This document shows positions 1 to 55,791 of a stretch of DNA of 55,791 bases, one piece after another. Within the stretch, counting starts at the first letter, position 1. Every line of letters starts with the position of its first letter. The position numbers were made by a program, and so were the translations under genes. Source of the stretch: Pelagibius sp. (GTDB lineage Bacteria; Pseudomonadota; Alphaproteobacteria; Kiloniellales; Kiloniellaceae). The notes under the pieces were generated by a model. The model had not been told where the DNA came from. It searched no databases and worked only from the letters and a program-made list of their open reading frames with translations. Where the stretch lies: NCBI RefSeq assembly GCF_028289705.1, contig NZ_JANQOI010000126.1, positions 1-55,791 of the forward strand, given 5' to 3'.

Positions 1-321
1 GATTTTCGGGGTCGCGGCGCCGGCCTCCTCCGACCAGCCGGCGGTCTCCCGGATGTTGGTGAAGCTGACCGCGGCCTGGGGATTGTCCTCCTCGGTGACC
101 TCGCGGAACAACGGGGCTTCCTGGGTGCAGGCGACGAGCACCGGGCGCTCGCCGATGATGGCCTGCTGAAACGTGCCGAGCTGGGCCCGGCAGAGCTGGT
201 GATTGAGGGCGAGATCGCCCTCGGCGCCGGCGGCCTGACAGGCCTTGCCCAGCGCCTTTTCCTCCAGCGGCATGGTGGATTCGCAATTGCAGACGAGCAC
301 GCGCCTGCCGCCCATCTCCAT
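1..321 (-). CDS. 4Fe-4S ferredoxin-like protein, N-terminal part (runs off window)
   Basis: The reading frame stays open for 107 codons from the window edge to ATG at 321, with GAGGGAGAGAGG just upstream as ribosome binding site. The protein begins MEMGGRRVLVCNCESTMPLE and continues with further cysteines (KACQAAG, LCRAQLG, VACTQEAP). This start is typical of the large (about 650 residue) 4Fe-4S proteins that accompany formate dehydrogenase maturation genes in alphaproteobacteria. The iron-sulfur binding part would lie outside the window. Its original partners are probably fdhD and mobA, about 6 kb away, from which it is now separated by a defence pair, a dehalogenase candidate and a binding protein. 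The assignment rests on the N-terminus only; the family name is from recognition, not from a search. Confidence 0.7.
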   Translation of the reverse strand, partial: MEMGGRRVLVCNCESTMPLEEKALGKACQAAGAEGDLALNHQLCRAQLGTFQQAIIGERPVLVACTQEAPLFREVTEEDNPQAAVSFTNIRETAGWSEEAGAATPKI

Positions 322-335
322 GGGGCCTCTCTCCC

Positions 336-662
336 TCACGTGGTGCCGGGGCTCTGTGCCTCGGCGCCCTCTTGATCCAGTTCCGTGGCCGCTTTTTGAA
401 GCCGTCCGGCGGCACGAACAGGGTGCCGTTCGGCTGGCCTGATTATCAGACCGATCAGTATGACCACTTGCGGGGATACTAGCGGCGCGGCCCAGGCCAA
501 GACGACCCTAAATTTGCTGCGGGGATTGCTACTGTGGGTGTAGGGGAGAAGGGTGTAACCTACGGCCAGCAAAATGAGGCAAGGTGTCAGAAACGCAAGT
601 AGAGCATGTATTGTTGGAAGTTTGGGTTCAGGCCGAAATGTGCTGGCTTGTTTTCTGCTCAA
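336..662 (-). CDS. small putative membrane protein (uncertain)
   Basis: This is an open frame of 108 codons with a TTG start 22 bases after the end of the HNH gene on the same strand. Two hydrophobic stretches, around residues 19-40 and 54-74, could be membrane helices; the C-terminus is charged. There is no clear Shine-Dalgarno site and no family I recognise. It sits directly behind the ATPase/HNH pair in the same lower-GC block, so it could be a third gene of that unit or a chance frame. The two well-formed hydrophobic segments are the only positive argument. Confidence 0.3.
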   Translation of the reverse strand: MSRKQASTFRPEPKLPTIHALLAFLTPCLILLAVGYTLLPYTHSSNPRSKFRVVLAWAAPLVSPQVVILIGLIIRPAERHPVRAAGRLQKAATELDQEGAEAQSPGTT

Positions 663-683
663 AAAATGGCGATGCCAGCAAGG

Positions 684-1379
684 TCAGATACGGCCTCCTG
701 GTCGAGGCCGAGCAGCACCTTCGGCGTCAAAGCAGTTTTGTGCAGTGCCTGGGAACGACTTGATGAATCCGTTGAGCATCTCTGGATGGTCCGAAAAGAC
801 CGTCATCCAAATCGAAAAGAAGCCTTTTTCCAGTGCTAGTTTATCGGTGATGAGTTTGCCGATTGTAGAATCGTGACCGCTGTCGACATATGTCTGTTTC
901 ATTTCCTCCGCCAGTATCCAGGCCTCACCTCGGAATTTGTAACGCCTGTCGCGGCGGGTTGGGCGATCCCGTGGCTGAAGCTCGTGCGGGTGACGGTGTA
1001 GTTTCACCAACCTGACAATCCGCCCCATCAACGCCGCCTGATCTTCGCCCAAGCTGTTCGATACTTCAATTCTATCCCGATTGTAACTAAGTCCGCGGAA
1101 CGTATTGTCGGTATCCGGAAAGGCGATCACTTTCAGATTAACTGGTGTGTTCCCCTTGGTCGAATTACAGCTCTTGCAGCCCAGCAGGAAGTTGCTCCAT
1201 TCTAAAGCTAGATCTGGCTCAAGGGACTTCGGTTGTACATGTTCGACCTCCGGCGCATTTTTAATCGGCATCTCGCAATAGCTACAGAACAAGCCGATCT
1301 GATCAGCTAGGTCATCTAGCGCGTCCTGATATTCCTCATAGACACGTCCGGCGCCATCGTCTTTCACGATTGGGCGCAC
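684..1379 (-). CDS. HNH endonuclease of a Septu-like (PtuB/TIGR02646-type) pair
   Basis: The 231-residue protein starts at GTG 1379, three bases after the stop of the upstream ATPase gene, with GGAAAG about nine bases before the start. Near the N-terminus it has a zinc-ribbon-like HNH core: CSYCEMPI at about residues 33-40, the catalytic-type segment VEHVQPKS about ten residues on, then WSNFLLGCKSCNSTKG. This CxxC...EHxxPKS...NxxxxCxxCNxxKG order is that of the HNH proteins annotated as TIGR02646 or retron/Septu effector nucleases. In characterised Septu and retron-Ec78-type systems the PtuA ATPase holds a PtuB HNH nuclease that cuts nucleic acid when a phage trigger is sensed. No reverse transcriptase or ncRNA is seen nearby, so this would be a stand-alone pair. 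Function is inferred from motif and gene order. Confidence 0.75.
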   Translation of the reverse strand: MRPIVKDDGAGRVYEEYQDALDDLADQIGLFCSYCEMPIKNAPEVEHVQPKSLEPDLALEWSNFLLGCKSCNSTKGNTPVNLKVIAFPDTDNTFRGLSYNRDRIEVSNSLGEDQAALMGRIVRLVKLHRHPHELQPRDRPTRRDRRYKFRGEAWILAEEMKQTYVDSGHDSTIGKLITDKLALEKGFFSIWMTVFSDHPEMLNGFIKSFPGTAQNCFDAEGAARPRPGGRI

Positions 1380-1382
1380 TGC

Positions 1383-2681
1383 TCAGCTTTCCGTTGCAAT
1401 GTGCCGCTTGATCTTCAGAATTGCAGCCAACCCTGGATCTTCAATTTCACGGTCCAGAATTCGGTCCATCTCATTGTCATAAGCTGCTCGTGATGCGGTA
1501 TCAGTTGTGTCGCTTGCTGCCCGTGCAAGCTTCAGAAAGCGCGTTGCACTCTCGACCTGCTGAACATGTACATCACTCCGTTCAGGCACTTCAACATTTT
1601 GAATTTCCTCAATAATATCGACAAGATCAAGGTTATAGACCTCGTCATCTGAATCCATATTGTCCAAGTTAAGAAGGCTACCCTCGAACAGCGATTGTAC
1701 TACAAATGGTGAATGAGTGGTGGCGAAAAACTGAAGGTTTGGGAAGGCGCGCAGTAGTGAAGGAATAATCTTCCGCTGCCAGCGAGGGTGCAGGTGGAGG
1801 TCGATCTCGTCGATTAGCACAATGCCCGCAGTCTTGTGAACCGCATCCGCGTCTAGATGTGGGTTCAGAATGATTGCCTTAAATGCGATATCTCCCACCA
1901 TTGACAGAATATTGCGTTGCCCATGGCTAAGATTATCGTAGCTCACTACCTGCTGCGTCTCCGAAAAGGATACCTCTAGTCGCTTTCGCGACGGCGAGTA
2001 CGTGACGGAAACTGCCTTATCGAAACAAGACTCTACGGCTTTTTTCCAAGCCTGGAGACGTTTCGAGCGCTGTTCTGTTTCAAGTTCTAGCAAACGCTCC
2101 CGCTCGATCCAGGCTAGCAGGTCTGCAGAGGAAACCCGAGCCTCATGGCTGTTCCTGTAAGCATCGAAAGGTGACGGTCGTGTCGATTTCGAGAACTGCC
2201 TCGGCTCCTCCCACAGTCGACCAGTGCCATAGTACGACAGAAGTGGCAAAGTGACGTCTCGCTTTTCTTTCATAGCGTTGTAAAGCGCCTGGGCCCTAAA
2301 CCGAATCGATGCGGCCTCCTTAGAGGTTGTCCGCCCCTTGGCTGAAAGTAGTTCCCGGCGCCACAGATAGCTCTCAACTCCGATGCTTTGATTTCCGGCC
2401 AAGGTGCCCTCAGCTTCGACTACCACCGGGAACGCCTGCACAAAGTCCAGAGATCCGTTGTAGTCCCGCACAATCTCGCGGACTTCGTTCCGACGGATCG
2501 TGCGAGATCGTGCCGAAGGTATGCCAAGCAGAAATGAGCCAAATGCAACAGAAAGCGCATCCAGCAAAGTTGACTTGCCAGTCCCATTTTCGCCGACAAT
2601 CAGCGTGAAGCGACGGTTCAGCCTTTTGTCGAAGTCAGCAAACCCCTTGAAATTCTGGAGTTTCAGGCGGTCTATGCGCAT
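1383..2681 (-). CDS. SMC/RecF-type AAA ATPase of a Septu-like (PtuA-type) defence pair
   Basis: The 432-residue ATPase begins MRIDRLKLQNFKGF, the usual start of RecF/AAA_15/AAA_21 proteins. It has Walker A GENGTGKST near residue 31, an ABC-like signature LSHGQRN around residue 252, Walker B GIVLIDEIDLHLHPRWQ around residue 285, and the switch histidine in ATTHSPF. There is no long coiled coil. AGGA lies a little upstream of the ATG at 2681. It is followed after three bases by the HNH nuclease, so the two are almost certainly co-expressed. Codon use and base composition are clearly less GC-rich than in the flanking genes, which fits acquisition by transfer as a defence module. Other overcoming-lysogeny-defect-type ATPases share these motifs; it is the HNH partner that points to Septu. 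Confidence 0.72.
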   Translation of the reverse strand: MRIDRLKLQNFKGFADFDKRLNRRFTLIVGENGTGKSTLLDALSVAFGSFLLGIPSARSRTIRRNEVREIVRDYNGSLDFVQAFPVVVEAEGTLAGNQSIGVESYLWRRELLSAKGRTTSKEAASIRFRAQALYNAMKEKRDVTLPLLSYYGTGRLWEEPRQFSKSTRPSPFDAYRNSHEARVSSADLLAWIERERLLELETEQRSKRLQAWKKAVESCFDKAVSVTYSPSRKRLEVSFSETQQVVSYDNLSHGQRNILSMVGDIAFKAIILNPHLDADAVHKTAGIVLIDEIDLHLHPRWQRKIIPSLLRAFPNLQFFATTHSPFVVQSLFEGSLLNLDNMDSDDEVYNLDLVDIIEEIQNVEVPERSDVHVQQVESATRFLKLARAASDTTDTASRAAYDNEMDRILDREIEDPGLAAILKIKRHIATES

Positions 2682-3318
2682 GTGGATATCCTAGTACGTG
2701 CATCCAATGACTCACCGGTCCATACCCCAATACGTAGCATTAGCCTCTGTGCTCTCCAAGATCATGGGAAAAAGGATGCCGCCCGACCGTAGCTCAGGGT
2801 CCTCTTGAGGTGTTGGGCGGAGAGCCGTATCACCACCCCGGTCGTCGTGAGATCTCGATCCATTGGTGGTTTCGGATCAGTCGTCCATCATATTGTCCCT
2901 GAGCCTGGATTCGAAGGGATCTCTCCCTCGAGTCTCTGACTGTGCGATATCTGTGCTACTTCAGTTCGAGCCACAGAGTTTTGTGTCGTAGCGGCCGAAG
3001 CAATCGCTGGGATCGTAGAGGCTGTCGGTTTCCTCAGCCAGGCTGCGCAGCCTAGTATTGGCGACCACAGACCGGTGCAAAGCGCCCAAGAAGTCGTTGG
3101 TGAAGATATGGTTGCCATGGATTTGCAGCATACAACGTCAAGCTGGCTTGTGCACGCTAGCGGGGCGGGTTCGCTAAGGGTGCTGGCAACTTGCTAGAGT
3201 CGATGAGGCAATGGTGTTGGGGAGCGCCAAGTCTCTCTGCAATGCAGAATTGGCAACCTTTGCGTCGGCGGGCGAAACTGCGCGCTGTCGGAGAGATGTC
3301 GCACAAGGGGGAACGCGC
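2682..3318. other. 637-bp gap without an intact gene
   Basis: The gap lies between the ATPase start and the dehalogenase start. It contains the decayed binding-protein fragment listed separately (2961-3131). The rest, 2682-2960 and 3132-3318, shows no convincing gene, no RNA gene and no clear promoter boxes. Part of it must hold the promoters of the leftward ATPase/HNH pair and of the rightward dehalogenase gene. Composition is lower in GC than the surrounding backbone up to about 3200. Confidence 0.6.
2961..3131 (-). pseudogene. decayed 3' fragment of a peptide ABC transporter binding-protein gene
   Basis: Read on the minus strand, this stretch gives 56 codons ending at TGA (2961-2963). It aligns by eye without gaps over about 48 codons to the C-terminus of the intact binding protein at 4053-5984: MLQIHGNHIFT against MLQIHADQVFT, then LGA, VxNxRLRxL, EExxxLYDP and FGRY in both. 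A stop lies three codons before the aligned start (TGA CGT TGT ATG), and nothing upstream resembles the rest of the family, so only the last tenth or so of a gene survives. The divergence is too large for a recent duplication; it is a second member of the family truncated by rearrangement, perhaps when the neighbouring block arrived. Confidence 0.8.
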
Positions 3319-4014
3319 ATGCTGGACGGTCAAGTCGTCGTCGTTACCCACGCCAAACACTTCGTCGGCCCCGCGACCGCCGGACTGCTCGCCGGCTACG
3401 GCGCCACGGTGGTCTGCCACGAAGGGGAGGCCGGCCCCGGCGTCATCGTCCCCGACTCCAGCGAGCCGGAGGCTCTCGTCGAGGAGGTCATTGCCGTCCA
3501 TGGCCGCATCGACACGCTGATCTGCAACGATGCCTATCCCGCGGTGCGGGCGCCTGTCGACGAGGCGGAGCCCGGGGAGATGCGCAGGGCCCTGGAAGCG
3601 CTCGTCGAGTGGCCCTACCGGCTGATCGGCCGGGCGGTCCCGCGGATGAAGGCGCGGGGCGCCGGGCGGATCATCATGGTCACCTCGGCGGCACCCCTGC
3701 GCGGGCTCGCCAACTATTCGATGTACGCCACGGCGCGCGGTGCCGGCAACGCGCTGGTGAAATCGCTGTCGCTAGAACTGGCGCCCTTCAACATCCAGAT
3801 CAACGCCATCGCCCCCAATTACATCGAGAACCCGACCTACTTTCCGCCGGAGCTGCTGGCCAACGAAAAGGCCATGGCGAAGATGCTCGCCAACATCCCG
3901 GCGAAGCGTCTCGGCAAACCCGAAGAGGTCGCCGAGACGATTGCCTTTTTCGCCTCCGGCAAGTGCGGCTTCATGACAGGCCACGTCGTCCCCATCGCCG
4001 GCGGCTGGGCCTGA
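3319..4014 (+). CDS. halohydrin dehalogenase-like SDR-fold protein
   Basis: The 231-residue protein starts at ATG 3319 behind AAGGGGGAAC; longer upstream extensions lack a ribosome site. It has the SDR fold but no GxxxGxG dinucleotide motif. In its place is THAKHFVG (T10, F15, G17), matching the T-x4-F-x-G halide/nucleophile-site motif of haloalcohol dehalogenases such as HheC. The catalytic set is S123-x12-Y136-x3-R140, with arginine replacing the SDR lysine, which is the family hallmark. Further HheC-like pieces are CHE after the second strand, ICND, and IAPNYIE lining the halide site. Length matches the usual 225-255. Known members release halide from vicinal haloalcohols to form epoxides and run the reverse opening with cyanide, azide or nitrite. 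The gene stands alone between a pseudogene and a convergent binding-protein gene; the substrate is unknown. Confidence 0.85.
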   Translation: MLDGQVVVVTHAKHFVGPATAGLLAGYGATVVCHEGEAGPGVIVPDSSEPEALVEEVIAVHGRIDTLICNDAYPAVRAPVDEAEPGEMRRALEALVEWPYRLIGRAVPRMKARGAGRIIMVTSAAPLRGLANYSMYATARGAGNALVKSLSLELAPFNIQINAIAPNYIENPTYFPPELLANEKAMAKMLANIPAKRLGKPEEVAETIAFFASGKCGFMTGHVVPIAGGWA

Positions 4015-4052
4015 GGGAGAGACAGGAAAGGTCTGCGCGTCTCTCTCGGCCG

Positions 4053-5984
4053 CTACTCCGGTGCGAACCAGAGCGTGTCCATCCGGTAGCGGCCGAAGTA
4101 GGCGCCGGGGTCGTAGAGGTAGACGGCCTCCTCCGGCAGATTGCGCAGCCGGGCGTTCACGACCACCGGCTGGCGCACTGCGCCCAGCAGACCGATGGTG
4201 AAAACCTGATCGGCATGGATCTGCAGCATGCGCTGCCAGATCTTCTCGCGCGCCGCCGCGTCAGGGCCGCTGGCCCAGGCCTCGTAGAGCCCCAGAAGCT
4301 CCTGGACTTCCGGCAGGGCGGGGGGCTCGCCGGCCGCACCGTTGCTCTGGTGGTGCAGGCCCCAGAGCGGCCAGTTGTTCTGGCGGTTACTGGTGGGCGC
4401 CAGCTCCGCCGGGCTCATGGCTGCCTTCGCCAGGCCGTTGGTCAGGCCGTAGAAGAGGCTCATGACGGTGGCACCGCTGCGGACGCGCTGGCGGGCCGCC
4501 TGCCGGCCCTGGCTGCGCACCAGCACCTTGATGCCGATCTTGCGCCACTGCTCGGTGATCACCTCCAGGGCGTCGATCTCCGCCGGGTCGGTATCGGCGG
4601 TCTCGATCACCAGTTCGGCGCGCCGCCGGTCGGGCAGAAAGCGGATGTCGTCGCCGGCGCGCGCACGCATGCCAAGCTCGTCCAGGAGGGCGTTGGCCTG
4701 GTCCGGGTCGTAGGCCGCCCAGGCCTCGCGGTCGCTCTCGCGGTAGAGGGGGGATCCGGGCAGCAGGCTGTTGGCGCCGGGGAGGGCCGTGCCCTTGTAG
4801 AGCACCTGGTTCAACTCCTCGCGGTCGATCGCCAGGGAGAGGGCGCGGCGGAAGCGGACGTCGCGCATCACCTGGCGCCAGCCCGGGGAGACGGCGTTCA
4901 TGTTGGGATAGAGGGCGAGCTGGGCACCCCGCCCGATTGGCCAGAGCCGCAGCTTGATCTGCCCCCGGCCCTCGGCCTCCTTCAGGGCCGGCGCATCCGC
5001 AAAGGAGAGGCCGCGGGCCTGCAGGTCGCTGTCCCCGGCCGCGGCCCTGACAGGTACCAGGCGCGGCTGTGTGGGGGTCAGGACGACCTCGTCGATGTAG
5101 GGCAGCTGCCGGCCCGCCGCATCGACGCGGTGGAAGTAGGGATTGCGCCTGGCGACAAAGCGCTCCGCCGGCGGCGCGACATTGTTTACCCAGGGCTGGA
5201 GGGTCGGCCGCTCCGGATTGTCGAAGCGAAAGGGCCGGTCGCGGCGCTTGAACAGCTCGGCCCAGGACTGCAGGCCGATGGCCTCGGCCTGGGCGGTGAG
5301 CGCCGCGACATCGGCATAGGAGGCATGGAATTGCTTCAGGTAGTGGGCCGGGCGGTAGATGAACAGCGGCGAGGCGGCGGCGAGGGCAGGAAGGAAGAGG
5401 GGGTTGGGCTCCCCCCAGGAGAAGCGCACCGTGGTCTCGTCCAGCACCTCGAAGACCGGCGGCTCGCCGCCCGCCAACAGCGCCGGCGGCAGGCCGCGCG
5501 GCGAAAGCTCCCGGTTGTTGGCAACCTCCGCCCACCAGAAGCGGAAATCGGCCGTGGTGAAAGGCATGCCGTCGGACCAGCGGTGGCCGGCGCGCAGCGT
5601 CAGGGTGAAGATGCGTCCGTCGACCACGTCCACCGAGCGGAGGATGTCCGGCACCAGCTCGAAGTCATCGTTCCACACGACCAGGCGGGCATAGCCCAGC
5701 AGCACCAGGTCGCGGGCATCGCGGCCGGCGCGGGAGAGCAGGCGCAGGCTGCCGCCGTAGCGGCCTTCTTTCCAATCCTCGCGTTCGGGAAGATCGCGTC
5801 GCGGCTCCGCCGGCAGCCGTTCGGCCATCGGCGCCAGGGCGCCGGTCGCCAGGTCGAAGCGCAAGACCTCCGGCTCTCTCGGAGGGGCCTCAGACGGCTC
5901 CTGGGCGAGAGCGGCGGACGCACCGGCCGTCAGGGCGGCAAGCGCGAAGGCGGACGCGGCGAAGCGGGGTGGAATCCGGATCAT
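4053..5984 (-). CDS. peptide/nickel-type ABC transporter solute-binding protein (SBP_bac_5 family)
   Basis: The 643-residue protein has a signal peptide (MIRIPPRF, hydrophobic to about residue 24, cleavage near ALAQEPS). The family body follows: YGGSLRLLSRAGRD, LVVWNDDFELVPDIL, LRAGHRWSDGMPFTTADF (the classic DppA/OppA-type signature), then FRRALSLAIDREELNQVLYKG near residue 400. It ends FGRYRMDTLWFAPE. It would bind an oligopeptide-like or other solute in the periplasm. No permease or ATPase gene is next to it, so it is either an orphan or separated from its transporter. It is convergent with the dehalogenase gene and divergent from fdhD. A truncated relative lies about 1 kb away on the same strand (2961-3131). 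Confidence 0.88.
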   Translation of the reverse strand: MIRIPPRFAASAFALAALTAGASAALAQEPSEAPPREPEVLRFDLATGALAPMAERLPAEPRRDLPEREDWKEGRYGGSLRLLSRAGRDARDLVLLGYARLVVWNDDFELVPDILRSVDVVDGRIFTLTLRAGHRWSDGMPFTTADFRFWWAEVANNRELSPRGLPPALLAGGEPPVFEVLDETTVRFSWGEPNPLFLPALAAASPLFIYRPAHYLKQFHASYADVAALTAQAEAIGLQSWAELFKRRDRPFRFDNPERPTLQPWVNNVAPPAERFVARRNPYFHRVDAAGRQLPYIDEVVLTPTQPRLVPVRAAAGDSDLQARGLSFADAPALKEAEGRGQIKLRLWPIGRGAQLALYPNMNAVSPGWRQVMRDVRFRRALSLAIDREELNQVLYKGTALPGANSLLPGSPLYRESDREAWAAYDPDQANALLDELGMRARAGDDIRFLPDRRRAELVIETADTDPAEIDALEVITEQWRKIGIKVLVRSQGRQAARQRVRSGATVMSLFYGLTNGLAKAAMSPAELAPTSNRQNNWPLWGLHHQSNGAAGEPPALPEVQELLGLYEAWASGPDAAAREKIWQRMLQIHADQVFTIGLLGAVRQPVVVNARLRNLPEEAVYLYDPGAYFGRYRMDTLWFAPE

Positions 5985-6192
5985 GGCGCCCTTATAGCCG
6001 CGCTGCCGCCCGTCACCAAGGAATGCTCTCTGACAGATCCATGACGGCCCGCTATCTGTATGAAGAAGCCATCATAAGAGTATGGTTTTGTGGATAGAAA
6101 TCGACTCTCTTCAACCAATTTCTCGGTTGTTGACTTGCGGACGGCGGGCGTCCGCCCCATAGTCATTTCAGAGCTGAGACGGAGGATTGCCG
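5985..6192. promoter_or_regulatory. divergent intergenic region with 7-bp hairpin before fdhD
   Basis: This 208-bp gap must hold promoters for the leftward binding protein and for the rightward fdhD. A perfect inverted repeat GCGGACG-GCGGG-CGTCCGC lies at 6137-6155, about 38 bases before the fdhD start, and would form a hairpin in the leader. TTGACT at about 6130-6135 could be a -35 box, but no good -10 follows at the right distance. No known riboswitch is recognised. Confidence 0.35.
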
Positions 6193-7161
6193 ATGGCCGG
6201 CAAGGCCGCAGAGGATGGAAGCAAGGGGGCCGTGAAGACCCTGCGCAAGGGCCGCGCCAAGGCCAGCGATCCGGCCCTGCTGGAAGACTTCGACCTGCGC
6301 CCCGATCCGGCCGACCCACGGCTCACCGAGCGCATCGCCGGCGTCGATCAGGACGGCACGGCGGTGGAGACGGCGGTGGTGGTGGAGCGGCCGCTTACCC
6401 TGTTCCTCAACGGGCAGGAGATCGTCACCATGATGACCATCGGCGATTATCCCGACTATCTGGCCCTCGGCTACCTGCTCAATCAGAACATGCTGCAGCC
6501 CGACGACGTGATCGAGGGCATCGACGTCGACGAGGAACTGGACGTGGTGGTGGTGCGCACCGCCCGCGAGACGGACTACGAAGAGAAACTGAAGAAAAAG
6601 GTGCGCACCTCCGGCTGCGCCCAGGGCACCGTCTTCGGCGACCTGATGGAGAAGTTCGAAACCGTCGCCCTGCCCAAGGACGCGGTGCTGAAGACCTCCT
6701 GGCTGGTGGCGCTGTCGAAAAAGATCAATGCCGTGCCCAGCCTCTATCTGGAGGCCGGTGCGATCCACGGCTGCGTGCTCTGCCAGGGCGACCGGCCGCT
6801 GGTCTATATGGAAGACGTCGGCCGCCACAACGCCGTCGACAAGATCGCCGGCTACATGCTGCGCCACGGCATCGCCCCGGAGGACAAGCTGTTCTACACC
6901 ACCGGGCGCCTGACCTCGGAGATGGTGATCAAGACGGTGCAGATGGGGATTCCGATCCTGGTTTCCCGCTCCGGCTTCACCGCCTGGGGGGTGGACCTGG
7001 CACGCCAGGCGGGGCTCACCCTGGTGGGCCGCGCCAAGGGCAAGCGCTTCGTCGCCCTGGCGGGGGAGGAGCGTCTGGTCTTCGATCACGACCCGGCGAG
7101 CCTGGAAGACGAAGACCCGCGCCACCAGCGCAAGTCCGGCCGCGCGGACGACGCGGCATGA
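6193..7161 (+). CDS. fdhD: formate dehydrogenase accessory sulfurtransferase FdhD
   Basis: FdhD transfers sulfur from a cysteine desulfurase to the molybdenum (bis-MGD) cofactor and is needed for active formate dehydrogenase. ATG 6193 is preferred over TTG 6187 because GGAGG at 6181-6185 is well spaced from it. The 322-residue protein shows the family core: ETAVVVERPLTLFLNGQE, DYPDYLALGYLLNQ, the sulfur-carrier loop TSGCAQGT, MEDVGRHNAVDKIAGY, FYTTGRLTSEMV and SRSGFTAWGVDLA. The carrier loop has only one cysteine (C142) where Escherichia coli FdhD has a CxxC pair, a variation seen in some longer FdhD forms. A charged, lysine/arginine-rich N-terminal extension precedes the domain. mobA follows 17 bases downstream, so the two probably form one cofactor-maturation operon. 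Confidence 0.93.
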   Translation: MAGKAAEDGSKGAVKTLRKGRAKASDPALLEDFDLRPDPADPRLTERIAGVDQDGTAVETAVVVERPLTLFLNGQEIVTMMTIGDYPDYLALGYLLNQNMLQPDDVIEGIDVDEELDVVVVRTARETDYEEKLKKKVRTSGCAQGTVFGDLMEKFETVALPKDAVLKTSWLVALSKKINAVPSLYLEAGAIHGCVLCQGDRPLVYMEDVGRHNAVDKIAGYMLRHGIAPEDKLFYTTGRLTSEMVIKTVQMGIPILVSRSGFTAWGVDLARQAGLTLVGRAKGKRFVALAGEERLVFDHDPASLEDEDPRHQRKSGRADDAA

Positions 7162-7178
7162 GGGCCTGAACGTATCCC

Positions 7179-7808
7179 ATGGGATTTGAGAAGGACGAAG
7201 TGGCCGGAGTGCTGCTGGCCGGCGGGCTGTCGCGGCGCATGGGCGGCGGCGACAAGTGCCTGCGCGATCTGGGCGGCCGTCCGATCCTGGCGCGCATCGT
7301 CGAGCGGGCGGCGCCCCAGGTGGGCGCCCTGGTGCTGAACGCCAACGGCGATCCCACGCGCTTTGACGGGTTTGGCCTGCCGGTGGCTGCCGATGTGGTG
7401 GAGGGCTACGCCGGGCCGCTGGCGGGCATCCTCACCGGGCTGGACTGGGCGGCAGAGAACGCGCCGGCCGCCCAGTGGCTCGCCAGCTTCGCCTGCGATG
7501 CGCCCTTCCTGCCGGAAGACCTGGTAGCCCGCATGATGACGATGGTGGCAGCGGAGGATGCGGACCTCGCCTGCGCCGTCACCCACGGCCGGACCCACCC
7601 GGTCTTCGGCCTCTGGCGCCTAGACCTCCGCGGGGACCTGCGCCGGGCCATGCTTGAAGAGGAGATGCGCAAGGTCGACCGCTGGACCGCCCGCCACAGG
7701 CTGGTGGAAGTGGATTTCCCGGACCTGGAAACCCCCGCCGGCCCCCTCGATCCCTTCTTCAACACCAACCGCCCGGAAGACCTGGAAGAGGCGGCACGCT
7801 TCCTCTGA
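7179..7808 (+). CDS. mobA: molybdenum cofactor guanylyltransferase MobA
   Basis: MobA links GMP to molybdopterin to make the guanine dinucleotide cofactor of DMSO-reductase-family enzymes such as AioA and formate dehydrogenase. The 209-residue protein has the nucleotidyltransferase signature GVLLAGGLSRRMGGGDK, then GPLAGILTGLDWA and FACDAPFLPEDL (metal-binding Asp), followed by HPVFGLW and FFNTNRPEDLEEA at the end, all as expected for MobA. The start is either ATG 7179, with a weak ribosome site, or GTG 7200, which follows AAGGACGAA and would begin right at the nucleotide-binding strand. It follows fdhD closely. The arsenite oxidase genes 8 kb downstream need this cofactor. Confidence 0.93.
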   Translation: MGFEKDEVAGVLLAGGLSRRMGGGDKCLRDLGGRPILARIVERAAPQVGALVLNANGDPTRFDGFGLPVAADVVEGYAGPLAGILTGLDWAAENAPAAQWLASFACDAPFLPEDLVARMMTMVAAEDADLACAVTHGRTHPVFGLWRLDLRGDLRRAMLEEEMRKVDRWTARHRLVEVDFPDLETPAGPLDPFFNTNRPEDLEEAARFL

Positions 7809-7931
7809 GGGCGCGCCGGCCGGGCAAGCCTGCGCTCGGATCCGCGAAACCCGCTCTGGACTCGCCTTGGGGTTGACCTCGGCGGGCGTTCGGTGTGACC
7901 TCCTGGGCGTCGACCGGCAGGGAGGACGACT

Positions 7932-10900
7932 TTGGAAAACATCATACTTGGGGTCGTGATTTGCCTGGCCGTCATCTTTGCGGTGGTGGCGTTCGGTCTC
8001 TACATCGACAAGGCGGAATCCAAGACCCAGGACAATAAGGAGGGCAGCGACGGCACTGCCCTCAGCGGCACCGCCGCCGGCATCTATGCGATCGCCGGGC
8101 GTCTCTCGGACTTCTACAGCGCGACCTCGCATCCCGACAACCTGGCCGAAGGCAGCGAAGACTTCAAAGAGGCGGTACGGCTGCTCTCCGGGCCGGAGTT
8201 CTCCGTCGACGACCTGATCAGCTTCGCCACCGGCGACAACGCCATCATTTCCTGCTTTGCCCTGGAGGCTCTGCGGCAGCGTGAGGACGGCGGCGAGGCC
8301 ATTTCGGAAGTACTGGCCTGTGTCGGCACCATCGCGCCCTGGCCGCAGTACTTTGCGCTGCGCTTCCTGGAGGCGAAATGCGATCCCGGGCAGGCGGTCA
8401 TCGGCCCGGTGCTGTTCCGGACAACCGACTATCTGAACTACCGCCTCTCCAGGGGATTCCTCATCCAGTTCATCAAACGGCGTCTGGCCGACGGCGAGCG
8501 CGCGGCGTTCAGCGCCGAAGGCGGCGCGCCCAACGACGACGCGATCAAGGAGCTGAAGAGGTTCTTGAGCGCTCTCGACGCGGAGGTCGGGGGCCCCTTG
8601 ATCGAGGCGCTGGAAGACTGGGACTCCAGGCGGGTCGATGACGATCTGCTGCGGTCTGCCGGGCGTCTCTGGTCCGAGCGCGATTCGCAGCTCGCCGAGG
8701 CCATCATCGAGCATGCCCCGCTGGCCGCTGCGGTCGGCCAGCTTGAAAGCGCGCTCACTGCCAAGCATCCCCAGTCCTTCCTCGTGGTCGGCGAGCGCGG
8801 CGTCGGCAAGACCGCGCTGCTGAGCCGCCTCGCCAAACGCCTCTACGAGGACGGCTGGCGGGTCTTCGTGGCCGGCCACAACGATCTGGTTGCCGGCCAG
8901 AGCTACATCGGCGAGTTCGAGGAACAGCTCAAAGCGATCCTGGCGCAGCTCGGCAGTGGCCGCCGGGTCGTCTGGATGATCCCGGACTTCCACAGCCTGG
9001 CCTTTGCGGGGCGCCACCGCTACAGCCCCGTGGGGGCGCTGGACGCCTTGCTTCCCATGGTCGAACAGGGGCTCATCCGGGTGGTCGGCGAGATCGATCC
9101 TCGCGCCTTCGAGCGGCTGCTCCTGCAGCAGCCCAGAACCGTGACGGCGCTTTCGGCGCTGCGTCTGGAGCCCTTGCCGAAGGAGGAGACATTGGCCCTC
9201 GCGGGCCAGTGGCAGGCGGTCTCGACGGCCAAGAGGGACAGCACCTTCCTCCACCAGGCCTGGGACCTCTGCCAGCAGTACCTCAGCGACCGCGCCGCCC
9301 CCGGCAACCTACTGGGACTCCTCGAGTCGACCCACCGGCGGCTGGATACGCTGGCCAGCGGGACCCGACCCGAGATCGGCCTGGACGATCTCATCGTGAC
9401 TCTCGCGGCCCAGTCGGGCCTGCCGCTCGAGGTGCTCGACCAGCGCCGAGATCTGGACTTGGATGCCCTGAGAACCCGTTTGTCTCAGCGGGTCATCGGG
9501 CAGGCGGAAGCCGTCGACTGCTTGGTCGAGCGGGTCGCCATGCTGAAGGCGGGGGTCAACGACCTGACCCGGCCGGTCGGCGTGTTCCTCTTTGCCGGGC
9601 CGACCGGAACCGGCAAGACCGAACTTGCCAAGGCTCTGGCCGAGTGGCTGTTCGGCGATCCACAGCGGCTGATCCGGCTCGACATGAGCGAGCTGCAGAC
9701 TCCGGAGAGCACCGACCGGCTCCTGGGCCAGCCCGAAGCCGGAGAGGGCGATTCCCTGGCCGATCAGATTCGCCGTCAGCCTTTTTCCGTCGTCCTGCTG
9801 GACGAGTTCGAGAAAGCCCATCCCAAGGCCTGGGATCTCTTTCTTCAGGTCTTCGACGATGCCCGGATCACCGACCGGCGCGGCCAGACCGTCGACTTCC
9901 GCCACACCATCATCGTCCTGACATCGAACCTCGGGGCCACCATCCCCACCGGCGTCGCCATCGGCTTCGGCAACAAGAACCAGGCCTTCGATCCGCGGGA
10001 GGTCCGGCGCTCGGTGGACAAGGTCTTCCGCAAGGAGTTCATCAACCGCCTGGACCGCGTGGTCGTCTTTCGCCCGCTTACGCGCAGCCTGATGCGGGAG
10101 ATCCTGCAGAAGGAGCTCTTGGACGCCTTTCAGCGGCGCGGCCTGAAGAACCGCACCTGGGCGGTGGAGTGGGACGAGAGCGCGATCGAGTTCCTGCTGG
10201 ACAAGGGGTTCACACCGGATCTCGGGGCAAGGCCGCTGCGCCGGGCCATTGAACGCTACCTGCTCTCGCCGCTGGCCCTGACCATCGTGCGCCGCCAGGT
10301 GCCCGACAGCGATCAGTTCCTGTTCATCTCGGCCAGCGAGGACCGCCTGACCACGGAGTTCGTCGACCCCAACGCGGAAGCGCCGGTCGATGCCAAGGAC
10401 GCCGAAGCCGCTGCACAGACCGACGTCGAGGGCGAAAGGACGCCGCGCAGCATCCTTGCGCAGCCCCAGGGTACCCGGGAGGAGCTGGCAGCTCTGAAGC
10501 GGCACTACGAAGCCTTGCTGGAGACCGTCGAGAACGCCCAATGGCGTGAGCTGAAGCAACTGGCGCTCGATGAAATGAACGCGCCGGACTTCTGGTCGTC
10601 TCCGCAGCGCTTCGGAACCCTGAGCCTCACCGAATACATCGACCGCATCACATCGGGGCTCGATCGCGCCGGGTCGCTGCTGCGCCGCCTGGAGAGCGGC
10701 GCCGGAGGCAAGGCAGGGAACATCCCGGCAAACCTGATCGCCGTCCTTGCCGAGAACCTGCATCTGCTGCAGGCGGCCTGCGGCGATGTTCTGGAGGGCC
10801 GGCCCTACGATGCCTTCCTGCTTGTCGAGGCGAGGCTCGATGGGACGCAGGATGCTGATGAGGTTCGCGCCTTCGCCGAGAGGGTTTCGGGCATGTACGA

Positions 10901-11309
10901 GTCCTGGGGGGAGAAGCGGCGCATGAGGGTCACGCGGCTGAACGGCGCGCAGCCTGACCCGGAGAGCAGCTATCGGCGGCTCTATGCCGTGTCGGGCTAT
11001 GGGGCCTTTGGCCTTCTGGTCCCGGAATCCGGGCTCCATGTTCAGGAACGTCCCAGCGGCAAGCCGAAGCAGTTCGACCGGGATACGGTGCACGTCCTGG
11101 TGACCGCGCAGGGAGACGGCGAACCGCCGGCGGACAAAAAGCAGCTCGCGCGCGAGGCGGAGGCGGCGATCGCCGAGGCCAATTCCGACAACTCCGCCAT
11201 CGTCCGCCGCTATCGCACGGCGCCGTCGCCGCTGGTGCGCGATACGGTGAAGGACTGGCGGTCGGGGCGCCTGGATTTCGTCCTGGACGGCAACTTCGAT
11301 CTCTTCTGA
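7932..11309 (+). CDS. membrane-anchored ClpB-like double AAA+ protein fused to a GGQ-less RF2-like domain
   Basis: The 1125-residue protein starts at TTG 7932, supported by GGAGG six bases before it. Residues 4-25 form one membrane helix and about 50-270 an alpha-helical region of unknown type. The first AAA+ module has Walker A GERGVGKT (about 287) and the ClpB-like loop SYIGEFEEQL, but a degenerate Walker B (IPDFH instead of IDELH). The second module is ClpB-like and intact: GPTGTGKT (about 555), VVLLDEFEKAHPKAWDLF, LTSNLG, EFINRLD and a small domain ending near 800. From about 847 on the chain follows release factor RF2: MNAPDFWSSP, PYDAFLLVEARLDG, MYESWGEKR, GYGAFGLLVPESGLH, IVRRYR, and FVLDGNFDLF at the end. 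The GGQ domain and the SPF codon-reading motif are absent. It may couple an unfoldase to ribosomes at the membrane; no function is established. Confidence 0.85.
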   Translation: MENIILGVVICLAVIFAVVAFGLYIDKAESKTQDNKEGSDGTALSGTAAGIYAIAGRLSDFYSATSHPDNLAEGSEDFKEAVRLLSGPEFSVDDLISFATGDNAIISCFALEALRQREDGGEAISEVLACVGTIAPWPQYFALRFLEAKCDPGQAVIGPVLFRTTDYLNYRLSRGFLIQFIKRRLADGERAAFSAEGGAPNDDAIKELKRFLSALDAEVGGPLIEALEDWDSRRVDDDLLRSAGRLWSERDSQLAEAIIEHAPLAAAVGQLESALTAKHPQSFLVVGERGVGKTALLSRLAKRLYEDGWRVFVAGHNDLVAGQSYIGEFEEQLKAILAQLGSGRRVVWMIPDFHSLAFAGRHRYSPVGALDALLPMVEQGLIRVVGEIDPRAFERLLLQQPRTVTALSALRLEPLPKEETLALAGQWQAVSTAKRDSTFLHQAWDLCQQYLSDRAAPGNLLGLLESTHRRLDTLASGTRPEIGLDDLIVTLAAQSGLPLEVLDQRRDLDLDALRTRLSQRVIGQAEAVDCLVERVAMLKAGVNDLTRPVGVFLFAGPTGTGKTELAKALAEWLFGDPQRLIRLDMSELQTPESTDRLLGQPEAGEGDSLADQIRRQPFSVVLLDEFEKAHPKAWDLFLQVFDDARITDRRGQTVDFRHTIIVLTSNLGATIPTGVAIGFGNKNQAFDPREVRRSVDKVFRKEFINRLDRVVVFRPLTRSLMREILQKELLDAFQRRGLKNRTWAVEWDESAIEFLLDKGFTPDLGARPLRRAIERYLLSPLALTIVRRQVPDSDQFLFISASEDRLTTEFVDPNAEAPVDAKDAEAAAQTDVEGERTPRSILAQPQGTREELAALKRHYEALLETVENAQWRELKQLALDEMNAPDFWSSPQRFGTLSLTEYIDRITSGLDRAGSLLRRLESGAGGKAGNIPANLIAVLAENLHLLQAACGDVLEGRPYDAFLLVEARLDGTQDADEVRAFAERVSGMYESWGEKRRMRVTRLNGAQPDPESSYRRLYAVSGYGAFGLLVPESGLHVQERPSGKPKQFDRDTVHVLVTAQGDGEPPADKKQLAREAEAAIAEANSDNSAIVRRYRTAPSPLVRDTVKDWRSGRLDFVLDGNFDLF

Positions 11310-11439
11310 GCCTGGGCCTTTCGGACCCACCGGCGGACGGGCCGTCAATCGCCGCATGGCGGCGAGAGGCCGAAAGGTGTAAGCTCTCCTGCAAATAAGA
11401 GAAAGCGCCCCATAGAGGGAGCGTTATCGGGAGGGAACG

Positions 11440-12354
11440 ATGCCGAGGCTGGTGGCCGCTGGTGCAGCGCCATCGCATAGGAGTGCTGTCCGCTCATATG
11501 ATCGCCGGCGTTTTCTGTCGGGTCTGGCCGGCGCCGGCTCTCTGACGCTGTTGCCAGGGCGCGCGTGGGCGGAGGCGGACGAGGTCCGTTTCGGCCTGAC
11601 GCCGGTCTTTCTCAGTTCCGATCTCGAACTCCTGGCGCAGCTTCGCGACTACCTCTCCACCGCCCTCGAACGGCCGGTGAGCCTGGTCATGCGGCGCACC
11701 TATCAGGAGATCACAGCCCTGCTGCTCTCCGGCCAGCTCGACGCGGCCTGGATCTGCGGCTACCCCTTCATCCAGTATCGAGCGCGGTTGTCGCTTTTGG
11801 CCGTGCCGGTGTGGCGGGGAAAGCCGCTCTACCAGTCCTACCTGATCGTCGACCAGGGCCGCACGGCTGCGGACATTCTCGACCTGCGCGGCGACATCCA
11901 TGCCTATTCGGACCCGGACAGCAATTCCGGCTACCTGGTAACCCAGGCGGCGCTCGCCGAAGAGGGCGAGGAGTCGGTGGCCTTCTTCCGCAAGAGCTTT
12001 TTCACCTACTCCCACCGCAACGTGGTCCGGGCCGTCGCCTCTGGCCTGGCGGAAAGCGGCAGCGTCGACGGCTATGTCTGGGAGGTGATGTCTGAAATCG
12101 AGCCGGCGCTCACCGGCAGGACCCGGGTGCTGCGCAAGTCGGAGTGGCTCGGCTTCCCGCCGGTCGCCTGCGCCAAGGGCCTGGCGGAAACCCCGGTCGC
12201 GGCGGCCATCAGCGCGGCTCTGACCACCATGGGCGACGACCCGCTGGGCCGTGCCGCCCTGGACATGCTGCGCCTGGACGGTTTCGCGCCCGGCGCGCCG
12301 GCGCTTTTCGACGGCATCGCCCAGAAATACGATCTGGTTCGGAGCCTGGGATGA
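11440..12354 (+). CDS. aioX: arsenite-sensing periplasmic binding protein AioX (PhnD-like)
   Basis: AioX is the periplasmic As(III) sensor that signals to the AioS kinase. The ATG at 11440 follows GGGAGGGAA. A twin-arginine-type signal (DRRRFLSGLAGAGS, about residues 21-34) precedes a PhnD/phosphonate-binding-type fold of normal length (304 residues), starting EVRFGLTPVFLSSD. The segment DAAWICGYPF carries C106, which corresponds to the cysteine reported as essential for arsenite binding in Agrobacterium AioX. The stop overlaps the aioS start (ATGA), showing translational coupling. Without the aioSR-aioBA context this would be called only a PhnD-like phosphonate-binding protein; the neighbours make AioX nearly certain. 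Confidence 0.9.
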   Translation: MPRLVAAGAAPSHRSAVRSYDRRRFLSGLAGAGSLTLLPGRAWAEADEVRFGLTPVFLSSDLELLAQLRDYLSTALERPVSLVMRRTYQEITALLLSGQLDAAWICGYPFIQYRARLSLLAVPVWRGKPLYQSYLIVDQGRTAADILDLRGDIHAYSDPDSNSGYLVTQAALAEEGEESVAFFRKSFFTYSHRNVVRAVASGLAESGSVDGYVWEVMSEIEPALTGRTRVLRKSEWLGFPPVACAKGLAETPVAAAISAALTTMGDDPLGRAALDMLRLDGFAPGAPALFDGIAQKYDLVRSLG

Positions 12355-13811
12355 GCCGTCTGCTTCGTCGTCTCCGGGCCTGGCCGATCACCGTCAAGGT
12401 GCCCCTCATGGTGGTGGCGCTGATGGTCGCGGTCAGTGCCGTCCTGTCCAATCAGGTGCTGCAGCGACTCGCGGAAACCCAACAGCGCCACCTGGAGGAA
12501 CTGACCGGCGCCTATCTCGACGGCCTCTCCGCCTCGGTGGTTCCCCATGTGCTGCGGGAGGACATCTGGGAGATCTTCGATCAGCTCGACCGCACCCGCC
12601 ACGGCTATGTCGGGGTACGCGCGGTCCACACGCTGGTCGCCTCGGTGCAGCACCGCGTCCTCGCCGCATCGGACCCGCGGCTCTATCCGACACAGCAGGC
12701 CGTTCCCGCGGCGCTCGCCGGGCGCTTTCAGGACGGTGTCGCGCTGGTGCAGGACGAAACCGCGGGGCGCGCCTTCATCCGCCGCGCGCTCTCTTACCAG
12801 GACCGCCCCCTCGGCTGGATCTATGCGGAAATCGACATTCAGAGCCAGTTGGCCGAGCGCCGGGAGGTGCTGCTGGCACTGGTGCTGACCAACGCGGCGC
12901 TGACCCTGCTCTTCGCCGGCTGCGGCTATCTGGTGGTGCGCCGCATGATCCGCCCCATCGATACCCTGGCCGAGCATCTCCACCGCGGCCGGGACGGTCG
13001 CATAGAGGCCATCCCGCAGTCCAAGTTCGGCGCGCGCCACGGCGAATTCGGGCGCCTGTTCAGGCGCTACAACGCCCTGGTGCGGGCCCTCGACCAGAAG
13101 GAAGCACTGGCGGCGCGTCTGGCGGAAGAGGAGAAGCTGGCCAGCCTCGGACGCCTCGCCTCCGGCATGGCGCACGAGATCAACAATCCGCTGGGCGGCA
13201 TGTTCACGGCCATCGACACCATCGAACGCCACGACGACGATCCGGCGGTGCGCCGCTCTTCCCTGGGCCTCCTCAAACGCGGGCTGATCGGCATCCGCGA
13301 TGTCGTGCGGGCGACGCTCGTTACCTACAAGAGCGGTGCGGCGGACCGCGCCCTGCGCCCCTCCGATCTCGACGATCTGCGCGTTCTGGTCCGTCAGGAG
13401 ACCGCCCGCCGGGGCCTCACGCTCGGCTGGTACAATGCACTGCCTCCCGACCTCGAGCTTCCCGCCGGTCCGATCCGCCAGGCGGCTCTGAACCTCCTGC
13501 TGAATGCCTGCGCGGCCTCGCCAAACAACGGTCCGGTCGAATTCTGCGCGGAGGTCGCCGAGGACGCCCTGGTCATTGTCGTCGCCGACCGGGGCCCGGG
13601 TCTGCCTGAAGACGTGGCCGCGATCCTGCAGAGTGACGGCCGGGACGGCGCACCGCCCGCGGAAGGGCGGGGGCTCGGGGCCTGGATGGTCAGCCATTTG
13701 GTGTTCGGCCTCGATGGTCAGGTGCGGGCCTCTCCGCGAGAGCGCGGCGGCACGCGTATCGAGATCAGGATTCCGCTGGCCGCGAAAGGGGTACTGCGCG
13801 ATGTTGCCTGA
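12351..13811 (+). CDS. aioS: sensor histidine kinase AioS
   Basis: The 486-residue kinase starts at ATG 12351, overlapping the aioX stop by four bases, with GGAG ahead. Membrane helices at about 13-32 and 173-196 bracket a periplasmic sensor part expected to meet AioX. After a HAMP-like segment (RRMIRPIDTLAEHL) comes the phosphoacceptor box MAHEINNPLGG with H275, then the N-box LNLLLNACAA and the G1 box ADRGPGLPED. It would phosphorylate AioR when AioX binds arsenite. The gene overlaps aioR by 11 bases. Longer upstream frames exist but run through aioX and have no ribosome site. Confidence 0.92.
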   Translation: MSRLLRRLRAWPITVKVPLMVVALMVAVSAVLSNQVLQRLAETQQRHLEELTGAYLDGLSASVVPHVLREDIWEIFDQLDRTRHGYVGVRAVHTLVASVQHRVLAASDPRLYPTQQAVPAALAGRFQDGVALVQDETAGRAFIRRALSYQDRPLGWIYAEIDIQSQLAERREVLLALVLTNAALTLLFAGCGYLVVRRMIRPIDTLAEHLHRGRDGRIEAIPQSKFGARHGEFGRLFRRYNALVRALDQKEALAARLAEEEKLASLGRLASGMAHEINNPLGGMFTAIDTIERHDDDPAVRRSSLGLLKRGLIGIRDVVRATLVTYKSGAADRALRPSDLDDLRVLVRQETARRGLTLGWYNALPPDLELPAGPIRQAALNLLLNACAASPNNGPVEFCAEVAEDALVIVVADRGPGLPEDVAAILQSDGRDGAPPAEGRGLGAWMVSHLVFGLDGQVRASPRERGGTRIEIRIPLAAKGVLRDVA

Positions 13812-15141
13812 GGGCTGCAAAATCGGTCTCGTCGAAGACGATCCCGTGATGGGGGAATCGCTGCTGCAGCGCCTCACCCTGGAGGGCTGCGCCGTGGACT
13901 GGTGGACCACGGGCCGCGAGGCGATGAGCGGCCTGCGGCGCTTCGATCCGGACCTCGTCGTTTGCGACATCCGCCTGCCGGACATGGCGGGCGGCGCGCT
14001 CTTCGAGGAAGCCGTGCGGGGCGTGAATGCGCCACCCTTCCTCTTCATCACCGCCTACGGCGAGATCGACCAGGCAGTCGGTCTGATGCGCGCCGGGGCC
14101 GGCGACTATCTCACCAAGCCCTTTGCCATGGACGACTTCCTGGATCGCGTGAAGGCTCTGCTGAGCCGCAAGGACCCGCTTGGAGTCGAAGACCATAGTC
14201 TGGGCGGCAGCAAGGCGATGCGCGCGGTCGAGCACCTCTTGCGCCGGGTGGCCGGGCTTGAAAGCGCCTTGCTGATCACCGGCGAGACCGGCAGCGGTAA
14301 GGAGGTCTGCGCCCGCTTCGTGCATCAGATTTCCCCGGCGGGGACTGAACCTTTCGTGGCGGTCAACTGCGCGGCAATCCCCGACAGTCTTCTGGAGAGC
14401 GAACTCTTCGGCCATGAGAAGGGGGCCTTCACCGGGGCCCATGCGCGCCACCTCGGCTATGCCGAGCGGGCGAAGGGCGGCGTTCTCTTCCTCGACGAGG
14501 TGGCCGACATGCCGCTGCCCCTGCAGGCCAAGCTGCTGCGGTTGCTGGAGGACCGCGCTTTCCACCGCATCGGCGGGGAACGGCCGGTGCCCTTCGACGC
14601 CCGCCTGATCTGCGCCACCAATCGCAACCTGAATGAGGCTGTTCGCCAGGGCAGCTTCCGTGAGGATCTGCACTTCCGCATCAACGTGATCCCGGTCGAG
14701 GTGCCGCCGCTGCGCGAACGCCGGCAAGACGTCGCGCCCCTGCTGCACCGTTTCGCGGCCGAGTTCGCCGCGCTGATGGTCCGCGATGTGAGCGGGGTCA
14801 GCGCCCTGGCCGAGGAGGCGGCCCTGGCCCACGACTGGCCCGGTAACGTGCGCGAGCTGCGCAACCGGGTGGAGCGCGCGGTCGCCCTGGCCCGCGGGGC
14901 CTGGCTGATGCCCGGCGACCTCTTCCCGGAGGTGGGCCGGCCCGAAGACGGACAAGCGGGCGACATCGCGACCCTGTCGGAGGTGCGCGACGCGGCGGAG
15001 CGCCGGCAGATCCTCCGGGCGCTCCAGGCGACCGACGGCCAGGTGGCGAAGGCAGCGGACGCACTGGGCGTCTCCCGGACGACGCTTTGGGAGAAGATGC
15101 GGCGCCTGCAGGTCAACGCGAAGGAAGCAGCTTCCTCCTGA
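13801..15141 (+). CDS. aioR: sigma-54-dependent response regulator AioR
   Basis: The 446-residue NtrC-family regulator starts at ATG 13801, after AAAGGGG, within the last codons of aioS. The receiver domain has the acidic pair EDD at 12-14, phospho-acceptor D56 in VVCDIRLPD and the conserved lysine in LTKPF. The AAA+ domain has Walker A GETGSGKE (161-168), the sigma-54 contact loop GAFTGA (208-213), LFLDEVADMP, and the arginine region FREDLHFRINV. A Fis-type helix-turn-helix closes the protein (AADALGVSRTTLWEKM). It is predicted to bind upstream of aioB and to open the sigma-54 promoter found there at 15256-15271. Confidence 0.94.
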   Translation: MLPEGCKIGLVEDDPVMGESLLQRLTLEGCAVDWWTTGREAMSGLRRFDPDLVVCDIRLPDMAGGALFEEAVRGVNAPPFLFITAYGEIDQAVGLMRAGAGDYLTKPFAMDDFLDRVKALLSRKDPLGVEDHSLGGSKAMRAVEHLLRRVAGLESALLITGETGSGKEVCARFVHQISPAGTEPFVAVNCAAIPDSLLESELFGHEKGAFTGAHARHLGYAERAKGGVLFLDEVADMPLPLQAKLLRLLEDRAFHRIGGERPVPFDARLICATNRNLNEAVRQGSFREDLHFRINVIPVEVPPLRERRQDVAPLLHRFAAEFAALMVRDVSGVSALAEEAALAHDWPGNVRELRNRVERAVALARGAWLMPGDLFPEVGRPEDGQAGDIATLSEVRDAAERRQILRALQATDGQVAKAADALGVSRTTLWEKMRRLQVNAKEAASS

Positions 15142-15145
15142 CGGC

Positions 15146-15161
15146 GTTCGGATTTCCGAAC
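15146..15161 (+). promoter_or_regulatory. palindromic upstream activating site, probable AioR operator
   Basis: GTTCGGATTTCCGAAC is a perfect 7-2-7 palindrome lying five bases after the aioR stop and about 95-110 bases before the -24 element of aioB, the usual distance for an NtrC-type enhancer site. Half-site-like copies follow: GGTTCGG near 15165 and TTTCGGAAC near 15185. Position and symmetry are seen directly; binding by AioR is inferred. Confidence 0.6.
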
Positions 15162-15255
15162 GTAGGTTCGGCCGCGAGTCAGGATTTCGGAACGGTTGCG
15201 CGCGGTGCTGTCCTTCGACAGGCTGATTTCCTGCGCATTTCTCCCGCAGAACCTT

Positions 15256-15271
15256 TGGCATGCAGTTTGCT
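15256..15271 (+). promoter_or_regulatory. sigma-54 (-24/-12) promoter of aioBA
   Basis: TGGCATGCAGTTTGCT matches the RpoN consensus TGGCAC-N5-TTGCW, with the GG and GC dinucleotides separated by exactly ten bases. Transcription would begin near 15282, giving a short leader before the aioB start at 15310. A sigma-54 regulator gene (aioR) immediately upstream supports the call. Confidence 0.85.
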
Positions 15272-15309
15272 CCCTACTGGGCACAAACAGAGTCCAGGGG
15301 AGGGAATCA

Positions 15310-15831
15310 ATGCCCAAGTGCGATCGCCTCGTCGACGTCGGTCGGCGCCAGTTCTTGCGGGGAGGGGCCGTGGCCGCGGCCGGTGCTGCGGCTGCGAGCG
15401 TTGCGCCCTCGGCGCCGGCAGCGGCCCGGGCCAGGGTGGACTATCCCTCGAACCGCTTGGCCAACGTCAGCGAGTTGACGACGAATGAGCCGTTCGACAT
15501 CAGCTATCCGGATGCCGACTCGCCGGGTGTGCTCATCAAGCTGGGCCAGCGGGTGCCCGGCGGCGCGGGTCCGGACGGCGACATCGTCGCCTATTCGGTG
15601 CTCTGTCCGCACAAGGGCTACCAGCTCGTCTATCACGGCGCCGACAAGACCCTGAACTGCCCCGGCCACTACTCGCGCTTCGATGCCGAGATGGAGGGCC
15701 AGCAGATCTTCGGCATGGCCAACCAGAGCCTGCCGAAGTTCGATCTGCGCGTGGACGCCAACGGCGACATCTTCGCCGAGGGCGTCGACGAGCTGATCTA
15801 CGGGCGCACCAGCAACGTGCTGCAGGGATAG
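15310..15831 (+). CDS. aioB: arsenite oxidase small (Rieske) subunit AioB
   Basis: AioB carries the Rieske [2Fe-2S] cluster that passes electrons from AioA to a cytochrome or azurin-type acceptor. The start at ATG 15310, after AGGGGAGGGA, gives 173 residues, the normal length. A twin-arginine signal (GRRQFLRGG, residues 11-19) exports the folded heterodimer. The cluster ligands are C99 and H101 in CPHKG and C117 and H120 in CPGH. The residues that form the disulfide in Alcaligenes-type AioB are not cysteines here (Tyr after CPHKG, Gly in CPGH), as in alphaproteobacterial enzymes such as that of strain NT-26. aioA follows after ten bases. Confidence 0.95.
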   Translation: MPKCDRLVDVGRRQFLRGGAVAAAGAAAASVAPSAPAAARARVDYPSNRLANVSELTTNEPFDISYPDADSPGVLIKLGQRVPGGAGPDGDIVAYSVLCPHKGYQLVYHGADKTLNCPGHYSRFDAEMEGQQIFGMANQSLPKFDLRVDANGDIFAEGVDELIYGRTSNVLQG

Positions 15832-15841
15832 GGAGGAAGCC

Positions 15842-18307
15842 ATGACCTACAAACGCGGTGTCGACCAGCTCCCGATCCCGCCGAAGGACGCCAAGGTCCA
15901 GAACGTGACCTGCGACTTCTGCATCGTCGGCTGCGGCTACAAGGCCTATAGCTGGGACCTCAACACACAGGGCGGCACGGGCGCCGGCGACAACGCCTTC
16001 GGTGTCGACCTCTCGCAGCAGCAGGACCCGGAGTCCGGGGCCTGGTACCAGCCCTCCATGTACAACATCGTCGAACAGGACGGCCGCCCGGTGCATCTGG
16101 TGATCAAGCCGGACAAGGACTGCGTGGTGAACGCCGGCCTCAACTCGGTGCGCGGCGGGCGCCTCGGCGAAACCCGCTACTCCGAGCAGATGGGCACCAT
16201 GACCGACCGCCTGACCCATCCGCTGGTCTGGCGCTATTCCCAGCACATGCCGACATCCTGGGACGACGCCCTTTCGCTGGTCGCCGACGTGACCCGGCGG
16301 GTGATCGAGGAATGGGGCGAGGACGGCGTCATCGTCTCGGCCTTCGACCACGGCGGCGCGGCCGGCGGCTATGAGAACACCTGGGGCACCGGAAAGCTCT
16401 ACTTCGAGAGCATGAAGGTGAAGAACATCCGCATCCATAACCGCCCGGCCTACAACTCCGAGGTCCACGCGACCCGCGACATGGGCATGGGCGAGTTGAA
16501 CAACTCCTACGAGGACGCGGAGCTGGCGGACACCATCTTCTGCCTTGGCGCCAACTCCCTGGAGAACCAGACCAACTACTTCCTGGCCCACTGGGTGCCC
16601 AACATGCGCGGCACCTCCCAGGCCAAGAAGGAGCAGATGCTGCCGGGCGAGGAGCACGCGCCCTGCAAGGTGATCATCGTCGACCCGCGGCGCACGGTGA
16701 CCGCCAACGTCTGCGAAATCGAGGCGGGCAAGGAGAACTTCCTGCACCTCGCCGTCAATCCGGGCACGGACCTGGTGCTGTTGAACGCCCTGCTGACCGA
16801 GGTGGTCGACAAGGGTTGGCATGCCGAGGACTTCATCGCCCAAAACACCAGCGGCTTCGAGACGGCGCTGGCCGCCAACCGGATCTCGGTGTCCGATGCG
16901 GCGCAGATCACCGGGCTGTCGGCGGCGGACATCCGCAAGGCGGCCGAGTGGATCGCCAAGCCCAAGGCCGGCGGCAAGCGCCGCCGCAGCATGCTTTGCT
17001 ACGAGAAGGGTCTGATCTGGGGCAACGACAACTACCGTACCAATGCCGCCATGGCCAATCTCTGCTTTGCCACCCACAACGTGGGCCGGGAAGGGACAGG
17101 CTGCGTGCGCCTCGGCGGCCACCAGGAAGGCTACGTGCGTCCCAACGAGGGCCACGTCGGCCGGCCCGCGGCCTATGTCGACCAGCTTCTCATCAACGGC
17201 GAGGGCGGCATTCACCACATCTGGGCCACCGACCACTTCAAGTCGACCTTGAACGCCGAGGAGTTCCGCCGCGTCTACCGGCGGCGCACCAACATCGTCA
17301 AGGAGGCGATGGAGGCGATTCCCTACGGCGACCGGGAAGCCCAGCTCGACTCCATCATCAACGCCATCCGGCGCGGCGGCCTCTTCGCCGTCGACGTGGA
17401 CATCCTGCCGACGCCCATCGGCGAGGCCTGCCACGTGGTGCTGCCGGCGGCCACTGCCGGCGAGATGAACCTCACCTCCATGAACGGCGAGCGGCGCCTG
17501 CGCCTCACCGAGAAGTACATGGACCCGCCGGGCGAGGCCCTCCCGGACTGCCTGATCGCAGCGCGTCTGGCGAACCACATGGAGAGGTCCTTCCGCGCCG
17601 CCGGCAACGCCGCCTATGCCGATCAGTTCAAGGGCTACGACTGGCAGACCGAAGAAGACGCATTCATGGACGGCTACCACAAGCACGCCGGGGGCGGGGA
17701 GTTCGTCACCTACGACCGCCTGCGGGCCATGGGCACCAACGGCGTGCAAGAGCCCTGCGTCGGTTACGAGAACGGCAAGCTGGTGGGCACCCAGCGGCTC
17801 TATACCGACGGCAAGTTCGGCGCCGGTGACGGCCGGGCCCTGTTCCAGGCGTCGCAATGGCGCGGGATCCAGGCCGCCGGGCGGGAGGCGCAACGCGATC
17901 GCTATCGCTTCCTGATCAACAACGGGCGCAAGAACATGATCTGGCAGAACGCCTTCTACGACGTTCGCACGCCCTTCGTGAAGGAGCGCTTTCCGGCGCC
18001 GCCCATCGAAATGAACCCGCAGGACATGGCCGAGCTCGGCCTTGCCGCCGGCGATCTTGTCGAGATCACCAACGACGTCGGCTCGACCCAGGCAATGGTC
18101 TATCCCATTGCCACGGCGCGCCGCGGGGAGTGCTTCATGCTGTTCTGCTCGCCCCTCGGCCAGGTCGGCAACGTGATCGGCGAGGGCACCAACGAGCTGA
18201 TCATCCCCAACTACAAGAACGTCTGGGCCGACATCCGTAAGATCGGTCGGGCGCCCCAGGCCGAAGGCATCAGCTTCAAGGCCCTGGAGTACCCGCAGGA
18301 CATCTAG
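15842..18307 (+). CDS. aioA: arsenite oxidase large (molybdopterin) subunit AioA
   Basis: AioA oxidises arsenite to arsenate in the periplasm at a bis-MGD molybdenum site; it is exported with AioB through the latter's Tat signal, having none itself. The ATG at 15842 follows GGGAGGAAGCC. The 821-residue length is typical. The [3Fe-4S] motif is C24-x2-C27-x3-C31 (CDFCIVGC), with S102 in NSVRGG where other family members have a fourth cysteine. The four arsenite-pocket residues known from the Alcaligenes faecalis structure (His195, Glu203, Arg419, His423) correspond to H199 and E207 in the HNRPAYNSE segment and R423 and H427 in CVRLGGH. This is therefore an AioA and not a related molybdenum oxidoreductase. 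Confidence 0.97.
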   Translation: MTYKRGVDQLPIPPKDAKVQNVTCDFCIVGCGYKAYSWDLNTQGGTGAGDNAFGVDLSQQQDPESGAWYQPSMYNIVEQDGRPVHLVIKPDKDCVVNAGLNSVRGGRLGETRYSEQMGTMTDRLTHPLVWRYSQHMPTSWDDALSLVADVTRRVIEEWGEDGVIVSAFDHGGAAGGYENTWGTGKLYFESMKVKNIRIHNRPAYNSEVHATRDMGMGELNNSYEDAELADTIFCLGANSLENQTNYFLAHWVPNMRGTSQAKKEQMLPGEEHAPCKVIIVDPRRTVTANVCEIEAGKENFLHLAVNPGTDLVLLNALLTEVVDKGWHAEDFIAQNTSGFETALAANRISVSDAAQITGLSAADIRKAAEWIAKPKAGGKRRRSMLCYEKGLIWGNDNYRTNAAMANLCFATHNVGREGTGCVRLGGHQEGYVRPNEGHVGRPAAYVDQLLINGEGGIHHIWATDHFKSTLNAEEFRRVYRRRTNIVKEAMEAIPYGDREAQLDSIINAIRRGGLFAVDVDILPTPIGEACHVVLPAATAGEMNLTSMNGERRLRLTEKYMDPPGEALPDCLIAARLANHMERSFRAAGNAAYADQFKGYDWQTEEDAFMDGYHKHAGGGEFVTYDRLRAMGTNGVQEPCVGYENGKLVGTQRLYTDGKFGAGDGRALFQASQWRGIQAAGREAQRDRYRFLINNGRKNMIWQNAFYDVRTPFVKERFPAPPIEMNPQDMAELGLAAGDLVEITNDVGSTQAMVYPIATARRGECFMLFCSPLGQVGNVIGEGTNELIIPNYKNVWADIRKIGRAPQAEGISFKALEYPQDI

Positions 18308-18370
18308 GAGTCTGACTCGAAACGAATGATCTGATCTCAATGGCTTGCCGACATCTTGCCTCCCCACATC

Positions 18371-18454
18371 GTCACCCTCGGGCTTGTCCCGAGGGTCCAT
18401 GGAGGGAGCGAGACCCGGACTTCGATGGATTGCCGGAACAAGCCCGGCAATGAC
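18371..18454. repeat. interspersed palindromic (REP-like) element after aioA
   Basis: Two hairpins stand in tandem. CCTCGGG-CTTGT-CCCGAGG lies at about 18377-18395, and TTGCCGG-AACAAG-CCCGGCAA at about 18430-18450. The unit is bounded by GTCA on the left and TGAC on the right. This layout (GTCAccCTCGGGCTT...CCGGCAATGACGG) is that of short extragenic repeats scattered through many alphaproteobacterial genomes. It may also help end transcription of aioBA. The remainder of the gap to 18599 holds one more GC-rich inverted repeat (GGCGGC...GCCGCC near 18541) that could end either convergent gene. Confidence 0.7.
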
Positions 18455-18599
18455 GGTTTGGGAGGCTGGAGAGCCGGAACCCTTTGGCGGACAAGACGTG
18501 GTTTTGGGTCAGGCTCTGAGGAGCGGATGAACTTTTCTCTCGGCGGCGGTCAGGCGGCTGCCGCCGGGAAGCCCTGTCCGGATCGCGCGATGATTTGCC

Positions 18600-20162
18600 T
18601 TACTTAAGTTTGGCCAAAATCCCCGCCGCGCTTTCGCGGTAGTCCCGCTGCTTCTCCTCGCTCATGCGGTCCCAGGTGCGATAAACCTGGGCGAGGCGCG
18701 GGTTGCCGCGCAGCCTGTCTTCGTTGCGCACGAGAAAGTCCCAGTAGAGCGGGTTGAAGGGGCAGGCCCTCTCACCGGTCTTCTGTTTCACGTCGTAGGG
18801 GCAGCGCCCGCAGTAGTCGGACATCCTGTTGATGTAGTTGCCGCTGGCCGCATAGGGCTTGGAGCCCAAGAGGCCGCCGTCGGCGAACTGGCTCATGCCC
18901 AGGGTGTTGGGCAGCTCGACCCACTCGTAGGCATCGGCATAGACCGCGAGATACCACTCGTGGACCTGTTTCGGGTTGATGCCGGCCAGCATGGCGAAGT
19001 TGCCGGTGACCATGAGGCGCTGGATGTGGTGGGCATAGGCCTCTTCCCTGGTCTGGGTGATGGCCGCCTTGAGGCAGGCCATCTGCGTGTCGGCGGTCCA
19101 GTAGAAGTCCGGCAGTGGGCGGTCGGCTGCGAAGAAGTTCTCTTCGACATAGCCGGGCATCTTCAGCCAGTAGAGTCCGCGCACGTACTCGCGCCAGCCG
19201 ATGATCTGCCGGATGAAGCCTTCTGCCGCGTTGAGGGGCGCTTGCCCCGCCCGGTAGGCCGCTTCCACGCGGCGGCAGACCGCCAAGGGGTCGAGCAGGC
19301 CGGCGTTGATGTAGAGCGACAGCACCGAGTGGTAGAGGAAGCGTTGGTCCGCCAGCATGGCGTCCTGGTAGTCGCCGAAGGAGGGGAGGGCCCGCTCGAT
19401 GAAGTGGTCGAGGGCGGCTTCGGCTTCGCTGGCGGTGACGGCGAACCAGAAAGGCGTGAGGTCGCCGAAGTGATCGCCGAAACGGGCGCCGACAAGGGTC
19501 AGTACTTCTTTTGTGATCGCATCGGGTTCGACCCGGTGGGGTTGCGGGATGAAGAGATCGGCCTTGGCGGGCTTGCGGTTCTGCGCATCGAAGTTCCACT
19601 TGCCGCCCTCGGGTTGCTCGCCGTCCATCAACAGGCCGGTCTTGCGGCGCATCTCGCGGTAAAAGAACTCCATGCGCAACTGCTTGCGCCCGGCCGCCCA
19701 GTCCGCGAAGGCGGCGCGGGAGCAGAGGAAGCGGACGTCGTCCAGGATCTCCACCGGCAGGCCGAGCTCAGCCGGCCAGCGGTCCATCGCCGCACGGACC
19801 CGCCACTCGCCCGGTTCGGTGACGACCACGCGCTGGGGCCTGAGGCGGCGAACTGCGCGCGCGACCTCGCCGGTGAAGGAGCCGGTGTTCTCCGCCGCGT
19901 CGAACTGCAAATAGTCGACCTGCCAGCCGGCGTCCCGCAGCGCTGCGGCGTGATGGCGCATGGCGGAGAACAGAAAGGCGATCTTTTTCCTGTGGTGGCG
20001 GACGTAGGTCGCCTCTTCGGCCACCTCGACCATGAGCAACCGGTCGCACTGCCGGTCTGCCGCCTTGAGGGAGGAGATCGCGGGAGAGAGCTGATCGCCC
20101 AGGATCAGGATGAGACTGCGTGTTTTCACAGGAGAGTGCCGCACCGTGAAGCCCTTACGCAT
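18600..20162 (-). CDS. FeS-containing (6-4) photolyase / cryptochrome-like protein (FeS-BCP, PhrB type)
   Basis: The 520-residue protein belongs to the bacterial cryptochrome/(6-4) photolyase group that carries a [4Fe-4S] cluster. It starts the fold with LILILGDQLS and continues ATYVRHHRKKIAFLFSAMRHHA, EFFYREMRRKTGLLMDG, GGKWNFDAQNRKP, IIGWREYVRGLYW, MVTGNFAMLAGI and YEWVELPNTLGMSQFADGG. Four cysteines fit the cluster: one in QMACLKAA (about residue 361) and three in YCGRCPY...GERACPF near 450-470. It would repair (6-4) photoproducts using light, FAD and probably a ribolumazine antenna. The ATG at 20162 has no ribosome site; GTG at the codon before KTRSLILIL may be the true start. It is convergent with aioA and probably monocistronic. 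Confidence 0.9.
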   Translation of the reverse strand: MRKGFTVRHSPVKTRSLILILGDQLSPAISSLKAADRQCDRLLMVEVAEEATYVRHHRKKIAFLFSAMRHHAAALRDAGWQVDYLQFDAAENTGSFTGEVARAVRRLRPQRVVVTEPGEWRVRAAMDRWPAELGLPVEILDDVRFLCSRAAFADWAAGRKQLRMEFFYREMRRKTGLLMDGEQPEGGKWNFDAQNRKPAKADLFIPQPHRVEPDAITKEVLTLVGARFGDHFGDLTPFWFAVTASEAEAALDHFIERALPSFGDYQDAMLADQRFLYHSVLSLYINAGLLDPLAVCRRVEAAYRAGQAPLNAAEGFIRQIIGWREYVRGLYWLKMPGYVEENFFAADRPLPDFYWTADTQMACLKAAITQTREEAYAHHIQRLMVTGNFAMLAGINPKQVHEWYLAVYADAYEWVELPNTLGMSQFADGGLLGSKPYAASGNYINRMSDYCGRCPYDVKQKTGERACPFNPLYWDFLVRNEDRLRGNPRLAQVYRTWDRMSEEKQRDYRESAAGILAKLK

Positions 20163-20247
20163 GTTCTACGCAAAGCGGCGGTAAAGGAATCACTCGGACG
20201 GGCAGATGATCGTGTGGAGAGGCCGAAAAGACGGACCCCCAATGCGA

Positions 20248-21447
20248 CTATCGCGCGGCGACCGGCTCGGGGCTCTTGATCCAGACGGTTTCGGGGGAGG
20301 GGTGGAGGCGCGCGTGGAGCGGCAGGGCCGCGGCACCCAGCACCGTGGCGTCCCGGGCGAGGCTGGACTTCAGCAGCAGGGGTGGGTTCGGCTGGTCCGA
20401 AAACCACTCGTCGAGGTGGCGGTTGGTGCGGGCCAGCAGATCGGTGAGCACTGCGTCCGGAAGCCGGCCGCCGAGTACGATGGCCTCGGTATCGAGTAGG
20501 AACTGGATCGATGCCATGGCGAAGCCCAGGGCCTCCGCGCTGTCCTCCAGCCAGCGCAGCAGTTCCGGGTTCTCCTCCTGCAGCAACCTTGTCAGGTCCT
20601 TCGGCCGGTCGACGGCGATGCCCGCCGCTTCCAGGCGGCGGAACAGGTTGTACAACGAGACCGCGTGGGTGAGGCGACCGCCGGCATCGAAGTCCTTGGC
20701 GCCGCCGGGCAGGGGCATGCGGCTGGCCTCTGCAACGTTGCGCGAGGCCCCGAGGTAGGGCTGGCCGTTGACGATCAGTCCGCCGCCGACGCCGGCGCCG
20801 ATGTAGAGCAGGAAGAAAGAAGAGCGGCCGCGCCCGGCCCCGTAGAGCAACTCGCCCAGGGCGGCGGCATTGCCGTCGTTCTCGACCCAGGTCTCTAGGC
20901 CCGTCACCTCCGACAGCAGGGCGTTGATGTCGAGCCCGTGCCAGGCGGTGAAGTTCGCCGGCGCATGAATGCCCTTTTCGCCGCGCCGGAAGCGGCCGGG
21001 GAAGGCGACCCCCAGACCCAGAACCCGCTCGCGCAAGGCACCGACCGGTGCCAGCAGCCGGCTGAGTTCCGGGGCCGCCAGATCGCGGATCTGGTCCGGG
21101 GTGGGGTAGTTGAGACGCCGGGTCGTGCGTTCGCGGATGGTCCCGGCCAGATCGACCAGCACCATGGTCATGCCGTCGCGGTCCAGGTTGAGGCCGATGG
21201 TGCAGCCGCCCTCCGGGTCCACCTCCAGTTCCACCGCCGGCTGGCCGCGCAGGCCCTTGCGCCGTTCGCCGAGGCGGATCAGGCCCAGTTCGCGCAGGGC
21301 ATTGGTGATGGAGGAGATGGTCTGCGCGGCGAGCCCGGTCATGCGGGCAAGCTCGGCCCGGGTGGTCGGACCGTGCTGGCGCACCGCGTCGAAAATCACG
21401 CGGCGGTTGTAGTCTTTGGCCTGTTCTAAATTGGTGCCGGCGTTCAC
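20248..21447 (-). CDS. ROK-family transcriptional repressor (NagC/XylR-like)
   Basis: The 399-residue protein (GTG start) has an N-terminal winged helix-turn-helix (TRAELARMTGLAAQTISSITNAL, about residues 28-50). The ROK sugar-kinase-like domain follows: GLNLDRDGMTMVLVDLAG, LGLGVAFPG, WVENDGNAAALGELLYGAG and LLYIGAGVGGGLIVNGQPYLG. The zinc-binding CxCGxxGC segment of true kinases and of NagC is not present, so it is likely a pure regulator of the XylR/Mlc-like kind. It is divergent from the sugar ABC transporter operon and presumably represses it until a sugar ligand binds. The 259-bp gap between them is AT-rich and holds a candidate operator. Confidence 0.9.
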   Translation of the reverse strand: MNAGTNLEQAKDYNRRVIFDAVRQHGPTTRAELARMTGLAAQTISSITNALRELGLIRLGERRKGLRGQPAVELEVDPEGGCTIGLNLDRDGMTMVLVDLAGTIRERTTRRLNYPTPDQIRDLAAPELSRLLAPVGALRERVLGLGVAFPGRFRRGEKGIHAPANFTAWHGLDINALLSEVTGLETWVENDGNAAALGELLYGAGRGRSSFFLLYIGAGVGGGLIVNGQPYLGASRNVAEASRMPLPGGAKDFDAGGRLTHAVSLYNLFRRLEAAGIAVDRPKDLTRLLQEENPELLRWLEDSAEALGFAMASIQFLLDTEAIVLGGRLPDAVLTDLLARTNRHLDEWFSDQPNPPLLLKSSLARDATVLGAAALPLHARLHPSPETVWIKSPEPVAAR

Positions 21448-21553
21448 GGAGCAGGCGTCCTATGACGTTAAGTCATTGATATAGAAAGAATCGATTAAGA
21501 GTCGAAATCTACTGGAACCCGGCAGGGCGATCAAGTATATTAATTAATTCAAA

Positions 21554-21574
21554 ATGAAATAATAAAAGTTTCAT
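21554..21574. promoter_or_regulatory. candidate ROK operator (inverted repeat)
   Basis: ATGAAA-N9-TTTCAT forms an AT-rich inverted repeat in the gap between the divergent repressor and transporter genes. A second AT-rich palindrome, ATTAATTAAT, lies at 21539-21548. Operators of NagC/Mlc-type ROK repressors are long AT-rich dyads of this kind. The assignment is by position and symmetry only. Confidence 0.4.
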
Positions 21575-21706
21575 ACAAGGTGCCGCGATGGCCCTTAGAG
21601 TGAACGAACGGAGAGGCGATGGTCCTGGGTTGCTGCGCGCGCCCCGGGTCTCCCCTCGCTTAGACCCATCAGCCGCTGCAACGACCCATCACGGGGGGTA
21701 TGAAGG

Positions 21707-23077
21707 ATGAGCTTCCTCAAATCGATCAAGATTACCGTCCTTGCCGCGACCTTGGCGTTGCCGACCAGCTTCGCCGCGGCGGAGGCTTTCGCCGAGGACG
21801 TGACCATAAAACTCTGGGCCCGGGCCGACCGCTCCGGCCCGATGCGCGCCGGCAACATCGTCGGCGCGGCGGAGACCATGAACAAGATGCTGGCGGCCGC
21901 CGGCAGCGAGATCAAAGTCTCCGTCGAAGTGCACGAGAACAACGCCAAGGGTTTCGATGCCGACGCCCTCGACGTGATGAAGGCTTTCGCCGCCGACAAG
22001 GGCCCTGACATCTACGTCGCCGCCCACGAATGGATCGGCGCCTTTGTCGAGGCCGGCTATGCGATGAACATGGAGCAGCACATCGAGTCTAACCCGGATC
22101 TTTATTCCGACATGATCCCGGTGCTCTGGGAATCGGTGTCCTACAAGGGCCAGCGCTACGGCATCCCGCAGGACTCCGAGATTCGCATGTTCTTCTACAA
22201 CAAGGAGATGCTGCGCAAGATCGGCAAGTCGAACGACTTCATCGAGGGCCTCCCCGCCGCGGTGGAAGAGGGGCAGTTCACCCTCTATGACCTGGCCGAT
22301 CTGGCCGCTGAAGTGGTGGAGAAGGGTGCGGCCAAGCACGGTTTCGTCCACCGCCCCAACGTTGGCCCGGATTTTCAGATGCTCATGGCCTCCTTCGGCA
22401 TTGAGCTTTCGGACTCCGCCACCGGCAAGCTGAAGATGGACGAGGCCAAGCTGGCCAACTTCTTCACCTGGCTGAAGTACGCCGTGGACAAGGGCGCCCT
22501 GCCGAAGAACATGACCTCCTGGTCCTGGGACTCGGTGCACCAGGCCTTCCGCGGCCGCGAGAGCTTCATGAAGTTCCACGGCATCTGGAACGTGCCGAAG
22601 CAGCTCAAGATCATGGAGCTCACCGAGGAAACCTACTTCAAGGAACTGGGCTGGCTGCACAGCCCGGCCGAGAAGCAGGGCGGGCGTCCGGCCAACCTGT
22701 CGCACCCGATCATCTATGTGGTCAGCGACAAGTCGGAGCATAAGGACCTGGCCGCCATGCTGGTCGCGCTTGCCTCCCAGCACGTGCCCAACACCAAGCA
22801 CGCCGTCTCCAGCGGCCACACGCCGATCAAGTTCGGCCAGGCCTCCATGCCGGAGTTCGTCGAGGACGGCTGGGCGCTCAGGGCCGGGGCGCGGCTGCTG
22901 CCCTATGCGACCTTCATGCCCAACCACGCGAAGATCGGCCCGTACAACGCCATCGTCTACAAGGGCATCCAGGGCGTCGAGACCGGCCGCCTGTCGCCGG
23001 AGGACGGGGCCGCCTTCGTCGTCGAGGAGCTTGAAGCCGAATTGGGCGATGAGGTGATCATCGTCGGCGGCAACTAG
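21707..23077 (+). CDS. carbohydrate-type ABC transporter substrate-binding protein
   Basis: This 456-residue extracellular binding protein of the SBP_bac_1 (MalE/UgpB) type has a signal peptide to about residue 29 (ALPTSFAAAEAFAEDV). The mature part starts VTIKLWARADRSG. Typical elements are KGPDIYVAAHEWIG, YGIPQDSEIRMFFYNKEML and GRESFMKFHGIW. The ATG at 21707 has GGGGGG some nine bases upstream. It is the first gene of an operon with two permeases, an ATPase and two phosphatase-fold hydrolases, and is followed by a strong hairpin. The ligand is not evident from sequence; the company of phosphodiesterase-like enzymes makes a phosphorylated or phosphodiester-linked sugar or polyol plausible. 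Confidence 0.9.
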   Translation: MSFLKSIKITVLAATLALPTSFAAAEAFAEDVTIKLWARADRSGPMRAGNIVGAAETMNKMLAAAGSEIKVSVEVHENNAKGFDADALDVMKAFAADKGPDIYVAAHEWIGAFVEAGYAMNMEQHIESNPDLYSDMIPVLWESVSYKGQRYGIPQDSEIRMFFYNKEMLRKIGKSNDFIEGLPAAVEEGQFTLYDLADLAAEVVEKGAAKHGFVHRPNVGPDFQMLMASFGIELSDSATGKLKMDEAKLANFFTWLKYAVDKGALPKNMTSWSWDSVHQAFRGRESFMKFHGIWNVPKQLKIMELTEETYFKELGWLHSPAEKQGGRPANLSHPIIYVVSDKSEHKDLAAMLVALASQHVPNTKHAVSSGHTPIKFGQASMPEFVEDGWALRAGARLLPYATFMPNHAKIGPYNAIVYKGIQGVETGRLSPEDGAAFVVEELEAELGDEVIIVGGN

Positions 23078-23100
23078 GCCCGACCGCACCGGGGTGCCAT

Positions 23101-23125
23101 CGGCCGGAGGGCGTTCCTCCGGCCG
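23101..23125 (+). terminator. intra-operon hairpin after the binding-protein gene
   Basis: CGGCCGGAGG-GCGTT-CCTCCGGCCG is a perfect 10-bp stem with a 5-base loop, 23 bases after the binding-protein stop and before the first permease. No T-run follows. Such hairpins commonly stabilise the upstream mRNA or partly stop transcription, so that binding protein is made in excess over permeases. Confidence 0.7.
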
Positions 23126-23173
23126 GGGCCCCTCCTGCTTCCGGATTTGCCCGGCAAGGCCAAAGCACGACCA

Positions 23174-24094
23174 ATGACGACCTTCGCTCCGTCACAGCGA
23201 TCGCGGCAGATGGCGAACTTCGCCCTCTTCCTGGGCCCCGCCCTGGTGCTCCTGGCGCTGTTCTTCGTCTTCCCGGTGATCGTCGATATCGCCATCGCCT
23301 TCACCGACATGGGCCAGACCCTGCAGGTCAAGGAGTTCACCACCAAGAACTTCGAGCGCATGCTGGGTGGCGACCGGCGGCTTTCCATGGCCCTGGGACT
23401 GACCTTCATCTACGTGCTGGGCACGCTCGCCATCTTCAATGTCACCTTCGGCCTGGTGCTGGCGCTCACCACGACGGCGATCCCGGACCGGGTCGGCAGC
23501 TTCTTCCGCGCCGTTTGGCTGCTGCCGCGGATGAGCCCCTCGGTGGTCTACGCGCTGCTCTGGGCCTGGGTGGTCGACCCCACCGAACGCGGCCTCCTGA
23601 ACCAGTTCATCAACGGGGCCTTCGGCTTCGAAGTCTACGACATGATGAACGACCACCCGATGATGCTGATCATCCTGGCCAACGGCTTCATCGGCGCGTC
23701 CATGGGGATGATCATCTTCACCTCGGCGATCCGTTCTATCCCCGAGCATCTCTTCTTCGCCGCGCGGGCCGATGGGGCCGGCGGGCTGCACATCGTCTGG
23801 CACGTGATCCTGCCGGCGATCCGCTGGCCGCTGTCCTTCATCACCGTCTACCAGACGCTCTCGCTGCTGGTGAGCTTCGAGTACATCTGGCTGATCACCA
23901 ACGGCGGCCCCTTCTTCGACACCACGGTCTACGCGCTCTACGTCTACCAGCGCGCCTTCGAGCACGGCCAGTATGCCTATGGCGCGGCGCTGGCCCTGGT
24001 GCTGGTGGTCATCGGCATCGCCGCGGCGCTTCTGATGTGGCGCTTCATGGACATGAAGCGCCTGCTCCAGCAGCCGCGCATCGAGGTGCAGTGA
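23174..24094 (+). CDS. ABC transporter permease (MalF/UgpA type)
   Basis: This inner-membrane permease has about six helices, beginning NFALFLGPALVLLALFFVFPVIVDIAIAF (start of that helix at about residue 17). The EAA-type loop contacting the ATPase is near EHLFFAARADGAGGLHIVWHVILP in the C-terminal half. ATG 23174 gives 306 residues and is preferred to the TTG at 23147. It pairs with the next gene, one base apart, as the two halves of the membrane channel of a carbohydrate importer. Confidence 0.92.
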   Translation: MTTFAPSQRSRQMANFALFLGPALVLLALFFVFPVIVDIAIAFTDMGQTLQVKEFTTKNFERMLGGDRRLSMALGLTFIYVLGTLAIFNVTFGLVLALTTTAIPDRVGSFFRAVWLLPRMSPSVVYALLWAWVVDPTERGLLNQFINGAFGFEVYDMMNDHPMMLIILANGFIGASMGMIIFTSAIRSIPEHLFFAARADGAGGLHIVWHVILPAIRWPLSFITVYQTLSLLVSFEYIWLITNGGPFFDTTVYALYVYQRAFEHGQYAYGAALALVLVVIGIAAALLMWRFMDMKRLLQQPRIEVQ

Positions 24095-24095
24095 C

Positions 24096-25172
24096 ATGGC
24101 CGTCGTAAGCGCTCTCTCTCAGACCGATTGGGACGATCTCGCCCAGCGCGCTCGGCGCCGCCGGCTGCTCTCCCAGAGCGCATTGATCGCGTTCCTGGTG
24201 GCGACCACCCTGCCGGTGCTGCTGCCTTATTTCTGGATGGTGGCCATCTCCTTCTCCGCCAAGAGCGGCGGCGTCGCCTCCTCGCTGCTCTGGCAGGCCG
24301 TCTCGGTGCTGATTCCCGCGGTGATCGCCATCGCCCTGGTCCGCACCTTCGCCGCCACCAGACGCACAAAGACCTGGGGCAGCCTCGTCATCGTCGCCGT
24401 CGCCTTTGGCTTGATCGCTGTGCTGGTGGGGCCGCGGCTGCACCTCGAGAACTACCGCTTCTTGTGGGTGCGCGACATCGTCGCGGAGCTGCCCTCACGC
24501 CAGGGCACGGCCGGGGTGGGAACGCAGTTCCCCAGCGTCTGGTCGGCCTTCGGCAATTCGCTGCTGCTGGCGCTCAGCCAGACGGTGATCGTCTCCACCG
24601 TCTCCACCTTCGCCGGCTACTATCTCTCGCGCTTTTCCTTTCCCGGCCGCGCCAGCTTTCTGCAGAGCCTGCTGGTGCTCCACGCCTTCCCGGCCATGAC
24701 CCTGATCATCCCGATCTTCCTGATCATGTTCTGGACCGGGCTGATCGACACCGTCTTCGGCGTGCTGCTGGTCATCGTCACCCTGGAGCTGCCGTTTTCC
24801 ATCTTCATCATGAAGGGCTTCTTCGACGGCGTGCCCTGGGACATCGAGATGAGCGCCATGACTGACGGCGCCTCCCGCCGTCAGGCCTTTTTCAAGGTGG
24901 TGCTGCCGCAGGTGCGGGTGGGGCTGATCGCCATCGCCGTCTTCTCCTTCATCAAGGGCTGGGAGGAGTATGTCTTCGTCCGGACCCTCCTGATCGAGAA
25001 GTCCAACTGGATGATGAGCCTCTATCTGTTCTGGGTGGCCGACGACATCATGGGAGTGGACTACGGCATCGTGGCGGCAGTGGGCGTGTTCTACGTCATG
25101 CCGAGTCTCTTCCTCTATCTGTTCTTCCAGAAGTACCTGACCCAACTCAACATCGGCGGTGTGAAGGGATAA
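24096..25172 (+). CDS. ABC transporter permease (MalG/UgpE type) with an extra N-terminal helix pair
   Basis: The 358-residue partner permease is longer than the usual 270-300 residues of MalG-type proteins. After the first helix (SALIAFLVATTLPVLLPYFW) there is an additional hydrophobic section, about residues 60-115 (LLWQAVSVLIPAVIAIALV and SLVIVAVAFGLIAVLVG), before the conserved body NSLLLALSQTVIVSTVSTFAGYYLSR. The EAA loop is DIEMSAMTDGASRRQAFFKVVLP. The start at 24096 lies just after the previous stop. The extra helices are unusual and may relate to substrate or partner choice. Confidence 0.9.
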   Translation: MAVVSALSQTDWDDLAQRARRRRLLSQSALIAFLVATTLPVLLPYFWMVAISFSAKSGGVASSLLWQAVSVLIPAVIAIALVRTFAATRRTKTWGSLVIVAVAFGLIAVLVGPRLHLENYRFLWVRDIVAELPSRQGTAGVGTQFPSVWSAFGNSLLLALSQTVIVSTVSTFAGYYLSRFSFPGRASFLQSLLVLHAFPAMTLIIPIFLIMFWTGLIDTVFGVLLVIVTLELPFSIFIMKGFFDGVPWDIEMSAMTDGASRRQAFFKVVLPQVRVGLIAIAVFSFIKGWEEYVFVRTLLIEKSNWMMSLYLFWVADDIMGVDYGIVAAVGVFYVMPSLFLYLFFQKYLTQLNIGGVKG

Positions 25173-25178
25173 CCGCGC

Positions 25179-26264
25179 ATGGCACGGATCGAACTGGACA
25201 ACATCACCAAGGCCTGGGGCGACGTGGTCGCCGTCGAGCCGACGGATCTGACCATCGACGACGGGGAGTTCGTGGCCATCCTGGGGCCGTCTGGTTGCGG
25301 CAAGTCCACAACGCTGTTCATGCTGGCGGGGATCTATGCCCCCACCGGCGGCGAGATGAAGTTCGACGGCCATGTCGTCAACGAGGTCGAGGCCAAGGAC
25401 CGCAACGTCGGCATCGTCTTCCAGTCCTACGCCCTCTATCCGCACATGACGGTGCGCGAGAACATCCTCTTTCCCCTGAAGTTCAAGGATATCCCCGCCG
25501 GCCGGGCGCCGGAGATGGTGGAGGAGACGGCGCGGCTGGTTCAGGTCGAGGAGTTCCTGGAGCGCCGCCCAAGCCAACTCTCCGGCGGCCAGCAGCAGCG
25601 CGTCGCCCTGGCGCGGGCGCTGGTGAAGTCGCCGCAACTGCTGCTGCTCGACGAGCCGCTGTCCAATCTCGATGCCACCCTGCGCCTTTCCATGCGCACG
25701 GAGATCCGCGCGCTGCAGCGGCGGACCGGCGTCACCACGATCCTGGTGACCCACGACCAGATCGAAGCGACCACCATGGCCGACCGCATCATCTGTATGT
25801 CCCGGGGACGGGTCGAACAGATCGGCGCGCCGGAGGACCTCTACCGCCGCCCCAACAGTCTCTTCGTCGCCTCCTTCATCGGCGCGCCGCCCATCAATAC
25901 GCTGTCCGGCAATGCCACGGGGAACGCCGTCAGCCTGGGCGACAGCGTGCTGGCGTTGTTGGGCGAGGCGCGGGGCGTGGTGACCGTGGGCCTGCGCCCG
26001 GAGCATCTGCAGTTCGCCGACCAGGGCCTTCCCGGGCGCATCGACGGGATCGAGCCTATGGGCCGGGAGATCCTTTATCTGGTGAAAACGCCGCTGGGCG
26101 ACCTGCGGGTTCTCGAGGCGGGCTCCGTGCCGCGCCGCAGCGCCGAACAGGAAGTCCGCCTGCATTTCGCGCCTGAGGACACGTTGGTCTTCGACGGCGC
26201 CAGCGAGGACCGTCTTCCCGACGTGCACGCCGCCCTGGCCGAGGAGACCAAGAAGCGTGCCTGA
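25179..26264 (+). CDS. ABC transporter ATP-binding protein (MalK/UgpC type)
   Basis: The 361-residue ATPase has Walker A GPSGCGKST (about 41-49), Q-loop FQSYALYPHMTV, signature LSGGQQQR, Walker B LLLLDEPLSNLDA and H-loop VTHDQ. A C-terminal TOBE-like regulatory domain follows (GLRPEHLQF, EPMGREILYLV), as in MalK and UgpC. It powers the importer formed by the two preceding permeases. GGGATAACCGCGC lies before ATG 25179. Its end overlaps the next gene by eight bases. Confidence 0.95.
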   Translation: MARIELDNITKAWGDVVAVEPTDLTIDDGEFVAILGPSGCGKSTTLFMLAGIYAPTGGEMKFDGHVVNEVEAKDRNVGIVFQSYALYPHMTVRENILFPLKFKDIPAGRAPEMVEETARLVQVEEFLERRPSQLSGGQQQRVALARALVKSPQLLLLDEPLSNLDATLRLSMRTEIRALQRRTGVTTILVTHDQIEATTMADRIICMSRGRVEQIGAPEDLYRRPNSLFVASFIGAPPINTLSGNATGNAVSLGDSVLALLGEARGVVTVGLRPEHLQFADQGLPGRIDGIEPMGREILYLVKTPLGDLRVLEAGSVPRRSAEQEVRLHFAPEDTLVFDGASEDRLPDVHAALAEETKKRA

Positions 26265-27384
26265 CGACGCCTTGTTGCTGCGGCCCGATGGACTGAGCGC
26301 CGATGAGCGGCTGTCCTTCGACTGCGTGAGGGAGCTCGACGGCCCAAGCGTGGCGGAGCGCCGGGGCTACCTGGACCGTCCGGCCGATCCGGCGGAACAC
26401 CGGGCGCTGTTCGACTCCTGGCCCCTGCTGCGCCAGATCGAGGTGCGGGAAGGTGAGGTGTCGGTCGACGCCAAAACTACTCTGCGGATCGTTTCCTGGA
26501 ACCTGGAGCGCGGCAAGTACGTCGAGGAGGCCGCTACGCTGCTGCGCGCGCTCGAAGCCGACGTCTGTCTGCTGTCGGAGCTGGACATCGGCATGGCCCG
26601 TTCGGGCCAGCGCCACAGCCTGCGCGAGATCGCGGCTCTGCTGGGCCAGAGCTATGCCTTCGGCACCGAGTTCATCGAGATGAGCCTGGGCGACGACCGG
26701 GAGCGGGTCTGGCACAAAGATGAGGCAAACGAACGCGGTCTGCACGGCGGCGGGCTGCTGTCGGCGCGTCCGCTGCAGCGTCCGGCCTTGCTGCGGCTGG
26801 AACGCAGCGGCTACTGGTGGCGCAAACGCTTCAAGGGGGAAGTGCGGATCGGCGGCCGGATCGCCGTCCTCGCCGCCGTCGATCTGGCGGGTACGCCGGT
26901 CACGGTGGCGGCCGTTCACTTCGAAAGCCACTCGGGCCCGGAGCACCGCGCCGAGCAGATGGGTGTGCTCCTCGATGCCATCGATGTCTATGCGCCCGGC
27001 GCCCCGGCAATCATCGGCGGCGACTTCAACACCAACACCCTGGATCGCCTCGACCCGGACTATGCGGAGCTGCGGGAGTGCCTGGCGCAGGAGACCCCGG
27101 AGCGCTTCCTGTCGCCGGAGCCCTTCGAGCCGATGTTCGAGTTGGCGCGCCGGCGCGGCTATGACTGGCTTGCCTGCAACCGACCCGAGGTGCCGACGAC
27201 CCGGACCCGCCCCGACGGCACGCCGCGCCCGCCACACATCAAGATCGACTGGTTCTTCACGCGCGGTCTCACGGCGGCGGCGCCCGAGGTGATCCCGGCG
27301 GTGGACGCCCAGGGCCGCGCCATCTCCGACCACGAGGTGCTGGCGGTGACCGTCAGTCCCTCTGCCGAAGGCGCGGCCGCATGA
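26257..27384 (+). CDS. endonuclease/exonuclease/phosphatase-family hydrolase 1
   Basis: The 375-residue protein starts at GTG 26257 inside the end of the ABC ATPase gene. After an 80-residue N-terminal part of unknown role comes the metal-dependent phosphodiesterase fold: LRIVSWNLERGK (Asn), LLSELDIGMARSG (metal Glu), AVHFESHSG, IIGGDFNTNTLDR (Asp/Asn) and ISDHEVLAVTV (terminal Asp-His). No signal peptide is seen, so it should act in the cytosol on what the transporter imports. The family includes sphingomyelinases, inositol polyphosphate phosphatases and nucleases; the substrate cannot be read from sequence. It overlaps the next hydrolase by ATGA. Confidence 0.85.
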   Translation: MPDDALLLRPDGLSADERLSFDCVRELDGPSVAERRGYLDRPADPAEHRALFDSWPLLRQIEVREGEVSVDAKTTLRIVSWNLERGKYVEEAATLLRALEADVCLLSELDIGMARSGQRHSLREIAALLGQSYAFGTEFIEMSLGDDRERVWHKDEANERGLHGGGLLSARPLQRPALLRLERSGYWWRKRFKGEVRIGGRIAVLAAVDLAGTPVTVAAVHFESHSGPEHRAEQMGVLLDAIDVYAPGAPAIIGGDFNTNTLDRLDPDYAELRECLAQETPERFLSPEPFEPMFELARRRGYDWLACNRPEVPTTRTRPDGTPRPPHIKIDWFFTRGLTAAAPEVIPAVDAQGRAISDHEVLAVTVSPSAEGAAA

Positions 27385-28256
27385 AGATCGTCACCTACAA
27401 TATCCAATACGGTCTCGGCGAGGACGGCCGCTACGACCTCGCCCGTATCGCCCAGGAGGTGGCCGAGGCGGACGTCATCGCCCTGCAGGAGGTCGAGCGC
27501 TTCTGGCAGCGCTCCGGCATGGTGGACCAGCCGGCGGAACTGGCGCGCCTGCTGGGGTCCTACTACTGGGTCTACGGCGCCAACCTGGATGTCGATGCCA
27601 GTTATCACAACGGAACCGGCGAACTGGTGAACCGGCGCCGCCAGTTCGGCACCATGATCCTCTCACGCCGGCCGATCCTCTCGTCGCGCAACTTCCCGCT
27701 GCCGAAACGCGCGCTGATCAACCAGCACAGCATTCAGCAGGGTCTGCTGGAGGCGGTGATCGCACCGCAGGACGGCGCGGCGATCCGGGTCTACTCGGTG
27801 CATCTGAGCCATCTGAGCCCTGAGACTCGGCTGCCGCAGATCGAAGCGATCCTCGACATTCTCGAACGCGCACCGGCCGAGGGCGGCGCCTGGTGCGGCA
27901 ACCACCCCAATCCGGCCTCCGGCTGGACCGAGGGCGGGGCGCTGCCCATGCCGCGGGAGGTCGTGTTGGCCGGCGACCTCAACTTCGAGCCGGAGACGCT
28001 GGAGTACGACCGCTTCCTCGGGCCCAACGCGGCGCATCACGGGCGGCTCTACAGCCCCGAAGGCCTGGTCGATGCCTGGGACATGGCGGGCAACGGCCGT
28101 ACCGATGCCTCCAGCCATCCCAACCACGAAGCCCGGATCGACCACATCTTCGTCTCCGGCAGCCTGGCGCCAAGAGTTCGGCGCTGCTGGATCGACGAAG
28201 CCGCCAACGGCTCCGACCACCGCCCGCTGTGGATGGATCTCGATTTCGGGTCGTGA
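27381..28256 (+). CDS. endonuclease/exonuclease/phosphatase-family hydrolase 2
   Basis: This 291-residue protein is translationally coupled to the previous hydrolase (ATGA overlap). It shows MKIVTYNIQYGLGEDG, VIALQEVERFWQRSG (metal Glu), YSVHLSHLSPETR, VLAGDLNFEPETLEYD (Asp/Asn) and NGSDHRPLWMDLD (catalytic His). No signal peptide is present. Two distant paralogues in one transporter operon suggest two hydrolytic steps, or two related substrates, of a phosphodiester compound taken up by the ABC system. This looks like the last gene of the operon. Confidence 0.87.
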   Translation: MKIVTYNIQYGLGEDGRYDLARIAQEVAEADVIALQEVERFWQRSGMVDQPAELARLLGSYYWVYGANLDVDASYHNGTGELVNRRRQFGTMILSRRPILSSRNFPLPKRALINQHSIQQGLLEAVIAPQDGAAIRVYSVHLSHLSPETRLPQIEAILDILERAPAEGGAWCGNHPNPASGWTEGGALPMPREVVLAGDLNFEPETLEYDRFLGPNAAHHGRLYSPEGLVDAWDMAGNGRTDASSHPNHEARIDHIFVSGSLAPRVRRCWIDEAANGSDHRPLWMDLDFGS

Positions 28257-28288
28257 CGGCGCGACGCCTGGCACAATCCACGAAGCCC

Positions 28289-28320
28289 GAAAATGAAAGA
28301 GGCGAGCCGTGTGTCGCCTC
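28289..28320 (-). terminator. rho-independent terminator (minus strand) behind the tRNA-like relic
   Basis: Read on the minus strand, GAGGCGA-CACACGGC-TCGCCTC forms a perfect 7-bp stem with an 8-base loop, followed directly by TTTCATTTTC. It lies eight bases after the end of the tRNA-like sequence and 218 bases after the last eCIS gene, so it could end either transcript. On the plus strand the same hairpin follows the hydrolase operon by about 40 bases but lacks a T-run. Confidence 0.6.
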
Positions 28321-28328
28321 GCCTCAAA

Positions 28329-28420
28329 ACCTCAACGGGGACTCGAACCCCAGGTCAAAAATCGAAAGACTTGTGCCTAACGACCACTAACTGACCGATA
28401 CCCAGTATCCGTGTTGAAGT
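28329..28420 (-). tRNA. decayed tRNA-Glu-like sequence (pseudo-tRNA or tRNA-derived RNA)
   Basis: The minus strand contains a perfect T-arm, TGGGG-TTCGAGT-CCCCG. Upstream, TTAGTGG, GTTAGG-CAC and CTTTC segments appear in the order of bacterial tRNA-Glu (D-loop TAGNGGTTAGGACAC, anticodon loop CTTTCAC). The ends ACTTCAAC (28420-28413) and GTTGAGGT (28336-28329) can pair over eight positions, counting one G-T. However, the span is 92 bases, the D- and anticodon stems do not fold properly, and no CCA is encoded. It is therefore not a normal tRNA; it may be a relic left by integration at a tRNA gene, or a tRNA-like RNA with its own terminator just downstream. Confidence 0.45.
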
Positions 28421-28537
28421 GGGTTCATTATGTCTCAGGCGCCGCTCTCAGGCAAGTCGCCGGACCACGATTCGGTGGATTGCGGCCAGCATTCCTAGCC
28501 CTTTAAGACAACGGTCCTTGGTCTCGGCGCCCGGCAG

Positions 28538-31500
28538 CTAAGCAGGCTTGTTGTTGCGCCGGGTCACGGTGGTCGGGGCGTCCACGACCTTGGTGGGACC
28601 GACGCCTTCGGCCATGTTGTCGGCGGCCAGCCACTGCACGCTTTGACGCGTGGGCAGCGTGTCGGCGTGACGCACCAGGATGCCGGTGCCGTCGCCGAGG
28701 GCGATGTAGTTCTCCTTGACGATCATGAAGGGGCCGAGGTGACCCCAGACGCGAATGCCCTCGTGATAGAAGTCGCGGTCGGGGTCCGGAAGGGCGTTGG
28801 CGAAGGTCAGCGTGTTGCCGGCGATCCTGACACGCCGGGCGTTGCCGACGAAAAGGCCGTAGCGGCCGCCCTGGCGGTCGATGGGGACCCGCAGATAGAG
28901 GCTGTTGTTCTCCACCGTGATCATGCCCGCCTGATCGAACTGCTGGCTGGTGGCGCCCACGTGGCTGAGCCCGATGTGAATGCCCTCCAAAAACCCGGTG
29001 ACCCGGTTTCCCGAGACTTCGGCATTGGTCAGCGTCCGGCCGCCACAGACGATGCCCTGGTAACCGGCGGAGGGATTGTTGAGCCTCAGGCGGTCGAACC
29101 AGGCCAGTGCCGTCGGGAAGCGGTTGCGGAAGGCGGGCTCCCGCACCATGCGTTCTGCCGCAGCCTTGGCATAGCGCAGCAGGTCGTTGTCGGAGCGCAG
29201 ACTGCCCGGCGGCTGCGCCCTGGCGACGGCGGCCCAGTCGGCATTGGACAGAGGGGAGTCGAACTCGATGCGCCGATCGTCGATCACCAGGGTGTTGCTG
29301 CGCTGCTCCTCTGAGATCTCCTCGAAGCTCCGGACCTGAACGCTGCCGCTGAACAACAACCCGGTCTTCACTGCCTGGTTCAGGCGGTTGAACTCCGGAT
29401 CGCCGATGGCCCGTCGCAGGTCGTTCAGTTGGCGTTCATAGCTGGGCAGACTGTTTGGCTGCTTGGCTGCCCGGGCGATCAAGCCCTCGACGTAGCGCTG
29501 ATAGGCGGGTGCCGTGGCCTTCTGCGCATCGCTCGGCGGGTTGTCCGCCATCAGCTTGCGCCATTCGCTTTCCGGTACGGCCGAGCGGATCGTCGCCGTG
29601 TAGCGCCCGGCGCGCAGCATCTTGGCGCGCCCGGCGCCACCGCGGCCCTCGATCAGGGCTCCGCGCACCAGCCGGCCGGCCATACGCTTGCGGCGTGCCG
29701 GGTCTTCCAGCAAGCGCTCGAAGGTGAGGGTGTTCGGGCGCGGCGCCACCGCGATGTCGTTGTCGCGGATCTGGGTGCGCCCGGCGTCGGTGACCAGCAG
29801 GCCGATCTGGCCGTAGCCGACGACCAGACGGTTGTTGACGATCCGCACGGAGCGCAGCGGCGTCGGCCGCGCGCTGCGGTCGAAGCCGTCGGGACGCACG
29901 GTGATGCAACTGCGCTCGAGACGCGCGCTGGCACCGCAGGTGATCACCGTGTCGCTGATCTCCACATCGCGGCAGCCGGTGGCCGTCACCGTACCGTTGA
30001 GATGGCGAAAGTGCGGCAGGGCGCTGCCGCCGTCCGGGGCGGAGATCGCGATCTCGCGCAGCGTGAAGCTGGCGCAGTTGATGGCCTCGATGGCGCGCTC
30101 GGCCCGATTGACCATGATCAGGCTGCCTTCGCCGCAGCCGCTGATGGTGATATGGCCGAGGTCGCGCAGCTCCACCGCGCCGGTGGTGCCGAAGAACCCA
30201 CGGCGGAAACAGATGTGCGCGCTCTCGCCGGGCTGCAGGCTGTTGAGCAGGGCGACCCAGTCGGTCCCTTCCGTCACCACATAGGTGGCACAGCCGCCCT
30301 GGCCCAACTGGCAGAGAGTGTCGATGGCGCTCTGCACGTCAGTGGAGCCGGCCAGCGGCGGGCAGTTGGAGGGATCGAAGGAAACGTCTTCGGCACGGCT
30401 CAGGTTGGCGCTGAAGGTGATGGGCAGGTGGCGGCGGTTGCTGGCGGGGTCCAGCAGTTCGGCCACCACCCGCTGTTCGGCTGTGCCGCTGTCCAGCGAC
30501 CAGTTGACGCTGGCCACGCCGGCGGCGTTGGTCTGCACCGTCGCGACGGCGACGTTGCCGGTCAGACGGCCGTTGCCTTGCGCGACGGAAAAGCGCACCG
30601 GCTGGCCGGCCAACGGGGCTGTGCCGCGGGAGACGCCGACCTGCAGGGGGGCGCCCAGAGGCACCAGGGTGTTGGGGTTCAGCGGATCGGGGGCGGCCTC
30701 CTGACCGCTGCCGCCGAGGTAGTCCATGGTGACAAGCTGGGTCAGCGGCGGGAAGAGATCGCGGCAGTCGCTCAGCAGACTCCAACCACCGTCGTTGGTC
30801 AGCAGGGCCAGCTTGCAATAGGCGTGGTGGATGCCGTGCGGCGGCAGGCGCAGGAGATCGCCGCTCACCGGATCTTCCGGCCACTCGATGTCGTTGGTCT
30901 CGTAACGCGCCGGGATCATCACGTAGTCGCCGGCGCGGTAGGTCGTGCCGGCCTCGAAACCGATCTCGACCCCGTCTTCCAGCGGAATGTAGCCGTCGTT
31001 GCCGCCGGGCACGGCGATGGTCTGGGCGCCGTCGCTGTCCCAGCGGCGCACGATGGGATTGGCGCCGAAGTCGGCGATGTCGATGCTGCCGTCGGCGCTC
31101 AAGGGATCGACGGTCAGGATGTTGTCGCGGGCGGTGACCACCCGCACCAGGGTGCCGGGCAGGCCTTGAAGGGCGAGGTCGTCGTCACGCAGTTCGACCC
31201 AGTCGCCGGGGGCGAAGCCAGTGGCGCGGTCGCGGCCCAGGCTCTCGACCATCAGGTTGCTGCCGTCGGTGCCGAGCCAGGTGGTGGCCACCGAGCCGTT
31301 CTCCCGCGACCACTTGAAGGTCGCCGTGCCGACGGGGCCGCCTTGATGCACCTCGACCCGGTAGAGCTGGTTGGAGACGCGGCGGTAGCCGGCGCCGGCC
31401 TCCACCACGCAGGGGCCGGCGTCATTGGTGCTGGGTTGCGCGCGGGCGCGGAAGGTGCCGTCGGGCCCGGCCACGAGATCCTGCCAGGCCGGCGGTTCGC

Positions 31501-32038
31501 TGAGGCAGTTGACGTTGGCGCCCAGCGGCCCGGCCGCAACCAGGCGGACCTGCCAGATGGTGCGGGCGGCCCCGGCGGTATCGGGCCCGCCGAGGGCGAT
31601 CTCCTTCAGGTCCGGTTCCTGCAGCGGTGTCATCAGGCGGGTCCAGCGGTCGAGCACGGCGAAGTACTGGCCGGCGGGAGCGGCCCCAAGAGTCACGTCG
31701 CTGCCGTCGGGCAGGCGCACGATGGGCGCGTCGGCGGGCAGATGCGGCTGGGCGGTGAGGTCGACCTGGGCTTCGTTCTCGCAGAGCACGCCATGCACGT
31801 AGAAGCGTCCGGCCGAAGCCAAGAGATCGCCGCCGGAAACGCTGATTGCGAAACCGGGGTCGAGGGTCGGCGCGCCACAGGGCCCGACGATGTCGCCGGT
31901 ATGGCGGCCGCGCAGGTAGTCCGCGATCTGCCACTGCTTGTTCAGGTCCTGGTCCAGGACCAGGCGGCCCTGAAAGCCGAGGACGCCGCGGTCGTGCCGC
32001 CTGCGGTCGAAAGTCAGCCTGCTGAAATCGCCGTACAT
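28538..32038 (-). CDS. DUF6519-type eCIS protein with Ig-like and right-handed beta-helix regions (putative tail fibre/baseplate accessory)
   Basis: The 1166-residue last gene of the eCIS operon has AGGAGCGAACG before its ATG. Its N-terminus, MYGDFSRLTFDRRRHDRGVL then LDQDLNKQW, is characteristic of DUF6519 proteins found in contractile-injection clusters. At about residues 445-545 is a Big_1/invasin-like Ig domain (GQPVRFSVAQGNGRLTG, TNAAGVASVNW). From about 600 on, many short beta turns with N-rich ladders (VRIVNNRLVVGYGQIGLLV, EVSGNRVTGFLEGIHIG, VRIAGNTLTFANA) indicate a parallel beta-helix, as in phage tailspikes. It may be the target-binding or peripheral baseplate component. No signal peptide is present, as expected for particles assembled in the cytosol. 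Confidence 0.8.
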   Translation of the reverse strand: MYGDFSRLTFDRRRHDRGVLGFQGRLVLDQDLNKQWQIADYLRGRHTGDIVGPCGAPTLDPGFAISVSGGDLLASAGRFYVHGVLCENEAQVDLTAQPHLPADAPIVRLPDGSDVTLGAAPAGQYFAVLDRWTRLMTPLQEPDLKEIALGGPDTAGAARTIWQVRLVAAGPLGANVNCLSEPPAWQDLVAGPDGTFRARAQPSTNDAGPCVVEAGAGYRRVSNQLYRVEVHQGGPVGTATFKWSRENGSVATTWLGTDGSNLMVESLGRDRATGFAPGDWVELRDDDLALQGLPGTLVRVVTARDNILTVDPLSADGSIDIADFGANPIVRRWDSDGAQTIAVPGGNDGYIPLEDGVEIGFEAGTTYRAGDYVMIPARYETNDIEWPEDPVSGDLLRLPPHGIHHAYCKLALLTNDGGWSLLSDCRDLFPPLTQLVTMDYLGGSGQEAAPDPLNPNTLVPLGAPLQVGVSRGTAPLAGQPVRFSVAQGNGRLTGNVAVATVQTNAAGVASVNWSLDSGTAEQRVVAELLDPASNRRHLPITFSANLSRAEDVSFDPSNCPPLAGSTDVQSAIDTLCQLGQGGCATYVVTEGTDWVALLNSLQPGESAHICFRRGFFGTTGAVELRDLGHITISGCGEGSLIMVNRAERAIEAINCASFTLREIAISAPDGGSALPHFRHLNGTVTATGCRDVEISDTVITCGASARLERSCITVRPDGFDRSARPTPLRSVRIVNNRLVVGYGQIGLLVTDAGRTQIRDNDIAVAPRPNTLTFERLLEDPARRKRMAGRLVRGALIEGRGGAGRAKMLRAGRYTATIRSAVPESEWRKLMADNPPSDAQKATAPAYQRYVEGLIARAAKQPNSLPSYERQLNDLRRAIGDPEFNRLNQAVKTGLLFSGSVQVRSFEEISEEQRSNTLVIDDRRIEFDSPLSNADWAAVARAQPPGSLRSDNDLLRYAKAAAERMVREPAFRNRFPTALAWFDRLRLNNPSAGYQGIVCGGRTLTNAEVSGNRVTGFLEGIHIGLSHVGATSQQFDQAGMITVENNSLYLRVPIDRQGGRYGLFVGNARRVRIAGNTLTFANALPDPDRDFYHEGIRVWGHLGPFMIVKENYIALGDGTGILVRHADTLPTRQSVQWLAADNMAEGVGPTKVVDAPTTVTRRNNKPA

Positions 32039-32081
32039 CGTTCGCTCCTACTGCTTCACGTCCGTTGCGTTTCGACGTGAG

Positions 32082-34322
32082 TCATGTCGCCTCGATGAGC
32101 CCGGCTTCGAGACCGAAGCGCAGGTACTCGTCGAGGGCGACCGCGACGTTTGCCCGCCGCTGTGGTTGCATGAGAAATCCGTAGGCCCCCATGGCCGAGC
32201 CGTCGTCGGCGCCCTCGCTGATCTCCCGGGGGCAGAGGGCTGCCAGAAGGCCGTAGCCGTAGTGCTCCGGCTGTTCGGAGAGAAAAGAGGGCACGATCTC
32301 GGCGCGAATGCGGTCCGCTTCGCCCGCCGGGGCGTCCTTCAGGGCCAGATCCGGCTGGCAGCGGTAACGCCGCGGCAGGCTCGACCCGGGGGCAACATAG
32401 GAAAAGCGCAGGCAGCCGACCTGCAGCCGCTGGGCGATGGCCGGCGCCGTGAAGATGGCGTTGCTGGCATCGATGCGCTCGACATCGGCGCTGCCGAGCA
32501 AGGTACAGCGTGACAGCGAGACCGCACCGCCGGGCAGCGAGAGGGCGCGCGGCGCGCCGCCGTCGTCGATCAGGGAGTCGGTGGCCGTCATGGCGCGAAT
32601 GGTGGCAGCGGCGACCGTCGGTCCGAGCCTCGCGCGCTCGACCTCCAGGGCCATCTGTTCGTTGCCGGCGGCAATCGAGAGACCGCCGTCGGCGGGGATC
32701 TGGCAGAGGTGGGCAAGCCGCAGGCAGCCGAGCCCTTCGCCCGGCGCGGCATCGACGATGATCGTGCCGCTGATAAGCAGGCCGTCGAGCGCCAGGTTGC
32801 CGGGGGTCAGGCTGCCGGCCGGTGCGGTGCCGCGCACTTCCAGGTCGCCGATCAGGGCGGGCCGCAAATCGCTTGGCTCCAGCAGGCCGAGAGGCCGGAT
32901 GGTCTCACCAGGGGCGCCGCCTTCCACCGGGATCGCCGGCCAGTCCGCCGCGGCGATGAGCAGCAGGCTGCCCTCCGGAACCAGGATGCGGTCGGCGCCG
33001 GTCAGCGATTCCTCGAAGGCCGCATTGTCGGCCACGGCGATGACGCCAACCTGACCCGTGGGCAAGGCATTCCAGGCGGCCACCGCTGCGGTGAGCGTAT
33101 CGAAGATGGTGGCGCCGTCGGCCGGTACGGCGCGGGTCACCATGGCCTGCCAGTCCACGCCACGGCCGCCCAAGGCAGTCTCGATGGACTCGCTGCGGTC
33201 GTAGGGCCCGCCGCCGAGATCGCCGATGCCGAGGTATGCATGGGTGACCCGCAACTCAGCGACATCCTCGCCGGCCGGGAAGGCGAGGCGGCCGCGCGCC
33301 GGGTCGATGCCGATGCGGATCGGCAGGATGACGGGAGCCCCGCCGTCGCTGGGCGAGAGGCTGACGGAACCCGGCGGGCGGCGCCAGTCGTTGGGGTCGG
33401 AGGCCAGGTCGCCCAGGTGGCAGATCATGACCTGCTCCGCTGGCACCCGCTCCAGCGGATCGCCCGCGGTCGGGCGCAGCCAGATGTCGAAGGGCGGTTC
33501 TTCGGTCATGAAAACCGGTGGCGGCGGCGCCTCGCCGTCGGCGATGGCCTGGCGTCTTGCCTCAAGCTCTTCGTAGAGCGCCAGGGCACGCAGCAGGCTC
33601 GGCGTGTGCTCCTCGCGGGCCAGGCTTTCGATGCCGGTCTCGGCTTCCGGCGTGTTGGCAAGCGCGAGGTCCCGACGCAGCGGATCGAGATGATAGCGGC
33701 CGGCGGCCCCGCCTGCCGTGGCGCGGGCTTCGGTCATCGGCAGGATGAAGGCTTCCGCCCGCCAGACGAAGAGACCGATGTTCGGGATGTTGTAGCGGCC
33801 GGCGCCCTCGCTGATGCGGCGCATCTCGACGGTACGGGGACCGCTGTCGAAGGCGCTGTCGATCAGCTCCAGGCGTTCGGCATCGCGCAGCGCGGCCGTG
33901 CCGAGCCTGGCGGCGCGCACATGGTTCATATGCTGGGTGACGCTCAGGTCCTGGAAGAACTCGGCGGCGACGCTCACCCAGCCGGTGGTGTCGCGGGTGA
34001 CCTCCTCGAGGACCGAGAGGGTGCCCTTGCGCCGCCGGTAGGCCAGAGTGTTGGCGACATAGGCGCGTTGCGGCAGGGCGCGCAGGCCCTCCAGGTCGTT
34101 GGTGGTGCGCACGCCCAGAAGGTCGGCGATATAGGGGACCACCCAGGGGTCACAGGTCTCGATGAACCAGTTGCGATAGAGGGCGGCGACGTCCTCTTCC
34201 ATCACGCCGGCCTGTTCGGCGATGACGGAAATCAGCGCCTTCAGCGCGCCATCGCCCTCCTCATCGCGGATGCGATGGATGGCCGGCAGCAGGCGATAGA
34301 TGCTTTGGTCGTCGAGGGGCAT
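32082..34322 (-). CDS. eCIS phage-tail-protein-I-like baseplate protein
   Basis: The 746-residue protein begins SIYRLLPAIHRIRDEEGDGALKAL and ALYRNWFIETCDPWVVPYIADLLG, the pattern of tail protein I-like proteins next to baseplate wedge genes in eCIS. The C-terminal third is beta-rich, with short ladder motifs (AEVERARLGPTVAAATIRAM-like and VGCLRFSYVAPGS), resembling a beta-helix. Its ATG shares one base with the stop of the preceding baseplate gene (TGATG), showing coupling. It likely sits at the outer baseplate, joining fibres. The exact Afp/PVC counterpart (Afp12 region) is not certain. Confidence 0.75.
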   Translation of the reverse strand: MPLDDQSIYRLLPAIHRIRDEEGDGALKALISVIAEQAGVMEEDVAALYRNWFIETCDPWVVPYIADLLGVRTTNDLEGLRALPQRAYVANTLAYRRRKGTLSVLEEVTRDTTGWVSVAAEFFQDLSVTQHMNHVRAARLGTAALRDAERLELIDSAFDSGPRTVEMRRISEGAGRYNIPNIGLFVWRAEAFILPMTEARATAGGAAGRYHLDPLRRDLALANTPEAETGIESLAREEHTPSLLRALALYEELEARRQAIADGEAPPPPVFMTEEPPFDIWLRPTAGDPLERVPAEQVMICHLGDLASDPNDWRRPPGSVSLSPSDGGAPVILPIRIGIDPARGRLAFPAGEDVAELRVTHAYLGIGDLGGGPYDRSESIETALGGRGVDWQAMVTRAVPADGATIFDTLTAAVAAWNALPTGQVGVIAVADNAAFEESLTGADRILVPEGSLLLIAAADWPAIPVEGGAPGETIRPLGLLEPSDLRPALIGDLEVRGTAPAGSLTPGNLALDGLLISGTIIVDAAPGEGLGCLRLAHLCQIPADGGLSIAAGNEQMALEVERARLGPTVAAATIRAMTATDSLIDDGGAPRALSLPGGAVSLSRCTLLGSADVERIDASNAIFTAPAIAQRLQVGCLRFSYVAPGSSLPRRYRCQPDLALKDAPAGEADRIRAEIVPSFLSEQPEHYGYGLLAALCPREISEGADDGSAMGAYGFLMQPQRRANVAVALDEYLRFGLEAGLIEAT

Positions 34323-36844
34323 CAGAAGGCTCCGCTGAGGTCCAGGGTCTCGCCGTCGATCAGCAAGAGCTCGGCGAGTTCGAGTTGCCCGTTCTCGACG
34401 CGGGCGAGGTTGGCCGGCAGCACGTCGTTCACCGAGGCCGCCTCGTCGGAGAAGTGCAAGGCGGTGACGATTATCCCGAGCACGCCGGGCACGCTATGCA
34501 GAACGGCTACGACCTCGCTCTTGCTGACCGCTTGGCCGAAGCCGCGTTCGGCGAAGGAAAAGGCCTCTGTCAGCGCCTGGTGCGCCTCGGCCAGCACGTC
34601 GTCGATCAGCAGGTCGGCGGCAATGGTGAGGTCCGCTCTCAGCGTGAAGAGTCGGGGCGCGAAGCTGTCGAGTTGCACCGGTTCGTCGGCATGGCGCGCC
34701 AAGTCCATGGCATCGCGCAGGTTGTCGTAAAGGGTGGTGCCCGGCTCCACCGTCGCGCCCTCTGCTCCGGCGACGGTGACGTGGACGAGACGCTGCTTGC
34801 CGGCCCAGAGGGTCTGCGCCTGGGCCTTGCCGATGCCGGCGAAACCGGAGGCGAAATCCTCGTAGTCGCGCAGGGAGACGATGCGGTCCACCATGCGCAC
34901 CCGCGTTGCCGCGTTCCGACGCGCATCGGCCATCTCCTCGGGATCGGCGGCGCCGTCCGCAACCACCGGATTGATGACCCCTTTCACGCCCAGGGGCCGG
35001 GTCAGCAGTTGGTCGATGCGCTTGGCCGGCAGGTTGCCGTCGGTGCCGATGCCCACGCGCAGGCTGGCGGTGATGTTGGCGGTCCCGGAGGCGGGACGGG
35101 CACCGCTGCGGACCCCATCGCCGAACTGGATCGTCGCTGCGCCGTCCTCGTCATGGGTCACGGTATAGATGCGTTCGCCCGGACCGTGGCCGTAGAAGCT
35201 CTCCACCTCCTCCCAAAGCTGCCCGTCGACGCGGAGCTTCAGGGTCGACTCCGCTCCGGTCGCCGTCTTGGCGGAGACGTAGGTCAGGGGAGTGGACTGC
35301 AGCCTGAAGCGCTGGAACGGCATCGAGGCGTCCCCGTCGCCGAGAATCTCGCCGCGGGCCGCACCCAGATCGGCGGCCACCACGTTGGCGTTGATGGCGG
35401 TTGAGAGCCGCTCGTAGCGATGTTTCAGCGCCGTCTCGAACTGCAGACGGGTGCGGCCGCCGGAGGTCGCGCTGATGGATTTGATCTGCACGACCTCGCC
35501 GACCTCGCTGCCGTCGTCGGCGGAGGTGCCGGTGACCGCCACCCAGCGGCCCTTGGTGAGGCCCTCCGCCAGGGTGTTGAGGACCACCCGGTCGCCATCG
35601 ACGCTGCCGGTCACCGGCCGCTCGGCCAGGGCCAGGAGCTCGCTCTCGCACCAGACATTCAGGGTGCGCGGCGAAAAGGCGTCGATGCCGCTGCCGGAAA
35701 TGCCCAGCCGCGAGACCTTGGCGGAGATCAGGTAGTCGCTGTGGGTGCGCTGCTTGACCTGGGTCACCTGATAGAGCGCCGCACCGGCCTTGCCGGTCAT
35801 GGCGATCCAGCTTCCGGCCACCAGGCGCTGATAGACCTGGTCCAGGTAGAGCAGGCTGGTGGACGCGCTGTAGGCGTGCTGGGCCCAGTTGCCGCTGCGG
35901 CTGGCATAGGGTCCGGCGAGGAAGGAGCCGTCCTGAGGATTCAGCTCGCCCACGCGCAGCGGCAGCGGCAGATCGGACCACTCCATGGCGTTGTGGCCGA
36001 AGGCGGCGGCGCGCTGACGCAAGGCATAGACCTGGGCGTTGTCGCGGCGGCGCAGCCGGCGGATGGAGCGGTCGAGATGCACCAGAGTGTGGGCAGGGCG
36101 AGGATCGTCGGGGCGCGGTGGCTCGAAGGTCTCGACGGCCTTGATCCAACGCAGGTCGAAGCGTGCATTCGCCGGATCGTCGGCGGCGTCCTCGGCCAGG
36201 ATCAGCAGCGGCATGCCCGGCGCCAGCCCGGTCGCCGTGCCCTGCAGATAGATCCGCCTTACGCCCCTCCGCAAGCTGACCGCGCGGGAGAGGCGGGGGC
36301 GCAAAGCGTTCCAGGCCGGGCGGGCGGTGATCTCCTCCTTGGTCTCGAAGATCTGCGCCGTTTCCTCCGGTGCCGGGGTGCTTTGCACCTGGGTGCCGGC
36401 GGGCACCACGGTCTCTTCCGGGGTCGCGGGGGTAACCTCGCACTCCAGCGCGAGATAAGTGCTGGAGCCGACACCGGGGTGCAGCTTGTAGCCGATGCCG
36501 CCGGCGAGCTGCAGCAGGGAGAAGCGCTCCTCCGAGGTGCGCAGATAGCCCTCATTGGCGATCTGCTCCTGATAGAAGGCGAGGATGTCGAGGACGCTGG
36601 CCCAGCCGTCGATGAGGGCGATGGTGGGGTCGTCGTCCTGGCGCAGGGTGAGTCGGCGCAGCGCGCCGGTGCGGCCCAGGCGTGCCAGCATCGCTGCCTT
36701 GAAAGCGCCGTGGGTGCCGACGCGCAGATCCAGGCGGCTCTGTCCCGGCAGGTTGTCGCGGGGGCGCGGCACCAGAGCGCGCTCGTCCTCGCAGCAGCCG
36801 CAGGCTTCCGCCGTCTTTGCTAGTCGTTCGCTCGATCCGGTCAT
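34322..36844 (-). CDS. eCIS putative baseplate assembly protein, second copy (Baseplate_J/TIGR02243-like)
   Basis: The 840-residue protein shows DDPTIALIDGWASVLDILAF and YLRTSEERFSLLQLA near the start. It then has ATIQFGDGVRSGARPASG (about 575) and a gpJ-like segment DRIVSLRDYEDFASGFAGIGKA (about 655). These are features of the large baseplate wedge proteins in eCIS and some phages. It overlaps the neighbouring baseplate gene by ATGA. It is related in layout to the gene just upstream (36841-39264), so the wedge is probably built from a heterodimer, as gp6-like proteins are elsewhere. Confidence 0.82.
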   Translation of the reverse strand: MTGSSERLAKTAEACGCCEDERALVPRPRDNLPGQSRLDLRVGTHGAFKAAMLARLGRTGALRRLTLRQDDDPTIALIDGWASVLDILAFYQEQIANEGYLRTSEERFSLLQLAGGIGYKLHPGVGSSTYLALECEVTPATPEETVVPAGTQVQSTPAPEETAQIFETKEEITARPAWNALRPRLSRAVSLRRGVRRIYLQGTATGLAPGMPLLILAEDAADDPANARFDLRWIKAVETFEPPRPDDPRPAHTLVHLDRSIRRLRRRDNAQVYALRQRAAAFGHNAMEWSDLPLPLRVGELNPQDGSFLAGPYASRSGNWAQHAYSASTSLLYLDQVYQRLVAGSWIAMTGKAGAALYQVTQVKQRTHSDYLISAKVSRLGISGSGIDAFSPRTLNVWCESELLALAERPVTGSVDGDRVVLNTLAEGLTKGRWVAVTGTSADDGSEVGEVVQIKSISATSGGRTRLQFETALKHRYERLSTAINANVVAADLGAARGEILGDGDASMPFQRFRLQSTPLTYVSAKTATGAESTLKLRVDGQLWEEVESFYGHGPGERIYTVTHDEDGAATIQFGDGVRSGARPASGTANITASLRVGIGTDGNLPAKRIDQLLTRPLGVKGVINPVVADGAADPEEMADARRNAATRVRMVDRIVSLRDYEDFASGFAGIGKAQAQTLWAGKQRLVHVTVAGAEGATVEPGTTLYDNLRDAMDLARHADEPVQLDSFAPRLFTLRADLTIAADLLIDDVLAEAHQALTEAFSFAERGFGQAVSKSEVVAVLHSVPGVLGIIVTALHFSDEAASVNDVLPANLARVENGQLELAELLLIDGETLDLSGAF

Positions 36845-39264
36845 AGTCCGCCTTGAACCTCGCAGTCGAAGACGCCGTGCTCCGGCAGGCTGGGATTGTT
36901 CTCCAGGCGCAGCACCTCGCCCTGGCCGGGCTCGACGATGCCGGCCGGCAGATAGCTCACGCCCTCCTGGCCCCAGGGCCGCAGATGCCCGATCTCCACC
37001 GAAACGACGCCGTCCACCTCCATGGCCGCGGCGAGGATCTCGCTGAGATAGAGCGCCTTGCCAAAGGTCATGTTGTCGGGATGGAAGAAGCCGAGCTGGC
37101 CGTCGCGGCGGCGCCCGCTCGAAAAGCGGTCGATCAGGGCCTCGCGGACATCGGCGTTAAAGACATCGGGCCGGGCGCAGGCGGTGAGATAGAGATCCAG
37201 GTTGAGGAACAGCGGATCGCGGAGCTGTAGGTCGACGCCGGCCATGCGCCGGGTCTCCAGGCGGTCCAGCAGGCGCTGGCGGAAGGTGGCGTCTTCGCTC
37301 ACCAAGCGCCCTTCGCGCCCGTCGACGATCACCACCACGGTGTACCAGGAGCCGAACCAGCGGTGTTCGGCAGTGGCCTGCTGCACGTCCGCGTCCTCTT
37401 CGGCGACGGCGGCATAGTCCTCGGCGATCACGGCGCGGCGCTGCTGACGATAGGCGTAGGGCGCGAAGGCCTTGGCCTCCTGCAGGCTTTCTTCCGCCAG
37501 GCCGCCGCTTGCGGGCAGAACGTTCCGCAGGCCGTCGATCCCATCGAGCAGACTGGCGACATGCTGCAAGGCTTCGGCGCCGATGTTGCCGGCGGGCCCG
37601 CCGCCCTGGCGCAGTTCGGCGACCAGCGCCGTTCCGGTGGGCGGTTCCTTGCCGTAGCGGCCGTTGCCGAAACGCAGATGGAGGCTACCGTCGCGCTCCG
37701 GCTCGACGACGAAGTGGGGGTCGAAGCGCCCGGAGCGCAGCAGGTCGAGCTTGGGGAACCAGGTTTCGGTACCGTCGCTCAGGGTGATGGCCGGCAGGGC
37801 GGTGCGGGCATCCTGGAGCAGCAGGTCGGCGGCCGGTGCGTCGACGGCAGCGCCCGGCTCGAAGGGTTCATGAAACACCAGGGAGAGTCGCGGCAGTTGC
37901 GGTTCGTAGACGCGATCGGCCGAGGGCGTCGGCGGGTTCAGCGCGATGCCGCCGAGACTGAGGCCGTGGTCGGCGGGGACGAGGTTGCCGCGCGCGAGGC
38001 CGGTTTGAACGACCTGCGGCGTGCCGTCGACGGCCAGCACCTCGGTGGAGACGCAGAGCGGGAAGGGCAGGGCGTCGGCCCGGTCCCAGTCCACCTCCAG
38101 CACGTCCACGCCCTCCAGGTCGTCGCGGAGGAGGCGTGTGCCGGTCAGCCGCACGACATGGCGGCGGGCCGGGTCGGCGTCCTGAGCCAGACCGGTCTCG
38201 GGGCTGGCGATCTCCTCGAAGGCCAGCAGGTCCCCCGCCGCCAGACCACGGTCCGGCGTGTTCAGCAGCCAGGCCCGGGTCGCGCCCTTGGGCAGGCAGC
38301 AATCGGCGTCGGACCAGGTGTGCAGCGGGATGCTGTTCTGTTCGGAACGCAGCACCAGATCGGTCATGGTCTCGAAGACCGTCGGCCGCTGCGCCAGCGC
38401 ATCGTCGAGCTCTGCCGGGTCGAAGGCCGGCGGCTTGCCGATGAGGGCGGTGAACAGCTTGCTCGCGGCCGGAAGCGTCGCACCGTCGGCGGCGCTGGCC
38501 GGGGTCACGGCGACATGGACGAAGCAGCGCGCGTTGACCCCTTCGTGCAGGTGGTAGTCCAGCGGACGGACATGGCGCGCGACGGAACGGCGCAGTCGGG
38601 AGGTCAGCAGATAGGTCTCCCCGGTCACCGCGTCCTGATACTGGCTGAGCTGATCGCCGAGGTAGGCCAGCAGTTCCACCAGCGTGACCTGCACGTCGGC
38701 CGGGCTGCGGTCCTGCCAGTCCGGCATCAGGAGCGCCATGCGGTCCAACAGCAGGCGCCGGAAGCTCTCGTAATCCTTGGCGAGATAGTTCAGCTCAGGC
38801 TCCGCCAGCGCCGCTTCGTCGCAGACCACCGGCTGGGCGCAGTCGAAGTCGCTGGGACACTCGACCTTGAAAGAAAAGTCGATGCTGGCAAGCCAGGGAT
38901 CGAAGCCCGGCGGCGGCAGGGAGTCCGGCAGGGTGGCATCGGCCACCAGGCTCAGCTTGTAGGTCGAGAAATCGCCGGCCTTGTCGACGGTGACCAGGGC
39001 CTCGTTGCCGTTGACGGTCAGATCTTCGACCCGGATGCCGCGGGTGCGCTCGCCGCCGTCGATGCGGAAGTTGCCGGCGACGAGCGTCGGCGGCGCGGAC
39101 GGAATCTCGCCGGGCTCGCCCGGCAGCGGATGGGCGAAGACGACGCGCAGCACCCGCTGATCGACGCTGGCGATCTCCAGGTAGTCGAGGCCGTTGATCG
39201 CCGCCTGCTCGCGAATGAGCTGGAGGCGGCGCGGCGTGCCGCAGTGGTAGCGCCGGTCGCTCAT
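36841..39264 (-). CDS. eCIS putative baseplate assembly protein, first copy (Baseplate_J/TIGR02243-like, Cis11-like)
   Basis: The start is ATG 39264, overlapping the gp25-like gene stop (ATGA), giving 807 residues; longer frames run into that gene. Features are ELNYLAKDYESFRRLLLDRMALLMPDW (about 160-186), VTLVELLAYLGDQLSQYQDAV, GNGRYGKEPPTGT (about 590) and the gpJ-like RAVIAEDYAAVAEEDADVQQA. The protein ends with AGIVEPGQGEVLRLENNPSLPEHG. This is the standard Afp11-type wedge component that links spike hub and sheath. Confidence 0.87.
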   Translation of the reverse strand: MSDRRYHCGTPRRLQLIREQAAINGLDYLEIASVDQRVLRVVFAHPLPGEPGEIPSAPPTLVAGNFRIDGGERTRGIRVEDLTVNGNEALVTVDKAGDFSTYKLSLVADATLPDSLPPPGFDPWLASIDFSFKVECPSDFDCAQPVVCDEAALAEPELNYLAKDYESFRRLLLDRMALLMPDWQDRSPADVQVTLVELLAYLGDQLSQYQDAVTGETYLLTSRLRRSVARHVRPLDYHLHEGVNARCFVHVAVTPASAADGATLPAASKLFTALIGKPPAFDPAELDDALAQRPTVFETMTDLVLRSEQNSIPLHTWSDADCCLPKGATRAWLLNTPDRGLAAGDLLAFEEIASPETGLAQDADPARRHVVRLTGTRLLRDDLEGVDVLEVDWDRADALPFPLCVSTEVLAVDGTPQVVQTGLARGNLVPADHGLSLGGIALNPPTPSADRVYEPQLPRLSLVFHEPFEPGAAVDAPAADLLLQDARTALPAITLSDGTETWFPKLDLLRSGRFDPHFVVEPERDGSLHLRFGNGRYGKEPPTGTALVAELRQGGGPAGNIGAEALQHVASLLDGIDGLRNVLPASGGLAEESLQEAKAFAPYAYRQQRRAVIAEDYAAVAEEDADVQQATAEHRWFGSWYTVVVIVDGREGRLVSEDATFRQRLLDRLETRRMAGVDLQLRDPLFLNLDLYLTACARPDVFNADVREALIDRFSSGRRRDGQLGFFHPDNMTFGKALYLSEILAAAMEVDGVVSVEIGHLRPWGQEGVSYLPAGIVEPGQGEVLRLENNPSLPEHGVFDCEVQGGL

Positions 39265-39620
39265 AGCGCGCGCTCCAAACGGGTGGTGCGCCGCTCGCCG
39301 CTGCGCTTGACGCGGTAGGAGACCTCGAGCTGCAGCTTCGTATCGTCGGAGGTCACGCGGATCGTCTCCACCTCGGCGACGTCGGCGATCCACTGTTGCA
39401 GAGCGGCCTTGACCGTCGACTCCGTGGTCGCGGCCAGGGTCTCGTTGTTGGGCGCGAAGACAAGCTGCATGACCGCGCTGCCGAAGTCCGGCCGGTTGAC
39501 CCGCTCGCCCGGCGCGGTGAACAGAAGCTGCTCGATGAGATCGCGGACATAGTCGTTCTCGTCGGTGCGGGCCGTCCCGCCCCGGGCGTCGATGCGGTAG
39601 GGGAAGTCGACGTGGCTCAT
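39261..39620 (-). CDS. gp25-like baseplate protein (Cis9-like)
   Basis: This 119-residue protein starts at ATG 39620, within the PAAR gene stop (ATGA). It has the gp25/Afp9 lysozyme-like wedge fold: VRDLIEQLLFTAPGERVNRPDFGSAVMQLVFAPN, then ALQQWIADVAEVETIRV. This small protein docks sheath to baseplate in contractile systems. Length and position next to the large wedge genes are as expected. Confidence 0.93.
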   Translation of the reverse strand: MSHVDFPYRIDARGGTARTDENDYVRDLIEQLLFTAPGERVNRPDFGSAVMQLVFAPNNETLAATTESTVKAALQQWIADVAEVETIRVTSDDTKLQLEVSYRVKRSGERRTTRLERAL

Positions 39621-39961
39621 ATTCCGGTCACTCTCGGCTGCACCGCCTGGATCACCGCCGGTCCTTGGGGAATCTGCTCCACGCTCTGGCCGATGCCGGC
39701 GCTGGTGGCGAGCACGGCGGGGCTGCCGTTGATCAGCACGCGGGCTGCCGGGACGGTCCACTGGATCTTGACGCAGGGCTGCGGCTTGGTGCCGGCGCCG
39801 ACGGGGATCTGAAAGGGACAGCCGGCGACGGTCCAGAGATCGGTCATAGAGGCCGCAGGCTGGCCGCCGAGCAGCACCCGCGGCGAACCCGGCGCCGCCT
39901 GCGACGGGGCGGCATGGGGGCAGGAGACACCCGCACCGAGATGCAGCAGGGGACCGGGCAT
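39617..39961 (-). CDS. PAAR-like spike tip protein (Cis10-like)
   Basis: The 114-residue protein has GGAAGGAGAG before its ATG. It begins MPGPLLHLGAGVSCPH and has repeated short Gly/Pro-rich strands (PRVLLGGQPAASMTD, AARVLINGSPAVL) and spaced CPH, GCPF and PCV residues that could bind the metal of a PAAR cone. It would sharpen the tip of the spike formed by the gpV-like protein encoded just upstream. Confidence 0.85.
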   Translation of the reverse strand: MPGPLLHLGAGVSCPHAAPSQAAPGSPRVLLGGQPAASMTDLWTVAGCPFQIPVGAGTKPQPCVKIQWTVPAARVLINGSPAVLATSAGIGQSVEQIPQGPAVIQAVQPRVTGI

Positions 39962-39986
39962 ATCTCTCTCCTTCCTCTCGCGCGCC

Positions 39987-40502
39987 CTAGATCACCACCA
40001 GGGCGCCCTGGTTGACGGTGACGGTGTTGCCGAGCATGGCGATGGTGGCGCCGCGCCCGTTGGACAGGGTGATGCCGACGTCGTTGATGGAGATCAGCGC
40101 GCCGGTCATGCTCTTCAGCAGGATGCCGCCCGTGGGCCCGGGTACGTCGCTCATCATCAGGCTGTTCTGACCCAGCGTCTGCACCACCACGTTGGAGACG
40201 CCGGGCGGCGAGGCCAGGGCCAGGGCCGGCACTTCGGCGGTGTTACCGAACCAGCCGCCGGACCAGATCGGTTTTTCCGGGTCGCCCTGCTCGAATTCCA
40301 CCCAGACGCCGGAGCCGATCATGGGAATGGCGACGGCGCCCATCTGCGGGCCGGCGAAGGGGAAGCAGGGTACCGCCCAGCCGCTGGGAGTGACGCCCAG
40401 GACGTCCGGCACCAGACACTGGATGCGCCCGCGCAGCATGGGGTCGACGTTCTGCGCGACGGTGCCGCGGTACTTGCCGTAAAAGCGCCGTGCTACCGCC
40501 AT
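39987..40502 (-). CDS. gpV/gp5-like spike protein (OB fold and beta-helix; C-terminal half of a Cis8)
   Basis: The 171-residue protein has GGAGGGAGCCC before its ATG. The OB-fold part is RGRIQCLVPDVLG, WAVPCFPFAG, GSGVWVEFEQGDPEKPIWSGGW. It is followed by a short beta-helical stalk (TGALISINDVGITLSNGRGATIAM). In Afp/PVC systems this module is fused to the gp27-like hub in one VgrG-like protein; here the two are separate genes in order. Confidence 0.9.
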   Translation of the reverse strand: MAVARRFYGKYRGTVAQNVDPMLRGRIQCLVPDVLGVTPSGWAVPCFPFAGPQMGAVAIPMIGSGVWVEFEQGDPEKPIWSGGWFGNTAEVPALALASPPGVSNVVVQTLGQNSLMMSDVPGPTGGILLKSMTGALISINDVGITLSNGRGATIAMLGNTVTVNQGALVVI

Positions 40503-40533
40503 GGGCTCCCTCCACGATATCTGTTGCGCACCA

Positions 40534-41685
40534 TCAGAAGGTTCCCCGCGCGTTGCGGCTCAGACGGAAGCTCTGCTTGAAGGAGCCGGGTTTCAGGGTG
40601 CTGGAGACGCTGTCGACGTAGTAGTTGCCGCTGTAGAGATCGCCGGCACCGAGCACGCGCACCAGGCGCCGCGCGCGCATCACCTCGCCGTAGCGCTGCA
40701 CGTCCAGGGAGCCGGATGCGCCCACCACATCGGCGTTGCGCGCGGCGGCCGCCAGGCCTTTTGCGGCGGTGCGGGCGAGGTCGAAGTTCGCCGTGTCCGC
40801 CTCTTCCTCTTCCTCGTTGGACTCGCGGTCAGGGTCGCGCCGGTTCAGCAGCTTGAGGCCGAGGGGGATCGGCGGCCGCGGCCCTAGCGGCGGGTTCAGC
40901 GGGTCGATGCCCGGGATCGGGATCGGGATGGGAAAGCGCGCCAGATCGTTGTAATAGAGCAGGACGTAGAGGTCCTTCTTCATGCCGTCGTAGCTGACGC
41001 TGAAGGACTCGACGTTGCTGTCGCCGTCCATGTTGACCTTGAGCGGCGACTGCGTCGGGCCGATTTTCACCTCCGGGCCCCAGTAGGCGATGTTCATGCC
41101 GGGCTCCGGCCCGGCGGAGACGTAAAAGACGTAGCCGGCCTCCCGCGCCAGGCGGTTGATGTAGGCGTAGTCGGTCTCCCGCTGGATCGGCAGGTATTCC
41201 AGCGGATTGGGTGCCATCAGCAGGATGCTGGGCGTGGCCGCCGGGATGACGCCGTACATGGCGTATTTGGCGAGCAGAAAGGCGACCCGGCCGAAGGGCG
41301 GCATGGGCGGCATGGGGATCGCCGAGAGATCGAAGAGGTCCATCATCTGGCTGACGTCGGTGCCGGTGAGGCTGAGGGTCGCCTGGCCGGCCTCGTTCGC
41401 CGGGGCGAAGTCCTGGCGGGTGATGACACCGTCGGCCAGCACTTGCTCGCGGCCACCCAGGGTGACGGAGATGATGACCCGGCCCGGCGGTTCGAAGAGG
41501 GTGCCGCGCACGACTTCGCGACCCATCTCCGAGTCCTCGGCATAGGTGAAGCGGAGCTGGAAACCGCCGCGCCCGCGGGTCGACTCGTTCACCTGGGCCT
41601 CCACCAGGCTGTCGATCACCGCCGCCGGCGCAGGCGTGGCCGCCACCGCGCCCATGCGCAGAGTGAGATGGGCGCCGCCGGTCAT
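40534..41685 (-). CDS. gp27-like hub protein (late control D type; N-terminal half of a Cis8)
   Basis: This 383-residue hub protein has DSLVEAQVNESTRGRGGFQL, then VSQMMDLFDLS, and the family core YLPIQRETDYAYINRLAREAGYVFYV. The C-terminus is VRVLGAGDLYSGNYYVDSVSSTL. It should form the trimeric ring beneath the tube on which the gpV-like spike stands. An acidic run (SNEEEEEADT, about residue 290) interrupts the domain. The preceding LysM gene ends 28 bases upstream. Confidence 0.88.
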   Translation of the reverse strand: MTGGAHLTLRMGAVAATPAPAAVIDSLVEAQVNESTRGRGGFQLRFTYAEDSEMGREVVRGTLFEPPGRVIISVTLGGREQVLADGVITRQDFAPANEAGQATLSLTGTDVSQMMDLFDLSAIPMPPMPPFGRVAFLLAKYAMYGVIPAATPSILLMAPNPLEYLPIQRETDYAYINRLAREAGYVFYVSAGPEPGMNIAYWGPEVKIGPTQSPLKVNMDGDSNVESFSVSYDGMKKDLYVLLYYNDLARFPIPIPIPGIDPLNPPLGPRPPIPLGLKLLNRRDPDRESNEEEEEADTANFDLARTAAKGLAAAARNADVVGASGSLDVQRYGEVMRARRLVRVLGAGDLYSGNYYVDSVSSTLKPGSFKQSFRLSRNARGTF

Positions 41686-41713
41686 GGGCGGTCTCTCTGA
41701 TTGGTTCGCCGCG

Positions 41714-42073
41714 TCATCGGCCGGCCTCCGGCACCGCGATCAGCACCAGCCGCCCGGCCTCCTGCAGCACCTCGTCGGGGTGCAGCGCCAGTTTGGCATC
41801 GCAGATGCGCCAGAACAGCGTGGGATCGCCCAGATAGTGGGCGGCGATACGGTCGAGGCGGTCGCTGTCGCTGCTCAGGTGCTCGGCGAGCTTACGCATC
41901 TGTTGCGGATCGGCGGGGAAGCGGCGCTTCAGAAAGGCGACGCTGCGGCCGTCGGCCAGGATGCGGGTGCCCAGCGGCAGGTTGTGATAGCGGCTGTTGG
42001 GGGAGAGCAGGGTGGCGCTGCCCGGTCCCTCCGGCGTCACCACGCCCAGGAGTGTGAGGGGATCGGTGGTCAT
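41714..42073 (-). CDS. LysM-domain tail protein (C-terminal part of a Cis7-type adaptor)
   Basis: The 119-residue protein carries a LysM-like motif at its C-terminus: SDRLDRIAAHYLGDPTLFWRICDAK, then LVLIAVP. Phage gp53-like and Afp7 proteins carry such a domain to connect tube and hub. Its ATG overlaps the stop of the CIS-tube-like gene (ATGA), so a Cis7 function is split over two coupled genes. Confidence 0.87.
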   Translation of the reverse strand: MTTDPLTLLGVVTPEGPGSATLLSPNSRYHNLPLGTRILADGRSVAFLKRRFPADPQQMRKLAEHLSSDSDRLDRIAAHYLGDPTLFWRICDAKLALHPDEVLQEAGRLVLIAVPEAGR

Positions 42074-42741
42074 GGAATCTCTCCCAGGCCGAGGTCGTCG
42101 ATGGCGCCCATGGGCATGCGCTCGGCGAGCTGCTCGCGGGTGCGGTGATAGACGCGGTAGATGCCGGCGCCGCGCGAGTCGAAGGTGAGGTCGTTGGTGG
42201 AGAGCACGGTCATGTTGACGCTGATCCGCACGCGCAAGGGGTTGAGGTCCGGATCGAAACCCTCCTCGACGACGCTAAAGTCGCTGAGCCGTACCGGCAC
42301 CACGCGGCTGCGGCCCCAGACGAAGAGCACAAGGGGTGCCTGGGCCGGAATGATTTCCAGTTCGCCCCGGGCGGCGCGCTCGTGGTTGGAGACCAGGGTC
42401 TCCAGACTCGGATAGAGCACTGATTCCAGCGCGGCCAGTTGCGCATGCAGACCGACCTGCACGACGGTCTCGTTGTCGTCCGGGAATTCGAGCTGATCGG
42501 TAGCGTCGAGCTCGGCCTCGAGGCTGATGGACTCCACCGGCGGGCCGGTCAGGCGCAGCGCCTCGTTGCGGTCGCCACCCTCGCCGGCGCCGCGCGCCTG
42601 CAGCGAGCGGGAGAGGCTTTCCGGGTTGTACTGGAAGGCGATGACCCGCTCCACGGTCTCCGTCGCCGGATCGATCAGCACGAAGCCGCCGCGCCGGACC
42701 CGCGGCGCCAGAGGGCTGGCGTTGTAGGAAGGTGTCGTCAT
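42070..42741 (-). CDS. CIS tube-adaptor protein (N-terminal part of a Cis7-type protein)
   Basis: The 223-residue protein contains VIAFQYNPESLSRSLQAR, then GPPVESISLEAELDATDQLEF, VLFVWGRSRVVPVRLSDFSVVEEGFDPDLNPLRVRISV. This is the signature of the CIS_tube domain (first half of Afp7/gp53-like). It attaches the inner tube to the spike hub. The gene begins 28 bases after the DUF4157/OmpA gene. The LysM half follows as a separate overlapping gene. Confidence 0.9.
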   Translation of the reverse strand: MTTPSYNASPLAPRVRRGGFVLIDPATETVERVIAFQYNPESLSRSLQARGAGEGGDRNEALRLTGPPVESISLEAELDATDQLEFPDDNETVVQVGLHAQLAALESVLYPSLETLVSNHERAARGELEIIPAQAPLVLFVWGRSRVVPVRLSDFSVVEEGFDPDLNPLRVRISVNMTVLSTNDLTFDSRGAGIYRVYHRTREQLAERMPMGAIDDLGLGEIP

Positions 42742-42769
42742 GCTCTGGCTTCCATGTCGCGCATTCCCT

Positions 42770-44212
42770 TCAATCCACCGCCAGCTCGTAGAGGCCGATC
42801 AGAATGTCGCTGACCGGGATGATGGTGGTGTTGATGCCCTCGCGGCGAAGCTGCTGGTCGAAGCGGTCGGCTTCGCTGGGGTGTTCCCAATAGGCGTTTG
42901 AGTCCATGGCGCTGGAGAGCCCCAGGTTGGCGGCCTTGGCGCCCAGAGAACCGGCCCGCTCCGGCCCGACGATGGGCGCCAGGATGAAGGAATAGGTGCA
43001 GGCCGAGGTCGCCCAGGTCTCGCTGAGACCGAGGGTCTGGGCCGAGGTCAGGCGGCCGCCGCGCGACGACAGCGGCGCGACGATCTTGTACCAGTCCATC
43101 TGATCGACGCCGGGGGCATGGGGGCAGCGCGGGTTGAGCGGCGGGACGGTATAGCGAAAGGGATCGATGGTGCCGCTGTCGGGCTCCGGGGCGATCACGC
43201 TGTCCTGGGCGTCGGGGGAGACGTCGACATGCGGCATATCCTCCTCGTCCTCCAGGTCCGGAGGCTCCACCTCCGGGCTCGGCACACCTCCCGGGGGCGG
43301 CGGCAGGTCGATCTGCAACTGCAATCGAGGAACCAGGGAGAGCCCTGTCGGCGGCAGCTCGGGCCCGGCGGTCGGCCGCGGTGTCACACGCAGGCCGACA
43401 CGGCGGTTGCGCTCGTAGGCGCCGCCGAAGGCGCGGGTCTCGCCGTGGGCATAGAGCAGAATCTCGGAGTTCGGTGGCAGGTGCGGTTCCAGTTCGGCCT
43501 TCACGGCGGCGGCGCGCTGGGCCGAGAGGTTCAGATTGTAGGTTTCGCCGCCGTCCTCGCTGGCATAGCCGTGCAGCTCGACCCTGACGGCGGAGTCATG
43601 GGCGCCGAGGGCGGCGACAAAGGCCGCCAGCGCTTCGTCGGTGAAAGCGATGTCGTCGCGGTCGAACAGCAGATGGGCGTCCTCCGGCGCCCGGCCCTCG
43701 GCCACCTCAAAGGGCACCGTCGGCGCTTCACGCCCATAACCACCCAGCTTGCTGCGCCGGTCGGCGAGCAGTGCCGGCGATCCGCCGCCGCGCTGCTGCT
43801 GGACCACATGGGCCAGTTCGTGCTCCAGACGGTCGCAGCCTTCAGCGGTCTCGGCGTCAAGGGCGCCGGGTTCGGCGAGCAGATCGTTGCCGCTGGCCAG
43901 GGCATGGGCATCGCGGTCGCGCAGGAGGGCGCCGGCCGCTGCATCGTCATGCACCCGCACTTCGCCGAAGTCCCAATCGAAACGCCGCTCCATGCGGTGG
44001 CGCAGCCGGGTCGGAAGAGAGGACCCGACGCCCGGAACGCCGGGCTGCTCCCGCAGTTCGGAGGAAAGTCCGGTGCTCCAGGCCGGGCCGCCGCGGCGGA
44101 AGGACGCCGCATCGCGCTCGGCGGCGAAATCGGGCCGCTTTTGCGGTTCGGCCCGGGCACCGGAGTCTCTTTGGCTCACGGACTGACGAGGCGCGCGCTT
44201 GCCGGCGGTCAT
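42770..44212 (-). CDS. eCIS-core (DUF4157) protein with OmpA-like domain, candidate cargo
   Basis: The 480-residue protein has the DUF4157 domain at about 65-140: VRVHDDAAAGALLRDRDAHA, then HELAHVVQQQ with the HExxH zinc-protease-like motif at 131-135. An OmpA-C-like domain follows at about 178-277 (LLFDRDDIAFTD, VELHGYASEDGG, NLNLSAQRAAAV, RNRRVGLRV). After a Pro/Asp/Glu-rich linker comes a C-terminal region of about 130 residues with no recognised family. DUF4157 proteins are considered loading markers or processing proteases of eCIS. An OmpA-like module is unusual in one. The start overlaps the giant gene's stop (ATGA). Confidence 0.82.
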   Translation of the reverse strand: MTAGKRAPRQSVSQRDSGARAEPQKRPDFAAERDAASFRRGGPAWSTGLSSELREQPGVPGVGSSLPTRLRHRMERRFDWDFGEVRVHDDAAAGALLRDRDAHALASGNDLLAEPGALDAETAEGCDRLEHELAHVVQQQRGGGSPALLADRRSKLGGYGREAPTVPFEVAEGRAPEDAHLLFDRDDIAFTDEALAAFVAALGAHDSAVRVELHGYASEDGGETYNLNLSAQRAAAVKAELEPHLPPNSEILLYAHGETRAFGGAYERNRRVGLRVTPRPTAGPELPPTGLSLVPRLQLQIDLPPPPGGVPSPEVEPPDLEDEEDMPHVDVSPDAQDSVIAPEPDSGTIDPFRYTVPPLNPRCPHAPGVDQMDWYKIVAPLSSRGGRLTSAQTLGLSETWATSACTYSFILAPIVGPERAGSLGAKAANLGLSSAMDSNAYWEHPSEADRFDQQLRREGINTTIIPVSDILIGLYELAVD

Positions 44213-47200
44213 CGCTGCACCTCCTCTTCTTCCTCTTCGACTTCCGCCCCTGCGCCGGCTCCGGCACCTGCCTCGGTTTCCGTTCCCGGCTCGTTGGGCA
44301 TGCGGAATTCGACGTCGCGGATGGTGACCTCCTCCACGAGCGCGTTGAACGCCCTGGGCGTCGTCCAGCCCTCCACCGCCAGCGTCGCAGGTCCGTCGTT
44401 CGGCCCGGTGAAGCCGTTCAGCTCGATGGTACCGGTGGAGAGCGGGAAGCCCTTCACCGTCAGGTCGACCCCTTCCAGGGCAAGCTGCTGCAGACCCAGA
44501 TTGAGCGTCGCATCGGGCAGTTGTCCGGTGATGCGCAACGCGGTGAGCGTGTCCGGGGCGAAGGTGACGGTGCCCTGCAGGGCCGCTTCGGAGTCGGTCG
44601 GATCGCCGATGGTGTAAGGAAAGGCCGTGTCGTTGTTCAGGCTGAGGTCGATGTCGATGTTTCTGACCTCGGCGCTCTCCTTGAAGCTGTTCATGATCTG
44701 GTCGAGCCAGCCTTCTTCCTCGGCCTCTTCCTCGTTGTCAGTGTCCTGATCCGGCTCTTCGTCCCGGTCCGCGTCGGGATCCACTCCCGCCTCCGGATCC
44801 CGGGCCGGCGCCGGTGGCTCCTCCTCCATGATGTCGAGGCGGTAGCGCATCAGGGTCGAGAGACGGACCGGCTGGACGACGTCGTCCTGGACGATGGGCG
44901 GGTCCGCCGCCAATTCGTCGGCGGCCAGCTCGAAGGACACGACGGAGGTCCATTCCGACCAGCCGCTGAGATACTGGAAGTGCAGGCGGTTGCCGATCAC
45001 GACAAAGCGGGTCAGGGCGTCGGTCAGGTTGGCCAAGTCGGTCCCCAGGCCATCGACGGACTGGTTGATCTGGCGGGCGAGCGAGGCCAGCAGGATCGTG
45101 CGCATGCGCTGCAGGTTGGCGCGCCCGTCGGTGATCTGCAGGCGTATTGGCGCGACGAAGGGCAGGGTTTCGATGGTGACGCCGCCGTGCTGCTCGACGC
45201 TGCGGAACGCCTCGAGGTCGAAGTTGACGTGCCCGTCCGCGGTATCGATCAAGGGACCCAGGCTGCGGCTCAGGTTGGCACTGAGCTCCGCGAAGTCGGT
45301 TTCCTCGTCGCTGGTGCTCTGGTCCATCAGGGCGCTGACGTCGTTGATGGTGATGGCGACGTTGCGGATGCTCGCCTCAGGGATGCGAATGAGCATGTTG
45401 CCCGGGTCGTCGGGGTCGGCCGCGACAGGCCCCAACTGCTCTTCGCGGGAGATGACCTCGATCCTGGGACTGCCGGTGATCTGCTCGACGCGGATCGTGA
45501 TGCCCTTGTCGGGAACGACGAACTGGAAGGGCCCGGCATTGGGCGCGAGGATCTCGACGCCGCGCTCCGTCAGCACCAGGGCGTCGGCGCCGACCTCGCC
45601 GGGGTTGTCCTCGCTGCCTTCCAAAAGGGTGATGACGGCGGAGGGCAGGACCTGCCCGAGGTCGATGCGCAGGGCGCTGATCGAGGGCTGATTGAGGCTG
45701 ACACGGTAGGTGCCGTCGCCGAAGAACTGACCGGTGACCGAAGGCACATGCAGGGTCGCGTCGGCCTGCAGCACGCCGGCCAGATCGGCCTGCAGCCGCG
45801 GCACGTCGATGGCGCCGGTGTTGAGCAGCCCGCGGGCGAGCCAGTCGGTCTCCCCGGTGATGAAGTCGTACTCGGCGGTGATGCGGAAGGCGACCTCCGG
45901 CGGCATGGCGCTCAAGATCACGCCGGAGATGGTGGCCGGCTCGGAGTAGGGCAGGGTCAAGGTGAGCCCGCTGCCCAGGTTCTTCAGGGTGACGCTCAGG
46001 CCGCGGGCGGTGATCGTGGGGATCGACAATTCGGTGATCCGGATCTCCTGCACCGGCGGCGCCTCGGCCGCGTCGCTGTCGGGGAAGTCGACCTCGGCGC
46101 TCAGGGTGATGTCGCTCAGCACCACATCGCCCGCCGTCGGACCAGCCACGCCTTCGGGCAGGGGCGCGGGGACGGCGATGCGCATGCTGTCGCTCTCGAA
46201 GTCGAGCCGCGAAAGGGTGATGGAGCCGACGCGCAGTTGGTTGATGGTGACCCCTTCGCCGTGGCGGTAGTCGATGGAGCCCTCTTCGCCGGTCTCGCCG
46301 GTGCGCAGGTTCTGCACCGCCACATCGGCCTCGGTGTCGCCGTAGCGCACGGTTGCTTCGGCATCCAGATCGCGGAACCGCGTGATGACCTGATCGCCGC
46401 GACGGAACTGCAGATCGAGGCCTTGCAGATCCAGGCTGCCGTCGGCGGAGAGCTGCTCGCCGAAGCTGCCCTCGAAGAGGGCGCGCAGGCGGCCGAGTTC
46501 GACATGCCCGCGGTCCGGCAGGGTCTGGCCGCTGCGCCAATGCAGCCCGGTGGCGCGCAGCTCGGTGACATCGATCGGCTGGTGACCCGGGTCGTTCTGG
46601 GAGTCGTTGTCGAACTCCAGCGTGACGTTGCGGCGCCGGTCGCGCAGCTTGAAATAGCTGGCGGTGAGCCGGGCGATCCGGAAGGAATCGACCGTCAGCT
46701 CCTGCGGGCTGCCGTTCTGCAGGGTGACGCTGCCCTGAAGCGAGAACTGCTGCGCGTGGGCCGTGGGCCGGGCCTCGAAGAGCGTGCCGCCTTCGGTCTC
46801 CCAGCGCAGGCGGGAGACCTGCGCGTCCTGGAAGCTGAGCCCATGGACATGGATGGTGTCGCCCTCGAACTGCAGGTCGCCGGAAAGCGTGTCGAGGCTG
46901 CGGATCGCGACCTCGTTGTTGCCGATGACCAGGAGGCCGTCGCTGACGTCGATATCGTTGAAGCGCAGGCGCTCCATCTCGCCTTCGACGAAGTTCACCT
47001 CCAGGGCGTTGAGGTTGACCGGTCCCTGGACGGTGCTGCCGCTGACCACGTCCACGGAGGTGCCGCCGGAGACCAGCCCCTCCACCCGGTGGGTGACGAT
47101 GTCCTCGCCCTCGGGCGACTGGAAGGCCTCCTTGACGATGGCGGCGGCCTGCAGGGTGTCGATGGTGGCGATGCCGGCGGCCCCGGAGAGGCGCATGTTG

Positions 47201-50200
47201 GCCGCATCGCTCAGGTCCACCGTCATGCCGCGGGCGAAAAGGCCGGTCAATGCGCCGCGGTTGATCTCGACGCGCATGCGCCGCGGCTGCTGCGGAGCCG
47301 CGCCCTCCACGGTTTCCGGCTGGAAACTCTGCGGCGCGGGACGCTCGTAGACCAGGGGGCCGCGTTCGCCCTCCAGGTATTCCACGCGCCCGATATCGGC
47401 GCTGCGCACATGGATCTCGGTGACCCGGCGCGACTCCTCCCCGGACTCGTCGGTGGTCTGCTCGGTGGTGAAGCGGATCACCATGGTGGCGTTCTGCACC
47501 GCCACTCGGCCCGGCGCCTGCAGCAGCTGGTCGGTGGTACGCAGGTCGAGGTTGTCGAGAATGAGGCTGTCGCAGCGGGAGATCACCAGCAGGTAGATGC
47601 CTTCTCCGGCCGAGGAGACCGTCGCGTCGAGCCCCTGCACCTCAATCTGGTCCGCCGAGAAGCCGAAGGCTTCGGCGCGAATGCCATGTGCCGCAAGGCG
47701 CCCGGCATGGAGGGAAGCGGAGGAGAAAAGATCGGCACCGGCCTCGCGGCGGCCGTGGAATACGCCTTGCAGCAGATGGGCCAGCAGGCCGAGGCTCAGA
47801 TCCACATCCTCGCCTTCCACCAGGTCGATCTCGATCCCCAGACCGCGAATGGTCTCCACGGTGAAGGTCTCGGCGCCCAGGCCGATGTCCCCGCGGGAGA
47901 GGCTGGCGGTGAGGCGCGCCTGCTGAAGGTTCACGCGCTCGACGCTGATGTAGAAGGTCTCCCGCAGACGCCGCCGCAGGTCGGCGAGTTCGCGCTGGTC
48001 GGCCGGTGCCAGGGCGCCGTCGGCATTGCGTTCGGTCAGTTCGTGGTAGCGGCGCACGTCCGGCAGCGCCGCTTCGAGGCGGTTCTGCGTGTCGGCGAAG
48101 CGGGTTTCTTCCGGCCGCTGCCCGGCGATGGTGGCGACGATGTCGATCATCGTCCGGACCATCGAAGCGCTGGGAATGTAGGTAAAGCCGACGCCCTCGG
48201 CGGCAACCCGCCGCACCCCGATCTGCACCTCGGCGTCGAACTGCGAGGGAAGCCGGCCTTCGGCCTCGCGGGTCAGCCGATTGCGGAAGCGGTCCAGAAC
48301 GGCGGGATCGGCCAGCGACGGCAGGCCGACGGCATTGAGGATCTGCAGGCCGGCGGCGCTTTCCCCGCCGCCGCTGATCCCTTCAAGGGTCAGCGAGTCG
48401 ATGTCGACGGCGCTTTGCAAACCGCTGAGCTCGACCGAGCCGATGTCGATGGTGACGCCGAGGCGGCGGCTGCGCTCCAGCATCACCAGCCGGGTCACCT
48501 CGTCGTCGCTGAGCGAGTCCGGGTCCTGCTCGTAACGCCGCTTCAGTTCCTGGCGGGCCGTTTCCGCCTCGACGGCCTGCCGGTGCTGGCGTCGCAACTG
48601 CGTCAGGCGACGGTCGATCTCCGCACCGGGTTCCCCGTCGCGGTCGTCCGGCGAGAGGGCCTCGCGACGGCGTTCGGCCTGTTCGATCTGCAGGCGCAGG
48701 TGCTCGTCCCGCGTCATGGCAACGCCCAACTCGAAATCTCGCACCGCCAGGGCGGCCAGGCGAATGCCCGAGTCGGTGGCGAAGCCGCGCACGTCGAGCC
48801 GCTCGAAAGCGATGTTTATGGAGCGCAGTTCGCCATAGGTTTCGCGGTCTTTGAGGCGGCCGAGATGACCGAGCACTTCGAGCAGCCCGAGGAATGCCGG
48901 GGCGAGCAACGGCAGCGGAATCCAAAGGCCCTGTGGCGCAGTGCTTGGCGCCGCGGTGTTGCTGCCTTCCAGCCGGGCATCCAGATCGAGGGGATGGACC
49001 TCGATCTCCCCGAAGGTCCGCACGCTTGCAGGGCTCGTCAGGCCCAGGCCCTGGATCTTCAGATCCTCCATGCGGGCGTTGAGCGAGGCCGGCTGCTGAA
49101 AGCCCTCGTCCGCGTAGGCGGCGGTGACTCTCAGACCGCGCAGGGTAATCGGGCCGGTGTCGACGCGGGTCGTCCCGAACAGTTCGTTGTACTGCTGGAT
49201 CTGCAGGTTCGGGATGTCGATGTGCATGTGGCGGGCCGGCAGATCGAACCAGATGTCCGCGTAGTTCTCGTCGTCGTCGCGGTCCTCCCGCTCCATCTCG
49301 CCGAGATCGATGGAGGTGTCGCCGAGGGTGTGGCGCATCAGACGGGTCACCGTTTCGAGATCCAGGCGGTAGCCGCCGCCGCGCGAGCCGACCAGCAGAT
49401 CGCTGCGGAAGAAGAGGTCGAGGAGGTTGGTGAGGGTGCCCGTCGTATTGACGATGCCGCGCCCCAGGGGCTGCAGGAACTGCAGCGCCGGCAGCCGGGA
49501 CAGCACCGAGGTCGGCAGTTCGTCCGGGGCCGGATCGGTGCGGACCGAGCCGGGGTTGAGATCGTAGAGCCGGTAGCGGTCGACGATGGGGCGCAGCTCC
49601 GCGATCCGGTAGGCGCGCCGCTGCTCCGACTGGGAGAAGACGAAGTCGTAGTCGCCTAGGGTGATGGCGAGGCGGATCAGCGCATCGAGTTCGTGGCGGC
49701 GGCCAGCGGTCCAGAGGTTCTCGGACTCCTCGGTGGCCGCCAGTTGCGCGCGCAGGTCTTCCCGGTTGAGCCCGCCGTCGCGCTCGATGAAGAGGTCCAT
49801 GTCGCGGGATTCGCGCATGCGCTCCGGCAGTTCGTTCCAGATCGCCTGAAAGTCCTCGCCGTCGTTGCGCCGCATGAAAGCGGCCTGCTCGTGCGGCGGC
49901 AGGGCGCGGATGAGCTGAAAGGCGACATAGGCATCCCGGTCGGTGACCGCGGTATCCAGCGCCCAGGGCGTGAAGATGTTCCAGTTGGTGGACATGAGCT
50001 GGCGCGCGTGCTCCTGAAGATGGATCGGGTCGCGCGCCAGGAAGATCTCCAGGGTGACCGGCCGGCGGTGCTCGGCGAAAAGGAATTCATCGCTGAGGGC
50101 GTTGATCATGTCGCTGAGGGCCCCGAGGCTGTCGAGGCGCCGCACGACGAAGGTCAGGGCGCTGGATGGATGGGGCAGGCTGGTCTCCCAGCCGGCGATG

Positions 50201-52005
50201 TTCCAGACCGCTTCGAAGAGCGTCTCCGCCCAGTTGCCGGTGCCGCGCCGGTCCTCGGCCATCCGCAGCACGTCGTCGACCGTCGAGCGGAGGATCTGGC
50301 TGTCCCGGTCGCCGCGCTCCAGAAGGGCGGCATAGTCGCCGACGGTGGAGACGAAACCGCCGTCCTCGTCGCGGCTGACCTCTATGCTGACGTAAACGCC
50401 GGAGCGGATCAGGTCGCGGCTGATCTCCTCTTCCAGGCGGCGGTAGTAGCGCCCGCCCTCCAGTTGCCGGAAGCGGTACTGCGCATCGAGCGGCAGGGCG
50501 CGCAGCAGGCGGTAAGCAAACTCCGCCTCCCAGTCGCGCACCCAGTTGAAGAAGCCGGTGGAGAGCAGGTCTTCGACATAGCTGAGGTTGCGCCAGACCG
50601 GCCGGAAGGCCATCAGCGCGAAGAACAGCCCGGCGTAGCGGGGGTCGAGGGCGTCGTCCTGCTTGTCCACCGCCTCCAGCAGACGGTCGAGGGCGCCGGC
50701 CTCGGCCAGCAGCTCACCGGCGCGGCGCAGCTTCGGCGGAACGGTCCGCAGGGATCCGCCGAATTCGTCGAGCTGCAGGCTGTCGGGGTCGCTGGACGTG
50801 CCCTCGGGCCGTCCCTCCGGCTCCACCAGCGGCGCGAAGGGGCGTAGCAGATCGAGCACCGCTCGTGCCTTGGCCTCGTCGGGGTCGTCGCGCAGCAGGT
50901 TGATCGCCAGCTCCGCGCGAATGCCGATGAGGGCCTCTTCCTCCCTCGTGAGCTGCGGATCGGCTGTTTCATCGTCGCTGCTGCGGTCGGCGCCTTCCCG
51001 GCGCAGCGGCTGGGGGGTGCCGAAGGGATCGAGCATACGCTCGCGGATGGCCGCACCGGCATCGGAGTGCAGCAACTCCGCCGCGAAGCGTGGAACATGT
51101 TCCGTGAGGGCGCCCAGCACCAGATCCAGCGCCACGATCTCCTCGCGTGCCATGGCGCCGTAGTCCAGGTCCTCGAAGTGGCCCTCCTCGAATTCGCCGG
51201 CCTGGGCGTGGACGACCGCTGCGTAGCCGGCGATCACCGAACGCCGGTAGTTCCGGTAGTGGCTGCCGGAGAGCTCATCGAGGAAGCTCTGCTGCCGTTC
51301 GCTGCCCAGCGACCGGAGGATGGCGGCGGCGTCGATGAGGGTGTGGGCATCGAGGATGCGCAGCACGTCGTCCATGTCGCCGTCGCTGACCCAGCCATCC
51401 AGTGCCTCGTCGATCTCGGCGCGGGCAGCGACCAGGGCTCCGGGAAAGGGCACGATCCTTTCGGCAATACGGCCGTTGAGGGCGGCCGGCGAGTCCGGCC
51501 GCTCACGGGGCTCGGCCTCCTGGGCCTCGTGGGGTGTCCCGACGCCGGAGTCGGCGGCGACGGCGCCCGGCGGCAACAGAACCTCAGGGATGGAAAGCGG
51601 CAGCAGCGCCGCGGCGCGCTCTCCCATGCTGTGGGCTTCGCGCTCGGCTGCGGCCACATTCGCCGGCCTTTCATCGCCGGTCTGGCGCCGCTCCGACCGC
51701 TGGGCAAGGTGGGTCATCTCATGGGCCAGCAGGTAGCGCCCCTGCCCGCTTGCGGCATCGAAGGACTGGGGGTCGAGATGGGCGACGCCGACGCGCATCA
51801 GGCCCTTGGCCCCGTGCGCCCGGGTCAGCGCCGCGCTCTCCGGGGAGAGGTCGACCCGGGCCTCAGCCGTCGAGAGGCCGAGGCGGGCGGCGAAGTCGGC
51901 CACAAGGCGCTCCGTGCGCAGGTCTTCAGCGCTCCGCTCAGCAGACCTTTCGCCAGTCCTTTCGGGGGCCGGGTCGTGCTTCGCGATCTTCACCGGCGCG
52001 TTCAC
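44209..52005 (-). CDS. giant eCIS-core (DUF4157-like) protein with helical repeats and AsmA-like beta-rich body
   Basis: The 2598-residue protein starts at GTG 52005, overlapping the stop of the 97-residue gene (GTGA). The DUF4157-like domain ends in LLAHEMTHLAQR with HEMTH at 95-99. Residues of about 190-800 are helical with a recurring unit of the type LxRALPxxxQxxFxR (near 232, 497 and 699). From about 850 to 2500 the chain is a long run of short amphipathic strands with repeated phrases such as LDNLDLRT, LQGLDLQF, LEGVDLTVKG and VKIQGLGL, resembling AsmA/TamB-type beta repeats, broken by a charged coiled coil near 1095-1200. The end is acidic, of low complexity. It is probably the main payload or a particle-associated structure. 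No membrane helix or signal peptide is seen. Confidence 0.8.
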   Translation of the reverse strand: MNAPVKIAKHDPAPERTGERSAERSAEDLRTERLVADFAARLGLSTAEARVDLSPESAALTRAHGAKGLMRVGVAHLDPQSFDAASGQGRYLLAHEMTHLAQRSERRQTGDERPANVAAAEREAHSMGERAAALLPLSIPEVLLPPGAVAADSGVGTPHEAQEAEPRERPDSPAALNGRIAERIVPFPGALVAARAEIDEALDGWVSDGDMDDVLRILDAHTLIDAAAILRSLGSERQQSFLDELSGSHYRNYRRSVIAGYAAVVHAQAGEFEEGHFEDLDYGAMAREEIVALDLVLGALTEHVPRFAAELLHSDAGAAIRERMLDPFGTPQPLRREGADRSSDDETADPQLTREEEALIGIRAELAINLLRDDPDEAKARAVLDLLRPFAPLVEPEGRPEGTSSDPDSLQLDEFGGSLRTVPPKLRRAGELLAEAGALDRLLEAVDKQDDALDPRYAGLFFALMAFRPVWRNLSYVEDLLSTGFFNWVRDWEAEFAYRLLRALPLDAQYRFRQLEGGRYYRRLEEEISRDLIRSGVYVSIEVSRDEDGGFVSTVGDYAALLERGDRDSQILRSTVDDVLRMAEDRRGTGNWAETLFEAVWNIAGWETSLPHPSSALTFVVRRLDSLGALSDMINALSDEFLFAEHRRPVTLEIFLARDPIHLQEHARQLMSTNWNIFTPWALDTAVTDRDAYVAFQLIRALPPHEQAAFMRRNDGEDFQAIWNELPERMRESRDMDLFIERDGGLNREDLRAQLAATEESENLWTAGRRHELDALIRLAITLGDYDFVFSQSEQRRAYRIAELRPIVDRYRLYDLNPGSVRTDPAPDELPTSVLSRLPALQFLQPLGRGIVNTTGTLTNLLDLFFRSDLLVGSRGGGYRLDLETVTRLMRHTLGDTSIDLGEMEREDRDDDENYADIWFDLPARHMHIDIPNLQIQQYNELFGTTRVDTGPITLRGLRVTAAYADEGFQQPASLNARMEDLKIQGLGLTSPASVRTFGEIEVHPLDLDARLEGSNTAAPSTAPQGLWIPLPLLAPAFLGLLEVLGHLGRLKDRETYGELRSINIAFERLDVRGFATDSGIRLAALAVRDFELGVAMTRDEHLRLQIEQAERRREALSPDDRDGEPGAEIDRRLTQLRRQHRQAVEAETARQELKRRYEQDPDSLSDDEVTRLVMLERSRRLGVTIDIGSVELSGLQSAVDIDSLTLEGISGGGESAAGLQILNAVGLPSLADPAVLDRFRNRLTREAEGRLPSQFDAEVQIGVRRVAAEGVGFTYIPSASMVRTMIDIVATIAGQRPEETRFADTQNRLEAALPDVRRYHELTERNADGALAPADQRELADLRRRLRETFYISVERVNLQQARLTASLSRGDIGLGAETFTVETIRGLGIEIDLVEGEDVDLSLGLLAHLLQGVFHGRREAGADLFSSASLHAGRLAAHGIRAEAFGFSADQIEVQGLDATVSSAGEGIYLLVISRCDSLILDNLDLRTTDQLLQAPGRVAVQNATMVIRFTTEQTTDESGEESRRVTEIHVRSADIGRVEYLEGERGPLVYERPAPQSFQPETVEGAAPQQPRRMRVEINRGALTGLFARGMTVDLSDAANMRLSGAAGIATIDTLQAAAIVKEAFQSPEGEDIVTHRVEGLVSGGTSVDVVSGSTVQGPVNLNALEVNFVEGEMERLRFNDIDVSDGLLVIGNNEVAIRSLDTLSGDLQFEGDTIHVHGLSFQDAQVSRLRWETEGGTLFEARPTAHAQQFSLQGSVTLQNGSPQELTVDSFRIARLTASYFKLRDRRRNVTLEFDNDSQNDPGHQPIDVTELRATGLHWRSGQTLPDRGHVELGRLRALFEGSFGEQLSADGSLDLQGLDLQFRRGDQVITRFRDLDAEATVRYGDTEADVAVQNLRTGETGEEGSIDYRHGEGVTINQLRVGSITLSRLDFESDSMRIAVPAPLPEGVAGPTAGDVVLSDITLSAEVDFPDSDAAEAPPVQEIRITELSIPTITARGLSVTLKNLGSGLTLTLPYSEPATISGVILSAMPPEVAFRITAEYDFITGETDWLARGLLNTGAIDVPRLQADLAGVLQADATLHVPSVTGQFFGDGTYRVSLNQPSISALRIDLGQVLPSAVITLLEGSEDNPGEVGADALVLTERGVEILAPNAGPFQFVVPDKGITIRVEQITGSPRIEVISREEQLGPVAADPDDPGNMLIRIPEASIRNVAITINDVSALMDQSTSDEETDFAELSANLSRSLGPLIDTADGHVNFDLEAFRSVEQHGGVTIETLPFVAPIRLQITDGRANLQRMRTILLASLARQINQSVDGLGTDLANLTDALTRFVVIGNRLHFQYLSGWSEWTSVVSFELAADELAADPPIVQDDVVQPVRLSTLMRYRLDIMEEEPPAPARDPEAGVDPDADRDEEPDQDTDNEEEAEEEGWLDQIMNSFKESAEVRNIDIDLSLNNDTAFPYTIGDPTDSEAALQGTVTFAPDTLTALRITGQLPDATLNLGLQQLALEGVDLTVKGFPLSTGTIELNGFTGPNDGPATLAVEGWTTPRAFNALVEEVTIRDVEFRMPNEPGTETEAGAGAGAGAEVEEEEEEVQR

Positions 52006-52295
52006 GGCAGCAGCCTTTCCGACAGCAGCACGGCGAGCCTGTCGCCGACCCGCTCCGGCGTGTCGTGCGGGCCGGTCGCGAGCAATGCCGACTGCCGCTG
52101 GGGAGCCTTCGCATGGGTCACCGGACGGGTGCGTTCCAGGACATGGCGCTTCAGACCCTGTGTCAGGCTGTCGCCGATGCGCCGGCCGACATGGGGGGAG
52201 ACTCCCTCCAGGGTCAGCCGCCCGACGCGGAGCGTCACCGAGTCCGCCGCAGTGCCAGACCGGGTCATTGCCAGGCGCCGCTGCCGCCGGGTCAT
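52002..52295 (-). CDS. small 97-residue eCIS operon protein of unknown function
   Basis: A short basic protein (MTRRQRRLAMTRSG...VTLRVGRLTLEGVSP) is coupled on both sides: its ATG overlaps the ATPase stop and its TGA overlaps the start of the giant gene. The central SVTLRVGRLTLEGV resembles the short IHIGRIEV-type strand motifs seen in accessory proteins of eCIS clusters. The perfect coupling makes it a real gene. It may help load the giant protein encoded next. Confidence 0.7.
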   Translation of the reverse strand: MTRRQRRLAMTRSGTAADSVTLRVGRLTLEGVSPHVGRRIGDSLTQGLKRHVLERTRPVTHAKAPQRQSALLATGPHDTPERVGDRLAVLLSERLLP

Positions 52296-54238
52296 GACCA
52301 GCCCTCCGTCTCCGCCGGGCTCAGGGGCCGGTCCATCTTCGCGTACTCGTAGGCGGCAGCGCGGTAGATGTGCTCCATGGCGATGGCGTCGCCCTGGTCG
52401 GCGGCGATGAAGGCGGCGTTGAGGGCAATGTTGCGAATGGTGCCGCCGGCGACGTTCATTTGCGCCAGACGCTGGTAGTTCAGCGTTTCGGGACCTGCCT
52501 GTGTGGGGAAGGCGCGCTCCCAGATGGCGCGGCGCAGCTCGCGGTCGGGGAAGGGGAAGTCGATGAGAAAGCGCAGGCGTCGCAGAAAGGCCTGGTCGAT
52601 GGCGTCGCGTATGTTGCTGGTGAGGATCGAGAGGCCGCTGAAGGACTCCATGCGTTGCAGCAGATAGGCGATCTCGATGTTGGCGTAGCGGTCGTGGCTG
52701 TCGCTCACCTGACTGCGTTCGCCGAACAGCGCGTCGGCCTCGTCGAACAGCAGCACCACGCCGCCGCCCTCGGCCGCATCGAAGATGCGGCGCAGGTTCT
52801 TTTCCGTCTCGCCGATGTACTTGCTGACCACGGCGCTGAGATCGACCCGGTAGAGATCGAGATCGAGATCCCGCGCCAGCACCTCGGCGGCCATGGTCTT
52901 GCCCGTGCCGCTGGGTCCGGAGAAGAGGGCGGTGACGCCGCGTCCGCGCGCGCCGGCAGGTGCCATGGCCCAGCGGTGATAGACGGTGAAACGGTTGCGC
53001 ACCTGGGCGGCGATCTGCCTCAGGGCCTCCTGCTCTCGTTCCGGCACTATGAGGTCGTCCCAATCGGCGATTGCCGGCAGGCGTTCCGCCAGGGCCGCCA
53101 GGCGCGGCTCTGCCAGGCCCCGGCAGCGCTGCCAGAGGGAAGGACCCTTGCCGTTCCCGCGCTGCAGGCTCTGGCCGATGCGGTCGATGTCGGCGGCGCC
53201 GAGATCGAACTGGCTGAGCACGGAGGGAAGCGCGCGAGCCTCGCCGTTGCTCTTCTTGCCGAGGGCGCGGCGCCAGAGGCTTTCCTGTTCCTCGGCAGAG
53301 GGGGTCGCAACGGCGTGCCAGGGGAGGCCGGAGCCACCCGAGAGCCGCTCGCGTGCCGAGAGCAGGATGCGGCAGTGACAGCCAAGGGCGAAGTCTAGGG
53401 CCGAGCGGGCGCTGCCTTCGGGGTCCTGCTCGCCGATCTCGATCACCAAGCAGAGCGGCCGCATCATCGATTCGCGTTCCCAGAGGCGTTGCAGCAGGGT
53501 GCGCTCGGCCGGATCGGCGGGCAGGTTTGCCGCGCTCATCAGATGACAGGCGAGGCTGGCTTCCTCCGCGGCGCGCTGACCGATGCGCCGGCGGTCCTCG
53601 GCATTGGGACCGTCGAGGCCGATCACCCGCGTTGTGCCGTCCTGCCAGGCGTCCAGGATGGCCCGGACCTTGCGGGTCTGGCTCGGGGGCAGCGCCGCGA
53701 CCCGTTCAAGAGGTTGCGAGCGCTCGATGAGCCGCGAATCGAGGTCGGCGATACCGAGCAGGAAGGACAGAGTCCGCTCGTCGATCTGCAGCGACGACCG
53801 CACGGCGGAGGGGCCCTGGAGCTGCAGGCAGCGCCAGTAGCGCAGGGGGCGGCCCGGGGAGATCGCGCTCCAATGCGGATCGGCAAGCGCGCTGAGGGCC
53901 ACGGCGAAACTTGCCTCGCCGCGGTCGGCGCCGCTGCGGATCTGGGCGGTCAGGCGGGCGATCTCGGGATCGAGTTCCACCCCGGCGCAGAGCACCAGCA
54001 GTTCCGCTTCGAAGTCGGTCAGATCGAAGGCCTGGGTGAGTCGCCCAATCGCAGAAGCAGGCGCAAAGTCCGCCTGAGCTCTCCGCGCCGCGAGCGCTTC
54101 TGTGAGCGTCTCTTCCGTCTCGGTTTCCTTGTCGCCGCCCCGCACCAGGGCGAGCGCCAGACGCGCGCGCACCGTGGCCAGGCAACTTGCCAGGTATGCC
54201 TGGTTGCGCGCGTGCCAGTCGGTTGTGGGCGCGGCCAT
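52292..54238 (-). CDS. eCIS AAA+ ATPase (Cis15/Afp15-like)
   Basis: The 648-residue protein starts at ATG 54238, sharing one base with the stop of the cap gene (TGATG); frames extending further upstream are artefacts inside that gene. The N-terminal 400 residues are helical (LGRLTQAFDLTDFEAELLVLCAGVELDPE). The AAA+ domain has Walker A GPSGTGKT (441-448), YIGETEKNL, Walker B VVLLFDEADALFG (about 495-506), LTSNIRDAIDQAFLRRLRF with the arginine finger, and sensor 2 near GGTIRNIALNAAF. This ATPase is a constant eCIS component, proposed to act in particle assembly or cargo loading in the producing cell. Confidence 0.94.
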   Translation of the reverse strand: MAAPTTDWHARNQAYLASCLATVRARLALALVRGGDKETETEETLTEALAARRAQADFAPASAIGRLTQAFDLTDFEAELLVLCAGVELDPEIARLTAQIRSGADRGEASFAVALSALADPHWSAISPGRPLRYWRCLQLQGPSAVRSSLQIDERTLSFLLGIADLDSRLIERSQPLERVAALPPSQTRKVRAILDAWQDGTTRVIGLDGPNAEDRRRIGQRAAEEASLACHLMSAANLPADPAERTLLQRLWERESMMRPLCLVIEIGEQDPEGSARSALDFALGCHCRILLSARERLSGGSGLPWHAVATPSAEEQESLWRRALGKKSNGEARALPSVLSQFDLGAADIDRIGQSLQRGNGKGPSLWQRCRGLAEPRLAALAERLPAIADWDDLIVPEREQEALRQIAAQVRNRFTVYHRWAMAPAGARGRGVTALFSGPSGTGKTMAAEVLARDLDLDLYRVDLSAVVSKYIGETEKNLRRIFDAAEGGGVVLLFDEADALFGERSQVSDSHDRYANIEIAYLLQRMESFSGLSILTSNIRDAIDQAFLRRLRFLIDFPFPDRELRRAIWERAFPTQAGPETLNYQRLAQMNVAGGTIRNIALNAAFIAADQGDAIAMEHIYRAAAYEYAKMDRPLSPAETEGWS

Positions 54239-55548
54239 CAGATGGTCACCTGCGGACTGTCGAACACGCCGTTGCCGTCGACGCCGAGCGGCGAGTCGAC
54301 GCCGTCGACCCTGAGGCGCAGCAGGTAGTCCCCCGCCGCCACGTCGCGATAGCGGAAGGTCACGGTGGTGGTCGTGTCGACGTTGGGCACCGTGATGCCG
54401 TTGTCGCGTGGTGCGTCGAAAGCGTAGTGGCGCGGCGCCCGGCCGGCGGGGGCGGCGATCTCGTTGAACGAGAGTTGCAGGGCCTGCCGCCGTCCCACGG
54501 CCGGGGTGATGGTGAGGGCCGCATCGCCGGTGCGCAGGGTCACGCCGTCGACCACCCGCTCCGATACCGGCGTGGTGGTGAAGGTGAAGGTGGCCGAAAG
54601 CGGCAGGGCGACGGTGTTGGAAACCAGCGCGCGGTGGGCCACCGGCGGATCGCCCAGGTCGCTGTCGATGGCGATCTGTAGCGGAACCAGCCCCGGCAGC
54701 GGCGCCGTGGCAAGGTCGCTCAGCGGCAGGGTGATCTGCGAGGCCCGGATCTGATCCGGCTGCGGCGTATGGGCCTGGCCGCCGAAGAGCAGTGACAGCC
54801 CCGAAACGGCGAAGCCCTCGCCCTCGATGACGATGCTGCTGGCCATGGTGATGGTGGGGTCGCCGTCGGCGGCGTTGCGCAGGTCGGTGATGCGCGCGCC
54901 GACGGTGGGGATCGTCTTGATGATGCGCCGCCGCGCCGGCAGGGCGGGGCCTGGGCTGAGGGTGCTCTCCAGCAGCGCCACGGAAACCTTGTAGGCGACT
55001 GAGGGACGGTATTGCGCATCCAGCGCCGACCACATGCGCGACATCTCCTCCGAGGTGATGGATTCCGGCGAGATGCGGATCATCTCCACCTGCTCGTCGA
55101 TCCCCGAGGTGGTGATGGGGGCCGGCAGGGGTGGTGCCGGCGGCGGCGGGTTGAGGGCCTCGCGGATCTGCTGGCGGGTGAGCAGCGGCTCCTCGTGCAG
55201 CAGCATGGTCGAGTGGCCGAGCAGGACCTCGGCGAAATAGGCCTGGGCGCCGTAGGCCGTCATCAGGTAGTGCAGGTCGAGGGCCAGGGTCGGCCGCTTG
55301 GCGAGCTGCCCGAGGGAACTGCGCGCCGCCTGGTCCCGATTGCGCTGGATGGCGTTGGGCGTGACCTGATGCAGGAAGAGGTTCAGTTGCGTCGGGTCGT
55401 TGCCGGCCGTACCGCGCACCAGATCCGGCGGAATGGCGGAAACCGAGAAGTTGCCGACCACGGCGCCGACGTTGTTGGCCACGAGGCGGGCGTTGATGCG
55501 CGCGCGCAGGACCGCGGTGATGGCGGCGATGGCGAAGCCGTCGCTCAT
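54238..55548 (-). CDS. DUF4255/Pvc16-type tail cap (terminator) protein, Cis16-like
   Basis: The 436-residue protein has the Pvc16_N/DUF4255 domain in its first 200 residues: AIAAITAVLRARINARL, PTQLNLFLHQVTPNAIQRN, LALDLHYLMTAYGAQAYFAEVLLGHSTMLLHEEPLL and YRPSVAYKVSVALLES. The C-terminal half consists of Ig/TIG-like beta strands (SIVIEGEGFAVSGLSLLFGG, VTFRYRDVAAGDYLLRLRVDGVDSP). Afp16/Pvc16 caps the tube and sets its length. Its start overlaps the stop of the preceding small gene (ATGA). Confidence 0.92.
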   Translation of the reverse strand: MSDGFAIAAITAVLRARINARLVANNVGAVVGNFSVSAIPPDLVRGTAGNDPTQLNLFLHQVTPNAIQRNRDQAARSSLGQLAKRPTLALDLHYLMTAYGAQAYFAEVLLGHSTMLLHEEPLLTRQQIREALNPPPPAPPLPAPITTSGIDEQVEMIRISPESITSEEMSRMWSALDAQYRPSVAYKVSVALLESTLSPGPALPARRRIIKTIPTVGARITDLRNAADGDPTITMASSIVIEGEGFAVSGLSLLFGGQAHTPQPDQIRASQITLPLSDLATAPLPGLVPLQIAIDSDLGDPPVAHRALVSNTVALPLSATFTFTTTPVSERVVDGVTLRTGDAALTITPAVGRRQALQLSFNEIAAPAGRAPRHYAFDAPRDNGITVPNVDTTTTVTFRYRDVAAGDYLLRLRVDGVDSPLGVDGNGVFDSPQVTI

Positions 55549-55791
55549 GACCGCCGCCCCTGCTGCAGGTAGTCCTCGAGGTTGGGCGCCGGATTGCGGG
55601 CGGCCTTCCGTGGCGGCGGCGCAGGGATGGGCCGCGGCTGCTGGCGCACCTCGATGTGGTCGATCTGGATGTGCACTTTGCGCTCGGCGCGGGGCACCGG
55701 GTCGTGCTGCGGCTCCGCCTGCGGTTCGGCTGTGGCCTTGACGGGAAGGGCGGCGAAGGGCGCTGCGGCCCGAACCGGGCTTGGGGGCGCC
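55545..55791 (-). CDS. eCIS accessory protein with HIQIDHIEV motif, C-terminal part (cut by window edge)
   Basis: An 81-residue C-terminal piece is open from the window edge to TGA at 55545-55547, overlapping the cap gene start. It is Pro/Ala-rich, with KVHIQIDHIEVRQQP, a short strand motif (VHIxIxxIEV) found in small proteins encoded beside DUF4255 genes, and ends NLEDYLQQGRRS. The start lies outside the window. Probable length 100-200 residues; function unknown. Confidence 0.7.
   Translation of the reverse strand, partial: APPSPVRAAAPFAALPVKATAEPQAEPQHDPVPRAERKVHIQIDHIEVRQQPRPIPAPPPRKAARNPAPNLEDYLQQGRRS

Follow-up and report, generated by a model that had tools for sequence, protein, structure and literature searches.

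What does a protein do that joins, in a single chain, two textbook machines of separate processes, a Clp unfoldase and a release factor? The question is raised by a gene of Pelagibius sp., found in a contig stretch of 55,791 nucleotides that was analysed as a whole (hereafter the window). An initial annotation had proposed that a Clp-like AAA+ motor and a module derived from release factor 2 (RF2) share one open reading frame here. This proposal is upheld by Pfam matches to AAA_2 and ClpB_D2-small, by profile comparison with the PDB and by the fold of an AlphaFold model, and the joined arrangement is conserved. The features of the gene are collected in Table 1, with domain limits placed by eye on the family alignment.

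Table 1. Features of the Clp-RF2 fusion gene and its product, in window coordinates.
Feature	Residues	Position	Strand	Basis or remarks
Likely ribosome-binding site GGGAGGA for the TTG start at 7932		7920..7926	+	Sequence; five bases upstream
Clp-RF2 fusion gene	1125 aa	7932..11309	+	TTG start; open reading frame and profile matches
N-terminal transmembrane helix	4-22	7941..7997	+	Mean Kyte-Doolittle 3.12
Helical N domain, no clear family	48-265	8073..8726	+	Boundaries by eye on 12-row alignment
AAA+ D1	266-505	8727..9446	+	Walker A GERGVGKT (287-294); aromatic pore loop GQSYIGE; Walker B IPD instead of IDE
AAA+ D2 and D2-small	506-812	9447..10367	+	Walker A GPTGTGKT (556-563); Walker B LLDEFEK; GYVG pore loop deleted
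Variable Ala/Glu-rich linker	813-838	10368..10445	+	dN/dS 0.26-0.80 (four pairs); saturated in a fifth
RF2 domain-1-like helical bundle	839-957	10446..10802	+	DFW motif; predicted fold, sequence alone weak
RF2 domain-2-like core	958-1060	10803..11111	+	PCRF match; tool alignment to residue 1052, rest by eye
Short linker replacing the GGQ-domain stretch	about 1061-1084	11112..11183	+	Boundaries by eye
RF2 C-terminal tail	1085-1125	11184..11306	+	VRRYR...PLVRD...WRSGRLD.VL.GNFDL

An RF2 body stripped of its release domain

The relationship to RF2 is documented by several profiles. The release-factor family PCRF (PF03462) was matched with 24.8 bits by the C-terminal part alone, against a gathering score of 24; the full-length window protein scored 21.2 bits, below that cut-off, while three distant full-length relatives reached 29.3, 25.1 and 24.4 bits and all 13 RF-module rows matched at E ≤ 0.01. 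The NCBIfam model prfB was matched by the window protein with E 3.4e-6, and the RF2 model TIGR00020 gave 26.3 bits, missing its required 370. When a profile of the module was compared with the PDB, 39 of the 43 matches listed were RF2 or RF1, and an origin from RF2 rather than RF1 is indicated by the best E values (6.9e-14 versus 6.5e-7). Profile-profile comparison with 13 RF2 sequences scored 102, against 23.1 for the best of 100 column shuffles and 14.2 for the reversed profile. These 13 references were retained from 26 release-factor loci, the frames of the others having no SPF or RSYV; some of the 13 dropped loci were RF1 and some were read in the wrong frame. A search in the class of G572 yielded two RF2-length frames with E of about 1e-16 to the module, which we take as further evidence of homology. 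Chance resemblance to RF2 was thus ruled out by the PDB profile matches, PCRF, the shuffle controls and the predicted fold.

The last approximately 280 residues had been described as following RF2 segment by segment. By sequence this holds for domain 2 and the tail, with segment-wise probabilities of 98.3 and 60.9, and domain 1 rests more on its predicted fold since the 23 columns around DFW reached only 12.1. The AlphaFold model of the module matched RF2 in structure comparison with a domain 1 plus 2/4 fold, and its domain-1 part also matched designed helical bundles. The RF2 reading, for which profile and structure checks had been suggested, therefore stands on both (Pfam and hhalign were used in place of HHpred, with a PCRF/RF2 match).

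Window residues 959-1052 align to RF2 residues 105-194 and residues 1090-1124 to 301-335 (numbering of locus L009). Between these stretches 106 RF2 residues (about 195-300 in the same numbering), including GGQ, face 37 window residues, in good agreement with the proposed absence of about 110 residues holding the GGQ domain. The SPF motif had likewise been reported as lost, and all 13 rows lack both SPF and GGQ in the RF module, the row L065 being a partial sequence. The letters GGQ do appear outside the module in six of 12 family rows, five times in the D2-small region and once in the N domain, and this is coincidence.

The loss is uneven along the remaining body. Retention was counted at aligned positions conserved in at least 12 of the 13 RF2s, a position being scored as kept when it was present in at least 75% of family rows. 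By this measure domain 1 retains 3 of 21 positions, the alpha-5 tip 1 of 10, the alpha-5 core 5 of 10, the unit that follows it 4 of 14, the SPF/RRHTSF loop 2 of 17 (as these segments are generally named) and the tail 10 of 24. A further 48 conserved RF2 positions were unaligned, 31 of them in domain 3; the 15 positions that did pair there, of which 2 are kept, we do not regard as reliably homologous. The His-Thr pair is not conserved in the family. In RF2, residues of the SPF loop and the alpha-5 tip contact mRNA and rRNA, and domains 1 and 2/4 form the body that occupies the A site and the factor-binding region. To judge from these sequences, the RF2 scaffold is retained and codon reading is gone. 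Bacterial release factors carry the release domain as an insertion in the codon-recognition domain, according to passages of a 2019 survey (PMC6514570). Removal of the insertion can therefore leave a body that stands by itself, as the model of the module suggests.

A ClpA-like motor behind a membrane helix

Both AAA_2 (E 3.1e-45, 154.6 bits, cut-off 27) and ClpB_D2-small (E 2.2e-15, 56.9 bits, cut-off 21.9) exceed their Pfam cut-offs in the window protein and place it among the Hsp100/Clp AAA+ proteins. The full-length models for the ClpB chaperone (TIGR03346, 321 bits against a required 1232) and for ClpA (TIGR02639, 313 against 993) missed theirs. The best stretch of similarity to ClpA spans D1 and D2, whereas those to ClpB and ClpC cover D2, and a ClpB-style middle domain is absent; read from these alignments, the motor is laid out like ClpA with another N-terminal part.

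In a 12-row alignment with the ClpB of the window genome, from which a ClpA row representing a shadow frame was left out, the commonly named motifs of D1 and D2 could be followed. The D1 Walker A is kept in all 12 rows, as is an aromatic residue, Tyr or Phe, in the pore loop, and the Walker B Asp of D1 is changed to Pro, Gln or His with the following acidic residue retained. In D2, Walker A, Walker B, sensor 1, the Arg finger and sensor 2 are kept throughout, and the GYVG-type pore loop is deleted in every row. D2 is thus probably the engine and D1 the grip. Because the D2 pore loop is missing, unfolding by the fusion protein is not certain and a modest remodelling task is indicated rather than deep threading; that the protein is a working unfoldase is possible. 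The ClpP-docking loop of ClpP-dependent Clp unfoldases is a conserved (I/L/V)GF/L, and at the candidate position the window protein has IGF and the other rows MGF, PGF or PAF.

The N-terminal hydrophobic helix of the initial annotation recurs in all 12 family rows, as a segment of mean hydropathy 1.89-3.12 within the first 140 residues, which in some rows is preceded by an upstream start codon belonging to the longest frame. The start LENIILG is common to the window protein and a relative of 97% identity (L037) from the same genus (G006). Between helix and motor lies the helical N domain. The initial annotation had mentioned neither this domain nor the change in the D1 Walker B nor the loss of the D2 pore loop. 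No Pfam family matched the N domain of the window protein. Across the family, seven Pfam families each matched one of 12 members, the best being KfrA_N (4.4e-5), and the sole PDB match, to a designed repeat protein, was weak (E 0.14). The domain was found in at least 3 of the 398 genomes of the phylum sample, each time inside a fusion frame; no free N domain without an RF module occurred among the candidates scored there, at most seven in most genomes, for which reason the counts are lower bounds.

Spread, selection and genomic setting

The RF module was identified in 13 genomes (G000, G006, G037, G023, G411, G572, G799, G1007, G1023, G1024, G1025, G1027 and G1028). In 12 of these, from three lineages and including that of the window, the fusion is visible in one open frame, and 11 of the frames are complete, among them the frame of G799, a single-contig genome. 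The frame of G1027 lacks its C-terminal end, and the contig of G1024 starts just before the module, so that any fusion there would lie outside it. An assembly or frameshift artefact was ruled out by the 12 visible one-frame fusions, one of them in a single-contig genome.

The RF module is sparsely distributed. It was found in 4 of 61 genomes of the order, in at least 2 of 385 of the class and in at least 3 of 398 of the phylum, the own genome being included in the latter two. Elsewhere, the family of G572 gave at least 8 of 233 genomes, together with one frame of 385 residues that is probably RF2, the family of G411 gave 1 of 39 and the class of G572 at least 1 of 203. These counts are lower bounds since only some candidates were scored in most genomes (at most 6 in class and phylum, 10 in the family and 12 in the class of G572). 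Among plasmids, 2,283 records matched the query, none of them over 80% of its length; the best 15 of these cover the AAA+ part, and the RF modules of two relatives had no match among the plasmid records.

The RF module is under purifying selection. In five pairs, dN/dS was 0.13-0.33 for RF domain 1, 0.10-0.29 for domain 2 and 0-0.26 for the tail, and in the pair G572/G1028 the value for the Ala/Glu-rich linker did not exceed that of RF domain 1. Trees of the AAA+, RF and N domains share an order-level group of the window protein with G006, G037 and G023, supported by 100/100, 99/97 and 94/97, respectively. G411, G799 and G1007 form long branches, and G1007 was placed inside the group of genus g412 by the RF tree with modest support (80/96) and outside it by the AAA+ tree. 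The three domains have probably moved together over a long period.

The gene is flanked by mobA (7179-7808) and an aioX-like sensor gene (11440-12354), at intergenic distances of 123 and 130 bases, and the latter is followed by genes for a histidine kinase, an NtrC-type regulator and the small and large subunits of arsenite oxidase. The 97% copy in G006 sits between look-alikes of the same mobA and aioX-like genes, and in G023 SCO1 and NicO-like genes are near the fusion. A functional link to arsenite oxidation was treated as incidental because the annotated neighbours in other lineages differ; none of these points to translation. In g412 a MerR regulator is located within about 0.1-2.1 kb of the RF module in four of eight genomes. 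G1028 has it at another place, G1022 carries it but not the fusion, and no copy was detected in G1026 and G1027. This uneven co-location makes the link weak. The window genome also encodes its own RF2 (525 bits), a second class-I release factor whose PxT motif is of the RF1 type, ClpB and one more protein with a Clp-type D1-D2 pair, and the fusion therefore replaces none of these.

Possible function and known systems

As a tentative answer to the opening question we favour a Clp motor held at the membrane and equipped with RF2-derived, non-catalytic docking arms, its client most likely being the translation machinery at the membrane. The membrane helix would hold the AAA+ ring at the inner face, D2 would burn ATP and D1 would grip the substrate by its aromatic pore loop. 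Arms on flexible linkers would bring the motor to its client without catalysis, docking without codon reading or peptide release, and the most likely client may be a ribosome at the membrane that has stalled or been damaged, or a factor bound to a ribosome there. Translation is the likeliest target because the module derives from RF2 and keeps the domain-1 and domain-2/4 body; from this descent and the modelled fold, docking to the ribosome is possible. Binding to the A site is also possible, and a ring of several arms could reach it only from a flexible linker; an RF2-like pose there is argued against by the loss of codon-reading contacts in the SPF loop and the alpha-5 tip. A more specific version, in which the motor with its own ribosome-docking arm, free of release domain and codon reading, engages stalled or damaged ribosomes or their chains at the membrane, is rather doubtful.

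The same losses would suit a module that now serves the Clp ring for protein binding or assembly and is unconnected with the ribosome, recruiting for example one membrane protein. The module has a conserved signature of its own, WRSGRLD.VL.GDFDL, of which the WR.GR part is absent from RF2s, and the varying neighbours fit this possibility as well. The retained release-factor body of the model exceeds what a simple binding module needs; even so, this reading is nearly as likely as ribosome docking. Binding of a particular RNA would have a close precedent in chloroplast PrfB3, an RF2 paralogue without SPF and GGQ that protects the petB 3' UTR (PMC5897788), and the net charge of the module (-6 to +1 in 13 rows) is less negative than that of 13 RF2s (-15 to -27), a comparison of different stretches as the RF2s were whole; PrfB3 is not described as motor-fused in passages of that paper, and such a role appears improbable.

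The remaining explanations carry little weight compared with motor-driven docking. PADLOC assigned 103 bits to DolB on residues 509-668, which would fit a ClpB-like defence effector or sensor, but the match lies in the AAA+ D2 region common to Clp proteins. In the Dodola system a partner gene, DolA, stands beside DolB; no recognised defence partner was present among the neighbours scanned, and a narrow pattern scan of viral contigs turned up no relative, so that a defence role is very unlikely. The RF2 fold of the model might suit a competitor of RF2 that acts as a decoy and changes stop-codon termination, yet none of SPF, the His-Thr pair and the alpha-5 tip is conserved, and we give this just as little credence. 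Least probable of all is a functionless passenger left by an accidental fusion: the GGQ domain is gone, which would fit it, but purifying selection and visible fusions in 12 genomes of three lineages speak against it.

No paper on a fusion of a Clp or AAA+ protein with a release factor was found among the matches listed, in a search covering the subscription literature in part. The accessible text of the 2019 survey (PMC6514570) contains no word starting with "clp", and its AAA+ ATPase passages concern Cdc48. As far as seen, the parts are of known kinds and the combination is new. With ClpA and ClpB, both double-AAA+ Hsp100 proteins, the fusion has in common the D1-D2 pair and the catalytic motifs of D2; it differs in being preceded by a membrane helix and an unrelated N domain, in its altered D1 Walker B and missing D2 pore loop, in the RF2 module behind and, compared with ClpB, in its lack of a middle domain. 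With RF2 (PrfB) it shares the domain 1 plus 2/4 fold, DFW, MY.W, G.A...E.GLH and the C-terminal tail, and it is distinguished by the absence of the GGQ domain and SPF and by its attachment to an AAA+ motor. PrfH keeps the release domain and has no Clp motor. PrfB3, as far as described in PMC5897788, is a likewise reduced RF2 relative, but a plant protein with no motor fusion. Its fusion makes the present protein a natural experiment on the role of the RF2 body without its active site, and it offers a ready way to test whether bacteria possess a motor acting directly on ribosomes. A further parallel is Vms1, a release-factor-like protein that works with the AAA+ ATPase Cdc48, according to passages of PMC6514570. 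Vms1 and Cdc48 are separate proteins, the release-factor fold is the unrelated archaeo-eukaryotic one and Cdc48 is not a Clp protein; if the ribosome-docking reading is true, the fusion would be the covalent bacterial counterpart of their partnership.

Context of the Clp-RF2 gene in its own genome

The gene for Clp-RF2, a Clp-type AAA+ motor fused to an RF2-derived (RF) module, is placed mid-way in an arsenite oxidase island, which fdhD and mobA adjoin. The same window harbours an extracellular contractile injection system cluster, recognized by domain matches; among its 10 scanned proteins DUF6519, Baseplate_J, Phage_base_V, CIS_tube and a WHD-AAA ATPase were matched. Two of the proteins matched eCIS_core, one of them 2598 aa long; three of the 10 gave no match. 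Elsewhere in this genome (locus L080) an RF1-type gene is followed about 5 kb downstream, on the same strand, by an ordinary clpB. Fusions between Clp proteins and release factors could have arisen from such proximity, but the module in the fusion is of the RF2 type.

Chance GGQ triplets elsewhere in the fusion proteins

GGQ, the release-factor catalytic motif absent from the RF module, was found outside that module in 6 of the 12 rows of the fusion alignment. These triplets are chance occurrences, and a simple motif scan would mistake them for release-factor GGQ.

Features at Clp-RF2 and related loci
Feature	Location	Strand	Detail
Arsenite oxidase island	window 6187-18307	+	AioB, AioA, AioX-like sensor, kinase, NtrC-type regulator
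Injection system cluster	window 28538-55033	-	
RF1-type gene and clpB	L080 137-8918	-	
Neighbours of the G411 copy	L048 3-6815	-	DUF5682, MoxR-like AAA, SWIM zinc-finger protein and DUF4132 nearby
Neighbour of the G1007 copy	L064 6476-8806	+	nearby protein combining LanC-like and HopA1 family domains
MerR regulator	L049 5747-6496		TipAS domain
GGQ triplet	L049, L061, L062, L063, L065		D2-small region
GGQ triplet	L036		N domain

Neighbours of related copies

The surroundings of the relatives carried by genomes G411 and G1007 are listed in the table. In four of the eight genomes of genus g412 (loci L049, L061, L062 and L066) a MerR regulator lies about 0.1-2.1 kb from the RF module. The regulator of L049 has a TipAS domain, a kind of domain that senses ribosome-targeting thiopeptides.
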